Shown: positions 1 through 52,676 of the stretch, piece after piece | Position numbering within the stretch: position 1 is the first letter of the stretch | How the letters are laid out: each line of letters begins with the position of its first letter | From: a virus | Strand: one strand, 5' to 3' | IMG/VR virus record: IMGVR_UViG_3300047287_000308 | Span: 1 to 52,676 of that record | Length of the DNA: 52,676 nt | The notes under the pieces: model-generated | The model's database searches: none | Seen by the model: the letters and a program-made list of their open reading frames with translations, nothing else | Told to the model about the DNA's origin: nothing | Made by a program: the position numbers and the translations under genes

Positions 1-1
1 C

Positions 2-1015
2 AATAATAATAACAACCCTCAGAATATTACTCTGTCAGTTATACCCAATGTAGGGCTTTCCCTAACAGGGACTACCTTAACGACTTTGTACAACACCCTG
101 ACAAGAGATGCTGAAAGTAGCGTACCAGTAGGTGGTGCACAGGCCATGGCAGCTTCAGTTTGGAAGACAAAAACCCTAGTGCAGGTTTTAGATACCATAC
201 TCTTCCCAGAGTTGCTACCGACATACACAATTCCTACTTTGTCGTTTTCTTATTCTCAGTCCGGAGTTAAAGAGGTCGGTGTTTTAATCTCTCAGGAATT
301 AAGCGTATCAGGTATTAAAAACGACGCAGGAGCATTCACGTCTTTAGTGATTAACCGCGATAGTTCTGAAATACAATCAGATTCTTCCCCTTCTGCTACA
401 GCTTACACAAATATCCCTAGTCAATTCGGATACTCGGACCCTAATAACCCTAACTATTCGTATACTTTGGAGTATACAGACTCTTATACAGTGCCTTTAG
501 GCGATACTGTCTGGGATTCCTCTGGGTCATTCGATGCAGGTTTGGCTAAAAAGAATAGTAAAGATGTTACTGATTCCCGTTCTGCAGCTCTACTATCCGT
601 AAACGCACCGCAGTCTGCTGGGTCTCTGCAGTCTGCTTCTGCTACTGTTACGGGCATCTATCCATATTTCTGGGGTAAGACCTCCTCAGCTCCCTCGGCT
701 GCTTCTATTGCTGCTGCAATCTCTGTTGGGACTGAGACCAAAGTTCTAGCGGTATCTAGTGGAACAGTACAAGCTACATTTGACGCAGCAGCAGAGTATG
801 TATGGTTCGCCCATCCTGCATCTGAGACCACAAAGACAAAATGGTTTAACACCGCGCTTAACCAAGGGACAATTGGGGCTGGACAGTTCATTCTTACTCC
901 TGTCACCAACAATGTTGATTCTCCTGACGGGTATTGGTCTGGTGTTAGTTATAAAATTTACGTTAGTGATTACCCGACCAATACGGTAGGGTCTATTCAA
1001 TTACTGAACTCTTGA
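2..1015 (+). CDS. Virion/fibre-type structural protein, 5' end outside the window
   Basis: The frame is open from the window edge: the codons before the first internal TTG (86) read NNNNNPQNITLSVIPNV and continue without a stop, so the true start lies upstream and at least 337 residues are encoded. The protein is rich in Ser, Thr, Ala, Tyr and Asn, has few charged residues, no signal peptide and no catalytic motif. This is the composition of a β-rich phage appendage protein. It is followed 7 bases later by the anchor-domain gene at 1023 and shares the AT-rich base use of that fibre block. I recognise no named family; the structural role is inferred from composition and neighbours. Confidence 0.7.
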   Translation, partial: NNNNNPQNITLSVIPNVGLSLTGTTLTTLYNTLTRDAESSVPVGGAQAMAASVWKTKTLVQVLDTILFPELLPTYTIPTLSFSYSQSGVKEVGVLISQELSVSGIKNDAGAFTSLVINRDSSEIQSDSSPSATAYTNIPSQFGYSDPNNPNYSYTLEYTDSYTVPLGDTVWDSSGSFDAGLAKKNSKDVTDSRSAALLSVNAPQSAGSLQSASATVTGIYPYFWGKTSSAPSAASIAAAISVGTETKVLAVSSGTVQATFDAAAEYVWFAHPASETTKTKWFNTALNQGTIGAGQFILTPVTNNVDSPDGYWSGVSYKIYVSDYPTNTVGSIQLLNS

Positions 1016-1022
1016 TACTGAG

Positions 1023-1631
1023 ATGTCAATTAACCTCAACGACAACCTGATAGTCCAAGCCCCTAAGGCCACTGATGATCGCTATGGCCCTTATGAAAGC
1101 GAAGCCGAGGCTACCTCATCTATTGAGAATATTGTTCGCTATCAGGGTCTTACAGCAGGAGTAATAGTAGGAGGTGAGGTTGTAGACTATTGGTTTAAAG
1201 ACGGCATTGCTGACTTAGATTTTGTTGTAAAGACAACTGGTGGGTCTGGGGGAACCGCAGGAATAGTGGGGGATATTGGGTTTGCTTGCTCAGACGAAAT
1301 TACTGATTTGACCACTGGTTTAAGACTTACATTTCACGCACCCTACTCATTAGATATTAGTCAAATAAAATTAAGCTGTAACTCTCCACCTTTAGGTAGC
1401 AATCTAATAGTAGACATCAAAGATAATGGTACATCAATTTTTACTGATAAGCCATTCGTACCTGACGGAGCTGAAATTGAAAGCAGTGTCTACACCCTAA
1501 CAAGTGCTCCTGACCCCTATGTTCTAAACGTAGATAACGAGGTCACGGTATTTATTGATCAAGTCGGCAGCACAAGTGCCGGTAGGGGTTTGAAGGTATG
1601 GTTGTTAGGAAATAAAACTGTTATTGTGTAA
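1023..1631 (+). CDS. Short receptor-binding-protein anchor-domain paralogue
   Basis: A 202-residue protein that aligns along its whole length with residues 1-200 of the next gene. Shared signatures are INLNDNL near the start, RYGPY, VRYQGLTAGV, YWFK, DFVVK and a closing GLKVW. The domain probably anchors the larger adhesin to the tail; here it stands alone without an adhesive C-terminus. The start ATG lies 7 bases after the previous stop, and the stop overlaps the next start by one base (TAATG), suggesting translational coupling. It could be a trimming partner of the large adhesin or the remnant of an exchanged adhesin. The function is not established. Confidence 0.7.
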   Translation: MSINLNDNLIVQAPKATDDRYGPYESEAEATSSIENIVRYQGLTAGVIVGGEVVDYWFKDGIADLDFVVKTTGGSGGTAGIVGDIGFACSDEITDLTTGLRLTFHAPYSLDISQIKLSCNSPPLGSNLIVDIKDNGTSIFTDKPFVPDGAEIESSVYTLTSAPDPYVLNVDNEVTVFIDQVGSTSAGRGLKVWLLGNKTVIV

Positions 1632-3856
1632 TGGCTATTAATTTAAATGACAACCTGCAGATCCAAGCCCCCAAAGCTGCTGATGAGAGGTACGGCCCTT
1701 ACAATAGCGAGTCCGAAGCTCTATTAGCGTTGGGTTCTACTGTTCGTTACCAAGGTTTAACAGCGGGAGTCTTCATATCAGGGGAGTTAAAAGAGTATTG
1801 GTTTAAATCAGGTGTTTCTGACATCGATTTTGTAGTCAAGGAGAGTGGCGGGTCAATAACTCCAGCTGAGCTTAGCTATGAAATTGGGGTTTGTGTTTCA
1901 AATGAAATTACCCCAATATACCCTGGAATTAGATATACTCTAAAATCTCCTTACATTATGAAGTTTGACAAGATCAGACTTAGTAGCAATACTCCTCCAG
2001 TAGGGGGGGATGTTGTAGTAGACGTAAGAGTCTCTGGAGAATCTATCCTGTCTTCTCCCCTGACAATTCCAGAGGGTCAAACTGTCGATAGTAGCCTTGT
2101 AACTTTTTTCAAGGATTCTGTTGTTACAGGGGAGACTATAGAGATTATAACTTCAAGCGTGGGATTTACCACCGCAGCCACTGGACTGAAGGTTTGGATA
2201 TCTGGGGTAGAGCTTCCATGTGACCAACCTTATTATGTTTACGAGTCGGGGATAGGAAATCATTTAACTTACGGAGGGTGCAATACCAATGTTAACCCTT
2301 ATTGTGTCACTGATTTGTCTCATGTGTGGCAAAATTGCACCGGGTTGACGAGTTTCCCCAAGCTCTACACAATATCCTGTACTGATTTTTCGTCCACGTG
2401 GTCTGGTTGTACTGGGTTAATATCTTTCCCCCTGATAGATACCAGTAAAGGTATCACTTTTAACGGGACATGGAGTGGTTGCACAGGGTTATTATCATTC
2501 CCGGTTCTGGATGTCAGCTCCGGGGAAGATTTTTCCAATGCATGGGTTGGCTGTACTTTTACCTCCTTCCCCTTATTAAATTTTAGCAACGCAACAAATG
2601 TTTCATTTAGCTGGTCGTATTGTTCTAACTTAACTTCTTTCCCAGCTATAAATACTAGCTCTGTGACCAATTTTAATAGTTCGTGGTCATATTGTTCAAG
2701 TTTAAGTTCCTTCCCTACTATTGATACAAGCTCGGGGGTAAATTTTACTAGCTCATGGGCCTTATGTTCTGATTTGGCCTCCTTCCCATCTTTGGATACG
2801 AGTTCAGGCAGCATTTTCCAAAGCACCTGGGCTTTTTGCTCAAGTCTGACATCTTTTCCAACTTTAGATGTAAGTTCTGGTACTACATTTAACGGGGCTT
2901 GGATGTACTGCTCCAATCTGAGAAATTTCCCGGCAAATATGTTTGATAGCTGTACCGCAACTGACTTTTTTGACGCCTGGCAAAGTTGTAACCTAAGCTA
3001 TACCAGTGTAAATAATATTTTAATCTCCCTGGATACGGCTGGTCAGAGCAATGGAGTGGTTAATCTCGACGGGGGGTCCTCTGCAGGTCCGGCCCTTGGT
3101 GGTATAACCGCTATGAATAATCTAATATCAAAGGGGTGGACTGTACAGACTAATACCCCGATACTAGGCACTCCTTGGACCCCGGCGGACATAGCCACCA
3201 TACTATGGTTTGACTTCTCCGATGTTTCAACTCTTACAACCAGTGGCGGATTTTTAACCCAGGTTAATGACAAGTCTGGTAATAATAATCATGCATATCA
3301 GTCTAATAGCGCAAAAAGGCCAACTCTCGGTGAGCTCTCCGGAAATACGTGTATGGTTACAACTAGCTCCCAGTATGTAGAAGTCTCTGGAGGGTCTCTC
3401 TCAGGAATAAGATCCTATGTTAGTGTTGTTGAATTTGCTTCCACCGCTGCTAATCAATTCTTAGTAGGTGCATCTGGCCCGTATGACTTCCACGGTTCAA
3501 ATAGTAACTATTTGCTCTCGTCTTCTTTTGCTTCCTCTAATATAACAGGTGGAAGCGGCTGGGTCAGCGGTACGGCTATTGCCCCTCTGAGTATGGTAAA
3601 AATTACCAGTGTTACTGCTTATGAATTTAATACCATTGGTAATGTGACTATTGGGCAATTCTCTGCGGATAGAAATAATGCTTATGGATCACGTAGTCTT
3701 ATCGGTAAAACGTGTGAGATAATTGCTTGCTCATCCGTTTTGTCAACTACTGATAGACAAAAACTAGAAGGGTATCTGGCTCACAAGTGGGGGTTTACAG
3801 CCGATTTACCCTCTGGCCATCCCTATAAATCTCTTCCTCCTTTTAATTCTCCTTAA
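1631..3856 (+). CDS. Tail adhesin: anchor domain, 24-residue Trp/Cys repeats, LamG-like C-terminus
   Basis: A probable receptor-binding protein of 741 residues in three parts. Residues 1-200 repeat the anchor domain of the preceding gene. Residues about 233-455 hold ten copies of a roughly 24-residue unit with the frame W-x-x-C, then SFP, then D-T-S-S-G, resembling the BspA/DUF285 surface repeats. The last 230 residues look like a concanavalin/LamG-like jelly roll: LWFDFSD, DKSGNNNHA and the closing EGYLAHKWG followed by GHPY, an ending common in phage structural proteins. Surface binding is inferred from these families; the ligand is unknown. It sits between its short paralogue and a further fibre gene. 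Confidence 0.75.
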   Translation: MAINLNDNLQIQAPKAADERYGPYNSESEALLALGSTVRYQGLTAGVFISGELKEYWFKSGVSDIDFVVKESGGSITPAELSYEIGVCVSNEITPIYPGIRYTLKSPYIMKFDKIRLSSNTPPVGGDVVVDVRVSGESILSSPLTIPEGQTVDSSLVTFFKDSVVTGETIEIITSSVGFTTAATGLKVWISGVELPCDQPYYVYESGIGNHLTYGGCNTNVNPYCVTDLSHVWQNCTGLTSFPKLYTISCTDFSSTWSGCTGLISFPLIDTSKGITFNGTWSGCTGLLSFPVLDVSSGEDFSNAWVGCTFTSFPLLNFSNATNVSFSWSYCSNLTSFPAINTSSVTNFNSSWSYCSSLSSFPTIDTSSGVNFTSSWALCSDLASFPSLDTSSGSIFQSTWAFCSSLTSFPTLDVSSGTTFNGAWMYCSNLRNFPANMFDSCTATDFFDAWQSCNLSYTSVNNILISLDTAGQSNGVVNLDGGSSAGPALGGITAMNNLISKGWTVQTNTPILGTPWTPADIATILWFDFSDVSTLTTSGGFLTQVNDKSGNNNHAYQSNSAKRPTLGELSGNTCMVTTSSQYVEVSGGSLSGIRSYVSVVEFASTAANQFLVGASGPYDFHGSNSNYLLSSSFASSNITGGSGWVSGTAIAPLSMVKITSVTAYEFNTIGNVTIGQFSADRNNAYGSRSLIGKTCEIIACSSVLSTTDRQKLEGYLAHKWGFTADLPSGHPYKSLPPFNSP
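2327..3000 (+). repeat. Ten in-frame 72-base protein repeats
   Basis: Within the adhesin, TGG codons of the W-x-x-C unit recur nine times after the first at intervals of 24 residues (one interval 23, one 26), from residue 233 to 450. The DNA copies have drifted, so this is an old protein-level repeat rather than a recent tandem expansion. Confidence 0.8.
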
Positions 3857-3861
3857 TAAAA

Positions 3862-5259
3862 ATGAGTTTTATTCTGAACCCCTACTGGCACAAAGAACCT
3901 CGGACCTGGGTTAGGGAAATAACGTTTAACGCTGGTGTAACACCAGGAGGAGCCAACATACTTACAGATGAAGAAGGAAATGTCTTTCATTTAGTTCCTG
4001 TGTATGTAAGCTCTTCCCCCATACCCCTTTACGAGCCGTCTGTAATAGTAACAAAATTTTCGTCCAATGGGAGTTTACTGTGGAGTAAACACATCAATAG
4101 AGAGCTGGGATTTCAAAATCAAATGACCATAACTTATGATTATAATTGGTTTGCTGCCCTTGGCCCACAAGGTTTAATAATTGTAGCAGGGTCTGGGAAC
4201 GATGCTGAAGACACAGCACCTTCAAGATATACTAAAGTCCTTTGTCTGTCTGAACTAGATGGTAGTTTAAAATGGGCTAAATCTTTATCTAGAACACCAC
4301 TTGGTGGATATGGTCAACCTAGATGCTTTTTTTCTAATGTAACTGCTAATAGTATAACTGGGCACACATATTTAGTATTCTCGTATGGAAACTATGGTTA
4401 CAATGCGAGTGAGATGACGGTGATAACATTAGGTCCAGACGGGAGTATCACAGGTGCGGTTTCTTCTAGTCTCCCCTCGTCGTCTGGTCCCCTTCCAATT
4501 AAAGGAGGAATAACAAATCAAGATGGCGCTGTAGCTTTAAATGCTGTTGGTAGCTTTGGTAGTTGTACTTTATTGTTAAATTCAGATGGCAGTATCAATA
4601 GAGGAATGAGAGTATATGCGGGAATATCTCTAAGAAACCTCGCTTCTCTTAAGCAAAATGGTAATATTTTATGGCCTTCAGAGCAAGGGGTTGTTGAGTT
4701 TAACTCAGACCTAACTTCTGTAGACTCTCTCTACAGTTCTCTTGGTTCTATGTATAATATCCAAGAGCGAGCTGATGGGTCTTATGTAGCAATTAATAAC
4801 TTAACTGCTCCCGAATCAACGGGATGGGGGACTTTGACCCCTAACGTCTGGGGGAATAGCTCAATGTACGTAATTAATAGCAACTTTACTCAAATACAAG
4901 CTATAAGAGAGATCGGGTATGGTCCGGGCGCAGGTAGCCCTAATACATACCCGAAAGTTTCTGGAGCAAGTCCGAACGTGGATAGATATGTTGTAGCCTC
5001 CCCTTATGATTATGGCCTAGTAATTATCTCATTTAATGCTAGTTTTGAGTACGATAGGTATCAAACTTCTTCAAGTAACTACGTAAAATTTATGAGCCCT
5101 ACTGCGGGGCTCCCTAGAAGCATAACTGAAGGCAGCTTACCTATTGTATCGAATCCTTCTCTTAGTTATTCGGCCATAAGTACTATAATTAATGACTACT
5201 CTAGCTCAGTAGTAGTAGAAAATTCCACACAAATTTGGAGCTTCTATACTTCTCCTTGA
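3862..5259 (+). CDS. Fibre/tail protein with PQQ-like β-propeller character
   Basis: A 465-residue β-rich protein that starts 5 bases after the adhesin stop. Blade-like segments recur, such as SSNGSLLWSKHI (about residue 70) and ELDGSLKWAKSL (about 130). These resemble PQQ-like or SBBP propeller repeats, in which a strand pair ends in a Trp-Ala/Ser-Lys motif. There is no enzyme motif, signal peptide or membrane segment. It closes the AT-rich fibre block and its last 16 bases overlap the end of the convergent gene on the minus strand. A tail-tip or receptor-binding role is inferred from context; the fold assignment is tentative. Confidence 0.65.
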   Translation: MSFILNPYWHKEPRTWVREITFNAGVTPGGANILTDEEGNVFHLVPVYVSSSPIPLYEPSVIVTKFSSNGSLLWSKHINRELGFQNQMTITYDYNWFAALGPQGLIIVAGSGNDAEDTAPSRYTKVLCLSELDGSLKWAKSLSRTPLGGYGQPRCFFSNVTANSITGHTYLVFSYGNYGYNASEMTVITLGPDGSITGAVSSSLPSSSGPLPIKGGITNQDGAVALNAVGSFGSCTLLLNSDGSINRGMRVYAGISLRNLASLKQNGNILWPSEQGVVEFNSDLTSVDSLYSSLGSMYNIQERADGSYVAINNLTAPESTGWGTLTPNVWGNSSMYVINSNFTQIQAIREIGYGPGAGSPNTYPKVSGASPNVDRYVVASPYDYGLVIISFNASFEYDRYQTSSSNYVKFMSPTAGLPRSITEGSLPIVSNPSLSYSAISTIINDYSSSVVVENSTQIWSFYTSP

Positions 5260-5609
5260 GTGTTAATAAACTCACAGGTTTCAAGGATCGCTTTTAGAAA
5301 CTCCCCCGTCCATTTAGGGTTGGTTTTAATCGATCCTTTTTCTAGTGAGCTATCTGGTTCAAAGTTTGTCATGTCAAACTCCGGCTCTAGGTCCCACCTC
5401 ATGCTATTGATATCGGGCCAACCGTTTTTAACATAGGATAAAAACATTTCTCTTTTATTATCTAGCAGATATCTACCCCCTAGCAATTTCCACCTATCCC
5501 CCAAAAAGCAAAAGATATCGCCCTGGGACAGGACTACAACATCCCCTAGCTCAGCATCTTCTCTGAGTGGTAGCTGATTATTTCTCGGGTGAAGTCTGAC
5601 AACTTTCAT
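5244..5609 (-). CDS. Hypothetical protein, 121 residues
   Basis: A soluble protein with no recognised family. The N-terminus (MKVVRLHPRNN, then GDVVVLSQGDIFCFLGDRWKLLGG) reads like a small β-barrel; the C-terminal half is acidic and Trp/Pro-containing. Its ATG overlaps the stop of the upstream 45-residue gene (ATGA), so the two form a translationally coupled pair. The 3' end overlaps the convergent fibre gene by 16 bases. Codon use is ordinary for the window, which supports it as a true gene. Confidence 0.6.
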   Translation of the reverse strand: MKVVRLHPRNNQLPLREDAELGDVVVLSQGDIFCFLGDRWKLLGGRYLLDNKREMFLSYVKNGWPDINSMRWDLEPEFDMTNFEPDSSLEKGSIKTNPKWTGEFLKAILETCEFINTQGEV

Positions 5610-5743
5610 TTTTTATCCTCAGAGAATAGTTCTTCCAGAGCTTTTTCTAACCTCTCAATAGCCATTACACAAAGGTATTCATTGCCAGAGACCTTAGCAT
5701 CGGCGTATGCGTCGATCATCGCCGCCAGCTCTTTTCTGTTCAT
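5606..5743 (-). CDS. Small helical protein, 45 residues
   Basis: A short reading frame beginning MNRKELAAMIDAYADAK and ending LFSEDKK. It is charged, strongly predicted α-helical, and ends in an ATGA overlap with the next gene. A degenerate copy of the putative late box (GTTTATAG, bases 5772-5765) ends 18 bases before its ATG, at the spacing seen for other virion operons. No family is recognised. Confidence 0.55.
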   Translation of the reverse strand: MNRKELAAMIDAYADAKVSGNEYLCVMAIERLEKALEELFSEDKK

Positions 5744-5746
5744 TTG

Positions 5747-5763
5747 GGTTAAAGGTTCATAGA
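5747..5763 (+). promoter_or_regulatory. Putative phage late-promoter box (GGTTAAAG-N5-TAGA)
   Basis: GGTTAAAG, five bases, then TAGA. The T of TAGA lies 18 bases before the ATG at 5778. It matches boxes in front of other virion operons in this window. A degenerate copy faces the other way on the minus strand (5772-5758), so the short intergenic space is bidirectional. Confidence 0.55.
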
Positions 5764-5777
5764 ACTATAAACGATTT

Positions 5778-6062
5778 ATGGCCCAAAATGTCCAGGAACT
5801 AGACATTTCTCAGACTTACAGGAACCTCTTATTCAATGACCTGACCTCGACTACTCAAGGTATTCCTGTAAATCTAAATGTTGTCAGCCGACGAGACGAG
5901 GCCAGAATCCAAGACGGGTCGGGCAAATCCAGTCCGCTACTGATTAGTCAAACCGAAGTCTCGTTAGAAGTCTCACCGACCTACCTTGACTCTGTAGTTC
6001 GTCTTCAGGAAGTTATCGACGCAGCTACAATCGCTCAAAACCACTCTATTGTCTGGAGCTAA
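5778..6062 (+). CDS. Hypothetical virion-associated protein, 94 residues
   Basis: A small soluble protein, MAQNVQELDISQTYRN at the start, with no recognised domain. It is the first gene of a two-gene plus-strand unit behind a putative late-promoter box, and its stop is 2 bases before the next ATG. The partner is probably a β-sandwich virion protein. Its function is unknown. Confidence 0.6.
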   Translation: MAQNVQELDISQTYRNLLFNDLTSTTQGIPVNLNVVSRRDEARIQDGSGKSSPLLISQTEVSLEVSPTYLDSVVRLQEVIDAATIAQNHSIVWS

Positions 6063-6064
6063 TA

Positions 6065-6442
6065 ATGTCTTATTCTTATAACGTGTTTGAATCGTCTTGT
6101 AGTATTAACATCGCCACTTCCGAAGAGTTTGCGACTGTTCCTATCGACCCTCTCGCCGCTCCTGTCGGAGGTCATGTTGTTGTTCTGTCGATTGTTGTTA
6201 GTAATCGCTCTGAATCTGATAGCGTACCTGTGAGTCTTGCCTTGCAGAAGAACGACTCTGCGAATAACTGCAGTCTTTGTAAAGATCTACCGATTCCCAT
6301 TAATACTCTGTACAACCTAAATGCTAGTGCTAAGATTGTGTTAAACAGAGAGGACCAGCTCAAGATCTGGGCTGATCCTTCTGGGGAAGATCTGGTTGAT
6401 GTTACTGTGTCTTATGCAGTTTACACCCCGGCTTCAGTATAA
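6065..6442 (+). CDS. Probable β-sandwich virion protein
   Basis: A 125-residue protein with alternating hydrophobic strands: GGHVVVLSIVVSN, VPVSLALQ, PIPINTLYNL, KIVLNREDQLKIWA and VDVTVSYAVYT. The sequence from the Pro-Ile-Pro turn to the final strand follows a pattern often seen in small phage virion proteins with an Ig-like or jelly-roll sandwich. There is no membrane segment. It ends 9 bases inside the convergent phoH gene. A decoration or tail-connector role is possible but not shown. Confidence 0.6.
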   Translation: MSYSYNVFESSCSINIATSEEFATVPIDPLAAPVGGHVVVLSIVVSNRSESDSVPVSLALQKNDSANNCSLCKDLPIPINTLYNLNASAKIVLNREDQLKIWADPSGEDLVDVTVSYAVYTPASV

Positions 6443-7153
6443 GTCGGCGTAGGACTTGATAACGTTTCTGACAAATCCAGAACGTACAATATCTCCAAAA
6501 CCAAACTGCACACCACCAACTTCAGGCACTGAAGCAAGTCGTCTAGCTGCATCACTAAGACCATCAGCACCAAATCTACTTGCCAGGTCGCGCTGTACAA
6601 CGTCACCCAGCAAGGCGATCTTAGAATCATTTCCTAGACGGGTAAGCACGGTCATGACACTGTGCGTAGTTGCGTTTTGCATTTCGTCAGCGATGATCAT
6701 GCAGCGGTTCAGAGAGCGTCCGCGTAGATGCTCCAGCGGTAGGAACTCGATGATCTTCTTGTTGAAGATGTAGTCCGACTTGCCCTTGGACATGAACACT
6801 TCTAACGAGTCCTTTACCGGTGCGATGTGGGGGGCGACTTTTTCATTCAGGTCACCAGGTAAGAACCCCAGACCTTGTTCGCCTACTACCTCAACGATGG
6901 GTTTTACATAGTACACTTTGTCAATCTGTCGTTTGCTGAGCAACTCGCAGGCTACGTACACAGAGAGCAGGGTTTTTGCAGTACCAGGGGGGCCGGTGAG
7001 AATGGTTAGAGTATTACTCCTAAGGCTGTTGAGCGCATCAGATTGAGACTTATTCATAGGCTGAATTTGCCTCGGTTGTTCAAACTTGTAAATGACGGAC
7101 TCAACTGCCATTTGGTCGTCTTCGATGCGCTGACGCCGGGTTTTTCTGGACAT
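6434..7153 (-). CDS. phoH: PhoH-like P-loop ATPase
   Basis: A 239-residue PhoH-family NTPase. Walker A is GPPGTAKT at residues 54-61; Walker B is MIIADEMQN at about 152-160, with the DE-x-QN signature of PhoH proteins. Also visible are YYVKPIVEVVGEQGLGFLPG and a sensor-like segment SKIALLGDVVQRDL. PhoH-like genes are very common in marine and cyanobacterial phages; their role during infection is unsettled (proposed ATPase or RNA helicase activity linked to stress). I chose the ATG of MSRKTRRQR; a longer frame back to a TTG at 7186 would run into the upstream terminator. It lies downstream of the kinase-like gene but behind that terminator. Confidence 0.9.
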   Translation of the reverse strand: MSRKTRRQRIEDDQMAVESVIYKFEQPRQIQPMNKSQSDALNSLRSNTLTILTGPPGTAKTLLSVYVACELLSKRQIDKVYYVKPIVEVVGEQGLGFLPGDLNEKVAPHIAPVKDSLEVFMSKGKSDYIFNKKIIEFLPLEHLRGRSLNRCMIIADEMQNATTHSVMTVLTRLGNDSKIALLGDVVQRDLASRFGADGLSDAARRLASVPEVGGVQFGFGDIVRSGFVRNVIKSYADLY

Positions 7154-7184
7154 TATCAGAGTTGTTTTGATATGAAATAAGTAC

Positions 7185-7217
7185 AAAAAAGCCCCGGCAA
7201 CCCTGCGGCCCCGGAGC
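7185..7217 (-). terminator. Rho-independent terminator after the kinase-like gene
   Basis: Read on the minus strand: a seven-pair stem (GCTCCGG with CCGGGGC, one G-U pair), a 13-base loop, then six T. It lies between the stop of the gene at 7270 and the start of phoH. Confidence 0.75.
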
Positions 7218-7269
7218 TACTTCAGTGATGTTTATTCACTATGGAGTACTTATCTACATATCTTTAAAC

Positions 7270-7839
7270 TTACCACTCCCAGCAAGTGATGTCAAAGAGG
7301 TCGGGAATACTCTCCTTGATGGTATCAAGCTCGTAAACTCCAGTTCTAGGCAAGTTATTTTTTAATGAATAGTAGTAAGCATCATTTTCCCTCATACGAA
7401 TATCTACATTACGATCAACCCACCAGGAAGAGGCTTGGGGATTCTCGCTGATTAATTCAGCTCTGTGACGTTGAATCAGAATGTCTTTGTCGCTGTTCTT
7501 CAGGACAATGTAAATCATCCCATCGCGACTAATACCTCGATACGCAGAGTCAACAATCTTGACAAACTCATCGTCGAAAAAGCCCATCTGTCTACGATAA
7601 TCTTCGTAGAAGATCATATCTTGTACGAACCTGTCACAAAAGAGATAGTCCATACCTTCACAAGGCAAACCCCTGACCGGGTTGAGAAATTGATCGATAG
7701 GAGAATGGTCTTGAGGTGAGATACCGCTGAAGTGAAGACTGTGCCAGACCTTTAGCTGTTCTGTGGCTTGGCCCTGCCATTTCTTAATCGCAGTGCTTTT
7801 TCCGACCCGGTCCGCGCCAAGTACGATGAAAGTTTTCAT
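7270..7839 (-). CDS. P-loop (deoxy)nucleoside/nucleotide kinase-like protein
   Basis: A 189-residue protein with Walker A GADRVGKST at residues 8-16, followed by a kinase-like middle (LFCDRFVQDMIFYEDYRR, with an invariant-looking D-R) and a lid-like region QRHRAELI. The order and length fit the thymidylate/deoxynucleoside monophosphate kinase superfamily, so a role in supplying dNTPs alongside the phage NrdAB is likely. The exact substrate cannot be read. A sigma-70-type promoter lies upstream and a hairpin terminator follows, so it forms its own transcription unit. Confidence 0.7.
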   Translation of the reverse strand: MKTFIVLGADRVGKSTAIKKWQGQATEQLKVWHSLHFSGISPQDHSPIDQFLNPVRGLPCEGMDYLFCDRFVQDMIFYEDYRRQMGFFDDEFVKIVDSAYRGISRDGMIYIVLKNSDKDILIQRHRAELISENPQASSWWVDRNVDIRMRENDAYYYSLKNNLPRTGVYELDTIKESIPDLFDITCWEW

Positions 7840-7859
7840 GATCTGAGGATAACAGTCTT

Positions 7860-7889
7860 ATTGTAGCACCTAACACCGTTTAAAGTCAA
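7860..7889 (-). promoter_or_regulatory. Sigma-70-type promoter for the kinase-like gene
   Basis: On the minus strand TTGACT (7889-7884), an 18-base spacer, TACAAT (7865-7860). The expected start of transcription is about 14 bases before the ATG at 7839. Confidence 0.65.
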
Positions 7890-7891
7890 GT
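7878..7891 (+). promoter_or_regulatory. Possible late box before the gene at 7892 (atypical spacing)
   Basis: GTTTAAAG occurs 14 bases before the ATG at 7892, but the TA(G) half falls at the start codon itself. The same bases overlap the minus-strand -35 element of the kinase promoter. It may be a chance match or an overlapping regulatory site. Confidence 0.3.
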
Positions 7892-8224
7892 ATGACAGAC
7901 ACTCCAGCGCTGAGGTGGGGGGCAAGGGCCACCTCCGATCCAACCCACGATCTGCAGTTTTTGCAAGATTCGTATGACGATGACCACGACTTTGCAAGAC
8001 GCGGAGAATTGTTCATCAACGAACCTCTTCAAGAAGGTTACTATGTCGATTGTGACGGCGTTGCGAGACGACTGGGTGATCTGTCTCCGGTATTGTTCTC
8101 TCGTATCAACTTTACCGGGTTACGCGAGTTTGCCGATGATACTGCCGCTGCCGCTGCGTCTCCTGCCGTACCTGTTGGTGGAATGTACCACACTGCCGGT
8201 GTATTAAAGGTAAGAAGAGTTTAA
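7892..8224 (+). CDS. Small phage protein with C-terminal VPVGG-Y-T-V-KVR motif
   Basis: A 110-residue acidic protein. Its last 20 residues, from AVPVGGMYHTAGVLKVRRV, match an ending I recognise from many short phage proteins of unknown function (VPVGG-x-Y, then V-K-V-R). The N-terminal 80 residues show no domain. It is the first gene of a plus-strand unit that leads to the baseplate hub, so a minor structural role is plausible. Only one ATG is available upstream of the conserved part. Confidence 0.6.
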   Translation: MTDTPALRWGARATSDPTHDLQFLQDSYDDDHDFARRGELFINEPLQEGYYVDCDGVARRLGDLSPVLFSRINFTGLREFADDTAAAAASPAVPVGGMYHTAGVLKVRRV

Positions 8225-8235
8225 AGTTACATAGA
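8219..8235 (+). promoter_or_regulatory. Putative phage late-promoter box (GTTTAAAG-N5-TAGA)
   Basis: GTTTAAAG overlaps the last codon and stop (GTT TAA) of the preceding gene. TAGA begins 14 bases before the ATG at 8246. Confidence 0.65.
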
Positions 8236-8245
8236 AAATACCACC

Positions 8246-8707
8246 ATGACAGCTTTAAAACCCGGATTTCAGTCTGAATTCAAACGGCGCACCTATGAGT
8301 TCCTCAAAAAGGTATCTGCGTCGGAGTGGGTAAAGGGGCTTAAACTCCCTAAGACTGCTGACGGCCTGGATAAAGAGAAGACTTACGATGCGTTTCATTC
8401 TATTGTAACGTCTTTGCTGTCCAGCTCCTATACCCCCGTATCGGCTACTGACAATCTGTCAGGGGGTCTGGCTGTGCTGGAAAAGTGTCTTGGTGACTCT
8501 GTCAGTGAGAATTTTCAATTCATGGTGACTTGTTTTAACCTCTGCGAGGCGATCAGCACCGTTGTTGATTCCGTCCCTGCACCGGAGCCGGTTGTCGAAG
8601 CTCCTGCACCGACGGCCGAATCTGAACCCGCTCCTGAGGTCGAAACCCCCGTCTCAGTTGTCGAACCTACCCCTGAAATCACATCTACTGTTCCTGGAGA
8701 AAACTGA
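8246..8707 (+). CDS. Possible tail-assembly protein A (Pro/Glu-rich tail)
   Basis: A 153-residue protein: a helical domain (1-108) followed by a disordered Pro/Glu/Ala/Val tail (109-153). The end of the helical domain, ENFQFMVTCFNLCEAI, is closely matched in the next gene by EDFNFMVAVFNFLEAY, so the two are paralogues or share one domain. The pair is joined by a TGATG stop-start overlap. Adjacent, coupled small genes of this kind before large tail genes recall tail-assembly chaperones, but I see no slippery site and the tape measure lies far away at 42453. The function is therefore only suggested. Confidence 0.6.
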   Translation: MTALKPGFQSEFKRRTYEFLKKVSASEWVKGLKLPKTADGLDKEKTYDAFHSIVTSLLSSSYTPVSATDNLSGGLAVLEKCLGDSVSENFQFMVTCFNLCEAISTVVDSVPAPEPVVEAPAPTAESEPAPEVETPVSVVEPTPEITSTVPGEN

Positions 8708-9102
8708 TGTTCGTGTATAACTATGACCTGTACAGAGTACTAGGCATTCAATTCTCTTTCAAACAAACCCTGTCAGATCAGCTTCCGTTCTTTACTTGGA
8801 CTGTTAGTGCCTACGACGAGCCCGGTAACACACCTGAAATCCGTGATGCCCTAACTGAGAAAGTAATCGAGTGCGGACCGGCTATGGGGTTTGCCGAGAA
8901 GCAGTACGTCTACGAACTGCTTAAACTTATCTTCCAAGCTGCTGATGACATGTGGAGTACAGACCCTGAACCATATGATAGGCTCACTAAGGCTCTAGTG
9001 TCCGTAGAGCATTACTCCGGTATTGCTGGCGAAGAAGATTTCAATTTCATGGTAGCTGTTTTTAATTTTCTTGAGGCTTATATCGGCGCTTACGGGGTCT
9101 GA
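8707..9102 (+). CDS. Possible tail-assembly protein B, paralogue of the preceding gene
   Basis: A 131-residue acidic helical protein without the disordered tail of its neighbour. Residues about 108-126 (EDFNFMVAVFNFLEAYIG) mirror the preceding product. Translation is probably coupled, as the ATG shares its A with the upstream TGA. It is followed 9 bases later by the GTG start of the baseplate hub gene. No named family is recognised. Confidence 0.6.
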   Translation: MFVYNYDLYRVLGIQFSFKQTLSDQLPFFTWTVSAYDEPGNTPEIRDALTEKVIECGPAMGFAEKQYVYELLKLIFQAADDMWSTDPEPYDRLTKALVSVEHYSGIAGEEDFNFMVAVFNFLEAYIGAYGV

Positions 9103-9111
9103 AGTTAACGT

Positions 9112-12100
9112 GTGTCTTCACTGTATCACTGCAAGGCCAGAGTTTTATACAAACCCTTTGGTAGCAACAAAGCTATCGTTTTCGACGAGAGGCAAATTGC
9201 TCAGCTTAGTGTAAACCTGTCTTGGCAACCCAATCCAGGAATAGCTAATGCACAAGGGGCATCGTCACTGCCGATTGCGGCTAGTGCGTTAGCTAACTCT
9301 ACTTGTCAGGTAACACTTACAGACCCGTATTTGACGGGTATAGCTTGGCCTGTGCTGTATGATGCAGCGTCAGTGTACACCACTGCTTACAACGCTACAG
9401 CAGCGGGTATTTTGCTGCGTCCTTGCGGAAAGGGTGAAAACCCCCTGACTAGCGATTGCTACCCGTATGTCGATATTGACAAGAACGATGTTGCTCCGCA
9501 AGAAGTTGTAGGGGATTACGCACACCTATTAATAAGCTTGTGGTATGAGATAGGGAGTACGGTCTTCGGGTCGGATTATTACTTCAGAGTTACCGGCATG
9601 TCTGTTAAGCACGGTATGGAGTACCCGTCTGTGACTATCTCCGGGACCGAGGCCAGGGCTATGGTATTTAACCAGACTTTGGCGAGTTTGAAATTCGATC
9701 AAGGTTCGACTGTCAACGAAAACTTGCAGAGGATCGCTAAAGAAGCGGGATATCAGATTAACTTCTGTAAAGAATCTCTGACAGATGGCTATAAAATTCC
9801 AAGTGTTATTACCGAGCGCGGTAGCACACTACAAGAAGCTCTGATGAGGAATATTAACGCTGTTGGGGGGAATATGCTTTCCTTGCCAATGCGAGAGTAT
9901 GCAAACCAGTTTAGTGTATGCACCAGAGCAGATGTGCAGCAGGTTTGTACGGTATTCTACCTAGGTAAAGGACTATATGAGGGTTATGAGATAAGCGGCA
10001 ATACTAATGCTAACTTTGCAACAAACAACCGTCAATATCCCGGTCAGTTTAGCTCGGGTTCGGGGTACACTTCAGAAGCTTTTAAGGCCGAAGTATACGA
10101 AATCAGTGACATTACCCCTAAGGCTAGAGCGGCTAAGATGAGTTCGGTTAAGCTCAAACCAGCTTTTCCTTTACAATTTGACTCGTTAAAGAATAGAATT
10201 CAGGATAAAAGAACAACAGGAGGCTGGGTTTGGCGCGGAAGCGGGCCCACTATCACCCCTGAGCAAGTCGAAAATACGAATTTATACGGTGTTTCCCCTA
10301 ACGGGACCAAAGCTGTATCGTATCTGAAAGGCTATGTTGTTGCAGCTAACGAGAAGAACGGCTCAGTCGAAGTAGAGACGGAGTTTTTCTTGCAGGTATG
10401 CACAAATGTCAAAGAAGATAGCAAAACTAAGAAATGCTTCTCTAGGCCGATTCATCAGGAAACTCTCAACTTGACTGGGGTCAAAGTAAAGGCTATTGAG
10501 AAGTTAGAAGCAGGGCAGGAAATCGGTTCGTCGACCAACGAGAAAAAAGAATACACCAGATTTACAATAAAAGGATATAATAACGATGTTATTACCGTCG
10601 CTCCGGAGATTGTTTGGAAGTATGCGGTATCGAAGGAAGGTCTGACTGATAAGGAAAAAGAAGAGTTTGCTATCAAGTCTGGTCAGACTGTTTCCGTACC
10701 GTCTCCTGCTGAACTGACAGGGGCTAAACCCAGCGAGGGAGCTGTTTTCATCGGTAAAGTTGGCAGCACGGGGGGTTCCAGTGGTCCTCATGTACACATA
10801 CAAGAATCTCTAGGAAAAACCTTGTCAGAAAATCAACTAATAGAGTTGGCTGGTAAGTATGTTCTTGTGGATAATGTCCCTCTTACCTCTTACCCTAAGG
10901 GTGATGGTTTTGGAGCACCACGTAGTGGACACCTGCATGCAGGAGTAGACTATCCGATAGCTGAAGGTAAAGAGATAAAAATATTTGGAACAGTGGGTGG
11001 TAAGATCTACCAGCCAGGCGGTTGTGGTAACGGAGTCTATTTTGTAGTACCCGGTGGTAAAGAGCTTCTAATTTGTCACATACAGAATAATACTATCCCC
11101 CCTAACATACAGGGTCAGGCATCAACAGGGTCGAGCTCAGGTTACAATCCTAGCGTTCAGACCGCTCCTACCACCCAAGGGCTTAATGTCCAGACAGCGT
11201 TCATGGGAGTGCCTAAAGCTCTTAGACTTGTTCCAGGTCGTACAATCCTGTCGTTCATTACCGACTATGACCAATGGGTCGAGCAAGGAAGACCGGCAAA
11301 TGCCGACCCTAATGTCCTTATCCCGGACCGCTTCCGGAGTTGGTTCATTACAGCAGTAAAATTACAATGGTCTGGTAACCTTCGGGTTAATGTAACTGGG
11401 GTTAGTGACTGGGGTGCTTCTCCAATCAAAGTGCCGAGATTTGAAAAATACTTAGAAGATATAAAACAATATGACGGGGCTAAAATCACAAATTCTTATT
11501 TTGACTACATTCGTAGTCCGGGTCATTTGTGCTACCGGGTGAACGGCCAAGACAGTTGTTCTATTTATTGCGATGAAGCACAGAAGATTCAGTCGTTCTT
11601 GACTCAAGGACAACCGGCGGCCGGGGTGGGATCAGGAGGCGTCCCAGGAGCACCTGTGGGTAAATGCCAGTACAGAGGTAGTAAATATCCAAACGAACGA
11701 GTTAATAAAATTCTGAATGCTGCTTATGCATCTGGTATAAAAACAAAAGAAGGGCTGTCAGGAGTTGTGGGTAATGCCTTAGTAGAAAGTACTGTAACAT
11801 TGGATCCTACCATCCAGAATAAGGCGGGAGGTAGGGATTTTGGTGTATTTCAGTGGAACGATCGAAGACCAGCTTTGGAGAAATTTGCTAGAGATAATGG
11901 TGCTGACTATAAAAATTTTGATCTTCAAATGTCCTTTTTCAGGTTTGAGTTAGGCGGGACTGAATCAGCTACTATATCAGCTATGAAGAGTGTTTCATCT
12001 CCTGAACAAGCTGCTCAGGTATTTATGAATAGTTATGAGAGACCATCTGAAAAGGCTAGAGTTAGCAGCATAGGTCTAAGACAACAATATGCTCGAGAAA

Positions 12101-12129
12101 TTTTTAATGAAACAAATTGTCAACCGTGA
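9112..12129 (+). CDS. Baseplate hub with two peptidoglycan-degrading domains (permuted M23, Phage_lysozyme2)
   Basis: A 1005-residue multidomain tail protein that starts at GTG. Residues 1 to about 390 look like a gp27/late-control-D hub (SVKHGMEYPSVTISGTEAR, then a segment beginning STVNENLQRIA). Residues about 545-665 carry M23/LytM metallopeptidase motifs in reversed order: G-S-T-G-G-S-S-G-P-H-V-H (His 560, 562) comes before G-H-L-H-A-G-V-D (His 609, Asp 613). Residues about 860-1003 match the Phage_lysozyme2 tail-lysozyme pattern: VVGNALVES with likely catalytic Glu 892, then FGVFQWNDRRPALEKFA and YERPSEKAR. It probably pierces the peptidoglycan during DNA entry. There is no signal peptide, as expected for a virion enzyme. 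Confidence 0.8.
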   Translation: MSSLYHCKARVLYKPFGSNKAIVFDERQIAQLSVNLSWQPNPGIANAQGASSLPIAASALANSTCQVTLTDPYLTGIAWPVLYDAASVYTTAYNATAAGILLRPCGKGENPLTSDCYPYVDIDKNDVAPQEVVGDYAHLLISLWYEIGSTVFGSDYYFRVTGMSVKHGMEYPSVTISGTEARAMVFNQTLASLKFDQGSTVNENLQRIAKEAGYQINFCKESLTDGYKIPSVITERGSTLQEALMRNINAVGGNMLSLPMREYANQFSVCTRADVQQVCTVFYLGKGLYEGYEISGNTNANFATNNRQYPGQFSSGSGYTSEAFKAEVYEISDITPKARAAKMSSVKLKPAFPLQFDSLKNRIQDKRTTGGWVWRGSGPTITPEQVENTNLYGVSPNGTKAVSYLKGYVVAANEKNGSVEVETEFFLQVCTNVKEDSKTKKCFSRPIHQETLNLTGVKVKAIEKLEAGQEIGSSTNEKKEYTRFTIKGYNNDVITVAPEIVWKYAVSKEGLTDKEKEEFAIKSGQTVSVPSPAELTGAKPSEGAVFIGKVGSTGGSSGPHVHIQESLGKTLSENQLIELAGKYVLVDNVPLTSYPKGDGFGAPRSGHLHAGVDYPIAEGKEIKIFGTVGGKIYQPGGCGNGVYFVVPGGKELLICHIQNNTIPPNIQGQASTGSSSGYNPSVQTAPTTQGLNVQTAFMGVPKALRLVPGRTILSFITDYDQWVEQGRPANADPNVLIPDRFRSWFITAVKLQWSGNLRVNVTGVSDWGASPIKVPRFEKYLEDIKQYDGAKITNSYFDYIRSPGHLCYRVNGQDSCSIYCDEAQKIQSFLTQGQPAAGVGSGGVPGAPVGKCQYRGSKYPNERVNKILNAAYASGIKTKEGLSGVVGNALVESTVTLDPTIQNKAGGRDFGVFQWNDRRPALEKFARDNGADYKNFDLQMSFFRFELGGTESATISAMKSVSSPEQAAQVFMNSYERPSEKARVSSIGLRQQYAREIFNETNCQP

Positions 12130-12132
12130 CCC

Positions 12133-12648
12133 ATGGGTGAAGTAATCGCTCAACTTATCCTCAAAGCCGCGTTAGACAACGCAAGGAAGTTCTATGAGGA
12201 ATCTGCCAGAGCAGAGATAGCCAGACGTACTCTGGAAGAAATCCGCAAGCAGATGCTTGCCCTGGTCGCTCAGGAGTTTATCAGAGAGATCGCCTATAAC
12301 GCTTCGCAGTATGTTCGCTCTGTCGGAGCAGCGTCGGTGTCAATCGAACCCGAGGGTAACCCTGGAGAGGCCCTTGAGAGAAAGCTCCAAACGTCGATCA
12401 GAAAGTTCAAGGAATGGATTGACTCCCAGCCTAACGATAGCCCTGTAGTAAGTTACTTACTTCGTAAATACGGTACTACCACCGGCACCAGGCGTAGTTA
12501 CGTCGGCAGATCCTCTATGAAACCCTACCAAACTTTAGGGTTGACCGCTAAAACCGGATATTGGACCAAACCAGATAAGAATATCTCAGAGATGGTTAAC
12601 TCTGTCGCAGTTCGTATCTTTGAAGAAACAATGACCAGTCAGCCGTAG
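12133..12648 (+). CDS. Hypothetical tail-associated protein, 171 residues
   Basis: The first 75 residues form a long charged amphipathic helix region (AALDNARKFYEESARAEIA, then RTLEEIRKQ), the rest is basic and mixed. The ATG is 3 bases after the hub stop, so it is cotranscribed with the hub and probably acts in tail or baseplate assembly. Its end overlaps the convergent HNH gene by 10 bases. No family is recognised. Confidence 0.6.
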   Translation: MGEVIAQLILKAALDNARKFYEESARAEIARRTLEEIRKQMLALVAQEFIREIAYNASQYVRSVGAASVSIEPEGNPGEALERKLQTSIRKFKEWIDSQPNDSPVVSYLLRKYGTTTGTRRSYVGRSSMKPYQTLGLTAKTGYWTKPDKNISEMVNSVAVRIFEETMTSQP

Positions 12649-13331
12649 TACTTGGACCCCTTGGCCAAGTTAGCAACAGCGGTAGTGGCTTGCAGCTCAG
12701 CAACATTCTGATGGTAATCACTAAACGATTTAGCAATCTTACTATCTTTGAGCCTACACTTCGTTCCCCGGCAAGATACGTCAATACGTTCTAGATCCAA
12801 CCCCTCCTTACGAGCCCAGTCTTGTACTAAGTTTTTGAACGGGTACCTGTGGTCGATGTGATACTCACCGAATTTAAGAATTTGCCCCGTAAGTGCACAC
12901 TTAGCCGTTGAAGACTTTACCTTATTGTTCAACTCTTGTCTGAAAGCTTTGATCTGCGGGTCGATTAACTGTCTAAGAGCTTTTGTAATATCTGATTTGT
13001 GTTTGGCGTTGACGTCTACTGGCTTCTTGCGAGGGAATAGAGCACTGACAACGTTAGTTTTTCCCACCCATATCTCAGTTTTGGAGTTAGGACTAATCAT
13101 TACAATACCAGTGACAGGTTTTCCCTGAAATTTCTTGTGGCGTACCTTATACGATACTGCTCCGCGCTGCTTAATAGCATTAAACCTGGGTACAAGGCTC
13201 AACGCATCGTCGATGAAGTCACGATCTTCCTCGCACAAGCAACAACCACTCTCGTAAGACGATGTAATCTGCGTCCAGCGAGCACTGAAAGTAGTCTTAT
13301 TATAGCTCTTGCCGTCTACAATTACTGCCAT
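12639..13331 (-). CDS. DUF3223-like protein with HNH-type nuclease domain
   Basis: A 230-residue protein in two parts. Residues 1-100 resemble DUF3223 (an opening VDGKSYNKTTFSARW, then EEDRDFIDDALSLVPR and a segment beginning GKTNVVSALFP). The C-terminal part has an HNH-like fold: CALTGQ (one Cys), then EYHIDHRYPF with the central D-H, and FSDYHQNVAELQ as the third element. It is likely a DNA-cutting or nicking enzyme; homing or restriction roles are both possible. It is the last gene of the thioredoxin-sigma operon, overlapping the sigma stop by 10 bases. Confidence 0.65.
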   Translation of the reverse strand: MAVIVDGKSYNKTTFSARWTQITSSYESGCCLCEEDRDFIDDALSLVPRFNAIKQRGAVSYKVRHKKFQGKPVTGIVMISPNSKTEIWVGKTNVVSALFPRKKPVDVNAKHKSDITKALRQLIDPQIKAFRQELNNKVKSSTAKCALTGQILKFGEYHIDHRYPFKNLVQDWARKEGLDLERIDVSCRGTKCRLKDSKIAKSFSDYHQNVAELQATTAVANLAKGSKYYG

Positions 13332-14014
13332 AGCAACCTGTCGAGAATTTCCTCAACATGCGGGTTAATATCTTCTTGCTTTTTGATGTGAGGATTTTTC
13401 CTCAATACCGTTGCTGAAGTACGACGTCTAACTAGCACGTCCATTAATAGTTCTTCTTCAGCTTCATCTAGGTCAGAAATGCGATACAACAGGTCTCGGT
13501 TGGAGGAATAGAGAGTATCGAGGTTAACCTCTTCCTCGACCTTGTCCTCTACTGCTTCGGAGTAATCGTTGATCTCGCTGAAGCTCATTAGAAAAGCCTT
13601 GCGAACTTGGCTAATCTTTCTCACAGGTACGTCCAATTCTTTTGCAATTGCCTCGTCGGTTATGTCAGGGTTTTTCAAAGTGAATTTACGAATCTTCAAG
13701 TACAAGTCTGAGTACGACCGTGGAATTTTTACTAAACGGCTGTGGTCGCGCAGGTAATTTAACATGTGAAATTGTAGATTTCGGTTCACCCAGGTTGAAA
13801 AATTAGCCCCCTTGCCTGAGTCCCAGCTCTTATGCAGTTTGACTATGTACTCCATTGCCGCATCCCTTAACTCGTCAAAGGGCAAACCCGTAAACGAAGC
13901 AATTTTTCTCGCTGCTTGGTTGGCTTTCCACATCTGGCTGATGATTTCCTTGTCAGCTTCAGTAGTACGACGAGGATTTTTAATCCTTAGTGGTTTTGTT
14001 CTCTTAATACTCAT
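13322..14014 (-). CDS. Phage RNA polymerase sigma-70-family factor
   Basis: A 230-residue sigma factor. Residues about 43-100 form region 2: FDELRDAAMEYIVKLHKSWD, then G-A-N-F-S-T-W-V-N-R-N-L and RLVKIPRS. This is the core-binding and -10 recognition block, with the FSTW-type motif and the IP-R/S end. Residues about 101-147 fit region 3 (DITDEAIAKELDVPVRKISQVRKAF). A normal region 4 is not obvious; the C-terminus is charged (LDEAEEELLMDVLVRRRT). It should redirect host RNA polymerase to phage promoters, most likely the box found before virion operons here. The ATG overlaps the thioredoxin stop (ATGA), so it is expressed from the sigma-70 promoter upstream of thioredoxin. Confidence 0.8.
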   Translation of the reverse strand: MSIKRTKPLRIKNPRRTTEADKEIISQMWKANQAARKIASFTGLPFDELRDAAMEYIVKLHKSWDSGKGANFSTWVNRNLQFHMLNYLRDHSRLVKIPRSYSDLYLKIRKFTLKNPDITDEAIAKELDVPVRKISQVRKAFLMSFSEINDYSEAVEDKVEEEVNLDTLYSSNRDLLYRISDLDEAEEELLMDVLVRRRTSATVLRKNPHIKKQEDINPHVEEILDRLLWQ

Positions 14015-14322
14015 CTATTTCTCTCTACGGTCGAAATTATGAAGCTCTTAAATTGACTCGGTGCTAGGAGGCCGTCTGTATTAATCCCGAGTAGCGAGTT
14101 ATCATCAGAGAAAATCGCAAAGTTAGGGGTTCCATCACATCCAATTGAGTCGCAGAACGCCCAGTCGTCAGTTTCAACATCCCACTCTCCAAATCCGACG
14201 TGATAGTGCGGGTATTCTTCTTCTACTTCTCGGGCTACTTGAGCCCAGACCGGTTTCATGGCAGTGCAAGCTGGACAGCCTGGCCTGGTAAAAAAGACGA
14301 CTTTGTAATTAAAATCTGACAT
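14011..14322 (-). CDS. trx: Thioredoxin-like protein
   Basis: A 103-residue thioredoxin fold protein. The active site is C-P-A-C at residues 16-19 in FFTRPGCPACTAMKP (canonical thioredoxin is CGPC), and the cis-proline loop is DGTPNFAIF. It probably supplies electrons for the phage ribonucleotide reductase or another thiol process in the cytoplasm. It heads an operon with the sigma factor and the HNH gene. The only ATG before the active site is at 14322, exactly six bases after a perfect -10 box, so its mRNA is predicted to be leaderless. Confidence 0.85.
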   Translation of the reverse strand: MSDFNYKVVFFTRPGCPACTAMKPVWAQVAREVEEEYPHYHVGFGEWDVETDDWAFCDSIGCDGTPNFAIFSDDNSLLGINTDGLLAPSQFKSFIISTVERNR

Positions 14323-14328
14323 GTGGTT

Positions 14329-14357
14329 ATTATAGTATACTTTTTTAAATTTGTCAA
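14329..14357 (-). promoter_or_regulatory. Consensus sigma-70 promoter of the thioredoxin-sigma operon
   Basis: On the minus strand TTGACA (14357-14352), 17-base spacer, TATAAT (14334-14329): a perfect match in both boxes and spacing. The -35 overlaps the terminase stop codon. The expected +1 coincides with the thioredoxin ATG. Confidence 0.9.
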
Positions 14358-15940
14358 AGATATCGTGTATTTGGCTTTACCCTAGACCAGGTGCTTGCCG
14401 TTGTACGTCTAGTCGACGAGGGAAAAATGTTCAAACCTGGTAGTCTGACCCGTGAACCACCATGAATGGATTGTCCGCCCATAAGCTCGTCCCTGAAAAC
14501 TTGAACCCCCCAGCAGAACGCATCTACGAAGTCGTCATGACCTTTAATGTACGGGAATGTGCATAGCTCGGATAGCCTCTCAGCTTTGTATGGTAGGTGC
14601 GTGTATACAGATACTCTGCCGGACTCGATAATAGGGGCGATAGAGTTAGCTCGTAATACCTTATCCTTGGTTGGGATAAGCTCTTTAATTGGGATGTTGA
14701 GTTCTCGTTTTAATGTTTGGATCAGCGGTATGCCATTAGCTCGGCCCTCGATGTATAAAGTTCTGACTTTCCACCTTTCCATCCAGGACGGAATGGCCTT
14801 TTGCAGCTCTGGAAATTCCAGACGCTCCATGATGACGTTCAGCAAATAAAGTTTTCTGGTACGCTTCTGGTAGCCCCAGATGCAAGCGCAGGTATAGTCG
14901 TTAGACTCTTTAGCTTTGCAGGCCGTGTCGATTGTGGCGAAGATGTAGTCGTAGGTCTCGGAGTTTTTCTCGTGGAACTGGAACCAGTGATCTTTGAAGA
15001 TCGATCCTTGTTCTCCTCTAGGCTGGCCCTGGTACACTGTGTTGAACGTAGATTCGCCCTGGCGTTTGATTGCTTCAAGGTCTTCTTTGGGGAAGAACTC
15101 TGGCCAATGTGACTCACCTAGTTTACGTTGTAGCGGATCACTTTCCTCGTCAATACACAAAGCTGGAACATTGAGAGACCTCCAACTCAACGGGTCAGAC
15201 TCAAGTAATCGTCCGGTAACGTCATTGACGTGGAACCTCGTCCCCATGCTGATGATCGAGTTGTTCGGCAAGCCTCGTGTCAGGAACTGAGTCTGCACCC
15301 ATGCGAATGTGGATTCCAATGTCGCAGCGCTGTCACCGTCTTGCAGAAGGTCGTCCAGCAACCCGACACCCGGTAGGTCATCATCGCTGATCGTTCCGTA
15401 ACCGAAGCCAGTAATACCGCCGAGGGCTGAACCAACCATGATCAGACCACCAGCTTCGCTCCTGATGAATTTAAGGTTGCACTTCTCTTTGTTGATCGGG
15501 CATTCTGGGAAGATCCACTTGAACGCATCGGAAGTAACGTAATCTAGTACGGCCCGCGAGTTTTCATTCGACAGCTTCAACGCATACGAAGCCATAATGA
15601 ACTGTGCAGTAGGGCTACGTCCTAGCTGCCAGGCCGGAAACACCTTGGAGATGAGCATGCTCTTGCCACTCCGTGGCGGAAGAGATATGGTTGTTCTTCT
15701 GTATTCACGGTTACCATCTCCGATTTGTTGCAGATATGATCCGATTAGCTCATGTACTTTGAACGGCTGAAAAATACCCGAGGTAGATACCTCTGAGGTA
15801 ATGTATTTTGCAAAGGTTAAAAAGTCGGTTCTACATTTCAACCTCAGTAGCTCAAGTTTATCAGTGTTGCTCAGAGAACTGATGTTCTCTTGCATTTCAA
15901 TTACAGTCTGCTTCTCTTGAATTAGCTGTTTTTTGTTCAT
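14354..15940 (-). CDS. terL: Terminase large subunit (ATPase-nuclease DNA packaging motor)
   Basis: A 528-residue packaging motor. The ATPase has Walker A LPPRSGKS (about residues 87-94) and an acidic Walker B-like stretch in GTISDDDLPG. The RNase H-like nuclease shows its acidic residues in FATIDTACK, LYIEGRANG and KGHDDFVDAFCWG. It cuts and translocates DNA into the prohead. It overlaps the preceding spike-like gene by 44 bases and is the last gene of the baseplate operon, an unusual place; no small terminase or portal is adjacent. The first ATG is used; no clear ribosome binding site precedes it. Confidence 0.9.
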   Translation of the reverse strand: MNKKQLIQEKQTVIEMQENISSLSNTDKLELLRLKCRTDFLTFAKYITSEVSTSGIFQPFKVHELIGSYLQQIGDGNREYRRTTISLPPRSGKSMLISKVFPAWQLGRSPTAQFIMASYALKLSNENSRAVLDYVTSDAFKWIFPECPINKEKCNLKFIRSEAGGLIMVGSALGGITGFGYGTISDDDLPGVGLLDDLLQDGDSAATLESTFAWVQTQFLTRGLPNNSIISMGTRFHVNDVTGRLLESDPLSWRSLNVPALCIDEESDPLQRKLGESHWPEFFPKEDLEAIKRQGESTFNTVYQGQPRGEQGSIFKDHWFQFHEKNSETYDYIFATIDTACKAKESNDYTCACIWGYQKRTRKLYLLNVIMERLEFPELQKAIPSWMERWKVRTLYIEGRANGIPLIQTLKRELNIPIKELIPTKDKVLRANSIAPIIESGRVSVYTHLPYKAERLSELCTFPYIKGHDDFVDAFCWGVQVFRDELMGGQSIHGGSRVRLPGLNIFPSSTRRTTASTWSRVKPNTRYL

Positions 15941-18749
15941 TGGTTAGGTCGGGGTATTCGTCAAGGTTATCCGGAGACATAGTTAACCCCAGAGGAGGAT
16001 CTTCTGTTCCGTCTGAGACTGAGTCCAGGGCGATGTTAAGAATTCGATTTTCATCAAAATAAGTACTAATGTTAGGGAATGGCTCGGGTAGGGACGGACT
16101 GAATTGACCCAGCCTGTAATTAGACAGGTTTACGTCAGAGTTACCCTGCTGCAAAGATCTCCATTCCTTGTCTGCAGGAGTAATGCCACGAGCAAGTATT
16201 TTAAGAGCTTCTTTCCTGTTAATTTCAGCTAGAAGTCCAAGTCCATTGATGTTTCTGATAGATTTTGCAATACTAGGGGTGGGTTTTACCCCGACTCTTG
16301 GGCCCGTCTTTACATGGTCTAGGGACTCAACATATGCGTACAAGTCTTTAACCGATTGTGCGTTGTCTCTAACAGCCCTAATCAGCTCAGGGATAATACC
16401 TCTGTTGTATGCACCCTTCCCGCCTCTGCCCATGTAGGTCCGGATCAACGAGTGCAGTGAGTCGATCATCTTACGGTTGATGGACTCTACCCTGGTGATA
16501 TTGTTATCTGTTTGTTTGAATGTGTTCTGAATAGCTTCGGCTGTATAGGCCATTTCAGCCATAAACTCTGGCAAATCCGCATTCCTAGCATTGAACAAGG
16601 ATTGGGCCATTTTCCCTACCCTAGGTATCTTAGAAACGAACTGGGTAAGATCCCGCACATTGGGCAACGACAACGGTAGTCCTACACCCGTAGCTATGGT
16701 ACCTAGGGTTTTAGCAACATCACCTATATTGTTATTAAGAGGATTCCCGGTGGGGTTATACGAGTTAGTATTAGTTGCGATTAACGCACCGCACTTCTCT
16801 AACAAGTTATTGCCGTCCGCATCTACACCATGCGAGGTTTTCCTGCACTTAGGGTCACAAGGGCAGTTTGATTTGTTTTTGCCCAGCCCGAATAGGTTAC
16901 CAATCCCCCCTAGAATGGTCGTTACAGGGTTACGCCCAGTCAAAGCTTTTACCGCATCGAATCCAATGCCACCAACTCCCAGGAAGTTTTTGAATGAGCT
17001 ACCTTGACCGATCAGGGCCAATGCCGTAGTTGCAAGTCTTGGTAGACCAGGGCCGAGGTCTGAGGTGAACCCTTTAATTTTTTTGACGGCATCTAGGTTA
17101 GAGAAGCCCTTGAACATATCTGCGATAGGGCCAAGGTCCTTGGTGACTATTGGACCCACTTCGGTTTTTACAGCACCGATGATGTCGTTAACAACGGTAT
17201 CTAATCCCCCGTTAACAGCGCTGTTGAGGATGTTCCGGTAAGTTGCAGGTTTTCCTCTTAGAATGTCTTTACCTACAGACAATATCGGAGATACAAACTT
17301 AGCAACTCCGTCAGGTAATATGTCTTTGCCTAGTGCTACGGCAGTGTCAATAGCACCTAGCGTACCCGATGCCATGTAAGATGTATAGATACTGGCAACG
17401 TCTGGGCTTAATTCGTCTATAGCCTGACCTAAGTACCCCTTACCAACGTCTTGCAGAACCTTAGAGACATTATTATTTCTAACTCCGTCCAGCAAGGTGT
17501 TGGACAAATCTCCTAGTTTATTTATAGTTATCTGCTGATCAGCAGAACCCTCCGACAAGGATACTATAATATCAGACAAAGACATGCCCGTCTTGTTCTC
17601 GATAAAAATCTGAGCAACTGACTTCAGTACATCACTTTGCAAGTATTTAGGAGGAAGCATTAAGGCTCCCTCTAGTGCCTGGTGTAGGGCCGGATCGGTA
17701 GCCGTTGCAGGTACACTGCCTAGGACAACGTCCCACATTTTATTGGTAACGTCTTGACTTACCCCTTCCAGGCTAAGAGCAGGAATGGGTTTGTAAGACG
17801 ATAAAAACTTCTCCTTAGAAAGTGGTGCGTCTAGTTTGTGGAATTTGATCGGTATTCTTTGGCCTTGTTTTGTCCATAGCATTTTGCCCTGATACCGGCT
17901 GCACACAATGAACTCCGAATTGCCACCGTCATCTAGTATGGCGTTGAACCCGTGAATACTATCATTACATTTCGGCAGAGTAGTTTTGAAAAATGTTGGT
18001 GTACTGGAGATAGGAACCCAGCTATACCCTCTGTCCTCGTTCTGTACACAGGTAATAAAGTAAGACCTGAAATTTCTATCTTCGCTGAACTCATGGATTT
18101 CACCCAGCATGCCCTTATCACACTTAGGAATACCGGGATTGTTTTTATAGTTAGTCGCTGCTAAAGGTTCTTTGGCCGCTCCAGGGTCATATCCTTTATC
18201 AATCCACTTACTATGAGTTAATGATTTCCACGACCAGACTTCTTCAGATGTACCATCGACTTGAGGGATATTTCTCTGCATGCAAATAATATGGTCTTGT
18301 CCCATCTCCCCTGACAATATGTACTGTCTACCCCCATTACCTTTATGACACTTCAAACCGCCGTCGTCAGGGTTAGCAAATAGAGCGGTCTGGTCACTAA
18401 TAATGGGAATCTGAGACGGGTTGCCTACTTGACCATAGTTAGCACTTGTATTAAAGATACCTAATACAAAGGCATTCTCGGCATTTCCAGAAGCTTTAGC
18501 TACAAGACACTTTGATCCGATAAATTGTGCGGTTAACTGCCCCCTCCCTGACCCTAAAACGTAGCACCAATCTGTTACAATGCCGTCATTGTACTGAACT
18601 TTTACCCGACCCAATTGTTTAGGGTCTGCTACGGCGTAGATTGTTGCTTCTTCATTGAAGATATCAGAATACGGTAGTCCTAGGACTTCGTTAGTCCTAG
18701 CCGTCATTTCTCTTACTCTTTGAAGTTCTTGAAAAAAGTTAGAATTCAT
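15897..18749 (-). CDS. Baseplate spike-base protein with gp5/VgrG-like OB domain
   Basis: A 950-residue protein. Residues about 30-125 match the OB-fold of gp5/VgrG/gpV proteins: IYAVADPKQLGRVKVQYNDG, then V-T-D-W-C-Y-V, G-R-G-Q and VLGIFNTSANYGQ. The middle (about 330-640) is mostly helical with Val/Leu/Gly repeats. A Cys cluster, C-P-C-D-P-K-C-R-K, lies near residue 635, and the C-terminus is Asp/Pro rich. It probably sits at the centre of the baseplate. No spike β-helix is evident. Its ATG overlaps the previous stop by 4 bases and its end overlaps the terminase by 44. Confidence 0.7.
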   Translation of the reverse strand: MNSNFFQELQRVREMTARTNEVLGLPYSDIFNEEATIYAVADPKQLGRVKVQYNDGIVTDWCYVLGSGRGQLTAQFIGSKCLVAKASGNAENAFVLGIFNTSANYGQVGNPSQIPIISDQTALFANPDDGGLKCHKGNGGRQYILSGEMGQDHIICMQRNIPQVDGTSEEVWSWKSLTHSKWIDKGYDPGAAKEPLAATNYKNNPGIPKCDKGMLGEIHEFSEDRNFRSYFITCVQNEDRGYSWVPISSTPTFFKTTLPKCNDSIHGFNAILDDGGNSEFIVCSRYQGKMLWTKQGQRIPIKFHKLDAPLSKEKFLSSYKPIPALSLEGVSQDVTNKMWDVVLGSVPATATDPALHQALEGALMLPPKYLQSDVLKSVAQIFIENKTGMSLSDIIVSLSEGSADQQITINKLGDLSNTLLDGVRNNNVSKVLQDVGKGYLGQAIDELSPDVASIYTSYMASGTLGAIDTAVALGKDILPDGVAKFVSPILSVGKDILRGKPATYRNILNSAVNGGLDTVVNDIIGAVKTEVGPIVTKDLGPIADMFKGFSNLDAVKKIKGFTSDLGPGLPRLATTALALIGQGSSFKNFLGVGGIGFDAVKALTGRNPVTTILGGIGNLFGLGKNKSNCPCDPKCRKTSHGVDADGNNLLEKCGALIATNTNSYNPTGNPLNNNIGDVAKTLGTIATGVGLPLSLPNVRDLTQFVSKIPRVGKMAQSLFNARNADLPEFMAEMAYTAEAIQNTFKQTDNNITRVESINRKMIDSLHSLIRTYMGRGGKGAYNRGIIPELIRAVRDNAQSVKDLYAYVESLDHVKTGPRVGVKPTPSIAKSIRNINGLGLLAEINRKEALKILARGITPADKEWRSLQQGNSDVNLSNYRLGQFSPSLPEPFPNISTYFDENRILNIALDSVSDGTEDPPLGLTMSPDNLDEYPDLTNEQKTANSREADCN

Positions 18750-20581
18750 ACATCTACGATTTCAGGTTTGAAGAAAGCATCGCCTACTGCCCACAACCCT
18801 GCGGCTAGGTACCCATACTGCACTCTGCAGTTGATATTGTTGGGCATCCAGGCATCTGCGATGTACTGTGTTTTGTTCCAACTACGACCGCCCCTGTTGT
18901 AATAGAAGGGTACCCGAAGAATGACTGTCTTGTCGGCCTTATTGTCGCAGACCCGACTAATACCACAAACTAGCTGGTTGACCATGTTCCTGGAGTCCAG
19001 GTCCGATTCCCCTCCGACTTGTATGTGATTCAGTTTGAAAGGCATCAGAGGTGCAGCGTCTGACTCAGATTCTCTAAGGCCGGACCTGACCTTGACAAGG
19101 TTTTTAGCCTTATCCACAACCTCTAATTCTCTAGAGTCGTGTGACTTTAAACCAAAAACTGACACTAAGAAAGCAAAACACAGTATGCTACCTTTAGCTT
19201 CGATTAGGCCATTCCAGTCCGCTTTATTGAATACAATCACCGGAGCTGTATCCAGACTAAGAGTGTGAGTAGTAGTGTTGATTACATTGATTACAAATCT
19301 GTCTGATTTTACAATTTCAGTTCCGTCTACGACTATTTTGCCAATTTCCGATGAGTTGTAGTACTTATACGTGTCCTCTGTTCCCCACATTGAGCTGGAA
19401 TTGAAGGGAAACTCGCCGAGAATCTTCGACTTGTGATTGCTGCCATCAAATTCACGATCCCACCAGCCAAAGGCATTTTTGATCATGGCTCGTTTTACTG
19501 GCACTGTCCATTGAAGATCCCAGAGAACTCCGAATAGACCGATGTGCTGAGCTAACCAGTCCAAGTAGGTGGGATAGCAGGTATCAGGGTCGAGGTAGTC
19601 GGAATAAAAGTTAGAGATACGATCTTTGGCAACGCTCAATTCTTCATCGCCACCTGCTACTAGCCATTTAGCTACAGTATCTCCGCTGTCAGAGTAATAT
19701 GCACCAGAAGAACTAGGGAGTCTATTGTAGATGGGTCTCGCCATGCTACTACTGTATTCTGTCAGGCGCGAAGGCTTAAACGAACTAGGGGTTTCTTGAA
19801 TTGCCTTGCTAAATAGGGAGGACAGGTCGTCATATACTTTCTTCAAAAAGGCTATGTTTGACACATAAGTTGCCCTTGCCGAGTCTATGATAGAATAAGC
19901 CAAATCCAGCCAAGGTTGACCCAGGTCAAACAGGTCAGATTTGACATTATCTTCCACAACTCCTTCCATGTTGAGGTACTTACGGCAGAACTTATCTTTA
20001 CTATCGTCTATCCCAGAGTTATGAGAAGGAACAGAGCTGCGAATAAAATTAGGATCTAGGTACGTGTTGGGAGGGGTATATATAGTTGTATATCTGCTAA
20101 CTGTGTTATGTAAATGCTTCAGGGTTAGCTTGCCGTTTTCAGCAAACATATAATAAGACGAGCTATCCGATCCGATAAATTGCCACTTCTTACCAGACCT
20201 GATGATGTGACCCCTTAAGCACTTGCCCGCATCGCATTCTGTATCAGTCCCGCTGCCTGATTCGCAAGTAAGTCCTACTCTTGAGCAATTCTCAGTCTGT
20301 CTTGCTTGTGACGTAGCACCATGTCCAAACACTTTATAGCTACCGTCTTGCTCAGCAGAGATGATGGTCTGGTCTAGATAGGTTTTCTTAACCTCTGCAT
20401 AGTCTGGAATTACGTCATCTCTGGCTGGGTTGAGGTCTCTGACCAAATAAAGAAATCTGCCGTGAGAAAAAGAGGATATTTTTGTATATTTGGTCCTATC
20501 AAACTCAATCGTAAGTTTTCCAGAAACAAACGAACTATTCTCGTACCGGACAGGTACACTACGTGTGGAGTCCCAAATCAT
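18746..20581 (-). CDS. Baseplate wedge protein, tail protein I-like
   Basis: A 611-residue protein. The most recognisable part is TYLDWLAQHIGLFGVLWDLQ followed by KRAMIKNAFGWWD (about residues 345-385), which matches the P2 tail protein I pattern of a short helical bundle with conserved Trp and Arg. Both flanks are β-rich, and a Cys-rich stretch lies near residues 97-125. Its ATG overlaps the stop of the baseplate J-like gene by 4 bases, the usual gpJ-gpI order in contractile tails. This makes it a likely wedge component that links wedge to fibres. Confidence 0.7.
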   Translation of the reverse strand: MIWDSTRSVPVRYENSSFVSGKLTIEFDRTKYTKISSFSHGRFLYLVRDLNPARDDVIPDYAEVKKTYLDQTIISAEQDGSYKVFGHGATSQARQTENCSRVGLTCESGSGTDTECDAGKCLRGHIIRSGKKWQFIGSDSSSYYMFAENGKLTLKHLHNTVSRYTTIYTPPNTYLDPNFIRSSVPSHNSGIDDSKDKFCRKYLNMEGVVEDNVKSDLFDLGQPWLDLAYSIIDSARATYVSNIAFLKKVYDDLSSLFSKAIQETPSSFKPSRLTEYSSSMARPIYNRLPSSSGAYYSDSGDTVAKWLVAGGDEELSVAKDRISNFYSDYLDPDTCYPTYLDWLAQHIGLFGVLWDLQWTVPVKRAMIKNAFGWWDREFDGSNHKSKILGEFPFNSSSMWGTEDTYKYYNSSEIGKIVVDGTEIVKSDRFVINVINTTTHTLSLDTAPVIVFNKADWNGLIEAKGSILCFAFLVSVFGLKSHDSRELEVVDKAKNLVKVRSGLRESESDAAPLMPFKLNHIQVGGESDLDSRNMVNQLVCGISRVCDNKADKTVILRVPFYYNRGGRSWNKTQYIADAWMPNNINCRVQYGYLAAGLWAVGDAFFKPEIVDV

Positions 20582-21855
20582 AGTTGATACAGCTCTTTAT
20601 AACTATAAGTTAAGGATGAGAAATCAATTGACGAAGTCAAAGTAATGTAGGCGTTGTACAACCTGTAAGACGAAGCAGGGTCTGGTGAGGTGTAAGTCTG
20701 GTTGTCGCTGTTAACTACGGCTTCGTAATTATATAGACATTCTGTCTCGGTCTCAGTCCCGGAGAATCCTAAGCAAATACCATCTAATATTGTTGTGTCT
20801 CTAATCATTACTTTGGTATCGAAAACTCCTACCTTATCTACAAAGGTCATGTTGTAGACCTCACGCAGCAAAGGTTGATACAAGAGATCCTGCCCCAGAC
20901 CAAGGTATAGCGGGTTTAGATAGTCTACGAGAACTTGGTAAGCCTCCGCAGCTAGATTATCTACTGATGTGGTATTTACTAAAGGGTTGTAGAAAATCTC
21001 CAGCGAACACGTCAGCGGAATAACATTAGGAGAGACAACAGATACCGTAGTACCCAGTGTTACTCTATTCCTAAGTGAATCAGAGATCAGCCCGATAGTC
21101 GGAGTTGAAATAGCCTGCCCTGTCGCAGTACCAGCAACCACCAACACTTTTCCATAACTCTGAGGGTCTAGTTTAAACCTTTCTTCGTAAGTAAGTACCT
21201 TTAAGATTTCAGCCTCAGGAGCAACTGTTCTGATCTCGTTTTCAAAATCCGCCGCAGTGGTTATATTTCTCCTACTAAGAACCTCAAAAGCTCTTTGTTT
21301 CATCTCGTCCAGAGTCTCAAGATCTCTTCCGCCTACTGCTGGGTCGGTATTTCCTAGTGATTCCAGACCTAGAAAGTTCTTTTCGATCTTGTTGATCGCT
21401 TCTGCTGAGACATTATACACAGAACCCCACTTTTCGGACACAACAGTACCAGTCGCAGTAGACCCTACCAATCTGACCTCAGATAATGTGGTAAACATTA
21501 GGCCACTGCCGGTGTAGACTTTGGTGCCTGGTGGGATAATAACCGCTCGGCTATAGCCTACTGCCCTATAAAATGTTACCTCGGCCATGGCGCGAGATCC
21601 TACTCTACGTTGTACACCCAACTGTCGAAGCCACTGCAGACTAAATGCCTCGGGCAAGTTATTAAGATAATATAGCAATTCGGCTTGGGCGAAACCAAAC
21701 CCTTCAGAAATTGCCGACAGGGGCGAAGCTGCGGTGAAGTCATTGAGCTTACCATCGGATTCCAGATAAATTCTGGTCTGAATTGCTCTGACAATGTCCG
21801 TCAGGTTGCGGGGATCAAGTTGCAGGGGCAGAATGGGCCCGTAAATGTCAGACAT
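20578..21855 (-). CDS. Baseplate J-like wedge protein (gp6/gpJ family)
   Basis: A 425-residue protein with the gpJ hallmarks: an N-terminal helical zone (AISEGFGFAQAELLYYL, LQWLRQLGV); then AEVTFYRA, IIPPGTKVYTGSGLMFTT and GGRDLETLDEMKQRAFEVL (about residue 178); then a β-rich C-terminal half with LVVAGT. These proteins form the ring of wedges that opens when the tail contracts. It lies between a baseplate-associated hypothetical gene and the tail protein I-like gene in one tightly packed operon. Confidence 0.85.
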   Translation of the reverse strand: MSDIYGPILPLQLDPRNLTDIVRAIQTRIYLESDGKLNDFTAASPLSAISEGFGFAQAELLYYLNNLPEAFSLQWLRQLGVQRRVGSRAMAEVTFYRAVGYSRAVIIPPGTKVYTGSGLMFTTLSEVRLVGSTATGTVVSEKWGSVYNVSAEAINKIEKNFLGLESLGNTDPAVGGRDLETLDEMKQRAFEVLSRRNITTAADFENEIRTVAPEAEILKVLTYEERFKLDPQSYGKVLVVAGTATGQAISTPTIGLISDSLRNRVTLGTTVSVVSPNVIPLTCSLEIFYNPLVNTTSVDNLAAEAYQVLVDYLNPLYLGLGQDLLYQPLLREVYNMTFVDKVGVFDTKVMIRDTTILDGICLGFSGTETETECLYNYEAVVNSDNQTYTSPDPASSYRLYNAYITLTSSIDFSSLTYSYKELYQL

Positions 21856-21863
21856 AGTTGGGG

Positions 21864-22850
21864 TTATCGTGCAGAAGGTATGGAACCGGAACTGGAGTCC
21901 ATGTTAAGTTGGTCAAACTTAGGTAGGAGACTGATGTCCAGTAAATCTCCACTAGACATAGTGGAAGGGTCGTATGAGGTAAGACCTTTAAGGTCGATAG
22001 CCATGAGGCTAAGGTTATACAAGTCTCTGTCGGCTTGGGATAGATTCGATTCAGAAGACAACTCTGCCAGAGCTTGAGGCAGGTAAGTAGTTGTTGCTCC
22101 TTCACTACCGAGAGGCGTCGATGCAGCTGGATTAAATAAGGACTCAAGGGGTGTCTGGGGGTAACCTACATACCCAGCTTCAGCAGCAGCTTTGAGGTTT
22201 TTGGGGAATCCGACGTTATTGTAATAATCTGCTGGAGTTAGATATCCGTTTGTTATGCTAACTCCTCTGTAGTCTTTGTCGAGGTCGGCGGAGTTATCTA
22301 TAGCAATGATAGTATCCGGGGGCACACTGGAGATTTTAGTAAACGGGTTATTGTCCATCACGCTAACAATGTCGTCAATGTCACTACCAATGCGTGGATC
22401 TAATCTGAATACTTCTGAGATTGTCTCTGTGCAGGACCGGATTAGATCCGGGCTGATAGACAGACCTAGCTGGTTAAGTGCACTGCTGACGTATCCTTCT
22501 AACGGGGTTGTATAGCTAGACAGTCTGTCGAACTCCTGCAATAACGAAGATTCTATGTCTTTGGAGAGTTTTTCTACCGTGTGCCTTTCGTTAACGGCGA
22601 GCCAGTCACTAAAATCTTCGGAAGAATTCGCCAAAGAGTCTAGCCCTTGTTCGATTAGTTGACGTACTTTGTCCCCCTGGTCGAACGCTCCACTGAACAA
22701 AGACGATGGTAGATTAGGGTCGAGATCACTGGTCGGGGACTGTTGAAAAATTTGATTCTTAACTTCGCGAAAAAAGTCCGGGTCGTTGTAAGCAACGGCT
22801 GCTAACCCCCCAGCAGTGCTGTAAGAATCCGTAGCAAAATTGGACTTCAC
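21864..22850 (-). CDS. Baseplate-operon hypothetical protein, 328 residues
   Basis: First gene of the minus-strand baseplate operon, ending 8 bases before the J-like gene. It is acidic, mostly helical, with Ser/Asp/Leu-rich loops; no domain is recognised. I use the GTG at 22850 (VKSNFATDS). The frame can be extended to a TTG at 22871, but that codon lies inside the late-type promoter box, whose TAG lies 14 bases before the GTG, as at other operons. A structural or assembly role is likely from position only. Confidence 0.65.
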   Translation of the reverse strand: MKSNFATDSYSTAGGLAAVAYNDPDFFREVKNQIFQQSPTSDLDPNLPSSLFSGAFDQGDKVRQLIEQGLDSLANSSEDFSDWLAVNERHTVEKLSKDIESSLLQEFDRLSSYTTPLEGYVSSALNQLGLSISPDLIRSCTETISEVFRLDPRIGSDIDDIVSVMDNNPFTKISSVPPDTIIAIDNSADLDKDYRGVSITNGYLTPADYYNNVGFPKNLKAAAEAGYVGYPQTPLESLFNPAASTPLGSEGATTTYLPQALAELSSESNLSQADRDLYNLSLMAIDLKGLTSYDPSTMSSGDLLDISLLPKFDQLNMDSSSGSIPSAR

Positions 22851-22860
22851 GGAATGCTTC

Positions 22861-22878
22861 CCTATATACAACTTAAAC
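22861..22878 (-). promoter_or_regulatory. Putative late box driving the baseplate-terminase operon
   Basis: On the minus strand GTTTAAG (22878-22872), seven bases including TATA, then TAGG (22864-22861); 14 bases to the GTG start. It abuts the oppositely directed box at 22879, forming the near-palindrome ACTTAAACGGTTAAAGT. Confidence 0.6.
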
Positions 22879-22895
22879 GGTTAAAGTAAGTTAGT
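22879..22895 (+). promoter_or_regulatory. Putative late box driving the long-fibre operon
   Basis: GGTTAAAG, five bases, TAGT; 15 bases from the T of TAGT to the ATG at 22907. It is back to back with the minus-strand box of the baseplate operon. Confidence 0.6.
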
Positions 22896-22906
22896 GAAAA
22901 CCCTGA

Positions 22907-23425
22907 ATGGCAGACGCTTTATACCAGAATTCTACGACGTCTTTGAGCGGAGAAGAGCCGTTTATCGGTGATGGTCTGGACGGGGAGATTGCCACTAACA
23001 CAGCAGACGCAAGGTCTTGGGTATTCGACCCTACAGGTGTACCCCTAGAACTAGGGGGTGCGGTCAAGAACCGCCCTATCAGTAATCTTTTCGTATCTAA
23101 CTACGCCGATATCGACGTAACCAATACGATCAATCTACCGATTGCAAACCCTGACCCCTCTCTTATCCCAGCAGGATACTATAGCGAAGTCCGCATCTTG
23201 ATGCGCTTTCCCCAGAGCCCTCTTAGTATTCCCTACGCGGAGTATTTTGATTTTCCGGTAAATTGGGGTTTAAAGTCTCTATGGGATCCTCGCGATGAAA
23301 GTGGCAGCAGTAGCAATCCTATCGACTTTTACAAGTCTGCCGGTAGGTCCATTCTAGTCGAATTAAGTTCTTTCGGTCCTAATCAAAGCTGGACTGGTCG
23401 CGTCCTTTGGGTAAGCTCTCTCTAA
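22907..23425 (+). CDS. Fibre-operon structural protein, 172 residues
   Basis: A soluble, β-rich protein with no named family. Readable features are an acidic N-terminus (GEEPFIGDGLDGEIATNT), a central segment NLFVSNYADIDVTNTINLP and a Trp-containing C-terminal part ending GRVLWVSSL. The next ATG, for the long fibre, follows 3 bases after its stop, so it is likely a connector or chaperone for that fibre, or a baseplate subunit. This is inferred from position. Confidence 0.6.
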   Translation: MADALYQNSTTSLSGEEPFIGDGLDGEIATNTADARSWVFDPTGVPLELGGAVKNRPISNLFVSNYADIDVTNTINLPIANPDPSLIPAGYYSEVRILMRFPQSPLSIPYAEYFDFPVNWGLKSLWDPRDESGSSSNPIDFYKSAGRSILVELSSFGPNQSWTGRVLWVSSL

Positions 23426-23428
23426 ACT

Positions 23429-26400
23429 ATGAATAAAATCACTTTTGAAAACGGCACCATTGTTAACGAGGACTTCCTCTCTGAAATTCAGAAAGGTTCT
23501 TCTTTCGACGGTGATTCCCAGCGTGCTGATTTTTTCTCTGAGCCTACCACTTCAGAGACCGGGGCATGGGACATTAGGCAGAGAGACTCGATTAAAGACT
23601 GGGAGATCTCCCGTCCTCAAGTAGAGCCTGAGACAGGGATTGGCAGATTAGCTCACGATGGGGTTGTGCTGGGGTATGACCTAACTGCTGAGGTTGTAAC
23701 TCAAGGTCCCCCGGCTCTCAAGCCTGTACCTGGCGGGTACGGGGTCACTGTCGAAGCAGGTACGATCATTCTGAGCGACGGTACAAAAGCTTCTTGGGCA
23801 AGACAGACCGTAGAGCTAGTCAGCGGCCTACAAGAGAATTATATTTATGTATTGGAAGAAAACGCCCAGACTCAAGAGGTTCTCACCCTTAGTGTGGGAT
23901 CTTCTTTGCCGTCTGTGTCGGTTCCGCATGTTGCTCTGGCTAAGCTAGTACTCAATGCTAATCAGGACGAGCTGCTTGTAGTCGATGGGGAGGTAGCTGG
24001 CAATGGCTATATTGACTTAAGGCCCTCAGTTCACATCGGTAATCTGAACACCTACCCCCGGAATCTTAAGAACACTAGCATCAAAAGTGATTCTTATCAG
24101 ATCTCGGTCTGGGACCGGGTAATTGCTGATACGTCTAATGGATCTATCATCCTCACTTTGCCTGCAACTGCGGAGGACTCTGACAGGATTGCTATTGCTG
24201 ATATTTCTGGCACGTTTGAAAGATACCCTGTTATTCTCAGGTCTCCTGACGAAGAAGTAAGGATCAACGACTCAGTAGACGACTGGATTGTCAACATTAG
24301 AGACGCTCATCTGGAACTTTTCTACCACGAGGCTACTAACTCTTGGAGATTTGAAGCTTCTCCTGGCGATGAATGCACACCTGTACTCGGTACTTTCCTG
24401 AGTTGTGGTGGTAAAGAGTTTATCGGAGAGAGACTACCTAACGAGTGCCCTGACGGGCAGATCGTACCCCCGGTATATCCCAACCCTGCACAAGCGGTCT
24501 ATCAATACGAACCTGGTAGTGGGAAGTGCTACAAGCAATACTATGATAGTGTAGCTATCTACGCAGATGGTCAAGGTGGGCTTATTACCGTACCTTCTAC
24601 CCCTCGTTGTGATAGAACCGGTACTCTGTCCAGCTCGCCTGTCCGGAACATCATCTATGTAGACCCTACTGTCGGTGATGACTCTCTTAGCAATACCGGT
24701 TTCGCCCAGGACCGCCCGTTCCGTACCATTGAACGCGCTCTGATCGAAGCTGCTAGAGAAAGTCACAGAACCGGGGCTTATAATGACAGGTATGACCGTA
24801 TGGTCATCGAGCTAGCTCCTGGTGATTACTATGTAGACAACTCTCCAGGTGTGTCGAGTACTCCTGGGTTGACGTCTTCTGCTGGTCTGGTTCAGAGAGT
24901 AGTTACTCCGTATCAGATTTTAGGTGTAACTAATATTGATAAAGGTGTCAGGATTCAGATCGATTCCCTCAATGCTATTTCTACTCAACCTCCTAATGAT
25001 TTTAATCTTGGTCGAGTAATTTACTCCCAGAGCGGGGGTGTAGGTAATATCACTAGAGTTGAAAAAGAAAGCCTTACTTCTTCGCTGTGGACTGTTACCT
25101 TGGAGTACGTCCGGGGTAAATTCTCCCTGGGAGATACCCTGTTTTACGATTACCTCGCTGTTGTAAACCCATCGAAGGGTGGTTTGGTTGTCCCCAGAGG
25201 TGTGAGTATTGACGGTACGGACCTGCGTAAAGTCAGGGTTCGTCCTATGTACATCCCAGTACTTGACCCTGTAGAAAATAACCCTCAAACCGACCGGACT
25301 TCGATCTTTAAGCTGACTGGTGGTAGCTACGTCTCGCTAATCACTTTTACTGACAACCCGCAACATTCTCGTACTCACAATACAGTAACAGCTATTGGTT
25401 TTGCTTCTAAAGACGAGCTTGTTGGTCTTAACGGTGAGGTCTCTTACTATGTAAAGATTAATTCTTTATTCTCAGAGCTTGATGGATGGAATTCCGACGG
25501 TCTGGAGTATCTGAGCGCTGAGTATACTATTGTATCCCCGGTCCCCTCTGATTCGGCATTAAAGCATCAAGATACCGAAGAAAACCAAACCGGTCTGCCT
25601 GGTGCCGACTCCAGAGCAGGGTCCCCTCTGGCTTTCCCTGGTGCGTCTAAGATCGCATCGCAGGATTCGCCCAACGTACTAAAGGATCTTCCTGACGTTA
25701 ACTCGACTCGGTCTTCGTCTCCTTACGTCTTCAATTGTTCTGTCAGATCGATCTTTGGTCTTAACGGTCTGTGGGCTAATGGAGCCCTTGTCGAAGGATT
25801 CCGGTCCATGGTGACTGCTAACTTCACGCAAGTCAGTCTACAAACCGATCCTAATTGCTTCACATCTAACACATACTATGATAACCCTCCGACTAACTCA
25901 GAAGAAGTTGGTAAACGCTATCGTAGTTGCACTACCGATGAGTTTAAGTATCGGAACGTCGGTTTCAGATGCAGTAACGACGCCGTAATTCAGATCGTAT
26001 CTTGTTTTGTTATTGGCAACTCCGACCACTTCGTAGCAGAAAACGGTGGCGACCTATCTATTACAAACTCATGTTCGGACTTTGGTGATACCTCACTTAA
26101 GGCTATTGGTTACAAGAACAAACCTTTCAGCCAAGACGAAGGTATTCCTGCCGGTCCTTACGCTGGAACCAGACTGCTTGAGGTTATCCCGCCTCTACCG
26201 CTCAGTTATGATCTGGAAGTCCCAACACTAGAAGATGCTGAGATTAGCACCAGCTTGGTTGTTGACTACGACCTCACCCTTAATTATATTATTGATAACC
26301 AAGGCCCTGGCGGCACAATGCCGAGCATTTACCGTCTGTATTGTCGGAATAGTAACTCAGCTAGCCCCTTTACCTTAAGCAGCCCACCTAAAGCTTCTAG

Positions 26401-28450
26401 TATTTCCTATAACCAGTTCTCCTACACCAAAGAATCTACCGTAACTCCAGGTGTATACGAGCTAGCCGGTGGTTCGGCCAGACCCAATAGAAAAAGGATG
26501 TACGTCAACGGGTTTGACGAATTCGGTAACTCTATCCTGTATACTGGTAACATTCGTCTTCCTGAGAATACCTCTCCGGGGTGGGAAAATCTCGATGACA
26601 GGTCTAAAATCTTTGTCTGGGACGCAGTCGAAGAACTATGGTACGTAGAACTAGATTCCGTAGGTATTGTAGAAACCACTACTCCTGGTGCTGACTACCT
26701 GCTAAAGAAATTCGATTATGCTTTTAGACATAAGCTTTCTGAACCCAACCAGTATACCGTGTTGGACTTCTTCTTTAACGGGTCTTCAATTAAGATCATC
26801 AGAGGTCTGGACAAGAGAACTAATGATGAGAGGATCTATAAAACCGTTCTAAGTGGCTATTTCAAAGCCAACGGTGTCAGAAAGCCCCAGAGTTTTTACG
26901 TCCTTGAGCGGCAGGTAGGTGAGGCAATTAACGCTGGTTCGGAGCTGTCCAACAACCCGGTCACTGTAACCCAAATCCGTACCTACGAGGAGTATCTCAC
27001 CCCTGGTACTACCGAAACCCCTACCTCGGGTAAATATGTTACTCTGCTAACCAAAGGCTCTGACTCTCGCCGGGTATTCACGAACAATATCTACCCTGTC
27101 CAGGACTATGACGAGCCTGAACTGACAGAAGACCCTGCAGATTCTATTACTAAGCAGTGCCTGGAGTCTATTGTTGTTAGACCGGGGGTGTGGGCATCGG
27201 CACCTATCGAACCTTCTACAGACAGTATCTCCATCCGTACTGAGTCTGGTGCAGACGAGGGTATTGCTATCAACTTACGTCGTCCTTCGACGATTAGGGC
27301 ATCTAACCACACCTGGGAATGGACAGGCTACCTTAACTACGATACCTCTCTGCCTATTTACCAGGGAGATCCTTTGGATAGAGACTTTGCCCTTGCCAAG
27401 GTAATCTCTGAATCCGCTGGTGGTAGAGTCTATGCCACGGGCATGAACGAAGAAGGTAGCTACTTCATAGGTACGACAGTATTCGATCTCAGGTCCGGCG
27501 AGCAGTTTGCAATTCCTCTGCAGTCTAGCGTAAACGACTCACCGGTAGCTAATCAGGTCTTTAGTAATGTAATCATTAGGTCTAGCCTACTGCTGCAAGA
27601 CGACTCCTCTGTGATTTTTGGTCGTCGTACACAGATCTTCTTTAGTCCTGACACACAGTTTAAGTCTCTGACCACTGGTGAGGTGACAGCTAGTGCTACA
27701 AACCCTCCTGGTGTGTATGCCACTAAGAACAAAGCTGGTCTGGTACAGATTGCCAAACCAGAGGAGATCAGAGGTGCTTTTGGAAGCACATACAGCGGGG
27801 TTGCTAGTCAGGTCGTAGTTACAGCAAAAGACCTTGCAGACGAACTCAACGTCAGATTCGGTAGTTCAGTAGGTGCAGGTACGGGTATTGTGGTTACTGA
27901 GAACTCAGTAAGCCCTCCTGGTGGTGGAGACCCTATTACCCAATTCGTAATCTCTGTTTCTTCGACGTATGGTGGTTTCACCCCGCTCGGTGGGATTATT
28001 ATGTGGACTGGTTACGGTGGTGACGTACCGACAGGGTGGGCTTTATGTAATACGTCTCAAACTATTAACGGTATTGCTGTACCTAACCTGTCTAACCGAT
28101 TTATTATCGGTGCATCTACAGGGGCTAACGTCACACCGACTACCAACGTGACCGGATCAGCTACTCTATACGGTGGTACCAAAGACGCAGTGGTTGTTAG
28201 CCATACTCACTCCGGTACAACCGACGGAGGAGGAGCACACACCCATAGTTACGATCAAGCCCAATACGTTAACACCGAAGGCGCTGTTGCCGTAAGCCCT
28301 CGTGCTAATCAAAATGCACCTGCAACAACCAGTGAAGCACCTTCACACACGCACGGTTTCACAACCGGAGACGCTACAGACGCTGTTTCTGGTACGGACA
28401 AGAATCTCCCTCCGTACTATGCTCTGGCATTCATCTGCCGCGTAGCTTAA
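23429..28450 (+). CDS. Long tail fibre with β-helix region and C-terminal collar domain (VrlC-like)
   Basis: A 1673-residue fibre. The N-terminal third (MNKITFENGTIVNEDFL, then RPSVHIGNLN) is probably the baseplate-attachment region. At about residues 408-475, IYVDPTVGDDSL, PFRTIERALIEAA and IELAPGDYYVDN form the start of a pectate-lyase-like β-helix. I recognise this module from cyanophage VrlC-like structural proteins. The last 165 residues are a phage tail collar domain: GGIIMWTGYG, VPTGWALCN, VPNLSNRFIIGA and SHTHGFTTG, with NLPPYYALAFI at the end. It should carry host recognition at its tip. A terminator follows 32 bases after the stop. Confidence 0.85.
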   Translation: MNKITFENGTIVNEDFLSEIQKGSSFDGDSQRADFFSEPTTSETGAWDIRQRDSIKDWEISRPQVEPETGIGRLAHDGVVLGYDLTAEVVTQGPPALKPVPGGYGVTVEAGTIILSDGTKASWARQTVELVSGLQENYIYVLEENAQTQEVLTLSVGSSLPSVSVPHVALAKLVLNANQDELLVVDGEVAGNGYIDLRPSVHIGNLNTYPRNLKNTSIKSDSYQISVWDRVIADTSNGSIILTLPATAEDSDRIAIADISGTFERYPVILRSPDEEVRINDSVDDWIVNIRDAHLELFYHEATNSWRFEASPGDECTPVLGTFLSCGGKEFIGERLPNECPDGQIVPPVYPNPAQAVYQYEPGSGKCYKQYYDSVAIYADGQGGLITVPSTPRCDRTGTLSSSPVRNIIYVDPTVGDDSLSNTGFAQDRPFRTIERALIEAARESHRTGAYNDRYDRMVIELAPGDYYVDNSPGVSSTPGLTSSAGLVQRVVTPYQILGVTNIDKGVRIQIDSLNAISTQPPNDFNLGRVIYSQSGGVGNITRVEKESLTSSLWTVTLEYVRGKFSLGDTLFYDYLAVVNPSKGGLVVPRGVSIDGTDLRKVRVRPMYIPVLDPVENNPQTDRTSIFKLTGGSYVSLITFTDNPQHSRTHNTVTAIGFASKDELVGLNGEVSYYVKINSLFSELDGWNSDGLEYLSAEYTIVSPVPSDSALKHQDTEENQTGLPGADSRAGSPLAFPGASKIASQDSPNVLKDLPDVNSTRSSSPYVFNCSVRSIFGLNGLWANGALVEGFRSMVTANFTQVSLQTDPNCFTSNTYYDNPPTNSEEVGKRYRSCTTDEFKYRNVGFRCSNDAVIQIVSCFVIGNSDHFVAENGGDLSITNSCSDFGDTSLKAIGYKNKPFSQDEGIPAGPYAGTRLLEVIPPLPLSYDLEVPTLEDAEISTSLVVDYDLTLNYIIDNQGPGGTMPSIYRLYCRNSNSASPFTLSSPPKASSISYNQFSYTKESTVTPGVYELAGGSARPNRKRMYVNGFDEFGNSILYTGNIRLPENTSPGWENLDDRSKIFVWDAVEELWYVELDSVGIVETTTPGADYLLKKFDYAFRHKLSEPNQYTVLDFFFNGSSIKIIRGLDKRTNDERIYKTVLSGYFKANGVRKPQSFYVLERQVGEAINAGSELSNNPVTVTQIRTYEEYLTPGTTETPTSGKYVTLLTKGSDSRRVFTNNIYPVQDYDEPELTEDPADSITKQCLESIVVRPGVWASAPIEPSTDSISIRTESGADEGIAINLRRPSTIRASNHTWEWTGYLNYDTSLPIYQGDPLDRDFALAKVISESAGGRVYATGMNEEGSYFIGTTVFDLRSGEQFAIPLQSSVNDSPVANQVFSNVIIRSSLLLQDDSSVIFGRRTQIFFSPDTQFKSLTTGEVTASATNPPGVYATKNKAGLVQIAKPEEIRGAFGSTYSGVASQVVVTAKDLADELNVRFGSSVGAGTGIVVTENSVSPPGGGDPITQFVISVSSTYGGFTPLGGIIMWTGYGGDVPTGWALCNTSQTINGIAVPNLSNRFIIGASTGANVTPTTNVTGSATLYGGTKDAVVVSHTHSGTTDGGGAHTHSYDQAQYVNTEGAVAVSPRANQNAPATTSEAPSHTHGFTTGDATDAVSGTDKNLPPYYALAFICRVA

Positions 28451-28749
28451 TGCTCACTTCAATTTCTACCTCGGGTAGCCGAGCCCGCCCACCTCGTTCG
28501 TGGGGGGCTTTTTGCGAGAAGCTCCCGCAAGTCCGTCTACCGTGGTTGCGACCTCAGACGTGGACCGTCGAGCTAGCTCAGCGTTGGGTCGACAGGATTC
28601 CGGCCAAGTGCCCGTTTGAGCGTCAGCTCTGGTACGGAGACACCCTGGTGCTCTACATCCCCCCGCTCTGCCCCTTAAATCCGATCAGCAAACAGCTTTA
28701 TGAGATTCGCCTGGAGGCACAGATTTTCCTCGCAGAGAAATCTCTATAA
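28450..28749 (+). CDS. Possible small protein, 99 residues
   Basis: The ATG shares its A with the fibre stop (TAATG). The C-terminal half (CPFERQLWYGDTLVLYIPP, then NPISKQLYEIRLEA) reads like a real protein, while the first 25 residues are encoded by a hairpin followed by T, which looks like the fibre terminator. Either the terminator lies inside a true gene, or a shorter protein starts further down, for example at the in-frame TTG at 28546. No family is recognised. Confidence 0.45.
   Translation: MLTSISTSGSRARPPRSWGAFCEKLPQVRLPWLRPQTWTVELAQRWVDRIPAKCPFERQLWYGDTLVLYIPPLCPLNPISKQLYEIRLEAQIFLAEKSL
28482..28513 (+). terminator. Rho-independent terminator after the long fibre gene
   Basis: AGCCCGCCCAC pairs with GTGGGGGGCT across the loop CTCGTTC (one bulged base), followed by a run of T. 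It starts 32 bases after the fibre stop and lies inside the small frame at 28450. Confidence 0.6.
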
Positions 28750-28755
28750 ACCCCC

Positions 28756-28784
28756 TTGCGTTTTTTTGAAAAACGCCTTATAAT
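28756..28784 (+). promoter_or_regulatory. Sigma-70-type promoter with a dyad in the spacer
   Basis: TTGCGT (28756-28761), 17 bases, TATAAT (28779-28784). An exact inverted repeat, GCGTTTTT-TTG-AAAAACGC (28758-28776), fills most of the space between the boxes and could be an operator. The leader to the ATG at 28858 is about 67 bases and contains a GC-rich, hairpin-prone stretch. Confidence 0.65.
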
Positions 28785-28857
28785 ACCTTCAGTGAGCAGG
28801 AGGGGGCCTGAAACCCTCACCACCGCCACTATTGACACCCGTGAGATTAAACACAAA

Positions 28858-29796
28858 ATGACTGCTGCTTTCAAGGTTACAACGATCAACGTGAGCACCA
28901 ACTCCCCTGAGCTGGTCCTTCTGTCCGGACGCGAGTACAAAAAGCCGTACACCGCTCTGCCTAACGCAAACCTCCCTCGGGATATGCGTAACCAGCTCGG
29001 TGTCGTCTTCAATTACCTGTCTGGCGAAGAGTTCTCCATGGAGGAGAACACGTTCCTGATCAAAGCTGACAACGGCGCATATTCCCGACTCTTCGGTCCT
29101 GTCCTCAAGGCAGGTAACTCCGAAGTCGAAGGAACCAACCCGGATAGTCTCTACATCCAATGGGGCAACCGGTTCATCCCTCTCAACGCCACCAAAGGCA
29201 AGTTCACCCGTTACGACGGGAGTGAAGTCGAGGCTGAATTCGGAGCTTTCAATTTCAGCGGACGTGGAGAAGACTCGGCCCTGTTCGTGTCTGTTGACGA
29301 CCCCTCTGGTGATGGCCAGGTAGTCCTGCCCATTGCTGTTCGGTTCAACGACTGGAACAACCACCCTGACGCCAAGTCTATGGGCGTCATGCTCAAAAAG
29401 GCCCCTGAGGAGATCGCCAAGATCGTCCAGCAGGTAGCCCCTAAGGGTGGCGGTGGGCGCCTTGAAGCCACTAACGAGTGCGAGTTCAAGGATCTTGAAC
29501 TGGATACCCCTTACAGTGTGGTGTCCTACTACCCCTGCAAGACGCGCTACGGCGTGACTTACAAGATCCTTATTCAAGACCACCCCAATGCAGGGGAGGT
29601 GTGTTCCGTTTGGGCTCACAGCAGCATTAAACCTCTGCTGGCTACCAAACCCGAGATCACTCAGGAGCGTCCTGCGACACTCACCTTGCGCTCCAAGGAG
29701 CAAAAGGATGATGGCAAATGGTACATTCGTGCCGTGCTCCTGCTCTCGGCAGTTGAAGATGCTCCGGAAGACGGGGTAGACTTGAACTTCGACTGA
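28858..29796 (+). CDS. Probable single-stranded-DNA-binding-like protein
   Basis: A 312-residue soluble protein. Its β-rich segments (TPYSVVSYYPCKTRYGVTYK and neighbours) would fit OB-type barrels, and the C-terminus is acidic and ends DLNFD, like the acidic tip of SSB proteins that recruits partners. It stands among nucleotide and DNA metabolism genes. I use the ATG of MTAAFKVTT; the longer TTG frame would begin before the promoter's expected start. Codon use is unusually rich in C- and G-ending codons, a sign of strong expression or separate origin. The SSB assignment is tentative. Confidence 0.5.
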   Translation: MTAAFKVTTINVSTNSPELVLLSGREYKKPYTALPNANLPRDMRNQLGVVFNYLSGEEFSMEENTFLIKADNGAYSRLFGPVLKAGNSEVEGTNPDSLYIQWGNRFIPLNATKGKFTRYDGSEVEAEFGAFNFSGRGEDSALFVSVDDPSGDGQVVLPIAVRFNDWNNHPDAKSMGVMLKKAPEEIAKIVQQVAPKGGGGRLEATNECEFKDLELDTPYSVVSYYPCKTRYGVTYKILIQDHPNAGEVCSVWAHSSIKPLLATKPEITQERPATLTLRSKEQKDDGKWYIRAVLLLSAVEDAPEDGVDLNFD

Positions 29797-29822
29797 ACCT
29801 AACTGGTTTGGTTAACGTAAAG

Positions 29823-29852
29823 AGCCCGCCGTCAAACGCGGGCTTTCTTTTT
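29823..29852 (+). terminator. Rho-independent terminator after the SSB-like gene
   Basis: AGCCCGC, an 8-base loop, GCGGGCT, then a T-rich run. Confidence 0.8.
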
Positions 29853-29862
29853 ATCCGGTTAA

Positions 29863-29874
29863 AGCTACAATAGA
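29863..29874 (+). promoter_or_regulatory. Late-type box with TACAAT before the gene at 29888
   Basis: GGTTAAAG (29857-29864), then CTACAATAGA: the -10-like TACAAT spans 29866-29871 and TAGA starts 17 bases before the ATG. It follows the terminator directly, so the gene has its own promoter. Confidence 0.55.
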
Positions 29875-29887
29875 CAGATAATTCAGC

Positions 29888-30382
29888 ATGGACAAGAAGA
29901 TTTTTAAGCCGGAGGGTTGGACGTTCTACGACGACAAGAAAAACCTTCTTGCTGATAAGCCTGAGAAGGAGAAATACACCGGAGCGCACTACGGGACTGA
30001 CCCCGAGGGTAAGTATGGCGCTGCGAAAGTTGGCTCGGGGCTTAAATCGTCTTTCGGAGGCGAAGACGAGAACCGAGATAAACCCAAGGGCGGGGCTGTT
30101 AAAGACGCTGGGCAAGTCGACATCCCTGCAGGACATAAGGTTGTCGAGCAAGGTCACCAGAACTACCGTAATTACTACCTCGTTCGCGACGAGGACGAGG
30201 ATAAGTTCTACGTTGTAGTCCCTAACATTAAAGACGACCAGGAATATCGTGGTCCTAAGCGTTCTTTACGCGCAGCAGCTCTTGAAGATGCGTTCAAGAT
30301 TCTTAATGTCTCCCTGCCCGAGTCTATCCTGGCTCAGCTGAGAATGCGCAGCCCCGAGTCTGAGATTCCTAAATCTCTTTAA
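29888..30382 (+). CDS. Hypothetical protein, 164 residues, with N-terminal KPEGW
   Basis: A charged protein. The first 75 residues are Lys/Glu/Gly rich and probably flexible (start MDKKIFKPEGWTFYDDKK); residues about 80-160 look folded (YRNYYLVRDEDEDKFYVVVPN, then AALEDAFKILNVSL). The N-terminal P-E-G-W resembles the P-(D/E)-G-W-R motif found in several other proteins of this window. It stands between a terminator and the nrdB promoter under a late-type box, so a virion role is more likely than a metabolic one. Confidence 0.6.
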   Translation: MDKKIFKPEGWTFYDDKKNLLADKPEKEKYTGAHYGTDPEGKYGAAKVGSGLKSSFGGEDENRDKPKGGAVKDAGQVDIPAGHKVVEQGHQNYRNYYLVRDEDEDKFYVVVPNIKDDQEYRGPKRSLRAAALEDAFKILNVSLPESILAQLRMRSPESEIPKSL

Positions 30383-30383
30383 C

Positions 30384-30412
30384 TCGACATATAGGTTTAA
30401 TTGTGATATAAT
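30384..30412 (+). promoter_or_regulatory. Sigma-70-type promoter for nrdB
   Basis: TCGACA (30384-30389), 17 bases, TATAAT (30407-30412). Transcription should start near 30419, giving a leader of about 60 bases to the ATG at 30481. Confidence 0.7.
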
Positions 30413-30480
30413 TGACCTCCGGCCAAGGGTCGGGGGTTACAGGGGCCCAGAGCTCTGATGAATTTTTGTATCTAAAAACA

Positions 30481-31479
30481 ATGCCCTCGATTCTTGAACA
30501 CAACCCGATGGTTCTAAAAACCAAAGGGGGATTTGACTACCCGCAGTTTGCTGAAATCTACGAGAAAACCATCGCGTCTGTATGGAGACATCAAGAAGTA
30601 CCTCTTGACTCCGATGTTCGTGACTGGCAGTTTAACTCTACACAAGCCGAACGTGAACTGATTGCCGGTGTGCTCAAGGGGTTTACCTCTATGGAGTTGG
30701 GTATCCAATGCTATTGGGGTACGAAAGTCTGTGAGATGTTCCCCAAGCCTGAAATCCAGGCCATGGCTCGTGCATTTAGCACGTTTGAAACCATTCATGC
30801 TTTTGCATATAACTACTTGAGCGACGAGCTGGGGTTAGATGAGTATGAAGAGTTTATCTCCGACCCCGTAGCTCTGCAGAAAGTCTCAATGTTCTTCAGA
30901 GAGTGTGCATCGGACAAAGTTTCCCTAGCTGTGTTTAGCGGGGCGGGTGAAGGAGTGTCGCTATACAGTTCTTTTGCGATTTTGCTATCGTTCACTAAAG
31001 ACGGCCGTTATACCGGTATCAACAGCTTGATTAGCTGGTCCTGCCTTGACGAAGATACTCACTCTTCGGCCGGATGTGAGCTATTCCGAGTCCTTGTAGA
31101 CGAAGTTGGTATTACCGACGAGGAGGTTCAAGCGATTTACGAAGGATTCAAGGTAATCGTCAATAACGAAATCGCATTTATCGATAACATTTTCTCCGAA
31201 CACGGTCAAGTCCCTCTAGATAAAAGCGATCTCAAAGGGTTTTTGAAGTCTCGGGCTAACAATAAACTCGTAGAACTTCGTCTCCAGCCTATTTTTACGC
31301 TAACTCCTGAGGAAATCGAAGGCGCAGCGAGAATCTCCGGTTGGTTTGACCCCATGGTTCGTGGTGCTATTAGTCACGACTTCTTCAAAACTAAGAAAGA
31401 AGGATCGTCTTATACTGCCAAACCCAATCAGGATTTTATGTCCGTAGACCTTACAACTCTGGACCTGTCTATCCCATGA
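30481..31479 (+). CDS. nrdB: Class I ribonucleotide reductase small (radical) subunit
   Basis: A 332-residue R2 protein that carries the di-metal/tyrosyl radical site used to reduce ribonucleotides to deoxyribonucleotides with NrdA. Likely ligands are Glu 72, Glu 103 and His 106 in ETIH, Glu 157, and Glu 191 and His 194 in EDTH. The radical tyrosine is Tyr 110 (E-T-I-H-A-F-A-Y). I use the ATG at MPSILEHNP; an in-frame TTG at 30412 lies inside the promoter -10. The stop overlaps the next small frame (ATGA). NrdA follows after an HNH gene. Confidence 0.9.
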   Translation: MPSILEHNPMVLKTKGGFDYPQFAEIYEKTIASVWRHQEVPLDSDVRDWQFNSTQAERELIAGVLKGFTSMELGIQCYWGTKVCEMFPKPEIQAMARAFSTFETIHAFAYNYLSDELGLDEYEEFISDPVALQKVSMFFRECASDKVSLAVFSGAGEGVSLYSSFAILLSFTKDGRYTGINSLISWSCLDEDTHSSAGCELFRVLVDEVGITDEEVQAIYEGFKVIVNNEIAFIDNIFSEHGQVPLDKSDLKGFLKSRANNKLVELRLQPIFTLTPEEIEGAARISGWFDPMVRGAISHDFFKTKKEGSSYTAKPNQDFMSVDLTTLDLSIP

Positions 31480-31736
31480 AAGACGGTCCTTACCCTGTAT
31501 TTCAAAATGGAAAACCAGACCCAGTCTGGGTTTTAATGACTGAATACGGGCTGAGAACTTTCCTAGACGCGGATTCCGCACACGATTTCTGGATTATTCA
31601 TCAACATGGCAACTCATCCCATTCCAGACCACAACAAACAAATCATGCAACAGGAGCACGGGACGGCTTATCTGATCACGGACCCGGCATCGAACACCCT
31701 ACTGACTCAAGCTACCAGAAACCACATGAAAAATAA
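31476..31736 (+). CDS. Possible small protein after nrdB, 86 residues
   Basis: The ATG overlaps the nrdB stop (ATGA), which favours translation. Residues 1-45 (MKDGPYPVFQNGKPDPVWVL, then YGLRTFLDADSAHDFW) look like ordinary protein. The rest is His/Gln/Ser rich and is encoded in the same bases as another plausible frame at 31606. Either the two are separate overlapping genes, or one gene is split by a frame change near 31600. Confidence 0.4.
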   Translation: MKDGPYPVFQNGKPDPVWVLMTEYGLRTFLDADSAHDFWIIHQHGNSSHSRPQQTNHATGARDGLSDHGPGIEHPTDSSYQKPHEK

Positions 31737-31767
31737 AAAGGAGGTCCGTGACTCATGGACCATCTGA
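31606..31767 (+). CDS. Possible small protein, 53 residues, overlapping frame
   Basis: Starts MATHPIPDHNKQIMQQEHG and ends KEVRDSWTI. Its composition is more protein-like than the competing frame over 31606-31736, and it overlaps the HNH gene start. No ribosome binding site precedes the ATG. It may be the continuation of the 31476 frame by a +1 shift. Confidence 0.35.
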   Translation: MATHPIPDHNKQIMQQEHGTAYLITDPASNTLLTQATRNHMKNKKEVRDSWTI

Positions 31768-32210
31768 GACCAGTAGTACCAGAAGGCTGGAGGCAACGGC
31801 AGACAGTGTCCATGGACGAGCCTCCTGAACTCGACCAACGAGACCTTCAGCAAGAGCTTTGGAAGCCTTGGAAAGATAGTCCGTATGAGGTTTCCAATAT
31901 GGGTCGTGTCAGACGCGACCAAAAAGACGGAACTTACATGATCAGGCGTCCCCGTAGCGATGGCAAAGGTCACCTTAGATACAACTTGACCTGGGAACGC
32001 AACGGCACTGCGTATCGAGAAGAGCCTTTTATTCACCAGATGGTCATGGCCCTGTTCGGTCCACCTAAACCAGCAGGAGACCACATCATTATCCTCCATG
32101 GTGGGGACAATGGCCATGATAACAGACTTTCCAATCTTAGCTGGGGCTCCCGTGCTGAGAATGTGGAAGAAGCCTATGACAACGGAAAACTTCACCGATC
32201 TAACTACTGA
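31755..32210 (+). CDS. HNH homing-type endonuclease with NUMOD4 motif
   Basis: A 151-residue free-standing nuclease. NUMOD4 is at about residues 36-58 (WKPWKDSPYEVSNMGRVRRD) and the HNH core at about 95-135 (FIHQMVMALFG, then D-H-I-I-I-L-H, DNRLSNLSWGSRAENVEEAY). Such genes cut recipient alleles and spread by homing; insertion beside nrd genes is common in phages. A strong ribosome binding site, GGAGGT, lies 9 bases upstream. The N-terminus carries VVPEGWR (31776-31793), a motif shared with otherwise unrelated proteins here. Its stop overlaps the nrdA ATG. Confidence 0.85.
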   Translation: MDHLRPVVPEGWRQRQTVSMDEPPELDQRDLQQELWKPWKDSPYEVSNMGRVRRDQKDGTYMIRRPRSDGKGHLRYNLTWERNGTAYREEPFIHQMVMALFGPPKPAGDHIIILHGGDNGHDNRLSNLSWGSRAENVEEAYDNGKLHRSNY

Positions 32211-34144
32211 TGACCACTGAACAAGTTCCTGCCTGGATGACCCAAGAAGCGATTGACACTCTGTCTCGCGGATATCTCATGCCTGGGGAAACCCCTAGGG
32301 ACATGTGGCGTAGGGTCTCTAACACCGCTGCGAGAATTCTAGCTTTTCCCGACATCGAAGAAGATATTTTTGAGATGTTCTGGCGAGGTTATTTCGGCGG
32401 TGCTACTCCTGTGCTTAGCAACATGGGTACCAACAGGGGGCTTACTATCAGTTGTTTTGGCGTAGCCATTTCCGATAGTGTTCAGAGTATCTATTCACAC
32501 CTCAAGGAAGTTGCTGCGCTAAGTAAGAACGGCGGTGGTGTAGGGGTGTATTTTGGCGATATCCGACCATCTGGGTCACCTATTACCGGTGGAGGTAAAA
32601 GCACTGGGATTGTCCCTTGGGCTCGTCAATATGATCAGTGCGCGTCTGTCGTATCGCAAGGTGGTGTACGTAGGGGTAGTTTTGCAATGTATCTGCCAAT
32701 CTCTCACCCGGATCTGCCAGAGTTGCTTCGTGCTAAAGACCACTCGCAAGGTGACCCCAGGAACTTTATCGATAGCAACATCGCAGTAGTTATCGAAGAT
32801 TCTTGGATCCAGGAGATGCTCAGGGGAGATGTTGAGAAAAAGAAGCTGTTTGGTGAGGTTCTGAAGATGAGAATGATCAGCGGTTCTCCGTATATCACTT
32901 TCATTGACAATGCCAATAATGCCAACCCTGAGTGCTATGTCCAGCGTGGGCTTAACGTAAAGTCATCTCAACTTTGCAACGAGATCTATCTATACAATGA
33001 TGAAAACCATACATACGTGTGTGTTCTTTCGTCGCTGAATCTTGCCAAGTACGACGAATGGAGGAACTGGCGCGGGGCCAATACTGGTAAAACCGCCCCG
33101 GAACTCGCTGTGTACTTTCTAGATGCAGTTGTCGAAGAGTTTATCAACAAAGCCGACAGGATTCCGTCTTTGGGACGTGCGGTAAGGTTTGCCAAGAAGT
33201 CTCGTGCTCTCGGTCTAGGGACGATGGGTCTTCATGCTCTGTACCAGTCTCGTGGTTTGCCCTTTGCATCGCCAGAAGCTCGGGAGCTGAACATTGAGAC
33301 TCACAAGTACATCCATGATATGGCCCTAAAGGCTTCTCAGGATATGGCCGTTGAGTACGGTGAACCGGAATGGTGCGAAGGTAACGGGGTTAGACACACT
33401 CATATCACTGCAATTGCCCCGACCAAGACGAATTCATCTATCTGCGGTGCTGTGTCGGAAGGTATTGAACCGATCAATGCTAATTATTACACAGCTAAGC
33501 AAGCCAAAGGTACGTTTACTCGCAAGAACCCGTATCTGGAGAAGTATCTAGAAGAAATCGGGCATAACACCAGCTCTGTCTGGCAGTCCATTCTCGATGC
33601 GAGGGGCTCTGTGCAGCATCTGACAAACATTCTCAGTGCTGATGCTCGTGAAGTCTTTAAGACTGTCTTTGAGATCGACCAGTTTGAGATCGTCAAGCAA
33701 GCTGCAGATAGACAACCGTTTGTGTCTCAAGGACAGTCAGTCAATCTATTTGTCGACCCAGAGTGCAGTGCGGAATACTTGTATAAGCTGCATCTGTCTG
33801 CATGGCATGCAGGTCTTAAGGGGCTTTACTACCTCAAGTCCAGCTCTCTGCTGGTTAAGAAGAAGTCTAAGCCTACTGCCAAGGTGTACACCAAACCTGG
33901 TTGTCCTTATTGCGACCGGGCTAAGTCGTTACTCAAAGCTCAGGGGTATCCTATTGTTGAAAAACACCCGAATGACTGGCCTGGACAGAAATTCCCCTAC
34001 GCCACCGTACCTCAGATCTGGCTGGGAGACGAGTTCGTAGGCGGCTGTAGCGACCTGGAGCACAAGCTGCTTAGCAAGACGTTACAGAAAGTTTTTAACC
34101 CCGGCACTGCCGAAGAGGTTGACTGCTTGGCCTGTCAAGGCTAG
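32210..34144 (+). CDS. nrdA: Ribonucleotide reductase large subunit fused to glutaredoxin
   Basis: A 644-residue NrdA. Active-site cysteines are Cys 82 (LTISCFG), the radical Cys 256 (SSQLCNEI) and Cys 271 (CVLSSLN); Tyr 540-Tyr 541 (LYYLKSS) are the radical-transfer pair. No N-terminal ATP cone is seen, so dATP inhibition may be absent. Residues about 556-630 are a glutaredoxin domain with C-P-Y-C at 565-568 and T-V-P-Q-I. The normal reductase tail C-L-A-C (639-642) comes after it. The fusion should let the enzyme carry its own electron donor. It pairs with NrdB upstream; a structured RNA-like segment follows the stop. Confidence 0.9.
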   Translation: MTTEQVPAWMTQEAIDTLSRGYLMPGETPRDMWRRVSNTAARILAFPDIEEDIFEMFWRGYFGGATPVLSNMGTNRGLTISCFGVAISDSVQSIYSHLKEVAALSKNGGGVGVYFGDIRPSGSPITGGGKSTGIVPWARQYDQCASVVSQGGVRRGSFAMYLPISHPDLPELLRAKDHSQGDPRNFIDSNIAVVIEDSWIQEMLRGDVEKKKLFGEVLKMRMISGSPYITFIDNANNANPECYVQRGLNVKSSQLCNEIYLYNDENHTYVCVLSSLNLAKYDEWRNWRGANTGKTAPELAVYFLDAVVEEFINKADRIPSLGRAVRFAKKSRALGLGTMGLHALYQSRGLPFASPEARELNIETHKYIHDMALKASQDMAVEYGEPEWCEGNGVRHTHITAIAPTKTNSSICGAVSEGIEPINANYYTAKQAKGTFTRKNPYLEKYLEEIGHNTSSVWQSILDARGSVQHLTNILSADAREVFKTVFEIDQFEIVKQAADRQPFVSQGQSVNLFVDPECSAEYLYKLHLSAWHAGLKGLYYLKSSSLLVKKKSKPTAKVYTKPGCPYCDRAKSLLKAQGYPIVEKHPNDWPGQKFPYATVPQIWLGDEFVGGCSDLEHKLLSKTLQKVFNPGTAEEVDCLACQG

Positions 34145-34152
34145 TGTGTGCT

Positions 34153-34215
34153 GGGGCAGTGGGATACTGCTCTAGGGGGCTGCCCCGTTTAACTCCGTGA
34201 ACCCCTAGGGCTTTT
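34153..34215 (+). other. Pseudoknot-capable RNA element after nrdA
   Basis: GGGGCAG (34153-34159) pairs with CTGCCCC (34180-34186). Bases 34170-34178 in its loop can form nine pairs with 34202-34210 (core CTAGGGG with CCCCTAG), giving an H-type pseudoknot or two competing stems. The second stem is followed by TTTT, so it may serve as a terminator or attenuator. Confidence 0.5.
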
Positions 34216-34221
34216 ACTACA

Positions 34222-34383
34222 ATGGCTAACACCGTTCCCAATCGCTTCCACAACTCAGGCAAAGACCCGAAGAGGACACTGCGTCCTCAGGCACTTCGCG
34301 ATGCGAAGAAAAGAAGACAGGCGTTGTTGTCAAAACTCTCTGCGGCGTGCTATAATACACCAATAGCTAAAGACTCCAGATGA
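34222..34383 (+). CDS. Possible small basic protein, 53 residues
   Basis: Begins MANTVPNRFHNSGKDPK and is Lys/Arg-rich with a likely helix (ALRDAKKRRQALLSKLSA). Its stop overlaps the next ATG. The same bases form two perfect hairpins (34272-34288 and 34294-34308) and contain the promoter of the next gene, so the segment may be coding, an RNA element, or both. Confidence 0.4.
   Translation: MANTVPNRFHNSGKDPKRTLRPQALRDAKKRRQALLSKLSAACYNTPIAKDSR
34327..34356 (+). promoter_or_regulatory. Sigma-70-type promoter for the MazG-like gene
   Basis: TTGTCA (34327-34332), 18 bases, TATAAT (34351-34356); the start of transcription is expected about 17 bases before the ATG at 34380. Confidence 0.65.
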
Positions 34384-34793
34384 CGTTTGACTTTGCAGAT
34401 TTTATCAACCGTCAGGTTGCTCTGCAGGATAAATATGAGTGTGCGTCTGCCGATCACGGTGGAAAGCGTTGGCCTATTGCTGACTATACTGACGGTGAAA
34501 GGTATAGCAGGACTGACGAGTACCTTTTTCATCTGGTCGAAGAAGTCATCGAGGCCCGGTCCAAGGTAAAAAGGCGGAGGTGGAAGGGGGATAAAGAGCA
34601 AGGGTTTCTGCAAGATCCTCAGATGAGGTCAGAGTTTGTTACTGAGCTTGCTGATCAGTTAATCATCTTCGCTGCGGTATGTGCTTATGCCGGTGTGTCT
34701 GGAGATGACATTGTATCTGCGTTGATGGACAAGGTCAATTACAACCAAGTGAGGACCGATCATGCAACGAATCCCTCAAGTTCTGATTCCTGA
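34380..34793 (+). CDS. MazG/dUTPase-like all-α NTP pyrophosphatase
   Basis: A 137-residue protein with the metal-binding signature of the all-α NTP pyrophosphatase superfamily: E-E-V-I-E in YLFHLVEEVIEAR (about residues 47-58) and E-x-x-D in ELADQLIIF (about 88-96), in four helices. It would hydrolyse (d)NTPs to monophosphates; dUTP removal or reset of the nucleotide pool are the known roles in phages, and the substrate cannot be read here. It begins a cluster with a zinc-ribbon protein and an HNH enzyme, each starting inside the end of the previous gene. Confidence 0.75.
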   Translation: MTFDFADFINRQVALQDKYECASADHGGKRWPIADYTDGERYSRTDEYLFHLVEEVIEARSKVKRRRWKGDKEQGFLQDPQMRSEFVTELADQLIIFAAVCAYAGVSGDDIVSALMDKVNYNQVRTDHATNPSSSDS

Positions 34794-34965
34794 ATACAGC
34801 GATAAACGTTGTGTTTATTGCGACGGTGCGGGGTTTGTCCTCCGTCAGGACAGTCTTCGTAACTGGGAGAACGTTGTAATCGAGTGCAAATTCTGCGGAG
34901 GAACTGGTAACAGAGTAAATGAAACCCCCCTTCAGACCTCATCAAGAAGTCTTAGTTCTGAATAA
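34762..34965 (+). CDS. Zinc-ribbon protein, 67 residues
   Basis: Two knuckles, C-V-Y-C and C-K-F-C, each followed by G-x-G (DGAGF, GGTGN), similar to DnaJ-type zinc fingers. A GAGG ribosome binding site sits 9 bases before the ATG, inside the end of the MazG-like gene. The C-terminus overlaps the start of the HNH gene. It is probably a small nucleic-acid- or protein-binding factor; the partner is unknown. Confidence 0.6.
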   Translation: MQRIPQVLIPEYSDKRCVYCDGAGFVLRQDSLRNWENVVIECKFCGGTGNRVNETPLQTSSRSLSSE

Positions 34966-35392
34966 CTCGTACGAGGTTTTAAATATCACCTCGGGTAAGC
35001 GGGCTATTGTACTACTGCTTAAGCAAAAAGCCGAGGTGCTCAGCCATTGCACGATCAGATTAGTACAGTATGTCAGAGTGCCGTTATCGAAGTTAAGCCG
35101 AGAAAAACCCACCAAAGCTGGTATTTACCATCGCGATGGCCATCGCTGTCAGTATTGTGGATCGACCAGGTCGTTGACTATTGACCACGTACTCCCAAGA
35201 TCGCGAGGAGGAGAAGATACGTGGGAAAACCTGGTAGTTTGTTGTTCGCCTTGCAACGTTCGCAAAGGTGATCGTCTATTGGAGCATACCGGCATGGTCT
35301 TAGAGACTCGTCCCAAAGCCCCACCAAACAAAGTGCATACTTATGTTGTTGAGTCGGGCAATTCTGACTGGCATCAGTACACATTCCAATGA
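34919..35392 (+). CDS. HNH endonuclease
   Basis: A 157-residue protein. The N-terminal VLVLNNSYEVLNI and KRAIVLLLKQKAEVL precede a classical zinc-supported HNH: C-Q-Y-C, then TIDHVLPRSRGGEDTWENLV and CCSPCNVRKGDR. This two-part form is widespread in cyanobacteria and their phages. It probably nicks or cuts DNA; homing, packaging or recombination roles are all possible. It starts inside the zinc-ribbon gene and its stop overlaps the next small frame. Confidence 0.85.
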   Translation: MKPPFRPHQEVLVLNNSYEVLNITSGKRAIVLLLKQKAEVLSHCTIRLVQYVRVPLSKLSREKPTKAGIYHRDGHRCQYCGSTRSLTIDHVLPRSRGGEDTWENLVVCCSPCNVRKGDRLLEHTGMVLETRPKAPPNKVHTYVVESGNSDWHQYTFQ

Positions 35393-35535
35393 AAGTCCAC
35401 GTAACTAAACTCATGAAGAGGGTGTTATCCAACCCTAAATCTTGCGAGGAATTGCAGCAAGCCCTCGTAAATCCCAGTAAGACGGTTACAATCGATGGGA
35501 AGATCTATTCTTTGGAACAGGTCAAAGGCGTTTAA
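35389..35535 (+). CDS. Small hypothetical protein, 48 residues
   Basis: The ATG overlaps the HNH stop (ATGA). The product begins MKVHVTKLMKRVLSNPKSC and contains KTVTIDGKIYSLEQVKGV at the end, a plausible helix followed by a β hairpin. Its last codon and stop (GTT TAA) form part of the next late-type box. Confidence 0.5.
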   Translation: MKVHVTKLMKRVLSNPKSCEELQQALVNPSKTVTIDGKIYSLEQVKGV

Positions 35536-35547
35536 AGTACGAGTAGT
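35530..35547 (+). promoter_or_regulatory. Putative phage late-promoter box (GTTTAAAG-N6-TAGT)
   Basis: GTTTAAAG overlaps the stop of the 48-residue gene; TAGT begins 16 bases before the ATG at 35560. Confidence 0.65.
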
Positions 35548-35559
35548 AAACATATAAAA

Positions 35560-36075
35560 ATGGCTAATTTTGAGAAACCTGCTGACTGGAGCGTAGCTCC
35601 GGCTGGGGACTGGGTATCTAAGGAAGCTCTGCAGGATCGCGGTGCTCCGCAACTTGGCGACCCCGGTTATGCTGAAAAATCGGCTTGTGAGTGTGACACG
35701 GAGGAGTACGATGAAGACGGGCTTGGTGGGCTGGCAAGAATCTCTGGAATTAAAGGAGTTCCAAGGGTTGGTAGAGATATGCCTAGTGCTACTGGCTTCA
35801 ATAAAACACTGAAAACATCTAGCGAGGGGTTAGTTGAGCGATGTCCTCCAGGCACCAAAGCAAATGGCACAGCTTGCGAACCTGATCCTGCTGGCTCCAA
35901 AGCTTCTCCTTTGACGATCTACAAACGTATGCAAAAGAATAAACAAGAACAGCTTGAGGGGAAGGGGAACACTAAGGATCTGAGTAGTGACGATAAAGGA
36001 TCTACTGGCCCAGGTAAAAACCCTTGGGCTCTGAGCACCCTACCCTTACTGAAACGCGGAGACCAAAACGGATGA
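35560..36075 (+). CDS. Hypothetical flexible protein, 171 residues
   Basis: A Gly/Lys/Asp/Pro-rich protein that looks largely disordered; no domain is recognised. Features are an N-terminal Trp-rich stretch (KPADWSVAPAGDW), an acidic cluster CECDTEEYDEDG and a Cys pair near CPPGTKANGTACEPD. Behind a late-type box, it is more likely a virion or assembly protein than an enzyme, although replication genes follow. Its stop overlaps the next ATG. Confidence 0.55.
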   Translation: MANFEKPADWSVAPAGDWVSKEALQDRGAPQLGDPGYAEKSACECDTEEYDEDGLGGLARISGIKGVPRVGRDMPSATGFNKTLKTSSEGLVERCPPGTKANGTACEPDPAGSKASPLTIYKRMQKNKQEQLEGKGNTKDLSSDDKGSTGPGKNPWALSTLPLLKRGDQNG

Positions 36076-36311
36076 TGGAACGTCTGCCCAAGCCTCTAAA
36101 GTTCTCCAACGACACTGACTGGTTCATTGTCGCCCGAGACGGAGAGAGGTTTTATATCGCGCCTGGAGACAAACTCCGCGAAAATCCGCTAGCTTCGATG
36201 GAAGACCTTGGCCCCAAAACCCTACTGGAGTGGGCGATGGAGACCGACTACCCTATCGCGAAGTTTGTCCGCTTGCAAAAAGTTCTCGTGGAGAAATACT
36301 TCGGTCTGTAA
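36072..36311 (+). CDS. Hypothetical protein, 79 residues
   Basis: I use the ATG at 36072 (MMERLPKPLKF), which overlaps the previous stop, rather than a TTG 48 bases upstream. The protein is compact with alternating strands and helices (DWFIVARDGERFYIAPGDKL, TLLEWAMETDYPIAKFVRL). No family is recognised. It is followed 23 bases later by the replication gene. Confidence 0.6.
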   Translation: MMERLPKPLKFSNDTDWFIVARDGERFYIAPGDKLRENPLASMEDLGPKTLLEWAMETDYPIAKFVRLQKVLVEKYFGL

Positions 36312-36322
36312 TAGATCCGTGC

Positions 36323-36334
36323 TAAAATAGGAGG
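36323..36334 (+). promoter_or_regulatory. -10 box abutting the nuclease-helicase ATG
   Basis: TAAAAT (36323-36328), then six bases (AGGAGG), then ATG. No good -35 box is visible. If used, +1 falls on the ATG, as at thioredoxin; AGGAGG touching the ATG is too close to act as a normal ribosome binding site. Confidence 0.4.
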
Positions 36335-39300
36335 ATGAACAGCAAATTCCTCCCGGAATACGATTATACCCGCACCCTGTTGCAAGATGTGCTCTATGAG
36401 CACCTGAGCGAAGTCTCAGGGTCTTTGCTGCCGGTGTATGTTGTTGACTTTAAAGTCATGGCTCATGACATCAACAGATACGCCGAGCCGATTGAAGACC
36501 TGTTTGAGAAAAACGAATCTCGCTGGAGGGAAATCATCCGCTGTTTGTGGGCTTATAAGCTAAATCGCGGGCCGGACATGATGCCGCAAATGGATTACGT
36601 CTGCATTGTAGTAGACGACTCCAGAGATGACATGGGTGAGGACATGGCGGAAGCATCGTATAACGGTAAAGGGTACTGGCGCCACATCGAAGCATTCAAA
36701 CTCGGCATGCCAGAGTACAAAGGTGGGCGTGGCTCCAAGCCTAGTCTGTTTGACAAGATTGAAGAAGAAGGACTGAAGTATATCAAAAGCCCAGGTTCTA
36801 CTTTTCACTACTACGTCAAGCCGTTTTACGAAGCCGATGACATCGCCGGGAAGCTCTGTCGGTTGAAGCGCGAAGCTCTGCCGTGCACTCCTCTGGCGCA
36901 GCGTTACCTGCTGCTGGGGACTCTGGACGGGGACTGGCAAGGGCTTGTGAAAGACGAACACGGCATCATCTGGTGCAACACAGCTAAATACCTGCCTCGG
37001 ATTCGCTCTGAGCGCGAGGTGTGCGACTACTATCTGCGTCAGGCAGGTCTGGTGATGACTTCAGCTCGCGAGACTTACACCACAAAGGTCGAGATTGGCG
37101 ATAGCGGGGATAATCTCAGCCCTGGAAGCCCACTGAGGTTCTTTGACCTGTACGAGGAAGATAAAGTATGGGGATGGTCTGAAGCCGATACCAAGTTCTT
37201 CCTTAATGTGTTGAACTCTAATACGAAATCGAACAATTCCAAGCATCTAGCCGCTGCCGCTGCGCGTATCTCAGCGTCGGGGCTGTGCTACCCCGTTGTT
37301 CAAACTCTACCGGAAGAAGTTGCTGATCATCTTGTCCGCGCCGAGACCGTTCGCAAGGAAAAATCCAACCCGGAATTGCGTGGTTACAACAAAAAATTCT
37401 GCGTAAACTTGCGCGATGAAGTAGAGTTCCAAAAGTGCAAAGAAGCTGCGGTCGAAGACGACAAGCTCAAAGAACAGCTCAAGTCCCAAACTGAGATGCT
37501 CAAGTCCCAGGCTGATACTCTGAGCGCCGAGGAGCTGAAGACGCTAGCCAATAATGTCAGGAATATGAAAATGGCCAGGGACCGGCTGAAAACGAAGCTC
37601 AAGAGCTTTGCGGACGTGGTATTTAGGACGCCTATGGCAAAACAAACTGCGAAGATGCCTGCGAATCAGAGCAATGGGCTTAACCCTCTGACTCCGGCTG
37701 AAAAGTATAAACTTTTTCTCTTTTGGTCGGAAAGTCGGGGGGTTTACTTCCGCTTCAACCTGGACTCAAAGTTAACAGGGTTTCACGACATGTACGAGCA
37801 ATATACTCCTTCTAAGCACCCCGGACCCAAAAGCATTGTTTATCCGTCATGGTTTTCCTTTCTGGTCCCTGCCAATTCAATCACAGCAGCAGAGATTCAA
37901 GGGAAATTTCTTGACCCTACGAGCGGGAGCACCCGCAATCTCCCCACTCTTGCCCGCGAAGTTTCAGAGTTCGCCGAAGCTTTGATTATCTACCGGTCAG
38001 GACGCAGCTCTGAAGTAACTGACTTCATCCTCGGGATGGAGACGGTCAAGGCCCGTGTACATAGACGTCTTGGCGGAGGGAAATACGAACTGGGTATCGC
38101 CTACTCTCCTGATGAGATGAAAGGCACTGATTTTCGCAACAAAACTTACGCTTATGTCCCTGAGTTGAGCTGGTTTACACCTGAGTTGCAGGCACTGAAG
38201 TTTGATGACATCATTAAGATCTTCCCTCCGTACGAGGCGGAAATGTTCAAACTTATCATTGGAAGGGCTTGTGTAGGTAGGACAGGGTCAGTCCACCCCG
38301 GTACTAACAAGATTATCGAGCACGGGTTTAGAAAGGCTGGTATTGTTGTCGGAGAACCTAGTGTTGGTAAGTCTAAAACATTGACAGGTATCATTGAAGC
38401 TATGCAGTACGTCGGTTACAACGTCTCGTCTATCGGAGAATTCGGGAGTAAGTTTAACCAAGGCCCTGTAATTGTTTCGCATCTTGCGTACAAAGACGAC
38501 CTCAACCTCAAAAATCTTGAGGACATGCTCACGGCCCATAGCTTTAAGTCTATTGTAACGGGTGGTACGGAGAAAGTCGAGAACAAAGGTGTCGATGCTG
38601 TTGAAGTAGTTGCTAATACTGTAATTTTGGCTAACTGTAACGAAATCAAGCCGGAGTTGTCTTACGAACTCGATGCAGGGGCAATTAACCGTCTTGGATT
38701 GATCTCTACGTACAAAGTCTTTGAGATGGAAGAGATGAGTGAGATTGAAGGCCATGACCTGCACCCTATCCCGCATATTCGCTGGCTGTGTGAACAGTAT
38801 AATACCGACCCGCTGAGTCTGTATCTTCGGGTGTTACGTGATTGTACTGACTTTTTCATGGACAAAGTCAACTCGGGTGTAGATGTACACTTCTACTCAG
38901 AGAGTCTTATGCCGTATTTGAGGATTGCAACTCACAAAAACGCTCTGGAGTGTTTTATCCGGCTGGCTATGTTGTGCTATGCCATACGAGATCAGAAATG
39001 TAACGGAGCTAATTACATCCCAGAGATTAACTTGGGTACCATGAACAAAATCCTAGAGAACACTAGGTTTATTATGATAGATATGCGAGCTAATAACCTA
39101 CGTAGGATTATGAAAGCCGACTGGGAGTCACAAAGTCGGCAGTTAAATCACCCGTATTGGGCTCAGCGTAAACTGTTGCTGAGTAGTATTGACCAGTCCT
39201 ACGAAGCTTTCAATACGTACAAAAATGACAAAGACCTCGGCCTGGCCATTGAGAGTGTTTTCTCTGTGCTACGCTTGAGAGACGGATTCAGCATGTCCAA

Positions 39301-39484
39301 GAAGATGCAACACATCGTCAGGGCATGGGAAGGAATTCGTGGTGAGAGTAATCGCATCTATGCCTTAGCTAAGAAGCTCACAGCTCAGCTACCGCAAGAA
39401 GAGCTTGATGTGATCACCAACCTGGCTGTAAGAACAGATGCTAACTACCTGTACAAGCCCGACTACGACCCTAAGAAACTGTAA
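36335..39484 (+). CDS. Replication protein: FEN-like 5' nuclease fused to SF3-like helicase
   Basis: A 1049-residue protein with two apparent enzymes. Residues about 30-230 fit a FEN/PIN-type 5' nuclease: YVVDFKVMAHDINRYA, YKGGRGSK, the acidic E-A-D-D at 166-169 and TLDGDWQGLV with Asp 198 and Asp 200. A charged coiled coil follows (about 365-430). Residues about 660-800 are an SF3-like P-loop ATPase: Walker A GEPSVGKS at 673-680, Walker B in HLAYKDD (716-722) and motif C NTVILANCNEI (about 760-771). It is expected to unwind the fork and remove primers or flaps. The AEP primase gene follows with a TAATG overlap, supporting a shared job. Confidence 0.7.
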   Translation: MNSKFLPEYDYTRTLLQDVLYEHLSEVSGSLLPVYVVDFKVMAHDINRYAEPIEDLFEKNESRWREIIRCLWAYKLNRGPDMMPQMDYVCIVVDDSRDDMGEDMAEASYNGKGYWRHIEAFKLGMPEYKGGRGSKPSLFDKIEEEGLKYIKSPGSTFHYYVKPFYEADDIAGKLCRLKREALPCTPLAQRYLLLGTLDGDWQGLVKDEHGIIWCNTAKYLPRIRSEREVCDYYLRQAGLVMTSARETYTTKVEIGDSGDNLSPGSPLRFFDLYEEDKVWGWSEADTKFFLNVLNSNTKSNNSKHLAAAAARISASGLCYPVVQTLPEEVADHLVRAETVRKEKSNPELRGYNKKFCVNLRDEVEFQKCKEAAVEDDKLKEQLKSQTEMLKSQADTLSAEELKTLANNVRNMKMARDRLKTKLKSFADVVFRTPMAKQTAKMPANQSNGLNPLTPAEKYKLFLFWSESRGVYFRFNLDSKLTGFHDMYEQYTPSKHPGPKSIVYPSWFSFLVPANSITAAEIQGKFLDPTSGSTRNLPTLAREVSEFAEALIIYRSGRSSEVTDFILGMETVKARVHRRLGGGKYELGIAYSPDEMKGTDFRNKTYAYVPELSWFTPELQALKFDDIIKIFPPYEAEMFKLIIGRACVGRTGSVHPGTNKIIEHGFRKAGIVVGEPSVGKSKTLTGIIEAMQYVGYNVSSIGEFGSKFNQGPVIVSHLAYKDDLNLKNLEDMLTAHSFKSIVTGGTEKVENKGVDAVEVVANTVILANCNEIKPELSYELDAGAINRLGLISTYKVFEMEEMSEIEGHDLHPIPHIRWLCEQYNTDPLSLYLRVLRDCTDFFMDKVNSGVDVHFYSESLMPYLRIATHKNALECFIRLAMLCYAIRDQKCNGANYIPEINLGTMNKILENTRFIMIDMRANNLRRIMKADWESQSRQLNHPYWAQRKLLLSSIDQSYEAFNTYKNDKDLGLAIESVFSVLRLRDGFSMSKKMQHIVRAWEGIRGESNRIYALAKKLTAQLPQEELDVITNLAVRTDANYLYKPDYDPKKL

Positions 39485-40464
39485 TGGAACAAGTCAAAGT
39501 TTCCACAGACTGGGAGAAATGGCAATCCAAGCCTAACCCGGACAAACAGTATGACGGACAGGTCGATAAGTACGGCAACATCCGCACTGAAACGAGAGTT
39601 TTGGGCTCTCGGCTGGGCTGTGTGGTCGAGTCTCTTGACCCTGTGTCGTTGGCCGAGCTAATCACCTCCGGACGGACCTGGAGCCCATTCACGTTCAACA
39701 CTTGCCCTAGTTGGGGCAGACGCAGACGTATAGAAGACCTGTTTGAACAGTGCCAGATCCTCGCGGTTGATTTTGACGACGGCAGAACCGTAGAGGAAAT
39801 TACTCAAGCCGCAGCGGCACTGGGGCTGACCTTCACGGTGCTGCATCACTCGTTCTCTTCGACTCCTGAACATACGAAGTTACGCGGAATCTTTTTCCTC
39901 GACGAGAAGATCGACGATTTCACTTTGGCAAAAACCTACTCTACAGGGTTGGCATACGCTTTAGGTGGTGATAGAGTTTGTGTCGACGTAGCTCGGATGT
40001 ACTTCGGCTCTACCGAGAATTCAGTTGTTCTTATCAATCCCGAGCAAACCACTTCTCTGGAGTTGGTTAAAAAGATCACCTCGACTCAGTCGATCCCAAA
40101 ACCTGTGCAGCAGTCTAAGCTCAGTGTGCCTAAAGATGTTGGTTGGGGCTCGCCAGAAGAGCAGCAGAGATTATTTGATGGTCTGACCAAGTCTAAGAAA
40201 GCTTTTATACGAGCTAAGGTCAACGCCATCTTGTTGGAGGTGCAGAACTTTGTCCAGGGGCAGGGGAAGTCTCGCTATGAGTGTGTCTGGCGTAATACAT
40301 CGAGGCTGGCGCGTATGCCAGAACTTACAGGGTATCAGGTCCATCTGTGGGTGGCTTATTCTGTCAGCATTAACGATGCTTTTGCGGACTGGGATAAAGA
40401 TCCTGACAAGGTGATTATGTCAGCCATAGATTGGTCAAATAGACACGCGGACGAGCCTTTGTAG
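39484..40464 (+). CDS. Archaeo-eukaryotic-type (AEP) primase-like protein
   Basis: A 326-residue protein. Motif I is V-D-F-D-D-G at residues 95-100, motif II lies in TVLHHSFSSTPEHTKLRGIF (about 118-137) and a third acidic residue is Asp 168 in VCVDVARMYFGS. These fit the AEP/PrimPol catalytic core, which makes primers or copies DNA. The C-terminal 90 residues are helical, as in primase C-terminal domains. AEP primases are often fused to SF3 helicases; here the two are adjacent genes linked by a one-base overlap. Confidence 0.7.
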   Translation: MEQVKVSTDWEKWQSKPNPDKQYDGQVDKYGNIRTETRVLGSRLGCVVESLDPVSLAELITSGRTWSPFTFNTCPSWGRRRRIEDLFEQCQILAVDFDDGRTVEEITQAAAALGLTFTVLHHSFSSTPEHTKLRGIFFLDEKIDDFTLAKTYSTGLAYALGGDRVCVDVARMYFGSTENSVVLINPEQTTSLELVKKITSTQSIPKPVQQSKLSVPKDVGWGSPEEQQRLFDGLTKSKKAFIRAKVNAILLEVQNFVQGQGKSRYECVWRNTSRLARMPELTGYQVHLWVAYSVSINDAFADWDKDPDKVIMSAIDWSNRHADEPL

Positions 40465-40465
40465 T

Positions 40466-40481
40466 TTAAGGCAATAATAGA
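40466..40481 (+). promoter_or_regulatory. Late-type box with AATAAT before the tube-initiator gene
   Basis: GTTTAAGG, then CAATAATAGA. The arrangement matches the box before the gene at 49494: TAGA begins 19 bases before the chosen GTG (40497). Confidence 0.55.
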
Positions 40482-40496
40482 AACTTGTGTACAGGC

Positions 40497-42440
40497 GTGG
40501 CTGCTAACAATACTAATCCCATTAGCATCTCTACTTCAGCTGGAGCAATACAAAGTATCAATGGAGACAAAAAAGCTGTACCGATTAAGGATCCACAGAA
40601 AATAACAACGTCCAGAGAAGTTGCAAAGACCGGCAATGGCACACCCGTAAATCAGGTTGCGACTAATACTAATACATCGGCGAACGCGGCAGACCCTGTT
40701 GCATCGGTTAATAAATCTCATCAAAGTTTGTTTGGTGGTAACCTTGAAGTAGCTAAAGCTCTGAAGAGCATCAATTTTAGAGCTGATAGTTACGGGGCAA
40801 TGACCAACGACATTGCTCATCTCGAGTTATGGAGTCGTACACCTCAGAATAAAGAGATTGCTAATGCTATCAACGGGCAGGGGGCTACTGCTTATGGCTC
40901 GCCAAGTAAAAACCCTCTGCAGGGGAAGACTAACGCCGCTCCGGCAGCGACGACCACTACACCACAAGCTAGTAAACCAGCTACGGCTACGGCTACTAAG
41001 CCTGCCACGGTCCAACCTGCTACGGCATCGGAAGTTGGGTTCAGCCTGGCGCAGTCTGGGACAAACCTGATTTCCAAAGACGAGAAGCAAAAATCTTTAG
41101 TAAATAGAATATTTGGTAGGGTGTTTTCTGCCAACCCTAACGGTCTACATCAAGGGTTGATTAGAAATACTTTGAGCCCTGCTGACCCTGGACAGCTTAC
41201 ATATACAACCAGTACCCTTAAGAATAGTGGTAAAGGCTTTGGAACCGTACCGGAAATTGGGTCGTTAAATGGGGTGTGGCAATTTCTTTTTAACCCGGAA
41301 GAGATTAGCGTACAGGGTAATGCAGTGTATGCTACGGCTGAGACCTGGGGGGTTATGAATGATAAAGACAAAAAAGACGGAGGTAAAAACTCCGGTCAAC
41401 CAATGCAGTGGAGATTCAACCAGAACGAGAAACTTATCTTTAACAAAATCCTTTTAAATGGTTACATTTTCGGTAAAAAGGTAAAAAGCTTAGAGGAAGC
41501 GCTCACCGATCTGGTTAGTAAAGCTACTGATGCCAGCCCTGGAGGTCCCCCTGTGCTGAATTTCATGTGGGGAGAAAGAACCTTTGGCCCATGCGTCATC
41601 AGAGATTTTAACGTTCGTGAGAAAAACTGGGACAATGGTGTCTTGGTTAATGCTGAGATCTCGTTAACTCTAGAGCGTGTACCGGAGTGGGTGATTAACG
41701 ACGGGTTTGTTGATGTTGCTAGACCTGCCAGACAAGGTCCTATTACCGATCCTACTGCGGCTAGTGGTGCTACTGCGGCTGGTCAACAGCAAAATGCTCC
41801 TGCATCTGGCTCGGCTGGGGATGCTAATCAAAGTGCTAACGGTAAAGGTGGTGCTCCACAGGCAGCTCCCAGTGATGCTTTATACGTTTTGTGTGAAAAA
41901 GAATCGAGATTTTGGTATGCTACATTCGATGCTTTGTATAAAGAAATAGTTGCTGTAAATTGGTCTTACACTGGCCCTCAGATGGATAAACACGTGGACG
42001 AACTTTTTGAAAAATATAAAACCCTCTTTGCGGGGGCGTCAACCATACCTCAATTTATTAATCAATTTAATGGAAAAAATGAAGGATATAAACCACAGGT
42101 ACTAAAAGTTAGTCTTGGTAGGACGGCTACTGCCCCCCTACTGCCTATTCAAAGGCTTATTGGTTTAACACCTAGGCAGAAACTATTAGCAACTGCAGTA
42201 GGTACAGCCCGTAATGCTATGGAGAATATCTACAACAGACCCGAGTGTAAAAAAGCCATAGAACAAGGTAAGAAAAAAATAAATTTAAAGAGTCTTGAGG
42301 AGAAGATAGCTGGAAAATCTTGCAATGACTCCATTCTAACCCTGAAACACGGAGAAACTTGGACGAATCCAAAGTACAAGAAAAAATACTCATGCATAAA
42401 CGGAATCCTTAGAGATGCACAGTTTGAACCTGGGCCCTAA
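40497..42440 (+). CDS. Tail tube initiator / contractile-injection-system tube protein-like (gp53-like)
   Basis: About 647 residues from the GTG at 40497; a TTG at 40485 is the other option but would coincide with the expected transcription start. A long Ala/Thr/Pro-rich N-terminal part (1-200) precedes a domain like CIS_tube proteins: WQFLFNPEEISVQGNAVY, MQWRFNQNEKLIFNKILLNG, PPVLNFMWGERTFGPCVI and NWDNGVLVNAEISLTLERVPEW. An Ala/Gly/Gln linker and a basic C-terminal domain with WSYTGPQMDKHVDELF follow. It probably joins the baseplate to the tail tube. It is followed by the tape measure and gp25-like genes, as in other contractile tails. Confidence 0.65.
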   Translation: MAANNTNPISISTSAGAIQSINGDKKAVPIKDPQKITTSREVAKTGNGTPVNQVATNTNTSANAADPVASVNKSHQSLFGGNLEVAKALKSINFRADSYGAMTNDIAHLELWSRTPQNKEIANAINGQGATAYGSPSKNPLQGKTNAAPAATTTTPQASKPATATATKPATVQPATASEVGFSLAQSGTNLISKDEKQKSLVNRIFGRVFSANPNGLHQGLIRNTLSPADPGQLTYTTSTLKNSGKGFGTVPEIGSLNGVWQFLFNPEEISVQGNAVYATAETWGVMNDKDKKDGGKNSGQPMQWRFNQNEKLIFNKILLNGYIFGKKVKSLEEALTDLVSKATDASPGGPPVLNFMWGERTFGPCVIRDFNVREKNWDNGVLVNAEISLTLERVPEWVINDGFVDVARPARQGPITDPTAASGATAAGQQQNAPASGSAGDANQSANGKGGAPQAAPSDALYVLCEKESRFWYATFDALYKEIVAVNWSYTGPQMDKHVDELFEKYKTLFAGASTIPQFINQFNGKNEGYKPQVLKVSLGRTATAPLLPIQRLIGLTPRQKLLATAVGTARNAMENIYNRPECKKAIEQGKKKINLKSLEEKIAGKSCNDSILTLKHGETWTNPKYKKKYSCINGILRDAQFEPGP

Positions 42441-42452
42441 ATACCTAAATAA

Positions 42453-45400
42453 ATGAGATCCGCAGCCATAAACCTAAACCTACGGGCTAACACAGCCCGT
42501 GCAATGACCGACTTTAAGCGTTTCGCTGACAGTCTGGACAACCGTTATCTGGTGAGCGGGCTTAAGCTCGACCTTATTACAAACGCGATTAGCCAAATCA
42601 ATAGAGAGTTTCAAAAGAGCATTGGTGAGCAAGGTATGCTCGGCGCTTCGTCCTTACGCGCAGCGCAAAACCAGGCTGCGCTGTTAACTGCGACGTTCAA
42701 GAGCTTCTCTGCAGACGCAGCTAAGGCTATTACACAAGACATCAGTGGAGCGCTTAACAAAGTTGCGGTAACTGCTGGTGGGACAATGGAAGATGTCCGC
42801 AAGACATTAGCTGCTACACCGTTCCTTTCGCTTAGTATCTCCGCCGACGAAAGGAGAAGAATCAGCGCTGAAATTCTGGATTTTCAAAAAAACTTCCGCA
42901 GGGCAGGTATATCTAAAGACTTCGGTGGCGTAGCGGGACAATTCCTGTCTGGTAAAGTCTCTGCGATGGACCTGGTGAGTACCGGCTCTCCCATGGAGTC
43001 TATGCTGGGTCTGGAGCTGATGAAGCGCGGGTCTGGACCAGGAGTTATCTACAACCAAAATCAACGCACTCAACTGCTCAAGGCAGTGCTGGAAGACCCG
43101 GCTATTAAAGCTCAGCTCCAGAAAATGGCTGTTGAAACAGCGGGGTATAAGATTTTCCTTGAAGATATTAATACACAACTGTTCAACCCTGAGACAGGTT
43201 TGTTCGGACCTCTGCGTAAGGTTGTAGACAGTGCAGGTAGAGAGACAACGTCTTTTGACGAAACCAATAAACTCATCCAGCAGATCTTCGGGCGTGAAGG
43301 ATTAATTTTTACCTTTTTCGCGGAGATTGGCAAGGTATTTAAGATTCAAGACCCGCTGGTATTGTTGGTCGATGTTATCGAGTTTATCACTTGTCAGATC
43401 AAAGCTCTAACTGATTTTACTAAGACACCACTATTCTCTGGATTTGTTAAGTTCTTCAAAGATACCTTTGAGGTTGTATTTGGAATTTTTGACAACATAT
43501 ATAAGGAGGTAACGTCCGGGTCGTTTAGTGCTGAAAATATCAAGTCTACTATTCATGATATAGGCGACGGGGTTAGAAAATTCCTGCAGTTTATTGGTCA
43601 AAGTATTCGTAAAGTTGATATTACTGAAACGTCCATTACTGGAACTATAGGGGAAGAAGTAGGTAAAACACTTGGAATTCTGGTCAAAGAATTGTTGATG
43701 ACGTTGATCAACAAGATCCCACAAATTACCAGCACTATTCTCCCGGCCATTAACAATGGTATAAATTCATTCCTTACAGAGCTATTCGGACCAGTTTTTG
43801 GTAAGATAGTCAAAATGCTGCTATCTTTCATGCCTGGCCCTATTGGTATGATAGCTCGGGCTAGTAATATAACCGACTATACCGGCGGTCAAGGTTGGGG
43901 TGGCCTTATTGGCGCTGCTGGGGCTGCTTTCTTACCTCATATGCTAATAGGTCGTGGAGGATCTTCTGGTAAGATAGGTGGTATTCTGGGTGGACTAAGG
44001 TCAATTAATAAATTCAGGAATGCGGAATTTGATTCTGTCTATGAGACCACATCAGGAGTAGACTCTCGTATCTCCAGATTCTTAAATAGATTTAACCCTA
44101 CGGCTAGGGACATTGATGTGCGTCTTGCCCGTAGTCGATTCTATGACCGAAGGTTCCTGCACGGGCAAAGCTCGGATTTACCAATGACCCCTATTATCAT
44201 GGACCAGTGGGGACCTGCTGGTCCTAGTCGTCGTTGGCCCCTCTATGGCGGAGGTCAATGGGGGGGCGGAGCAGCTTCTGGGCATTGGATTTGGGGAGGT
44301 ACAGGTCCGAATGATCCAGGGTCTATGGGAGCATTTACAGGTTTCCCCTATTCTCCAGGATCTTCTTTTGGGCCACTGAATTCAAGTTCTCAAATCCCCC
44401 GTAGTACTGCTTATCAAGACTTGAGAGCTCGTGCTAGTACCACTTCCTATGACCAAAGAATGGAGGAGATACGGAGACGGAATAAGTTAAGGGATCTTCG
44501 AGATAAATGGCATTTAGCAGATTCGGGGCTTGATACCGTTAAAAGCGGTAGAGCTTACTTCGGAGAGCTTGCCAGCTTAGGACTAGCAGATGAAGCAGAT
44601 CTTGATCTACTTAGTTATTTCAGGGAGAGGCATGCTGAAGAAAAAGAAAGATTAAACCTGAAAACCAAAGGCTCCAGATTCAGCAGAAAAATGCGAGTCT
44701 TCCGTAGAGGAATCTCAAGAGGATGGAAAAACCTCCCAGGAATAGGTAAAGGAGCCACCATGGCCGGGGCGGGACTTGGAGCGATAGGTCTTGCATCCCT
44801 AGCGTTTCCTAAGGGGGCTAATGCAGGCGAACTTGGAGAAGAAACCACTGCTGCTACTCAAAGTGTTTTAAATACCGTAGCGGACATGGCCATGCTTTTT
44901 CCGGGCTGGGGTATGGCTATTGGTCTGACGCTGAAAGCCGGTGCAGCGTTAATGGATAGATCGACCAGAGAAGCTATAATGCAATTTGGTCGCAACATCA
45001 TGGACGGTTTTGCTACTACTGCCAGCAATTTCTTGAACTGGATTGGTAGTCAGTTCCAGGGATTAATGAACGGTTTGGGTAGTTTACTGGGTAACATCGG
45101 CAAAGCGTTAACCGGAACCAATTCACAAGGTAATTCTAACATTCCCATTATTGGATGGGCTCAAGGGATATACAATGGTGCTGTGAACCTAGTCCGAGGA
45201 GTCCATTATGACGGGCTAAACTCAACTGGTCCGGCCCTAGCACTAGAAGCCCGCATGTCTGGCCACCGCCCCATGGTCGTAAATAGCAGCGAGTTTGTCA
45301 TCCCGAAAGGTGGCATGGCAACACTATCAGGTATCGTTGAGGAACGTGTACGCCGATCAGTATCGACAGATGGCAACATTTCCCCAACGTTCCACGTCAC

Positions 45401-45542
45401 CGTACAGGTCAACAACCCCGTCATGTTAGGTGCCAACAAGGAGCTTGTTAACTCCCTGCGCCAACCCATCCTCGATGTAATCGAAGAAGCGTGGCAGGAA
45501 GTATCTAGCGGGACTATCAGAAGACCGTCTGTGGTAGGTTAA
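42453..45542 (+). CDS. Tape measure protein
   Basis: A 1029-residue protein with the layout of tape measures: helical, Ala/Lys/Gln-rich N-terminus (about 1-300), hydrophobic helices (LFSGFVKFFKDTFEVVFGIFD; LLMTLINKIPQITSTILPAI; MAGAGLGAIGLASLAFP), a Gly-rich stretch (about 470-680) and a C-terminal region with HYDGLNSTGPA, SSEFVIPKGGM and VQVNNPV. This end is typical of tape measures of myoviruses and siphoviruses. It sets tail length and may enter the envelope. It lies between tube initiator and gp25-like wedge. Confidence 0.8.
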   Translation: MRSAAINLNLRANTARAMTDFKRFADSLDNRYLVSGLKLDLITNAISQINREFQKSIGEQGMLGASSLRAAQNQAALLTATFKSFSADAAKAITQDISGALNKVAVTAGGTMEDVRKTLAATPFLSLSISADERRRISAEILDFQKNFRRAGISKDFGGVAGQFLSGKVSAMDLVSTGSPMESMLGLELMKRGSGPGVIYNQNQRTQLLKAVLEDPAIKAQLQKMAVETAGYKIFLEDINTQLFNPETGLFGPLRKVVDSAGRETTSFDETNKLIQQIFGREGLIFTFFAEIGKVFKIQDPLVLLVDVIEFITCQIKALTDFTKTPLFSGFVKFFKDTFEVVFGIFDNIYKEVTSGSFSAENIKSTIHDIGDGVRKFLQFIGQSIRKVDITETSITGTIGEEVGKTLGILVKELLMTLINKIPQITSTILPAINNGINSFLTELFGPVFGKIVKMLLSFMPGPIGMIARASNITDYTGGQGWGGLIGAAGAAFLPHMLIGRGGSSGKIGGILGGLRSINKFRNAEFDSVYETTSGVDSRISRFLNRFNPTARDIDVRLARSRFYDRRFLHGQSSDLPMTPIIMDQWGPAGPSRRWPLYGGGQWGGGAASGHWIWGGTGPNDPGSMGAFTGFPYSPGSSFGPLNSSSQIPRSTAYQDLRARASTTSYDQRMEEIRRRNKLRDLRDKWHLADSGLDTVKSGRAYFGELASLGLADEADLDLLSYFRERHAEEKERLNLKTKGSRFSRKMRVFRRGISRGWKNLPGIGKGATMAGAGLGAIGLASLAFPKGANAGELGEETTAATQSVLNTVADMAMLFPGWGMAIGLTLKAGAALMDRSTREAIMQFGRNIMDGFATTASNFLNWIGSQFQGLMNGLGSLLGNIGKALTGTNSQGNSNIPIIGWAQGIYNGAVNLVRGVHYDGLNSTGPALALEARMSGHRPMVVNSSEFVIPKGGMATLSGIVEERVRRSVSTDGNISPTFHVTVQVNNPVMLGANKELVNSLRQPILDVIEEAWQEVSSGTIRRPSVVG

Positions 45543-45544
45543 TT

Positions 45545-46051
45545 ATGGACTTGCAACTCGTTAATCGCATCGATTCAGAACAACTATCCCGTATTAAGGC
45601 GAACTTCGCCCCGAGGGACCTGTATAACGTTGAAAATTCTCGTCCTGACCCGACACTGGTATTTGGTTCATCTGCCGGGAATACATCGCTAACAAGTACA
45701 ACACTGGGTGGTCTTAAGTACCCGCTTGAGTTGGACGGTAACGGCGGGCTCGTTGTCAGTTACGGTTACGATAGAATTGCCGAGCAGATCATCGAAACCC
45801 TTGAGACGCGATTCTCAGAGCGTGTATACCGTCCTTACATGGGTACTCCTGAGCTGATGTTTGAAACCATCAGTGAATCGCTCTTGGCAAACACTTTGAA
45901 GTCGCAAATCCTATCAAGTGTGTCTCTGTTGTCGTCGGACAGCTTGCGGGTTACAATCCGAATCAACGAAAATGGAGATTGCGTTGTAGTTGTCGTATAT
46001 TCCGTTGAAGGCTCGGAAGAAGCAATGGTTCGCTATCTTTATTCTGCATGA
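45545..46051 (+). CDS. Baseplate wedge gp25-like protein (GPW/gp25 family)
   Basis: A 168-residue protein with the gp25 signature: KYPLELDGNGGLVVSYGYDRI, then EQIIETLETRFSERVYRPYM and G-T-P-E-L-M, ending in β strands (LRVTIRINENGDCVVVVVY). It joins sheath and baseplate and is one of the best markers of a contractile tail. The gene starts 2 bases after the tape measure stop and overlaps the next ATG by 4 bases. Confidence 0.85.
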   Translation: MDLQLVNRIDSEQLSRIKANFAPRDLYNVENSRPDPTLVFGSSAGNTSLTSTTLGGLKYPLELDGNGGLVVSYGYDRIAEQIIETLETRFSERVYRPYMGTPELMFETISESLLANTLKSQILSSVSLLSSDSLRVTIRINENGDCVVVVVYSVEGSEEAMVRYLYSA

Positions 46052-46485
46052 CCGATAAGAAGGATTTTAATCAATTCGGTGCCGATGCGCAGAAGATGAT
46101 TCTGGATCAGCTTCATCTGATTGACCTAGACAAAATCGGTGCTAAGAGTATTGCTCACATGGGCAAAAGCCTTATTTCACTGATTAAACAGAGTCACCAA
46201 TACCAAGAAGAGGTAGAAAACCCCAAAATTCGTGAAAACTGGATCGCGATACGGGAGATCTCTCATATTATCCTGACAGAAATTCTGGATAAATACACGT
46301 CTATGTCGGATAGCGGCGACATTCCGGAGTGGGAACGTGCTTCGGTGCTGGTTTTGTTGCGAGACATTACCAAAGTATGTCATGAAGAAGAACGTCGGGA
46401 CAGGTTGGCTAAGCGTGGTAACGGTATGGTCCTTGATCAAGACACTCTGGATAAGTTGCTAGGGATTACAGCTAAGGTTGGGTGA
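46048..46485 (+). CDS. Hypothetical helical protein, 145 residues
   Basis: Mostly α-helical and charged (DAQKMILDQLHLIDLDK, ENWIAIREISHIILTEILDKY, VCHEEERRDRLAKR). It is translationally coupled to the gp25-like gene (ATGA), so probably a tail or head completion factor. No family is recognised. Confidence 0.6.
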   Translation: MTDKKDFNQFGADAQKMILDQLHLIDLDKIGAKSIAHMGKSLISLIKQSHQYQEEVENPKIRENWIAIREISHIILTEILDKYTSMSDSGDIPEWERASVLVLLRDITKVCHEEERRDRLAKRGNGMVLDQDTLDKLLGITAKVG

Positions 46486-46495
46486 AAGTTCTAGT

Positions 46496-46654
46496 ATGAT
46501 GAACATCGACCAAGCCCGCGCAGGGCTACCTGTGATTAAAGAAGTCAACCAAAAACCCAAGCAGGACGATATGAAAATCGATACCGCGCCTGTGTTCGCT
46601 TCACAAGAAGCACCGTTACGCATGCAGGTTCCTGACGGGTGGAGATCTGTTTAA
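46496..46654 (+). CDS. Small protein, 52 residues, ending V-P-D-G-W-R
   Basis: Begins MMNIDQARAGLPVIKE and ends MQVPDGWRSV. It is too short for family recognition, but the C-terminal motif is shared with the next three genes. Its final GTT TAA forms part of the late-type box of the next gene. Confidence 0.5.
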   Translation: MMNIDQARAGLPVIKEVNQKPKQDDMKIDTAPVFASQEAPLRMQVPDGWRSV

Positions 46655-46666
46655 AGTTCACGTAGA
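46649..46666 (+). promoter_or_regulatory. Putative phage late-promoter box (GTTTAAAG-N6-TAGA)
   Basis: GTTTAAAG overlaps the stop of the 52-residue gene; TAGA begins 15 bases before the ATG at 46678. Confidence 0.65.
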
Positions 46667-46677
46667 TAACTAATACG

Positions 46678-48822
46678 ATGGCCCTGTCGCAAAAAGAAAA
46701 GGACCGGATGATCCGGTTTGTACACAACTTTGTAGAATCGCAAAATGCTAGCTTCGCGGCAGAATCTAAGGTAACTAGACTAGAGCCTGGAGCTGGCATT
46801 AAACCCAGACCGGCTAAGGGTGGTGGTGCTGGGCAGAAACCTGCAGGTTCTGCTCCTCCTGCTGCTGGTGGTGCTGGTAATCAAGACGGAGGTGGTCGCA
46901 GACCGAAGCCTGGTTCTGGTATTCCTAATGACGCCGATGTGCACCCCGTTGATGCACGTATGTGGTTGCATAATGGTAATTCATACGTTGACCCGGAGAC
47001 CAGTGGTTATGAGGCCGGAAAAACTGGTCGCACTCGTCTTAAAGACCGTGCGAGAGAGCTTGCTTCCCAAGGTCTATCCAGATCCCAGATTAAGAGGGAG
47101 TTGTTTAAGCTAATTAAGAATAAAGAGGCAGGGTATGTTGACATTGAGGGGTTTGACCCTAATAACGATGCCCAAACTAACGCTATCTTAGAGAATATGC
47201 TTGAAGGGTTGGGTATGCCCAAGGGTGAAGGGGGTGAAGAAGAAAAAGGTGGTAAGCCGGGAGAAAAGCAAAAACCAGGTGCTGGTGGTGGTGACGAGTT
47301 CCTCAGAGCTCTAGGTCTTAGCGGGTCCGACCTACAAGGTATGTCAGATGCTGACAAGGATCTGATCGAAAGTTCTAGAGACATGTATAGTAAATTGGAC
47401 GATGACGAGAAGGAAGGATTTCTAGATTGGAAGAAAGGCGTAATTGCGAAAAGACTCGCCAAGTCCAAAGCTGCGGCTGGTGGTGCTCCTGCGGCTGGTG
47501 GTGGTGGTGCTCCTGCTGGTGGTGGTGCGCCTGGTGAAGAAACCCCTGCAGAAGCTGGTGGTGCACCTGGTGAAGAAGCTCCTGGCGGTGCTCAGGAGCT
47601 GGATCCGGCAGAAGTTATGAGTGCATATAAACAAATGAGGAAAGATATAGGTTTTACTCGTAAACCCACTGAGAACGAGCTTAACGCTCTGGCAGAGGAT
47701 CTTGCAGGAGATGCAAAAGATAGGGGGTTGGATTGGGATGTTAACCAAGTCAAAGATATTATCAGCGGGAAGACTGGGCGTACAGCTCAGAGAGGCGCTC
47801 CTGCGGCTGGTGGTGGTGCTCCTACTATTTCTGACGAAGAAGTACAAAATATTAAGGACGTTATAGGTGAGGCAAAAAATAGTGGTGTAACAGAAGAGGA
47901 GCTTGCCCAAGTAGTTAGGGATAATGGTGGTGCAACAGCAGAAGAGCTTGCTCAAGCGATTGATAATAGTGTTGCCAACGCTGGTGGTGGTACTCCTGAG
48001 GCTGGTGGTGCTCCGGGTGAACAAGCTCCTGCGGCTGGTGCTGCTCCTGGTGAACAAGCTCCTGCTGCTGGAGGGCGTCGTAGAAGGACGGATGCCCAAA
48101 ATTTAGAGGCTCGCAGACAACAGAGAGAGGCCGCTCAGGCTAGAGGTGAAAAACTTCCCCGTGCAGTAGCTAGAAATGCTCCTACTAGAGAGCAAGCAAG
48201 TAGAAATGCCGCACCTATGCGTGAAGCTTTAGAAAAGGGTAGAGCTAAAAAAGCAGCCGCACAAGCTTCTAACCCCACCCCTGCCGAGGGTGCTACTCCT
48301 GCTTCTAGTGGACCTCGCACGTCTGGGGGGAAAAACAGACGCCTTAACCAAACTGAGATTGATGACCTTCTAAAGTCAGTTAAAGAGGGGAGTACGCCTG
48401 AAGTTAAAAAACCCCCTGCGGCTGGTGCTGCCCCTGCTGAAAAAGCTCCTGCGGCTGGTGCCCCTGCTCCTAGAGGCGGCAGAGGAAGAGGGCGTAGTGC
48501 AACCAAACCATCTACCGAGGCTGGTCAACCCCCTGCGGCTGGTGGTGGTACGGAAACTCCTGCAGCTCAACCCGCACAAAGAGCGCCTGACGATAATAAA
48601 GCTATGAGTAATCTTAGGAGTAATATTGACAAAAAAAGAGACAAAGTAAAAGCTGCTAGGGAAAAAGCTGAAAAGAATAATAATTTCCCAGCAGCCGAAC
48701 CCCCCTACGGTTGGCATTACAACTCTAGCGGATACGACTATTCCGAAGACGACCTCGATTATTCGGAAGAATCTACTACGAGCATCTATTCTGGCATTGT
48801 TATGCCGGAGGGATGGCGATGA
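46678..48822 (+). CDS. Proline/alanine/glycine-rich disordered protein, possible head-interior or scaffold protein
   Basis: A 714-residue protein dominated by low-complexity P-A-A-G-G, G-A-P-G-E and A-P-A-E blocks that separate short helical islands (TRLKDRARELASQGLSRSQIK; DPAEVMSAYKQMRKDIGF; NQTEIDDLLKSVKEG). An Arg-rich part (GRRRRTDAQ, RGGRGRGR) could bind DNA. The C-terminus has tyrosine/acid repeats (SGYDYSEDDLDYSEES) and ends exactly in M-P-E-G-W-R. No catalytic motif is seen. Size, charge pattern and place before lysis genes suggest an internal head, core or linker protein; this is inference. The antisense and other-frame readings over it arise from its repeats. Confidence 0.6.
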   Translation: MALSQKEKDRMIRFVHNFVESQNASFAAESKVTRLEPGAGIKPRPAKGGGAGQKPAGSAPPAAGGAGNQDGGGRRPKPGSGIPNDADVHPVDARMWLHNGNSYVDPETSGYEAGKTGRTRLKDRARELASQGLSRSQIKRELFKLIKNKEAGYVDIEGFDPNNDAQTNAILENMLEGLGMPKGEGGEEEKGGKPGEKQKPGAGGGDEFLRALGLSGSDLQGMSDADKDLIESSRDMYSKLDDDEKEGFLDWKKGVIAKRLAKSKAAAGGAPAAGGGGAPAGGGAPGEETPAEAGGAPGEEAPGGAQELDPAEVMSAYKQMRKDIGFTRKPTENELNALAEDLAGDAKDRGLDWDVNQVKDIISGKTGRTAQRGAPAAGGGAPTISDEEVQNIKDVIGEAKNSGVTEEELAQVVRDNGGATAEELAQAIDNSVANAGGGTPEAGGAPGEQAPAAGAAPGEQAPAAGGRRRRTDAQNLEARRQQREAAQARGEKLPRAVARNAPTREQASRNAAPMREALEKGRAKKAAAQASNPTPAEGATPASSGPRTSGGKNRRLNQTEIDDLLKSVKEGSTPEVKKPPAAGAAPAEKAPAAGAPAPRGGRGRGRSATKPSTEAGQPPAAGGGTETPAAQPAQRAPDDNKAMSNLRSNIDKKRDKVKAAREKAEKNNNFPAAEPPYGWHYNSSGYDYSEDDLDYSEESTTSIYSGIVMPEGWR

Positions 48823-49079
48823 GCCCGCTTAAGCACGGTTCGTCCGACGAGACAATCGGCCAGAACATCAGTGAAATGATGCACCATGGTCATAAACAAG
48901 ACCAGGCCGTTGCCGCTGCGCTCAGACAATCCCGCGAACACGCTGAGATTAAGGTTCCCGATGGTTGGCGTTCTGTCGTAGGTCCGAAGATCACTGCCAA
49001 GTCCAACCTTGGTGGTGATCAGGATAAAACCGCCCATACTGACTACCCTAGCCCTGATTTTGGACCTGCAGATCGATGA
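48819..49079 (+). CDS. Small conserved phage protein (MSPLKHG-type) with V-P-D-G-W-R
   Basis: I choose the ATG at 48819, which overlaps the previous stop and has GGAGG 7 bases upstream; an ATG at 48813 is one base after it. The 86-residue product starts MSPLKHGSSDETIGQNISEMM, then QDQAVAAALRQSR, a pattern I recognise from many short phage proteins of unknown role (PLK-G-S, then N-I, then QAVA-AL). IKVPDGWRSV lies at about residues 44-53. It is cotranscribed with its neighbours. Confidence 0.7.
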   Translation: MSPLKHGSSDETIGQNISEMMHHGHKQDQAVAAALRQSREHAEIKVPDGWRSVVGPKITAKSNLGGDQDKTAHTDYPSPDFGPADR

Positions 49080-49450
49080 ACAACCCATGCTGGAAGGGCT
49101 ACGAAGCCATCGGTATGAAGAAAAAAGACGGCGAAGACGTCCCGAATTGCGTCCCTACTGCCGACCACTCTGAGCTGGTTATTCCAGACGGTTGGCATGT
49201 ACAATACGACGAGGCGAAGTACCACAAAACTGTAACCAACCCTAAAACCGGTCGGAAAAACAAAGTCGGTTACGGTGCTAAAGGGTATCGCATCGCCCCA
49301 GGTACGTCCAAAGGCGATAGCTACTGCGCCCGATCCGAAGGCGACCGCAAGAGCGTTGGCTACGACTGTTCAGGTAAAGACCGCAATACCCCGCTATGTT
49401 TGTCTCGCGCCAAGTGGAAATGTTCTGGCAAACACTCCCGTCGTAGTTGA
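49076..49450 (+). CDS. Cys-rich conserved phage protein with I-P-D-G-W-H
   Basis: A 124-residue protein. The start, NPCWKGYEAIGMKKKDGEDV followed by P-N-C-V-P, is a motif common in phage proteins. Next comes VIPDGW (about residues 35-40). The basic C-terminal half (GYRIAPGTSKGDSYCARSEG, then LCLSRAKWKCSGKHS) looks like DUF6321, perhaps with a metal site. ATGA overlap with the preceding gene. The role is unknown; the pair probably works together in the virion or its assembly. Confidence 0.65.
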   Translation: MNNPCWKGYEAIGMKKKDGEDVPNCVPTADHSELVIPDGWHVQYDEAKYHKTVTNPKTGRKNKVGYGAKGYRIAPGTSKGDSYCARSEGDRKSVGYDCSGKDRNTPLCLSRAKWKCSGKHSRRS

Positions 49451-49475
49451 CGAAAATTGAGTTTAAGGCTATAAT
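49447..49475 (+). promoter_or_regulatory. Sigma-70-type promoter with embedded late-type box
   Basis: TTGACG (49447-49452), 17 bases, TATAAT (49470-49475). The spacer holds GTTTAAGG and TAGA follows, so both promoter types coincide. It drives the membrane lysis gene; +1 is expected at about 49482. Confidence 0.7.
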
Positions 49476-49493
49476 AGAGCCTTGGAGAAATTC

Positions 49494-49841
49494 ATGACCG
49501 CAGCCTTGCTATATATCTTCGTATTTTCGACCTGGGGCTTGGGACTACTCACTTGGGTGGTCGTAATGGGAATGAAAGTCCAGAAGCACAACATTTCCAT
49601 CGAGCGCAAAAAGACATCTCTGGCTAAAGAAAAGCTGTCCATGCTGGTGGGTGGAATGCTTCCTATGCCTCAGCAACTGATGTCTCGTCCAGACATCCAC
49701 GAAAAGATCAAACAATATATGAAATCTTCCTCTGGTCACCCTGAAGTCGAGGAAATCGACCCTGATGACGTCATCGTAGGTATCAGATTTGAAGGTGCTG
49801 AATATCCGCCGGAGTTCGACGACCAAGACGAAGATGAGTGA
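49494..49841 (+). CDS. Small membrane protein, possible holin or spanin
   Basis: A 115-residue protein with one membrane segment at residues 3-27 (ALLYIFVFSTWGLGLLTWVV), then a basic, Lys-rich helix and a very acidic C-terminus. It ends 8 bases inside the endolysin gene, so it is probably the membrane half of the lysis cassette. I choose the ATG at 49494: GGAG lies 7 bases upstream and a TTG at 49482 would be the transcription start itself. One membrane segment with a long cytoplasmic part suits an inner-membrane spanin or a class III holin; neither is proven. Confidence 0.6.
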   Translation: MTAALLYIFVFSTWGLGLLTWVVVMGMKVQKHNISIERKKTSLAKEKLSMLVGGMLPMPQQLMSRPDIHEKIKQYMKSSSGHPEVEEIDPDDVIVGIRFEGAEYPPEFDDQDEDE

Positions 49842-51120
49842 CATCCCAGCGTGTGGGCTTGACCTAATTAAGCGATTTGAAGGCTGCTCGCTAAACGCAT
49901 ACCCCGACCCGCTAACAGGTGCCGAGCCTTGGACAATCGGCTGGGGCAGCACTCGCGATGAGCAAGGCAAACCGTTCAAGCGCGGTGACAAGATCACCCA
50001 GGACAGAGCCGACCAACTTTTGTCGGACCAACTCGCAAGAGAGTACTTCCCTGCAGTTAAAAAAATTCCGTATTACGCGGAGATGTCCCCCGAGCAAGTC
50101 GGTGCTCTGTTGAGTTTTGCCTACAATCTCGGAGCAGATTTTTACGGTTCGCCAGATTTTACAACCATTAGCCGTAAGCTTTTCAATAAAGACTGGACGA
50201 CAATTCCCGACGCGCTATTACTATACCGTAATGTCGGTAGCCCCGCCGAAGAAGGACTAAAACGACGGAGAATCGCCGAAGGTGCGTTATGGTCAAAGGG
50301 GTCAACGTCTGGGGTCCAGCTCATCACCGCAAAAGTTGACACGTTGCTCAAGAAAGCACCTCTGCAGTCGTACGAGCTAGGCCCTACTGACCGTAGACCT
50401 GTAAAACGTGGCAAGAGTTACACAGCAGTTAGCATCGTCGACAACGGTGCAGGTCACAGCAAGGTAGTACTCGATTACAGCGCCGGGACTTGGTATATTT
50501 ACAACGCTCACTGGGACGTAGGTACACCAGGACAGCCCAAGACCGGCAGGTCTGACCTGAACGTTAGGTACTTCTCGCAACGGGACAGTGCTACTGTCCA
50601 TGCTCAGCGCATGTGCTTCAGCTCTTCTTGTGCTATGTTAGCGGAGTACCTCCGTCCTGGCGTACTGGGTTCTGGCAATAATCTTGATGATAAGTACATG
50701 ACCCAGTATGTGTTCAAATATGGCGACTCAACTAACTACGTAGCTCAACTGAAAGCCCTATCCGACCTCGGTATCACAGCAGAATACCGTCAAAATCTGA
50801 AAGTTGACGACATCTTAGCACAACTTGCTAACAACATCCCAGTACCAGTTGGTTTTTTACACAAAGGCCCGGTAAATGCTCCGACAGGAGACGGTCACTG
50901 GCTTATCATCACCGGAGCTGACCCTGTTGCGAAAACATGGACTGTCAACGACCCATATGGTGACTGTGATCTCATCCATGGAGGCTATCCGGGGTCGACG
51001 AACGGCGCCCATTTAACCTATAGCTGGGAGAATTTTAACCGTCGCTGGCTCGTCGATAGTTCAGGCAGATACAAAGACGGAGCAGGCTGGGGGATTATGG
51101 CCTCGCGTTGCGTTTCATGA
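49834..51120 (+). CDS. Endolysin: GH24 muramidase plus C39-type cysteine peptidase
   Basis: A 428-residue lysin. The N-terminal lysozyme has RFEGCSLNAYPDP with Glu 16 and Asp 25, then WTIGWG with Thr 34, fitting the E-8-D-T triad of T4-type GH24 enzymes, and later QVGALLSFAYNLG. Residues about 190-225 may be an SH3-like binder. The C-terminal domain fits Peptidase_C39_2: Cys 266 (FSSSCAMLAEYL), His 355 (DGHWLIITG) and Asp 373 (VNDPYG). It would cut both glycan and peptide parts of peptidoglycan. I use the ATG at MSDIPACG, inside the end of the membrane gene. No signal peptide, so release depends on a holin. Confidence 0.8.
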   Translation: MSDIPACGLDLIKRFEGCSLNAYPDPLTGAEPWTIGWGSTRDEQGKPFKRGDKITQDRADQLLSDQLAREYFPAVKKIPYYAEMSPEQVGALLSFAYNLGADFYGSPDFTTISRKLFNKDWTTIPDALLLYRNVGSPAEEGLKRRRIAEGALWSKGSTSGVQLITAKVDTLLKKAPLQSYELGPTDRRPVKRGKSYTAVSIVDNGAGHSKVVLDYSAGTWYIYNAHWDVGTPGQPKTGRSDLNVRYFSQRDSATVHAQRMCFSSSCAMLAEYLRPGVLGSGNNLDDKYMTQYVFKYGDSTNYVAQLKALSDLGITAEYRQNLKVDDILAQLANNIPVPVGFLHKGPVNAPTGDGHWLIITGADPVAKTWTVNDPYGDCDLIHGGYPGSTNGAHLTYSWENFNRRWLVDSSGRYKDGAGWGIMASRCVS

Positions 51121-51142
51121 CAGTGTTGCCCATCAGCCGCTG

Positions 51143-52207
51143 ATGGTGTACAGTGGGCGGGTCCCGACGTTCCACCACGTGTCCTCTACAACCGCCTCTC
51201 GCACCATCGCCGAGATCCAGTCCAGTCTCCATAACATCGTCAAGAACAACGTCAAGCGTTCTGTCTTTATCTGGGGTCCTCCTGGAATCGGCAAGTCGTC
51301 TATCGTTCACAAGGTTGCCAAGGACAACGGCCTGGAGCTGACCGACCTCCGCATCAGCCAGCTCGCTCCTACCGACGTGCGTGGTCTGCCCTTTGTCGAG
51401 GATGGTCTGGCTCGCTTCGCACCTCCGAGCTTCCTGCCCCGTGAAGGCAAGGGCATCCTGTTCGTGGACGAGTTCAACATGGCCTCGCCCAGCATGATGG
51501 GCATTGCCCAGCAGCTCATTCTCGACCGCCAGGTCGGTGACTACACCGTTCCCGATGGCTGGTTTATTTTCGCTGCAGGCAACCGCGCCGAGGACAAGGC
51601 CGCTGTGTCTCAGATGCCTGCGCCGGTCGCTAACCGCTTCATCCACTTCACCGTCGAACCAACCCTGGATTCCTGGAAGTCTTATGCCATTGTCAAGGGC
51701 CTCAGTGAGCAGATCATCAGCTTCCTGAACTTCAGGCCCCAGCTCCTGTTCAACTTCAACAAATCCGCAGTTGCCTGGGCCAGCCCGCGCAGTTGGGAAG
51801 CAGCGAGCGAACTCCTCGGCATCGGCGAAACCATCGAAGGTGCTGTCGGAGACGGTGCTGCTGCGGAGTTCCGTTCGTTCCAGGACATCTACTCCAAACT
51901 GCCTGACGTTGAGGCCATCCTCGCTGGCAACAGGGAGATCAAGACTCCCAAGGAACCGGCGATGATGTATGCGCTGTGCGGTGCGCTTATGGCCCGTGCA
52001 AAGACAGGCGAAGCCTGCTATAATGCATTCCAGTGGCTTCTCAAGGGTACCACTCAGGACTACGTGTTCGTCTTCATGCAAGACCTCACGACCAAGGTCG
52101 CTGCCGATCCCAAGAACCCTTTGATGGGTGACTTTGTCAAGCTGTTCGGCCAGGACAAAGAGGCTCGGAAGTTCATCCAGCACATGCAGACCTTGCTGGG
52201 TTCCTGA
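51143..52207 (+). CDS. MoxR-family AAA+ ATPase
   Basis: A 354-residue AAA+ protein: Walker A GPPGIGKS at residues 45-52, then TDVRGLPFVEDG, Walker B ILFVDEFNMA (about 108-117), sensor 1 WFIFAAGNRAED and an arginine-bearing PVANRFIHF. MoxR ATPases act as chaperones that load or remodel partners, often with VWA or metallopeptidase proteins encoded next door. The following gene is such a partner (DUF2201-like). Codon use is strongly C/G-ending, as in the SSB-like gene and unlike the fibre genes. A terminator follows, so the two may be separate transcription units. Confidence 0.85.
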   Translation: MVYSGRVPTFHHVSSTTASRTIAEIQSSLHNIVKNNVKRSVFIWGPPGIGKSSIVHKVAKDNGLELTDLRISQLAPTDVRGLPFVEDGLARFAPPSFLPREGKGILFVDEFNMASPSMMGIAQQLILDRQVGDYTVPDGWFIFAAGNRAEDKAAVSQMPAPVANRFIHFTVEPTLDSWKSYAIVKGLSEQIISFLNFRPQLLFNFNKSAVAWASPRSWEAASELLGIGETIEGAVGDGAAAEFRSFQDIYSKLPDVEAILAGNREIKTPKEPAMMYALCGALMARAKTGEACYNAFQWLLKGTTQDYVFVFMQDLTTKVAADPKNPLMGDFVKLFGQDKEARKFIQHMQTLLGS

Positions 52208-52220
52208 GATACGACACCTC

Positions 52221-52249
52221 GGCCCCGACACTGCCGGGGCCTTTCTTTT
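52221..52249 (+). terminator. Rho-independent terminator after moxR
   Basis: GGCCCCG, a 7-base loop (ACACTGC), CGGGGCC, then a T-rich run (TTTCTTTT). Confidence 0.85.
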
Positions 52250-52269
52250 CACTTCGCTAGCAACTTACG

Positions 52270-52676
52270 ATGGCCCTGACTATTGACGAGCGCATGATCC
52301 GCAACAGGGTCATCTTGCTTCGCAATCAACCGTTCTTCGGCACCCTGTTGATCAACGCTCACTGGAGAGTTGATAACGACCTTATCCCCACTGCCGGGAC
52401 TGATGGCCAGACGCTCATGATCAATGAGCACTGGATGATGGCCCTTGACGATCCTAAGTTTCAGGCCGTGCTCCTGCATGAGGTTCTGCACATGGCCCTG
52501 GAGCACGTCGACCGGATGAAGGACGTCTTTGAAGTCGACCCTCTTACTGCAAACCTCGCTGTTGATATTGTTGTCAACGGCATCATCAGGGACAATAACC
52601 TCCCTCTGCCGGAGGGTGGCATCTGGGACGACAAGCTCAAGCACCTGTCTGCAAGGGAGATCTACAACATCCTCAA
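52270..52676 (+). CDS. DUF2201-like putative metallopeptidase, 3' end outside the window
   Basis: Open frame from the ATG at 52270 to the window edge (135 codons seen). The start MALTIDERMIRNRVILLRNQ and the zinc motif HEVLHMALEH (residues 70-79, HExxHxxxEH) fit the N-terminal domain of DUF2201 proteins, which usually carry a VWA-like domain behind it. Such genes commonly pair with MoxR ATPases, here directly upstream. The metallopeptidase activity is predicted from the motif. The rest of the protein, including any VWA domain, is not visible. Confidence 0.7.
   Translation, partial: MALTIDERMIRNRVILLRNQPFFGTLLINAHWRVDNDLIPTAGTDGQTLMINEHWMMALDDPKFQAVLLHEVLHMALEHVDRMKDVFEVDPLTANLAVDIVVNGIIRDNNLPLPEGGIWDDKLKHLSAREIYNIL

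Follow-up and report, generated by a model that had tools for sequence, protein, structure and literature searches.

Here, we report that a protein of 1005 residues, likely a tail/baseplate hub, very probably carries a circularly permuted M23 (LytM-type) metallopeptidase with one zinc site. The protein is encoded in a viral DNA stretch of 52,676 nucleotides (the window), which comes from an IMG/VR virus record. In its residues 544 to 668 (positions 10741 to 11115), the motif block that comes last in ordinary M23 enzymes stands first, and the motif that ordinarily comes first stands second.

Layout of the likely hub protein and its M23 motifs

The open reading frame (ORF) begins with a GTG codon and spans positions 9112 to 12129 on the plus strand, as do all features below. 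Its N-terminal region (residues 1 to 391, 9112 to 10284) is conserved across relatives and was modeled by AlphaFold with low confidence; a profile search of this region against the PDB gave no credible sequence relative. This region is followed by a beta domain without catalytic motifs (residues 400 to 500, 10309 to 10611) and by the putative permuted M23 cassette (about residues 519 to 675, 10666 to 11136), whose edges are approximate and were transferred from a comparison of the S-TIM66 and S-TIM61 hubs. A C-terminal hub region (residues 692 to 850, 11185 to 11661) contains a strongly conserved VPRAL..PGRT.LSFITDY block. The last domain is a Phage_lysozyme2 tail lysozyme (residues 866 to 999, 11707 to 12108), which matched PF18013 well above the cut-off (E = 7.8e-23; 81.6 bits versus 28.2), as anticipated in an earlier note on this DNA, and also matched the phi29 gp13 lysozyme structures 3csr/3csq.

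The same note had called the protein a baseplate hub. This identity is supported by synteny and by a Foldseek search, in which the full-length AlphaFold model retrieved baseplate and contractile-injection hubs, VgrG spikes, and the MuSo2 43-kDa tail protein. The best E value was 6e-8 (baseplate/VgrG proteins), at low TM-scores and with a low-confidence query model (mean pLDDT, 64.6; pTM, 0.38). Thus, the hub identity is likely rather than shown. The source virus is marine and cyanophage-like. Elsewhere in the window, positions 32210 to 34144 encode a large subunit of ribonucleotide reductase whose C-terminal part matches a thioredoxin-like domain. Positions 36335 to 39484 encode a protein of 1049 aa that matches a polymerase family (phrog_26716) in its N-terminal part and phrog_25243, named DNA primase, in its C-terminal part.

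As described in a review, the H(x)nD motif of M23 enzymes and a further histidine (His260 in LytM) precede the H-x-H block, the latter by about 30 residues; two His and one Asp are the zinc ligands, with the first H-x-H histidine activating water (PMC9662197). In the hub domain, V-G-S-T-G-G-S-S-G-P-H560-V-H562 comes first, followed by G-H-L-H609-A-G-V-D613 and then by L-L-I-C-H656. The first block (G-S-T-G-G-S-S-G-P-H560-x-H562; 10741 to 10800) is canonically C-terminal and corresponds to positions 69 to 86 of the Pfam M23 profile, and H609-x-G-x-D613 (10936 to 10950) is the canonically N-terminal motif. H656 (11077 to 11079), which aligns to the AHL strand of canonical M23s, is the counterpart of the accessory catalytic His (LytM His260). 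By homology, H560 would be catalytic, and H562, H609, and D613 would be zinc ligands. The earlier note had placed the G-P-H-x-H block before H-A-G-V-D and had counted all zinc and catalytic residues as present in swapped order. The ORF translation agreed with both the order and the coordinates, and H560, H562, H609, D613, and H656 were all found.

Among 52 aligned permuted domains, H560, H609, G611, D613, and H656 are invariant, and position 562 is His or Asp. Since the motif residues are invariant across these domains, the swapped order is not due to chance. A search for homologues with the same order, which the earlier note had asked for, showed the swapped order in every full-length homologous hub found. 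The hub domain thus contains the H(x)nD motif, the H-x-H motif, and the accessory catalytic His of the M23 family, and its H(x)nD motif follows H-x-H instead of preceding it. Because of this swapped order, we call it a permuted variant rather than an ordinary member of PF01551.

It is improbable that the M23 fold persists here in a catalytically dead form that serves for binding or as an architectural element, in the manner of EnvC/NlpD. M23s that have degenerated and act structurally are indeed known (PMC9662197), and gp33 of phage P60 is without the usual His of H-x-G-x-D; yet the active-site set is complete in the window and near-completely conserved in the family.

Tests of circular permutation

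A profile built from 21 hub domains matched solved M23 structures as two stretches in swapped order (E = 2.7e-17 for 3slu), with profile positions 55 to 123 aligned to residues 227 to 299 and positions 4 to 36 aligned to residues 305 to 337. The same swapped two-stretch picture was obtained when an alignment of mostly H-x-D members was compared with M23s in the PDB. On native-order sequences, the Pfam M23 profile gave partial matches, with best stretches such as 69 to 86 or 2 to 56 of 96 positions. When the halves were re-joined in silico, a single stretch (from 2 or 4 to 86 to 89) was matched in all five members tested, and the score was higher in each of them (re-joined versus native, 24.9/22.5 bits for the window domain and 45.4/40.8, 36.6/31.7, 51.2/46.6, and 24.2/21.5 bits for the others). 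The window domain is below the Pfam cut-off of 28.7 in both forms, and several of its relatives exceed it. With hhalign, the re-joined profile aligned to canonical M23 over 106 columns (score, 152; E = 4.6e-27), versus 72 columns for the native-order profile (score, 86; E = 2.1e-14).

Residues 528 to 692 were predicted by AlphaFold from 52 sequences as one compact domain (mean pLDDT, 85.7; core blocks, 95 to 97; pTM, 0.77), a prediction that may lean on remembered M23 folds. Foldseek of this domain against the PDB gave no match at an E value of ≤0.001; several of the best-ranked matches were lysostaphin, and M23 matches were partial only, with a TMq of at most 0.34. Since Foldseek aligns in sequence order, low PDB TM-scores are expected for a permuted fold. 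Four matches at an E value of <1e-3, covering 140 to 168 columns, were obtained in a viral library, namely, the S-TIM5 hub, a tape-measure fragment, the P60 internal virion protein, and one unnamed protein. The circular permutation proposed earlier is thus supported by the swapped PDB matches, the gains on re-joining, and the single confident domain that came from the suggested structure prediction around residues 530 to 680.

Comparison of closely related hub genes provided further evidence. The S-TIM66 and S-TIM61 genes share 97 to 100% DNA identity along most of the gene, but identity falls to 36 to 52% in windows covering about residues 542 to 670, and the windows flanking this part are mixed. 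Similarly, the L018 and L019 hubs are 70 to 95% identical over most of the gene and 43 to 46% identical in the domain core; one member of this pair has H-x-D and the other has H-x-H. The exchanged unit includes both M23 halves and leaves out the upstream beta domain.

This upstream domain was matched weakly by Pfam M23 in 15 of 22 members (best E = 2.6e-4) and by barrel-sandwich families in a few, and it aligned to canonical M23 over only 27 columns in hhalign. It has weak M23-like similarity, a tandem origin is plausible, and the H560-x-H562 block might complete this degenerate domain in canonical order, with the second half left as a relic. We consider this very unlikely, since the cassette edges leave the upstream domain outside, insertions of about 200 aa part the two in several relatives, and the permuted domain alone is predicted confidently. 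In addition, among the ORFs that pass the permuted profile, the upstream domain was detected in hubs alone and in none of the other permuted M23 proteins. Judged from its sequence, the beta domain could be a tandem-duplication relic or an unrelated barrel. Finally, Pfam detects fragments, but it is hardly credible that these are separate, incomplete M23 pieces that share no active site, because both are conserved jointly, in one order and with similar spacing, in 52 diverse domains, are predicted in isolation as one confident domain, and are exchanged together as one cassette (S-TIM66/S-TIM61 and L018/L019), the last of which argues directly against independent fragments.

Relatives in viruses and Patescibacteria

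Full-length hub homologues were found in cyanophages S-TIM5, S-TIM54, S-TIM61, and S-TIM66 (about 30 to 34% identity), which have the neighborhood of PhoH, hub, sigma factor, and TerL in common with the window. The hub gene was also found in 21 further viral contigs, some of them cut short; a related-locus search with a single hub protein as the query found nothing, and the alignment of permuted domains offered no block of sufficient conservation for such a search. In hubs of about 1200 aa (L009 to L015, L024, and L025), the beta domain is separated from the permuted M23 by an additional domain of some 200 aa; it is amidase-like by eye and in L009 matches the baseplate protein phrog_30576. The L007 hub ORF (5001 to 7151) ends at 717 aa, past the permuted M23, and homology runs on to position 7994, which points to a frameshift, a stop, or a sequencing error. 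LAGLIDADG_2 was matched weakly in two hubs, under its cut-off.

A DNA pattern of G-P-H-x-[HD], a gap of 115 to 145 bases, and H-x-G-x-D was used to search more widely. It returned 110 viral stretches, 88 of which passed the permuted profile at an E value of <1e-3 (48 representatives at 85%, one cellular locus included). Because the pattern was codon restricted and demanded the swapped order, 88 is a minimum and gives no measure of how frequent canonical forms are; these contigs overlap partly with the 21 of the homology search. The permuted domain occurs in S-TIM5-type hubs, TMP_3 tape measures, a P2 gpD-type hub, an SLT transglycosylase protein, and proteins of about 550 aa. Named phages with the permuted order include Acinetobacter Vieuvirus (tape measures), Moraxella Mcat20, Synechococcus phage S-EIVl, and P60. 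The usual His of H-x-G-x-D is replaced in P60 gp33 (L229, 2778 to 5780), which has the permuted order and an alternative H(x)8D. The S-EIVl protein (L006, 1622 to 2368; 248 aa) is annotated as peptidase M23 family and has the permuted order with H-x-D; it gave no Pfam M23 match at an E value of ≤0.1. Asp takes the place of the zinc-ligand His in H-x-H in 32 of the 89 profile-passing loci (88 viral and one cellular), which may give a His/Asp/Asp zinc site; examples are L168 and L071, and also L028. Fecal contigs MT836188/MT837655, phage phig1e, and Ma-LMM01 gp95 were rejected as permuted members because of their canonical order, as was the peptidase of Anabaena phage A-4L, which is likely the counterpart of the solved structure 9k2v.

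In 257 Gb of cellular genomes, the codon-restricted pattern gave 36 stretches, of which one, from a Saccharibacteria MAG, passed the permuted profile; the other 35 were apparently unrelated proteins or did not lie in one open frame. Permuted M23s of about 375 to 440 aa were found in Patescibacteria, which are very small bacteria (L156/L179, L181, L182, L183, L189, L190, and L192), and in a PF01551 survey, the split-order signature was recognized by eye in roughly 9 of 39 genomes of this group. L181 and L182 each have a permuted and a canonical M23 ORF within one stretch. PF01551 surveys of 40 and 41 genomes of two other phyla showed essentially full-length canonical domains among the matches listed; these miss the weak end, so permuted forms in those phyla are compatible with the surveys.

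When re-joined domains were placed in a tree with canonical ones, a branch with 100/98 support parted 47 of 47 phage permuted sequences from the canonical and Patescibacteria permuted ones. When the tree was built only from the H-x-G-x-D half, so that the junction was left out, the same split was obtained with a support of 89. Constraining all permuted sequences together was rejected (AU P = 0.008), as was constraining the seven Patescibacteria permuted sequences together (P = 0.016). Since the Patescibacteria permuted M23s group with canonical ones, at least two separate permutation events are probable. Both alignments are short (134 and 74 columns), canonical sequences were sampled narrowly, and the same data served to examine the groups; thus, two or more origins are likely, not proven. 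On balance, we favor a joint reading in which M23 was permuted on two or more occasions at the same hairpin, once in a phage lineage with the His/Asp/Asp variant, which would be a virion-specific cassette exchanged between tail proteins, and separately in Patescibacteria.

Proposed function and comparison with known systems

In ordinary M23s, the A-H-L strand and the G-S-T-G-x-S-x-G-P-H-x-H strand are connected by a hairpin, and sequence comparison shows that the permuted domain is opened at this point; the ordinary ends are bridged by a linker of about 45 residues. Conservation and homology suggest that the two halves fold as a single M23 domain and form one zinc site, where H609, D613, and H562 would bind zinc, and H560 and H656 would activate water. 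New ends derived from one hairpin should be adjacent, so the domain could be inserted into the hub as a plug-in cassette. Most likely, the permuted domain is an active peptidoglycan endopeptidase that works with the tail lysozyme at cell entry: the M23 would cleave the peptides that cross-link host peptidoglycan as DNA enters, and the C-terminal lysozyme beside it would cut glycan strands.

M23 is a major peptidoglycan-hydrolase family recognized by its motif order. Pfam splits or misses the permuted branch, which is therefore under-annotated in phages. The adjacent ends created by the permutation suggest a way for a peptidase to be plugged into a structural hub, and cassette exchange supplies natural domain edges for the enzyme module. 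In addition, the H-x-D variant opens a directly testable zinc-site question, and the permuted M23 is a natural starting point for studying the permutation tolerance of the fold. The literature searched, mostly titles and abstracts with few subscription journals, contained no description of a permuted M23, LytM, or lysostaphin, and "permut" occurs nowhere in the 2022 M23 review.

Compared with LytM/lysostaphin and other M23s (PF01551), the hub domain has all motif residues and both sequence halves in common, but its halves are swapped and a linker joins the old ends; where LytM/lysostaphin have the hairpin V..G..V..GQ before IG, the hub domain has its new ends. Phi29 gp13 (3csq) likewise is a tail protein that pairs a Phage_lysozyme2-type lysozyme, a sequence match, with an M23. 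However, gp13 is classed among the ordinary M23B enzymes, with H(x)7D as its motif (PMC9662197), whereas the window M23 is permuted and lies ahead of the lysozyme within a far larger hub. The S-TIM5 gp111 hub (YP_007006114.1) and its S-TIM54/61/66 counterparts are full-length homologues with the permuted order and the same neighbors, but are only about 30 to 34% identical and are annotated only as virion structural proteins. Natural circular permutation in a peptidoglycan-hydrolase superfamily has been described for permuted NlpC/P60 enzymes (LRAT-like, YaeF; PMC6403190), which, unlike M23, belong to a different, cysteine-based superfamily.
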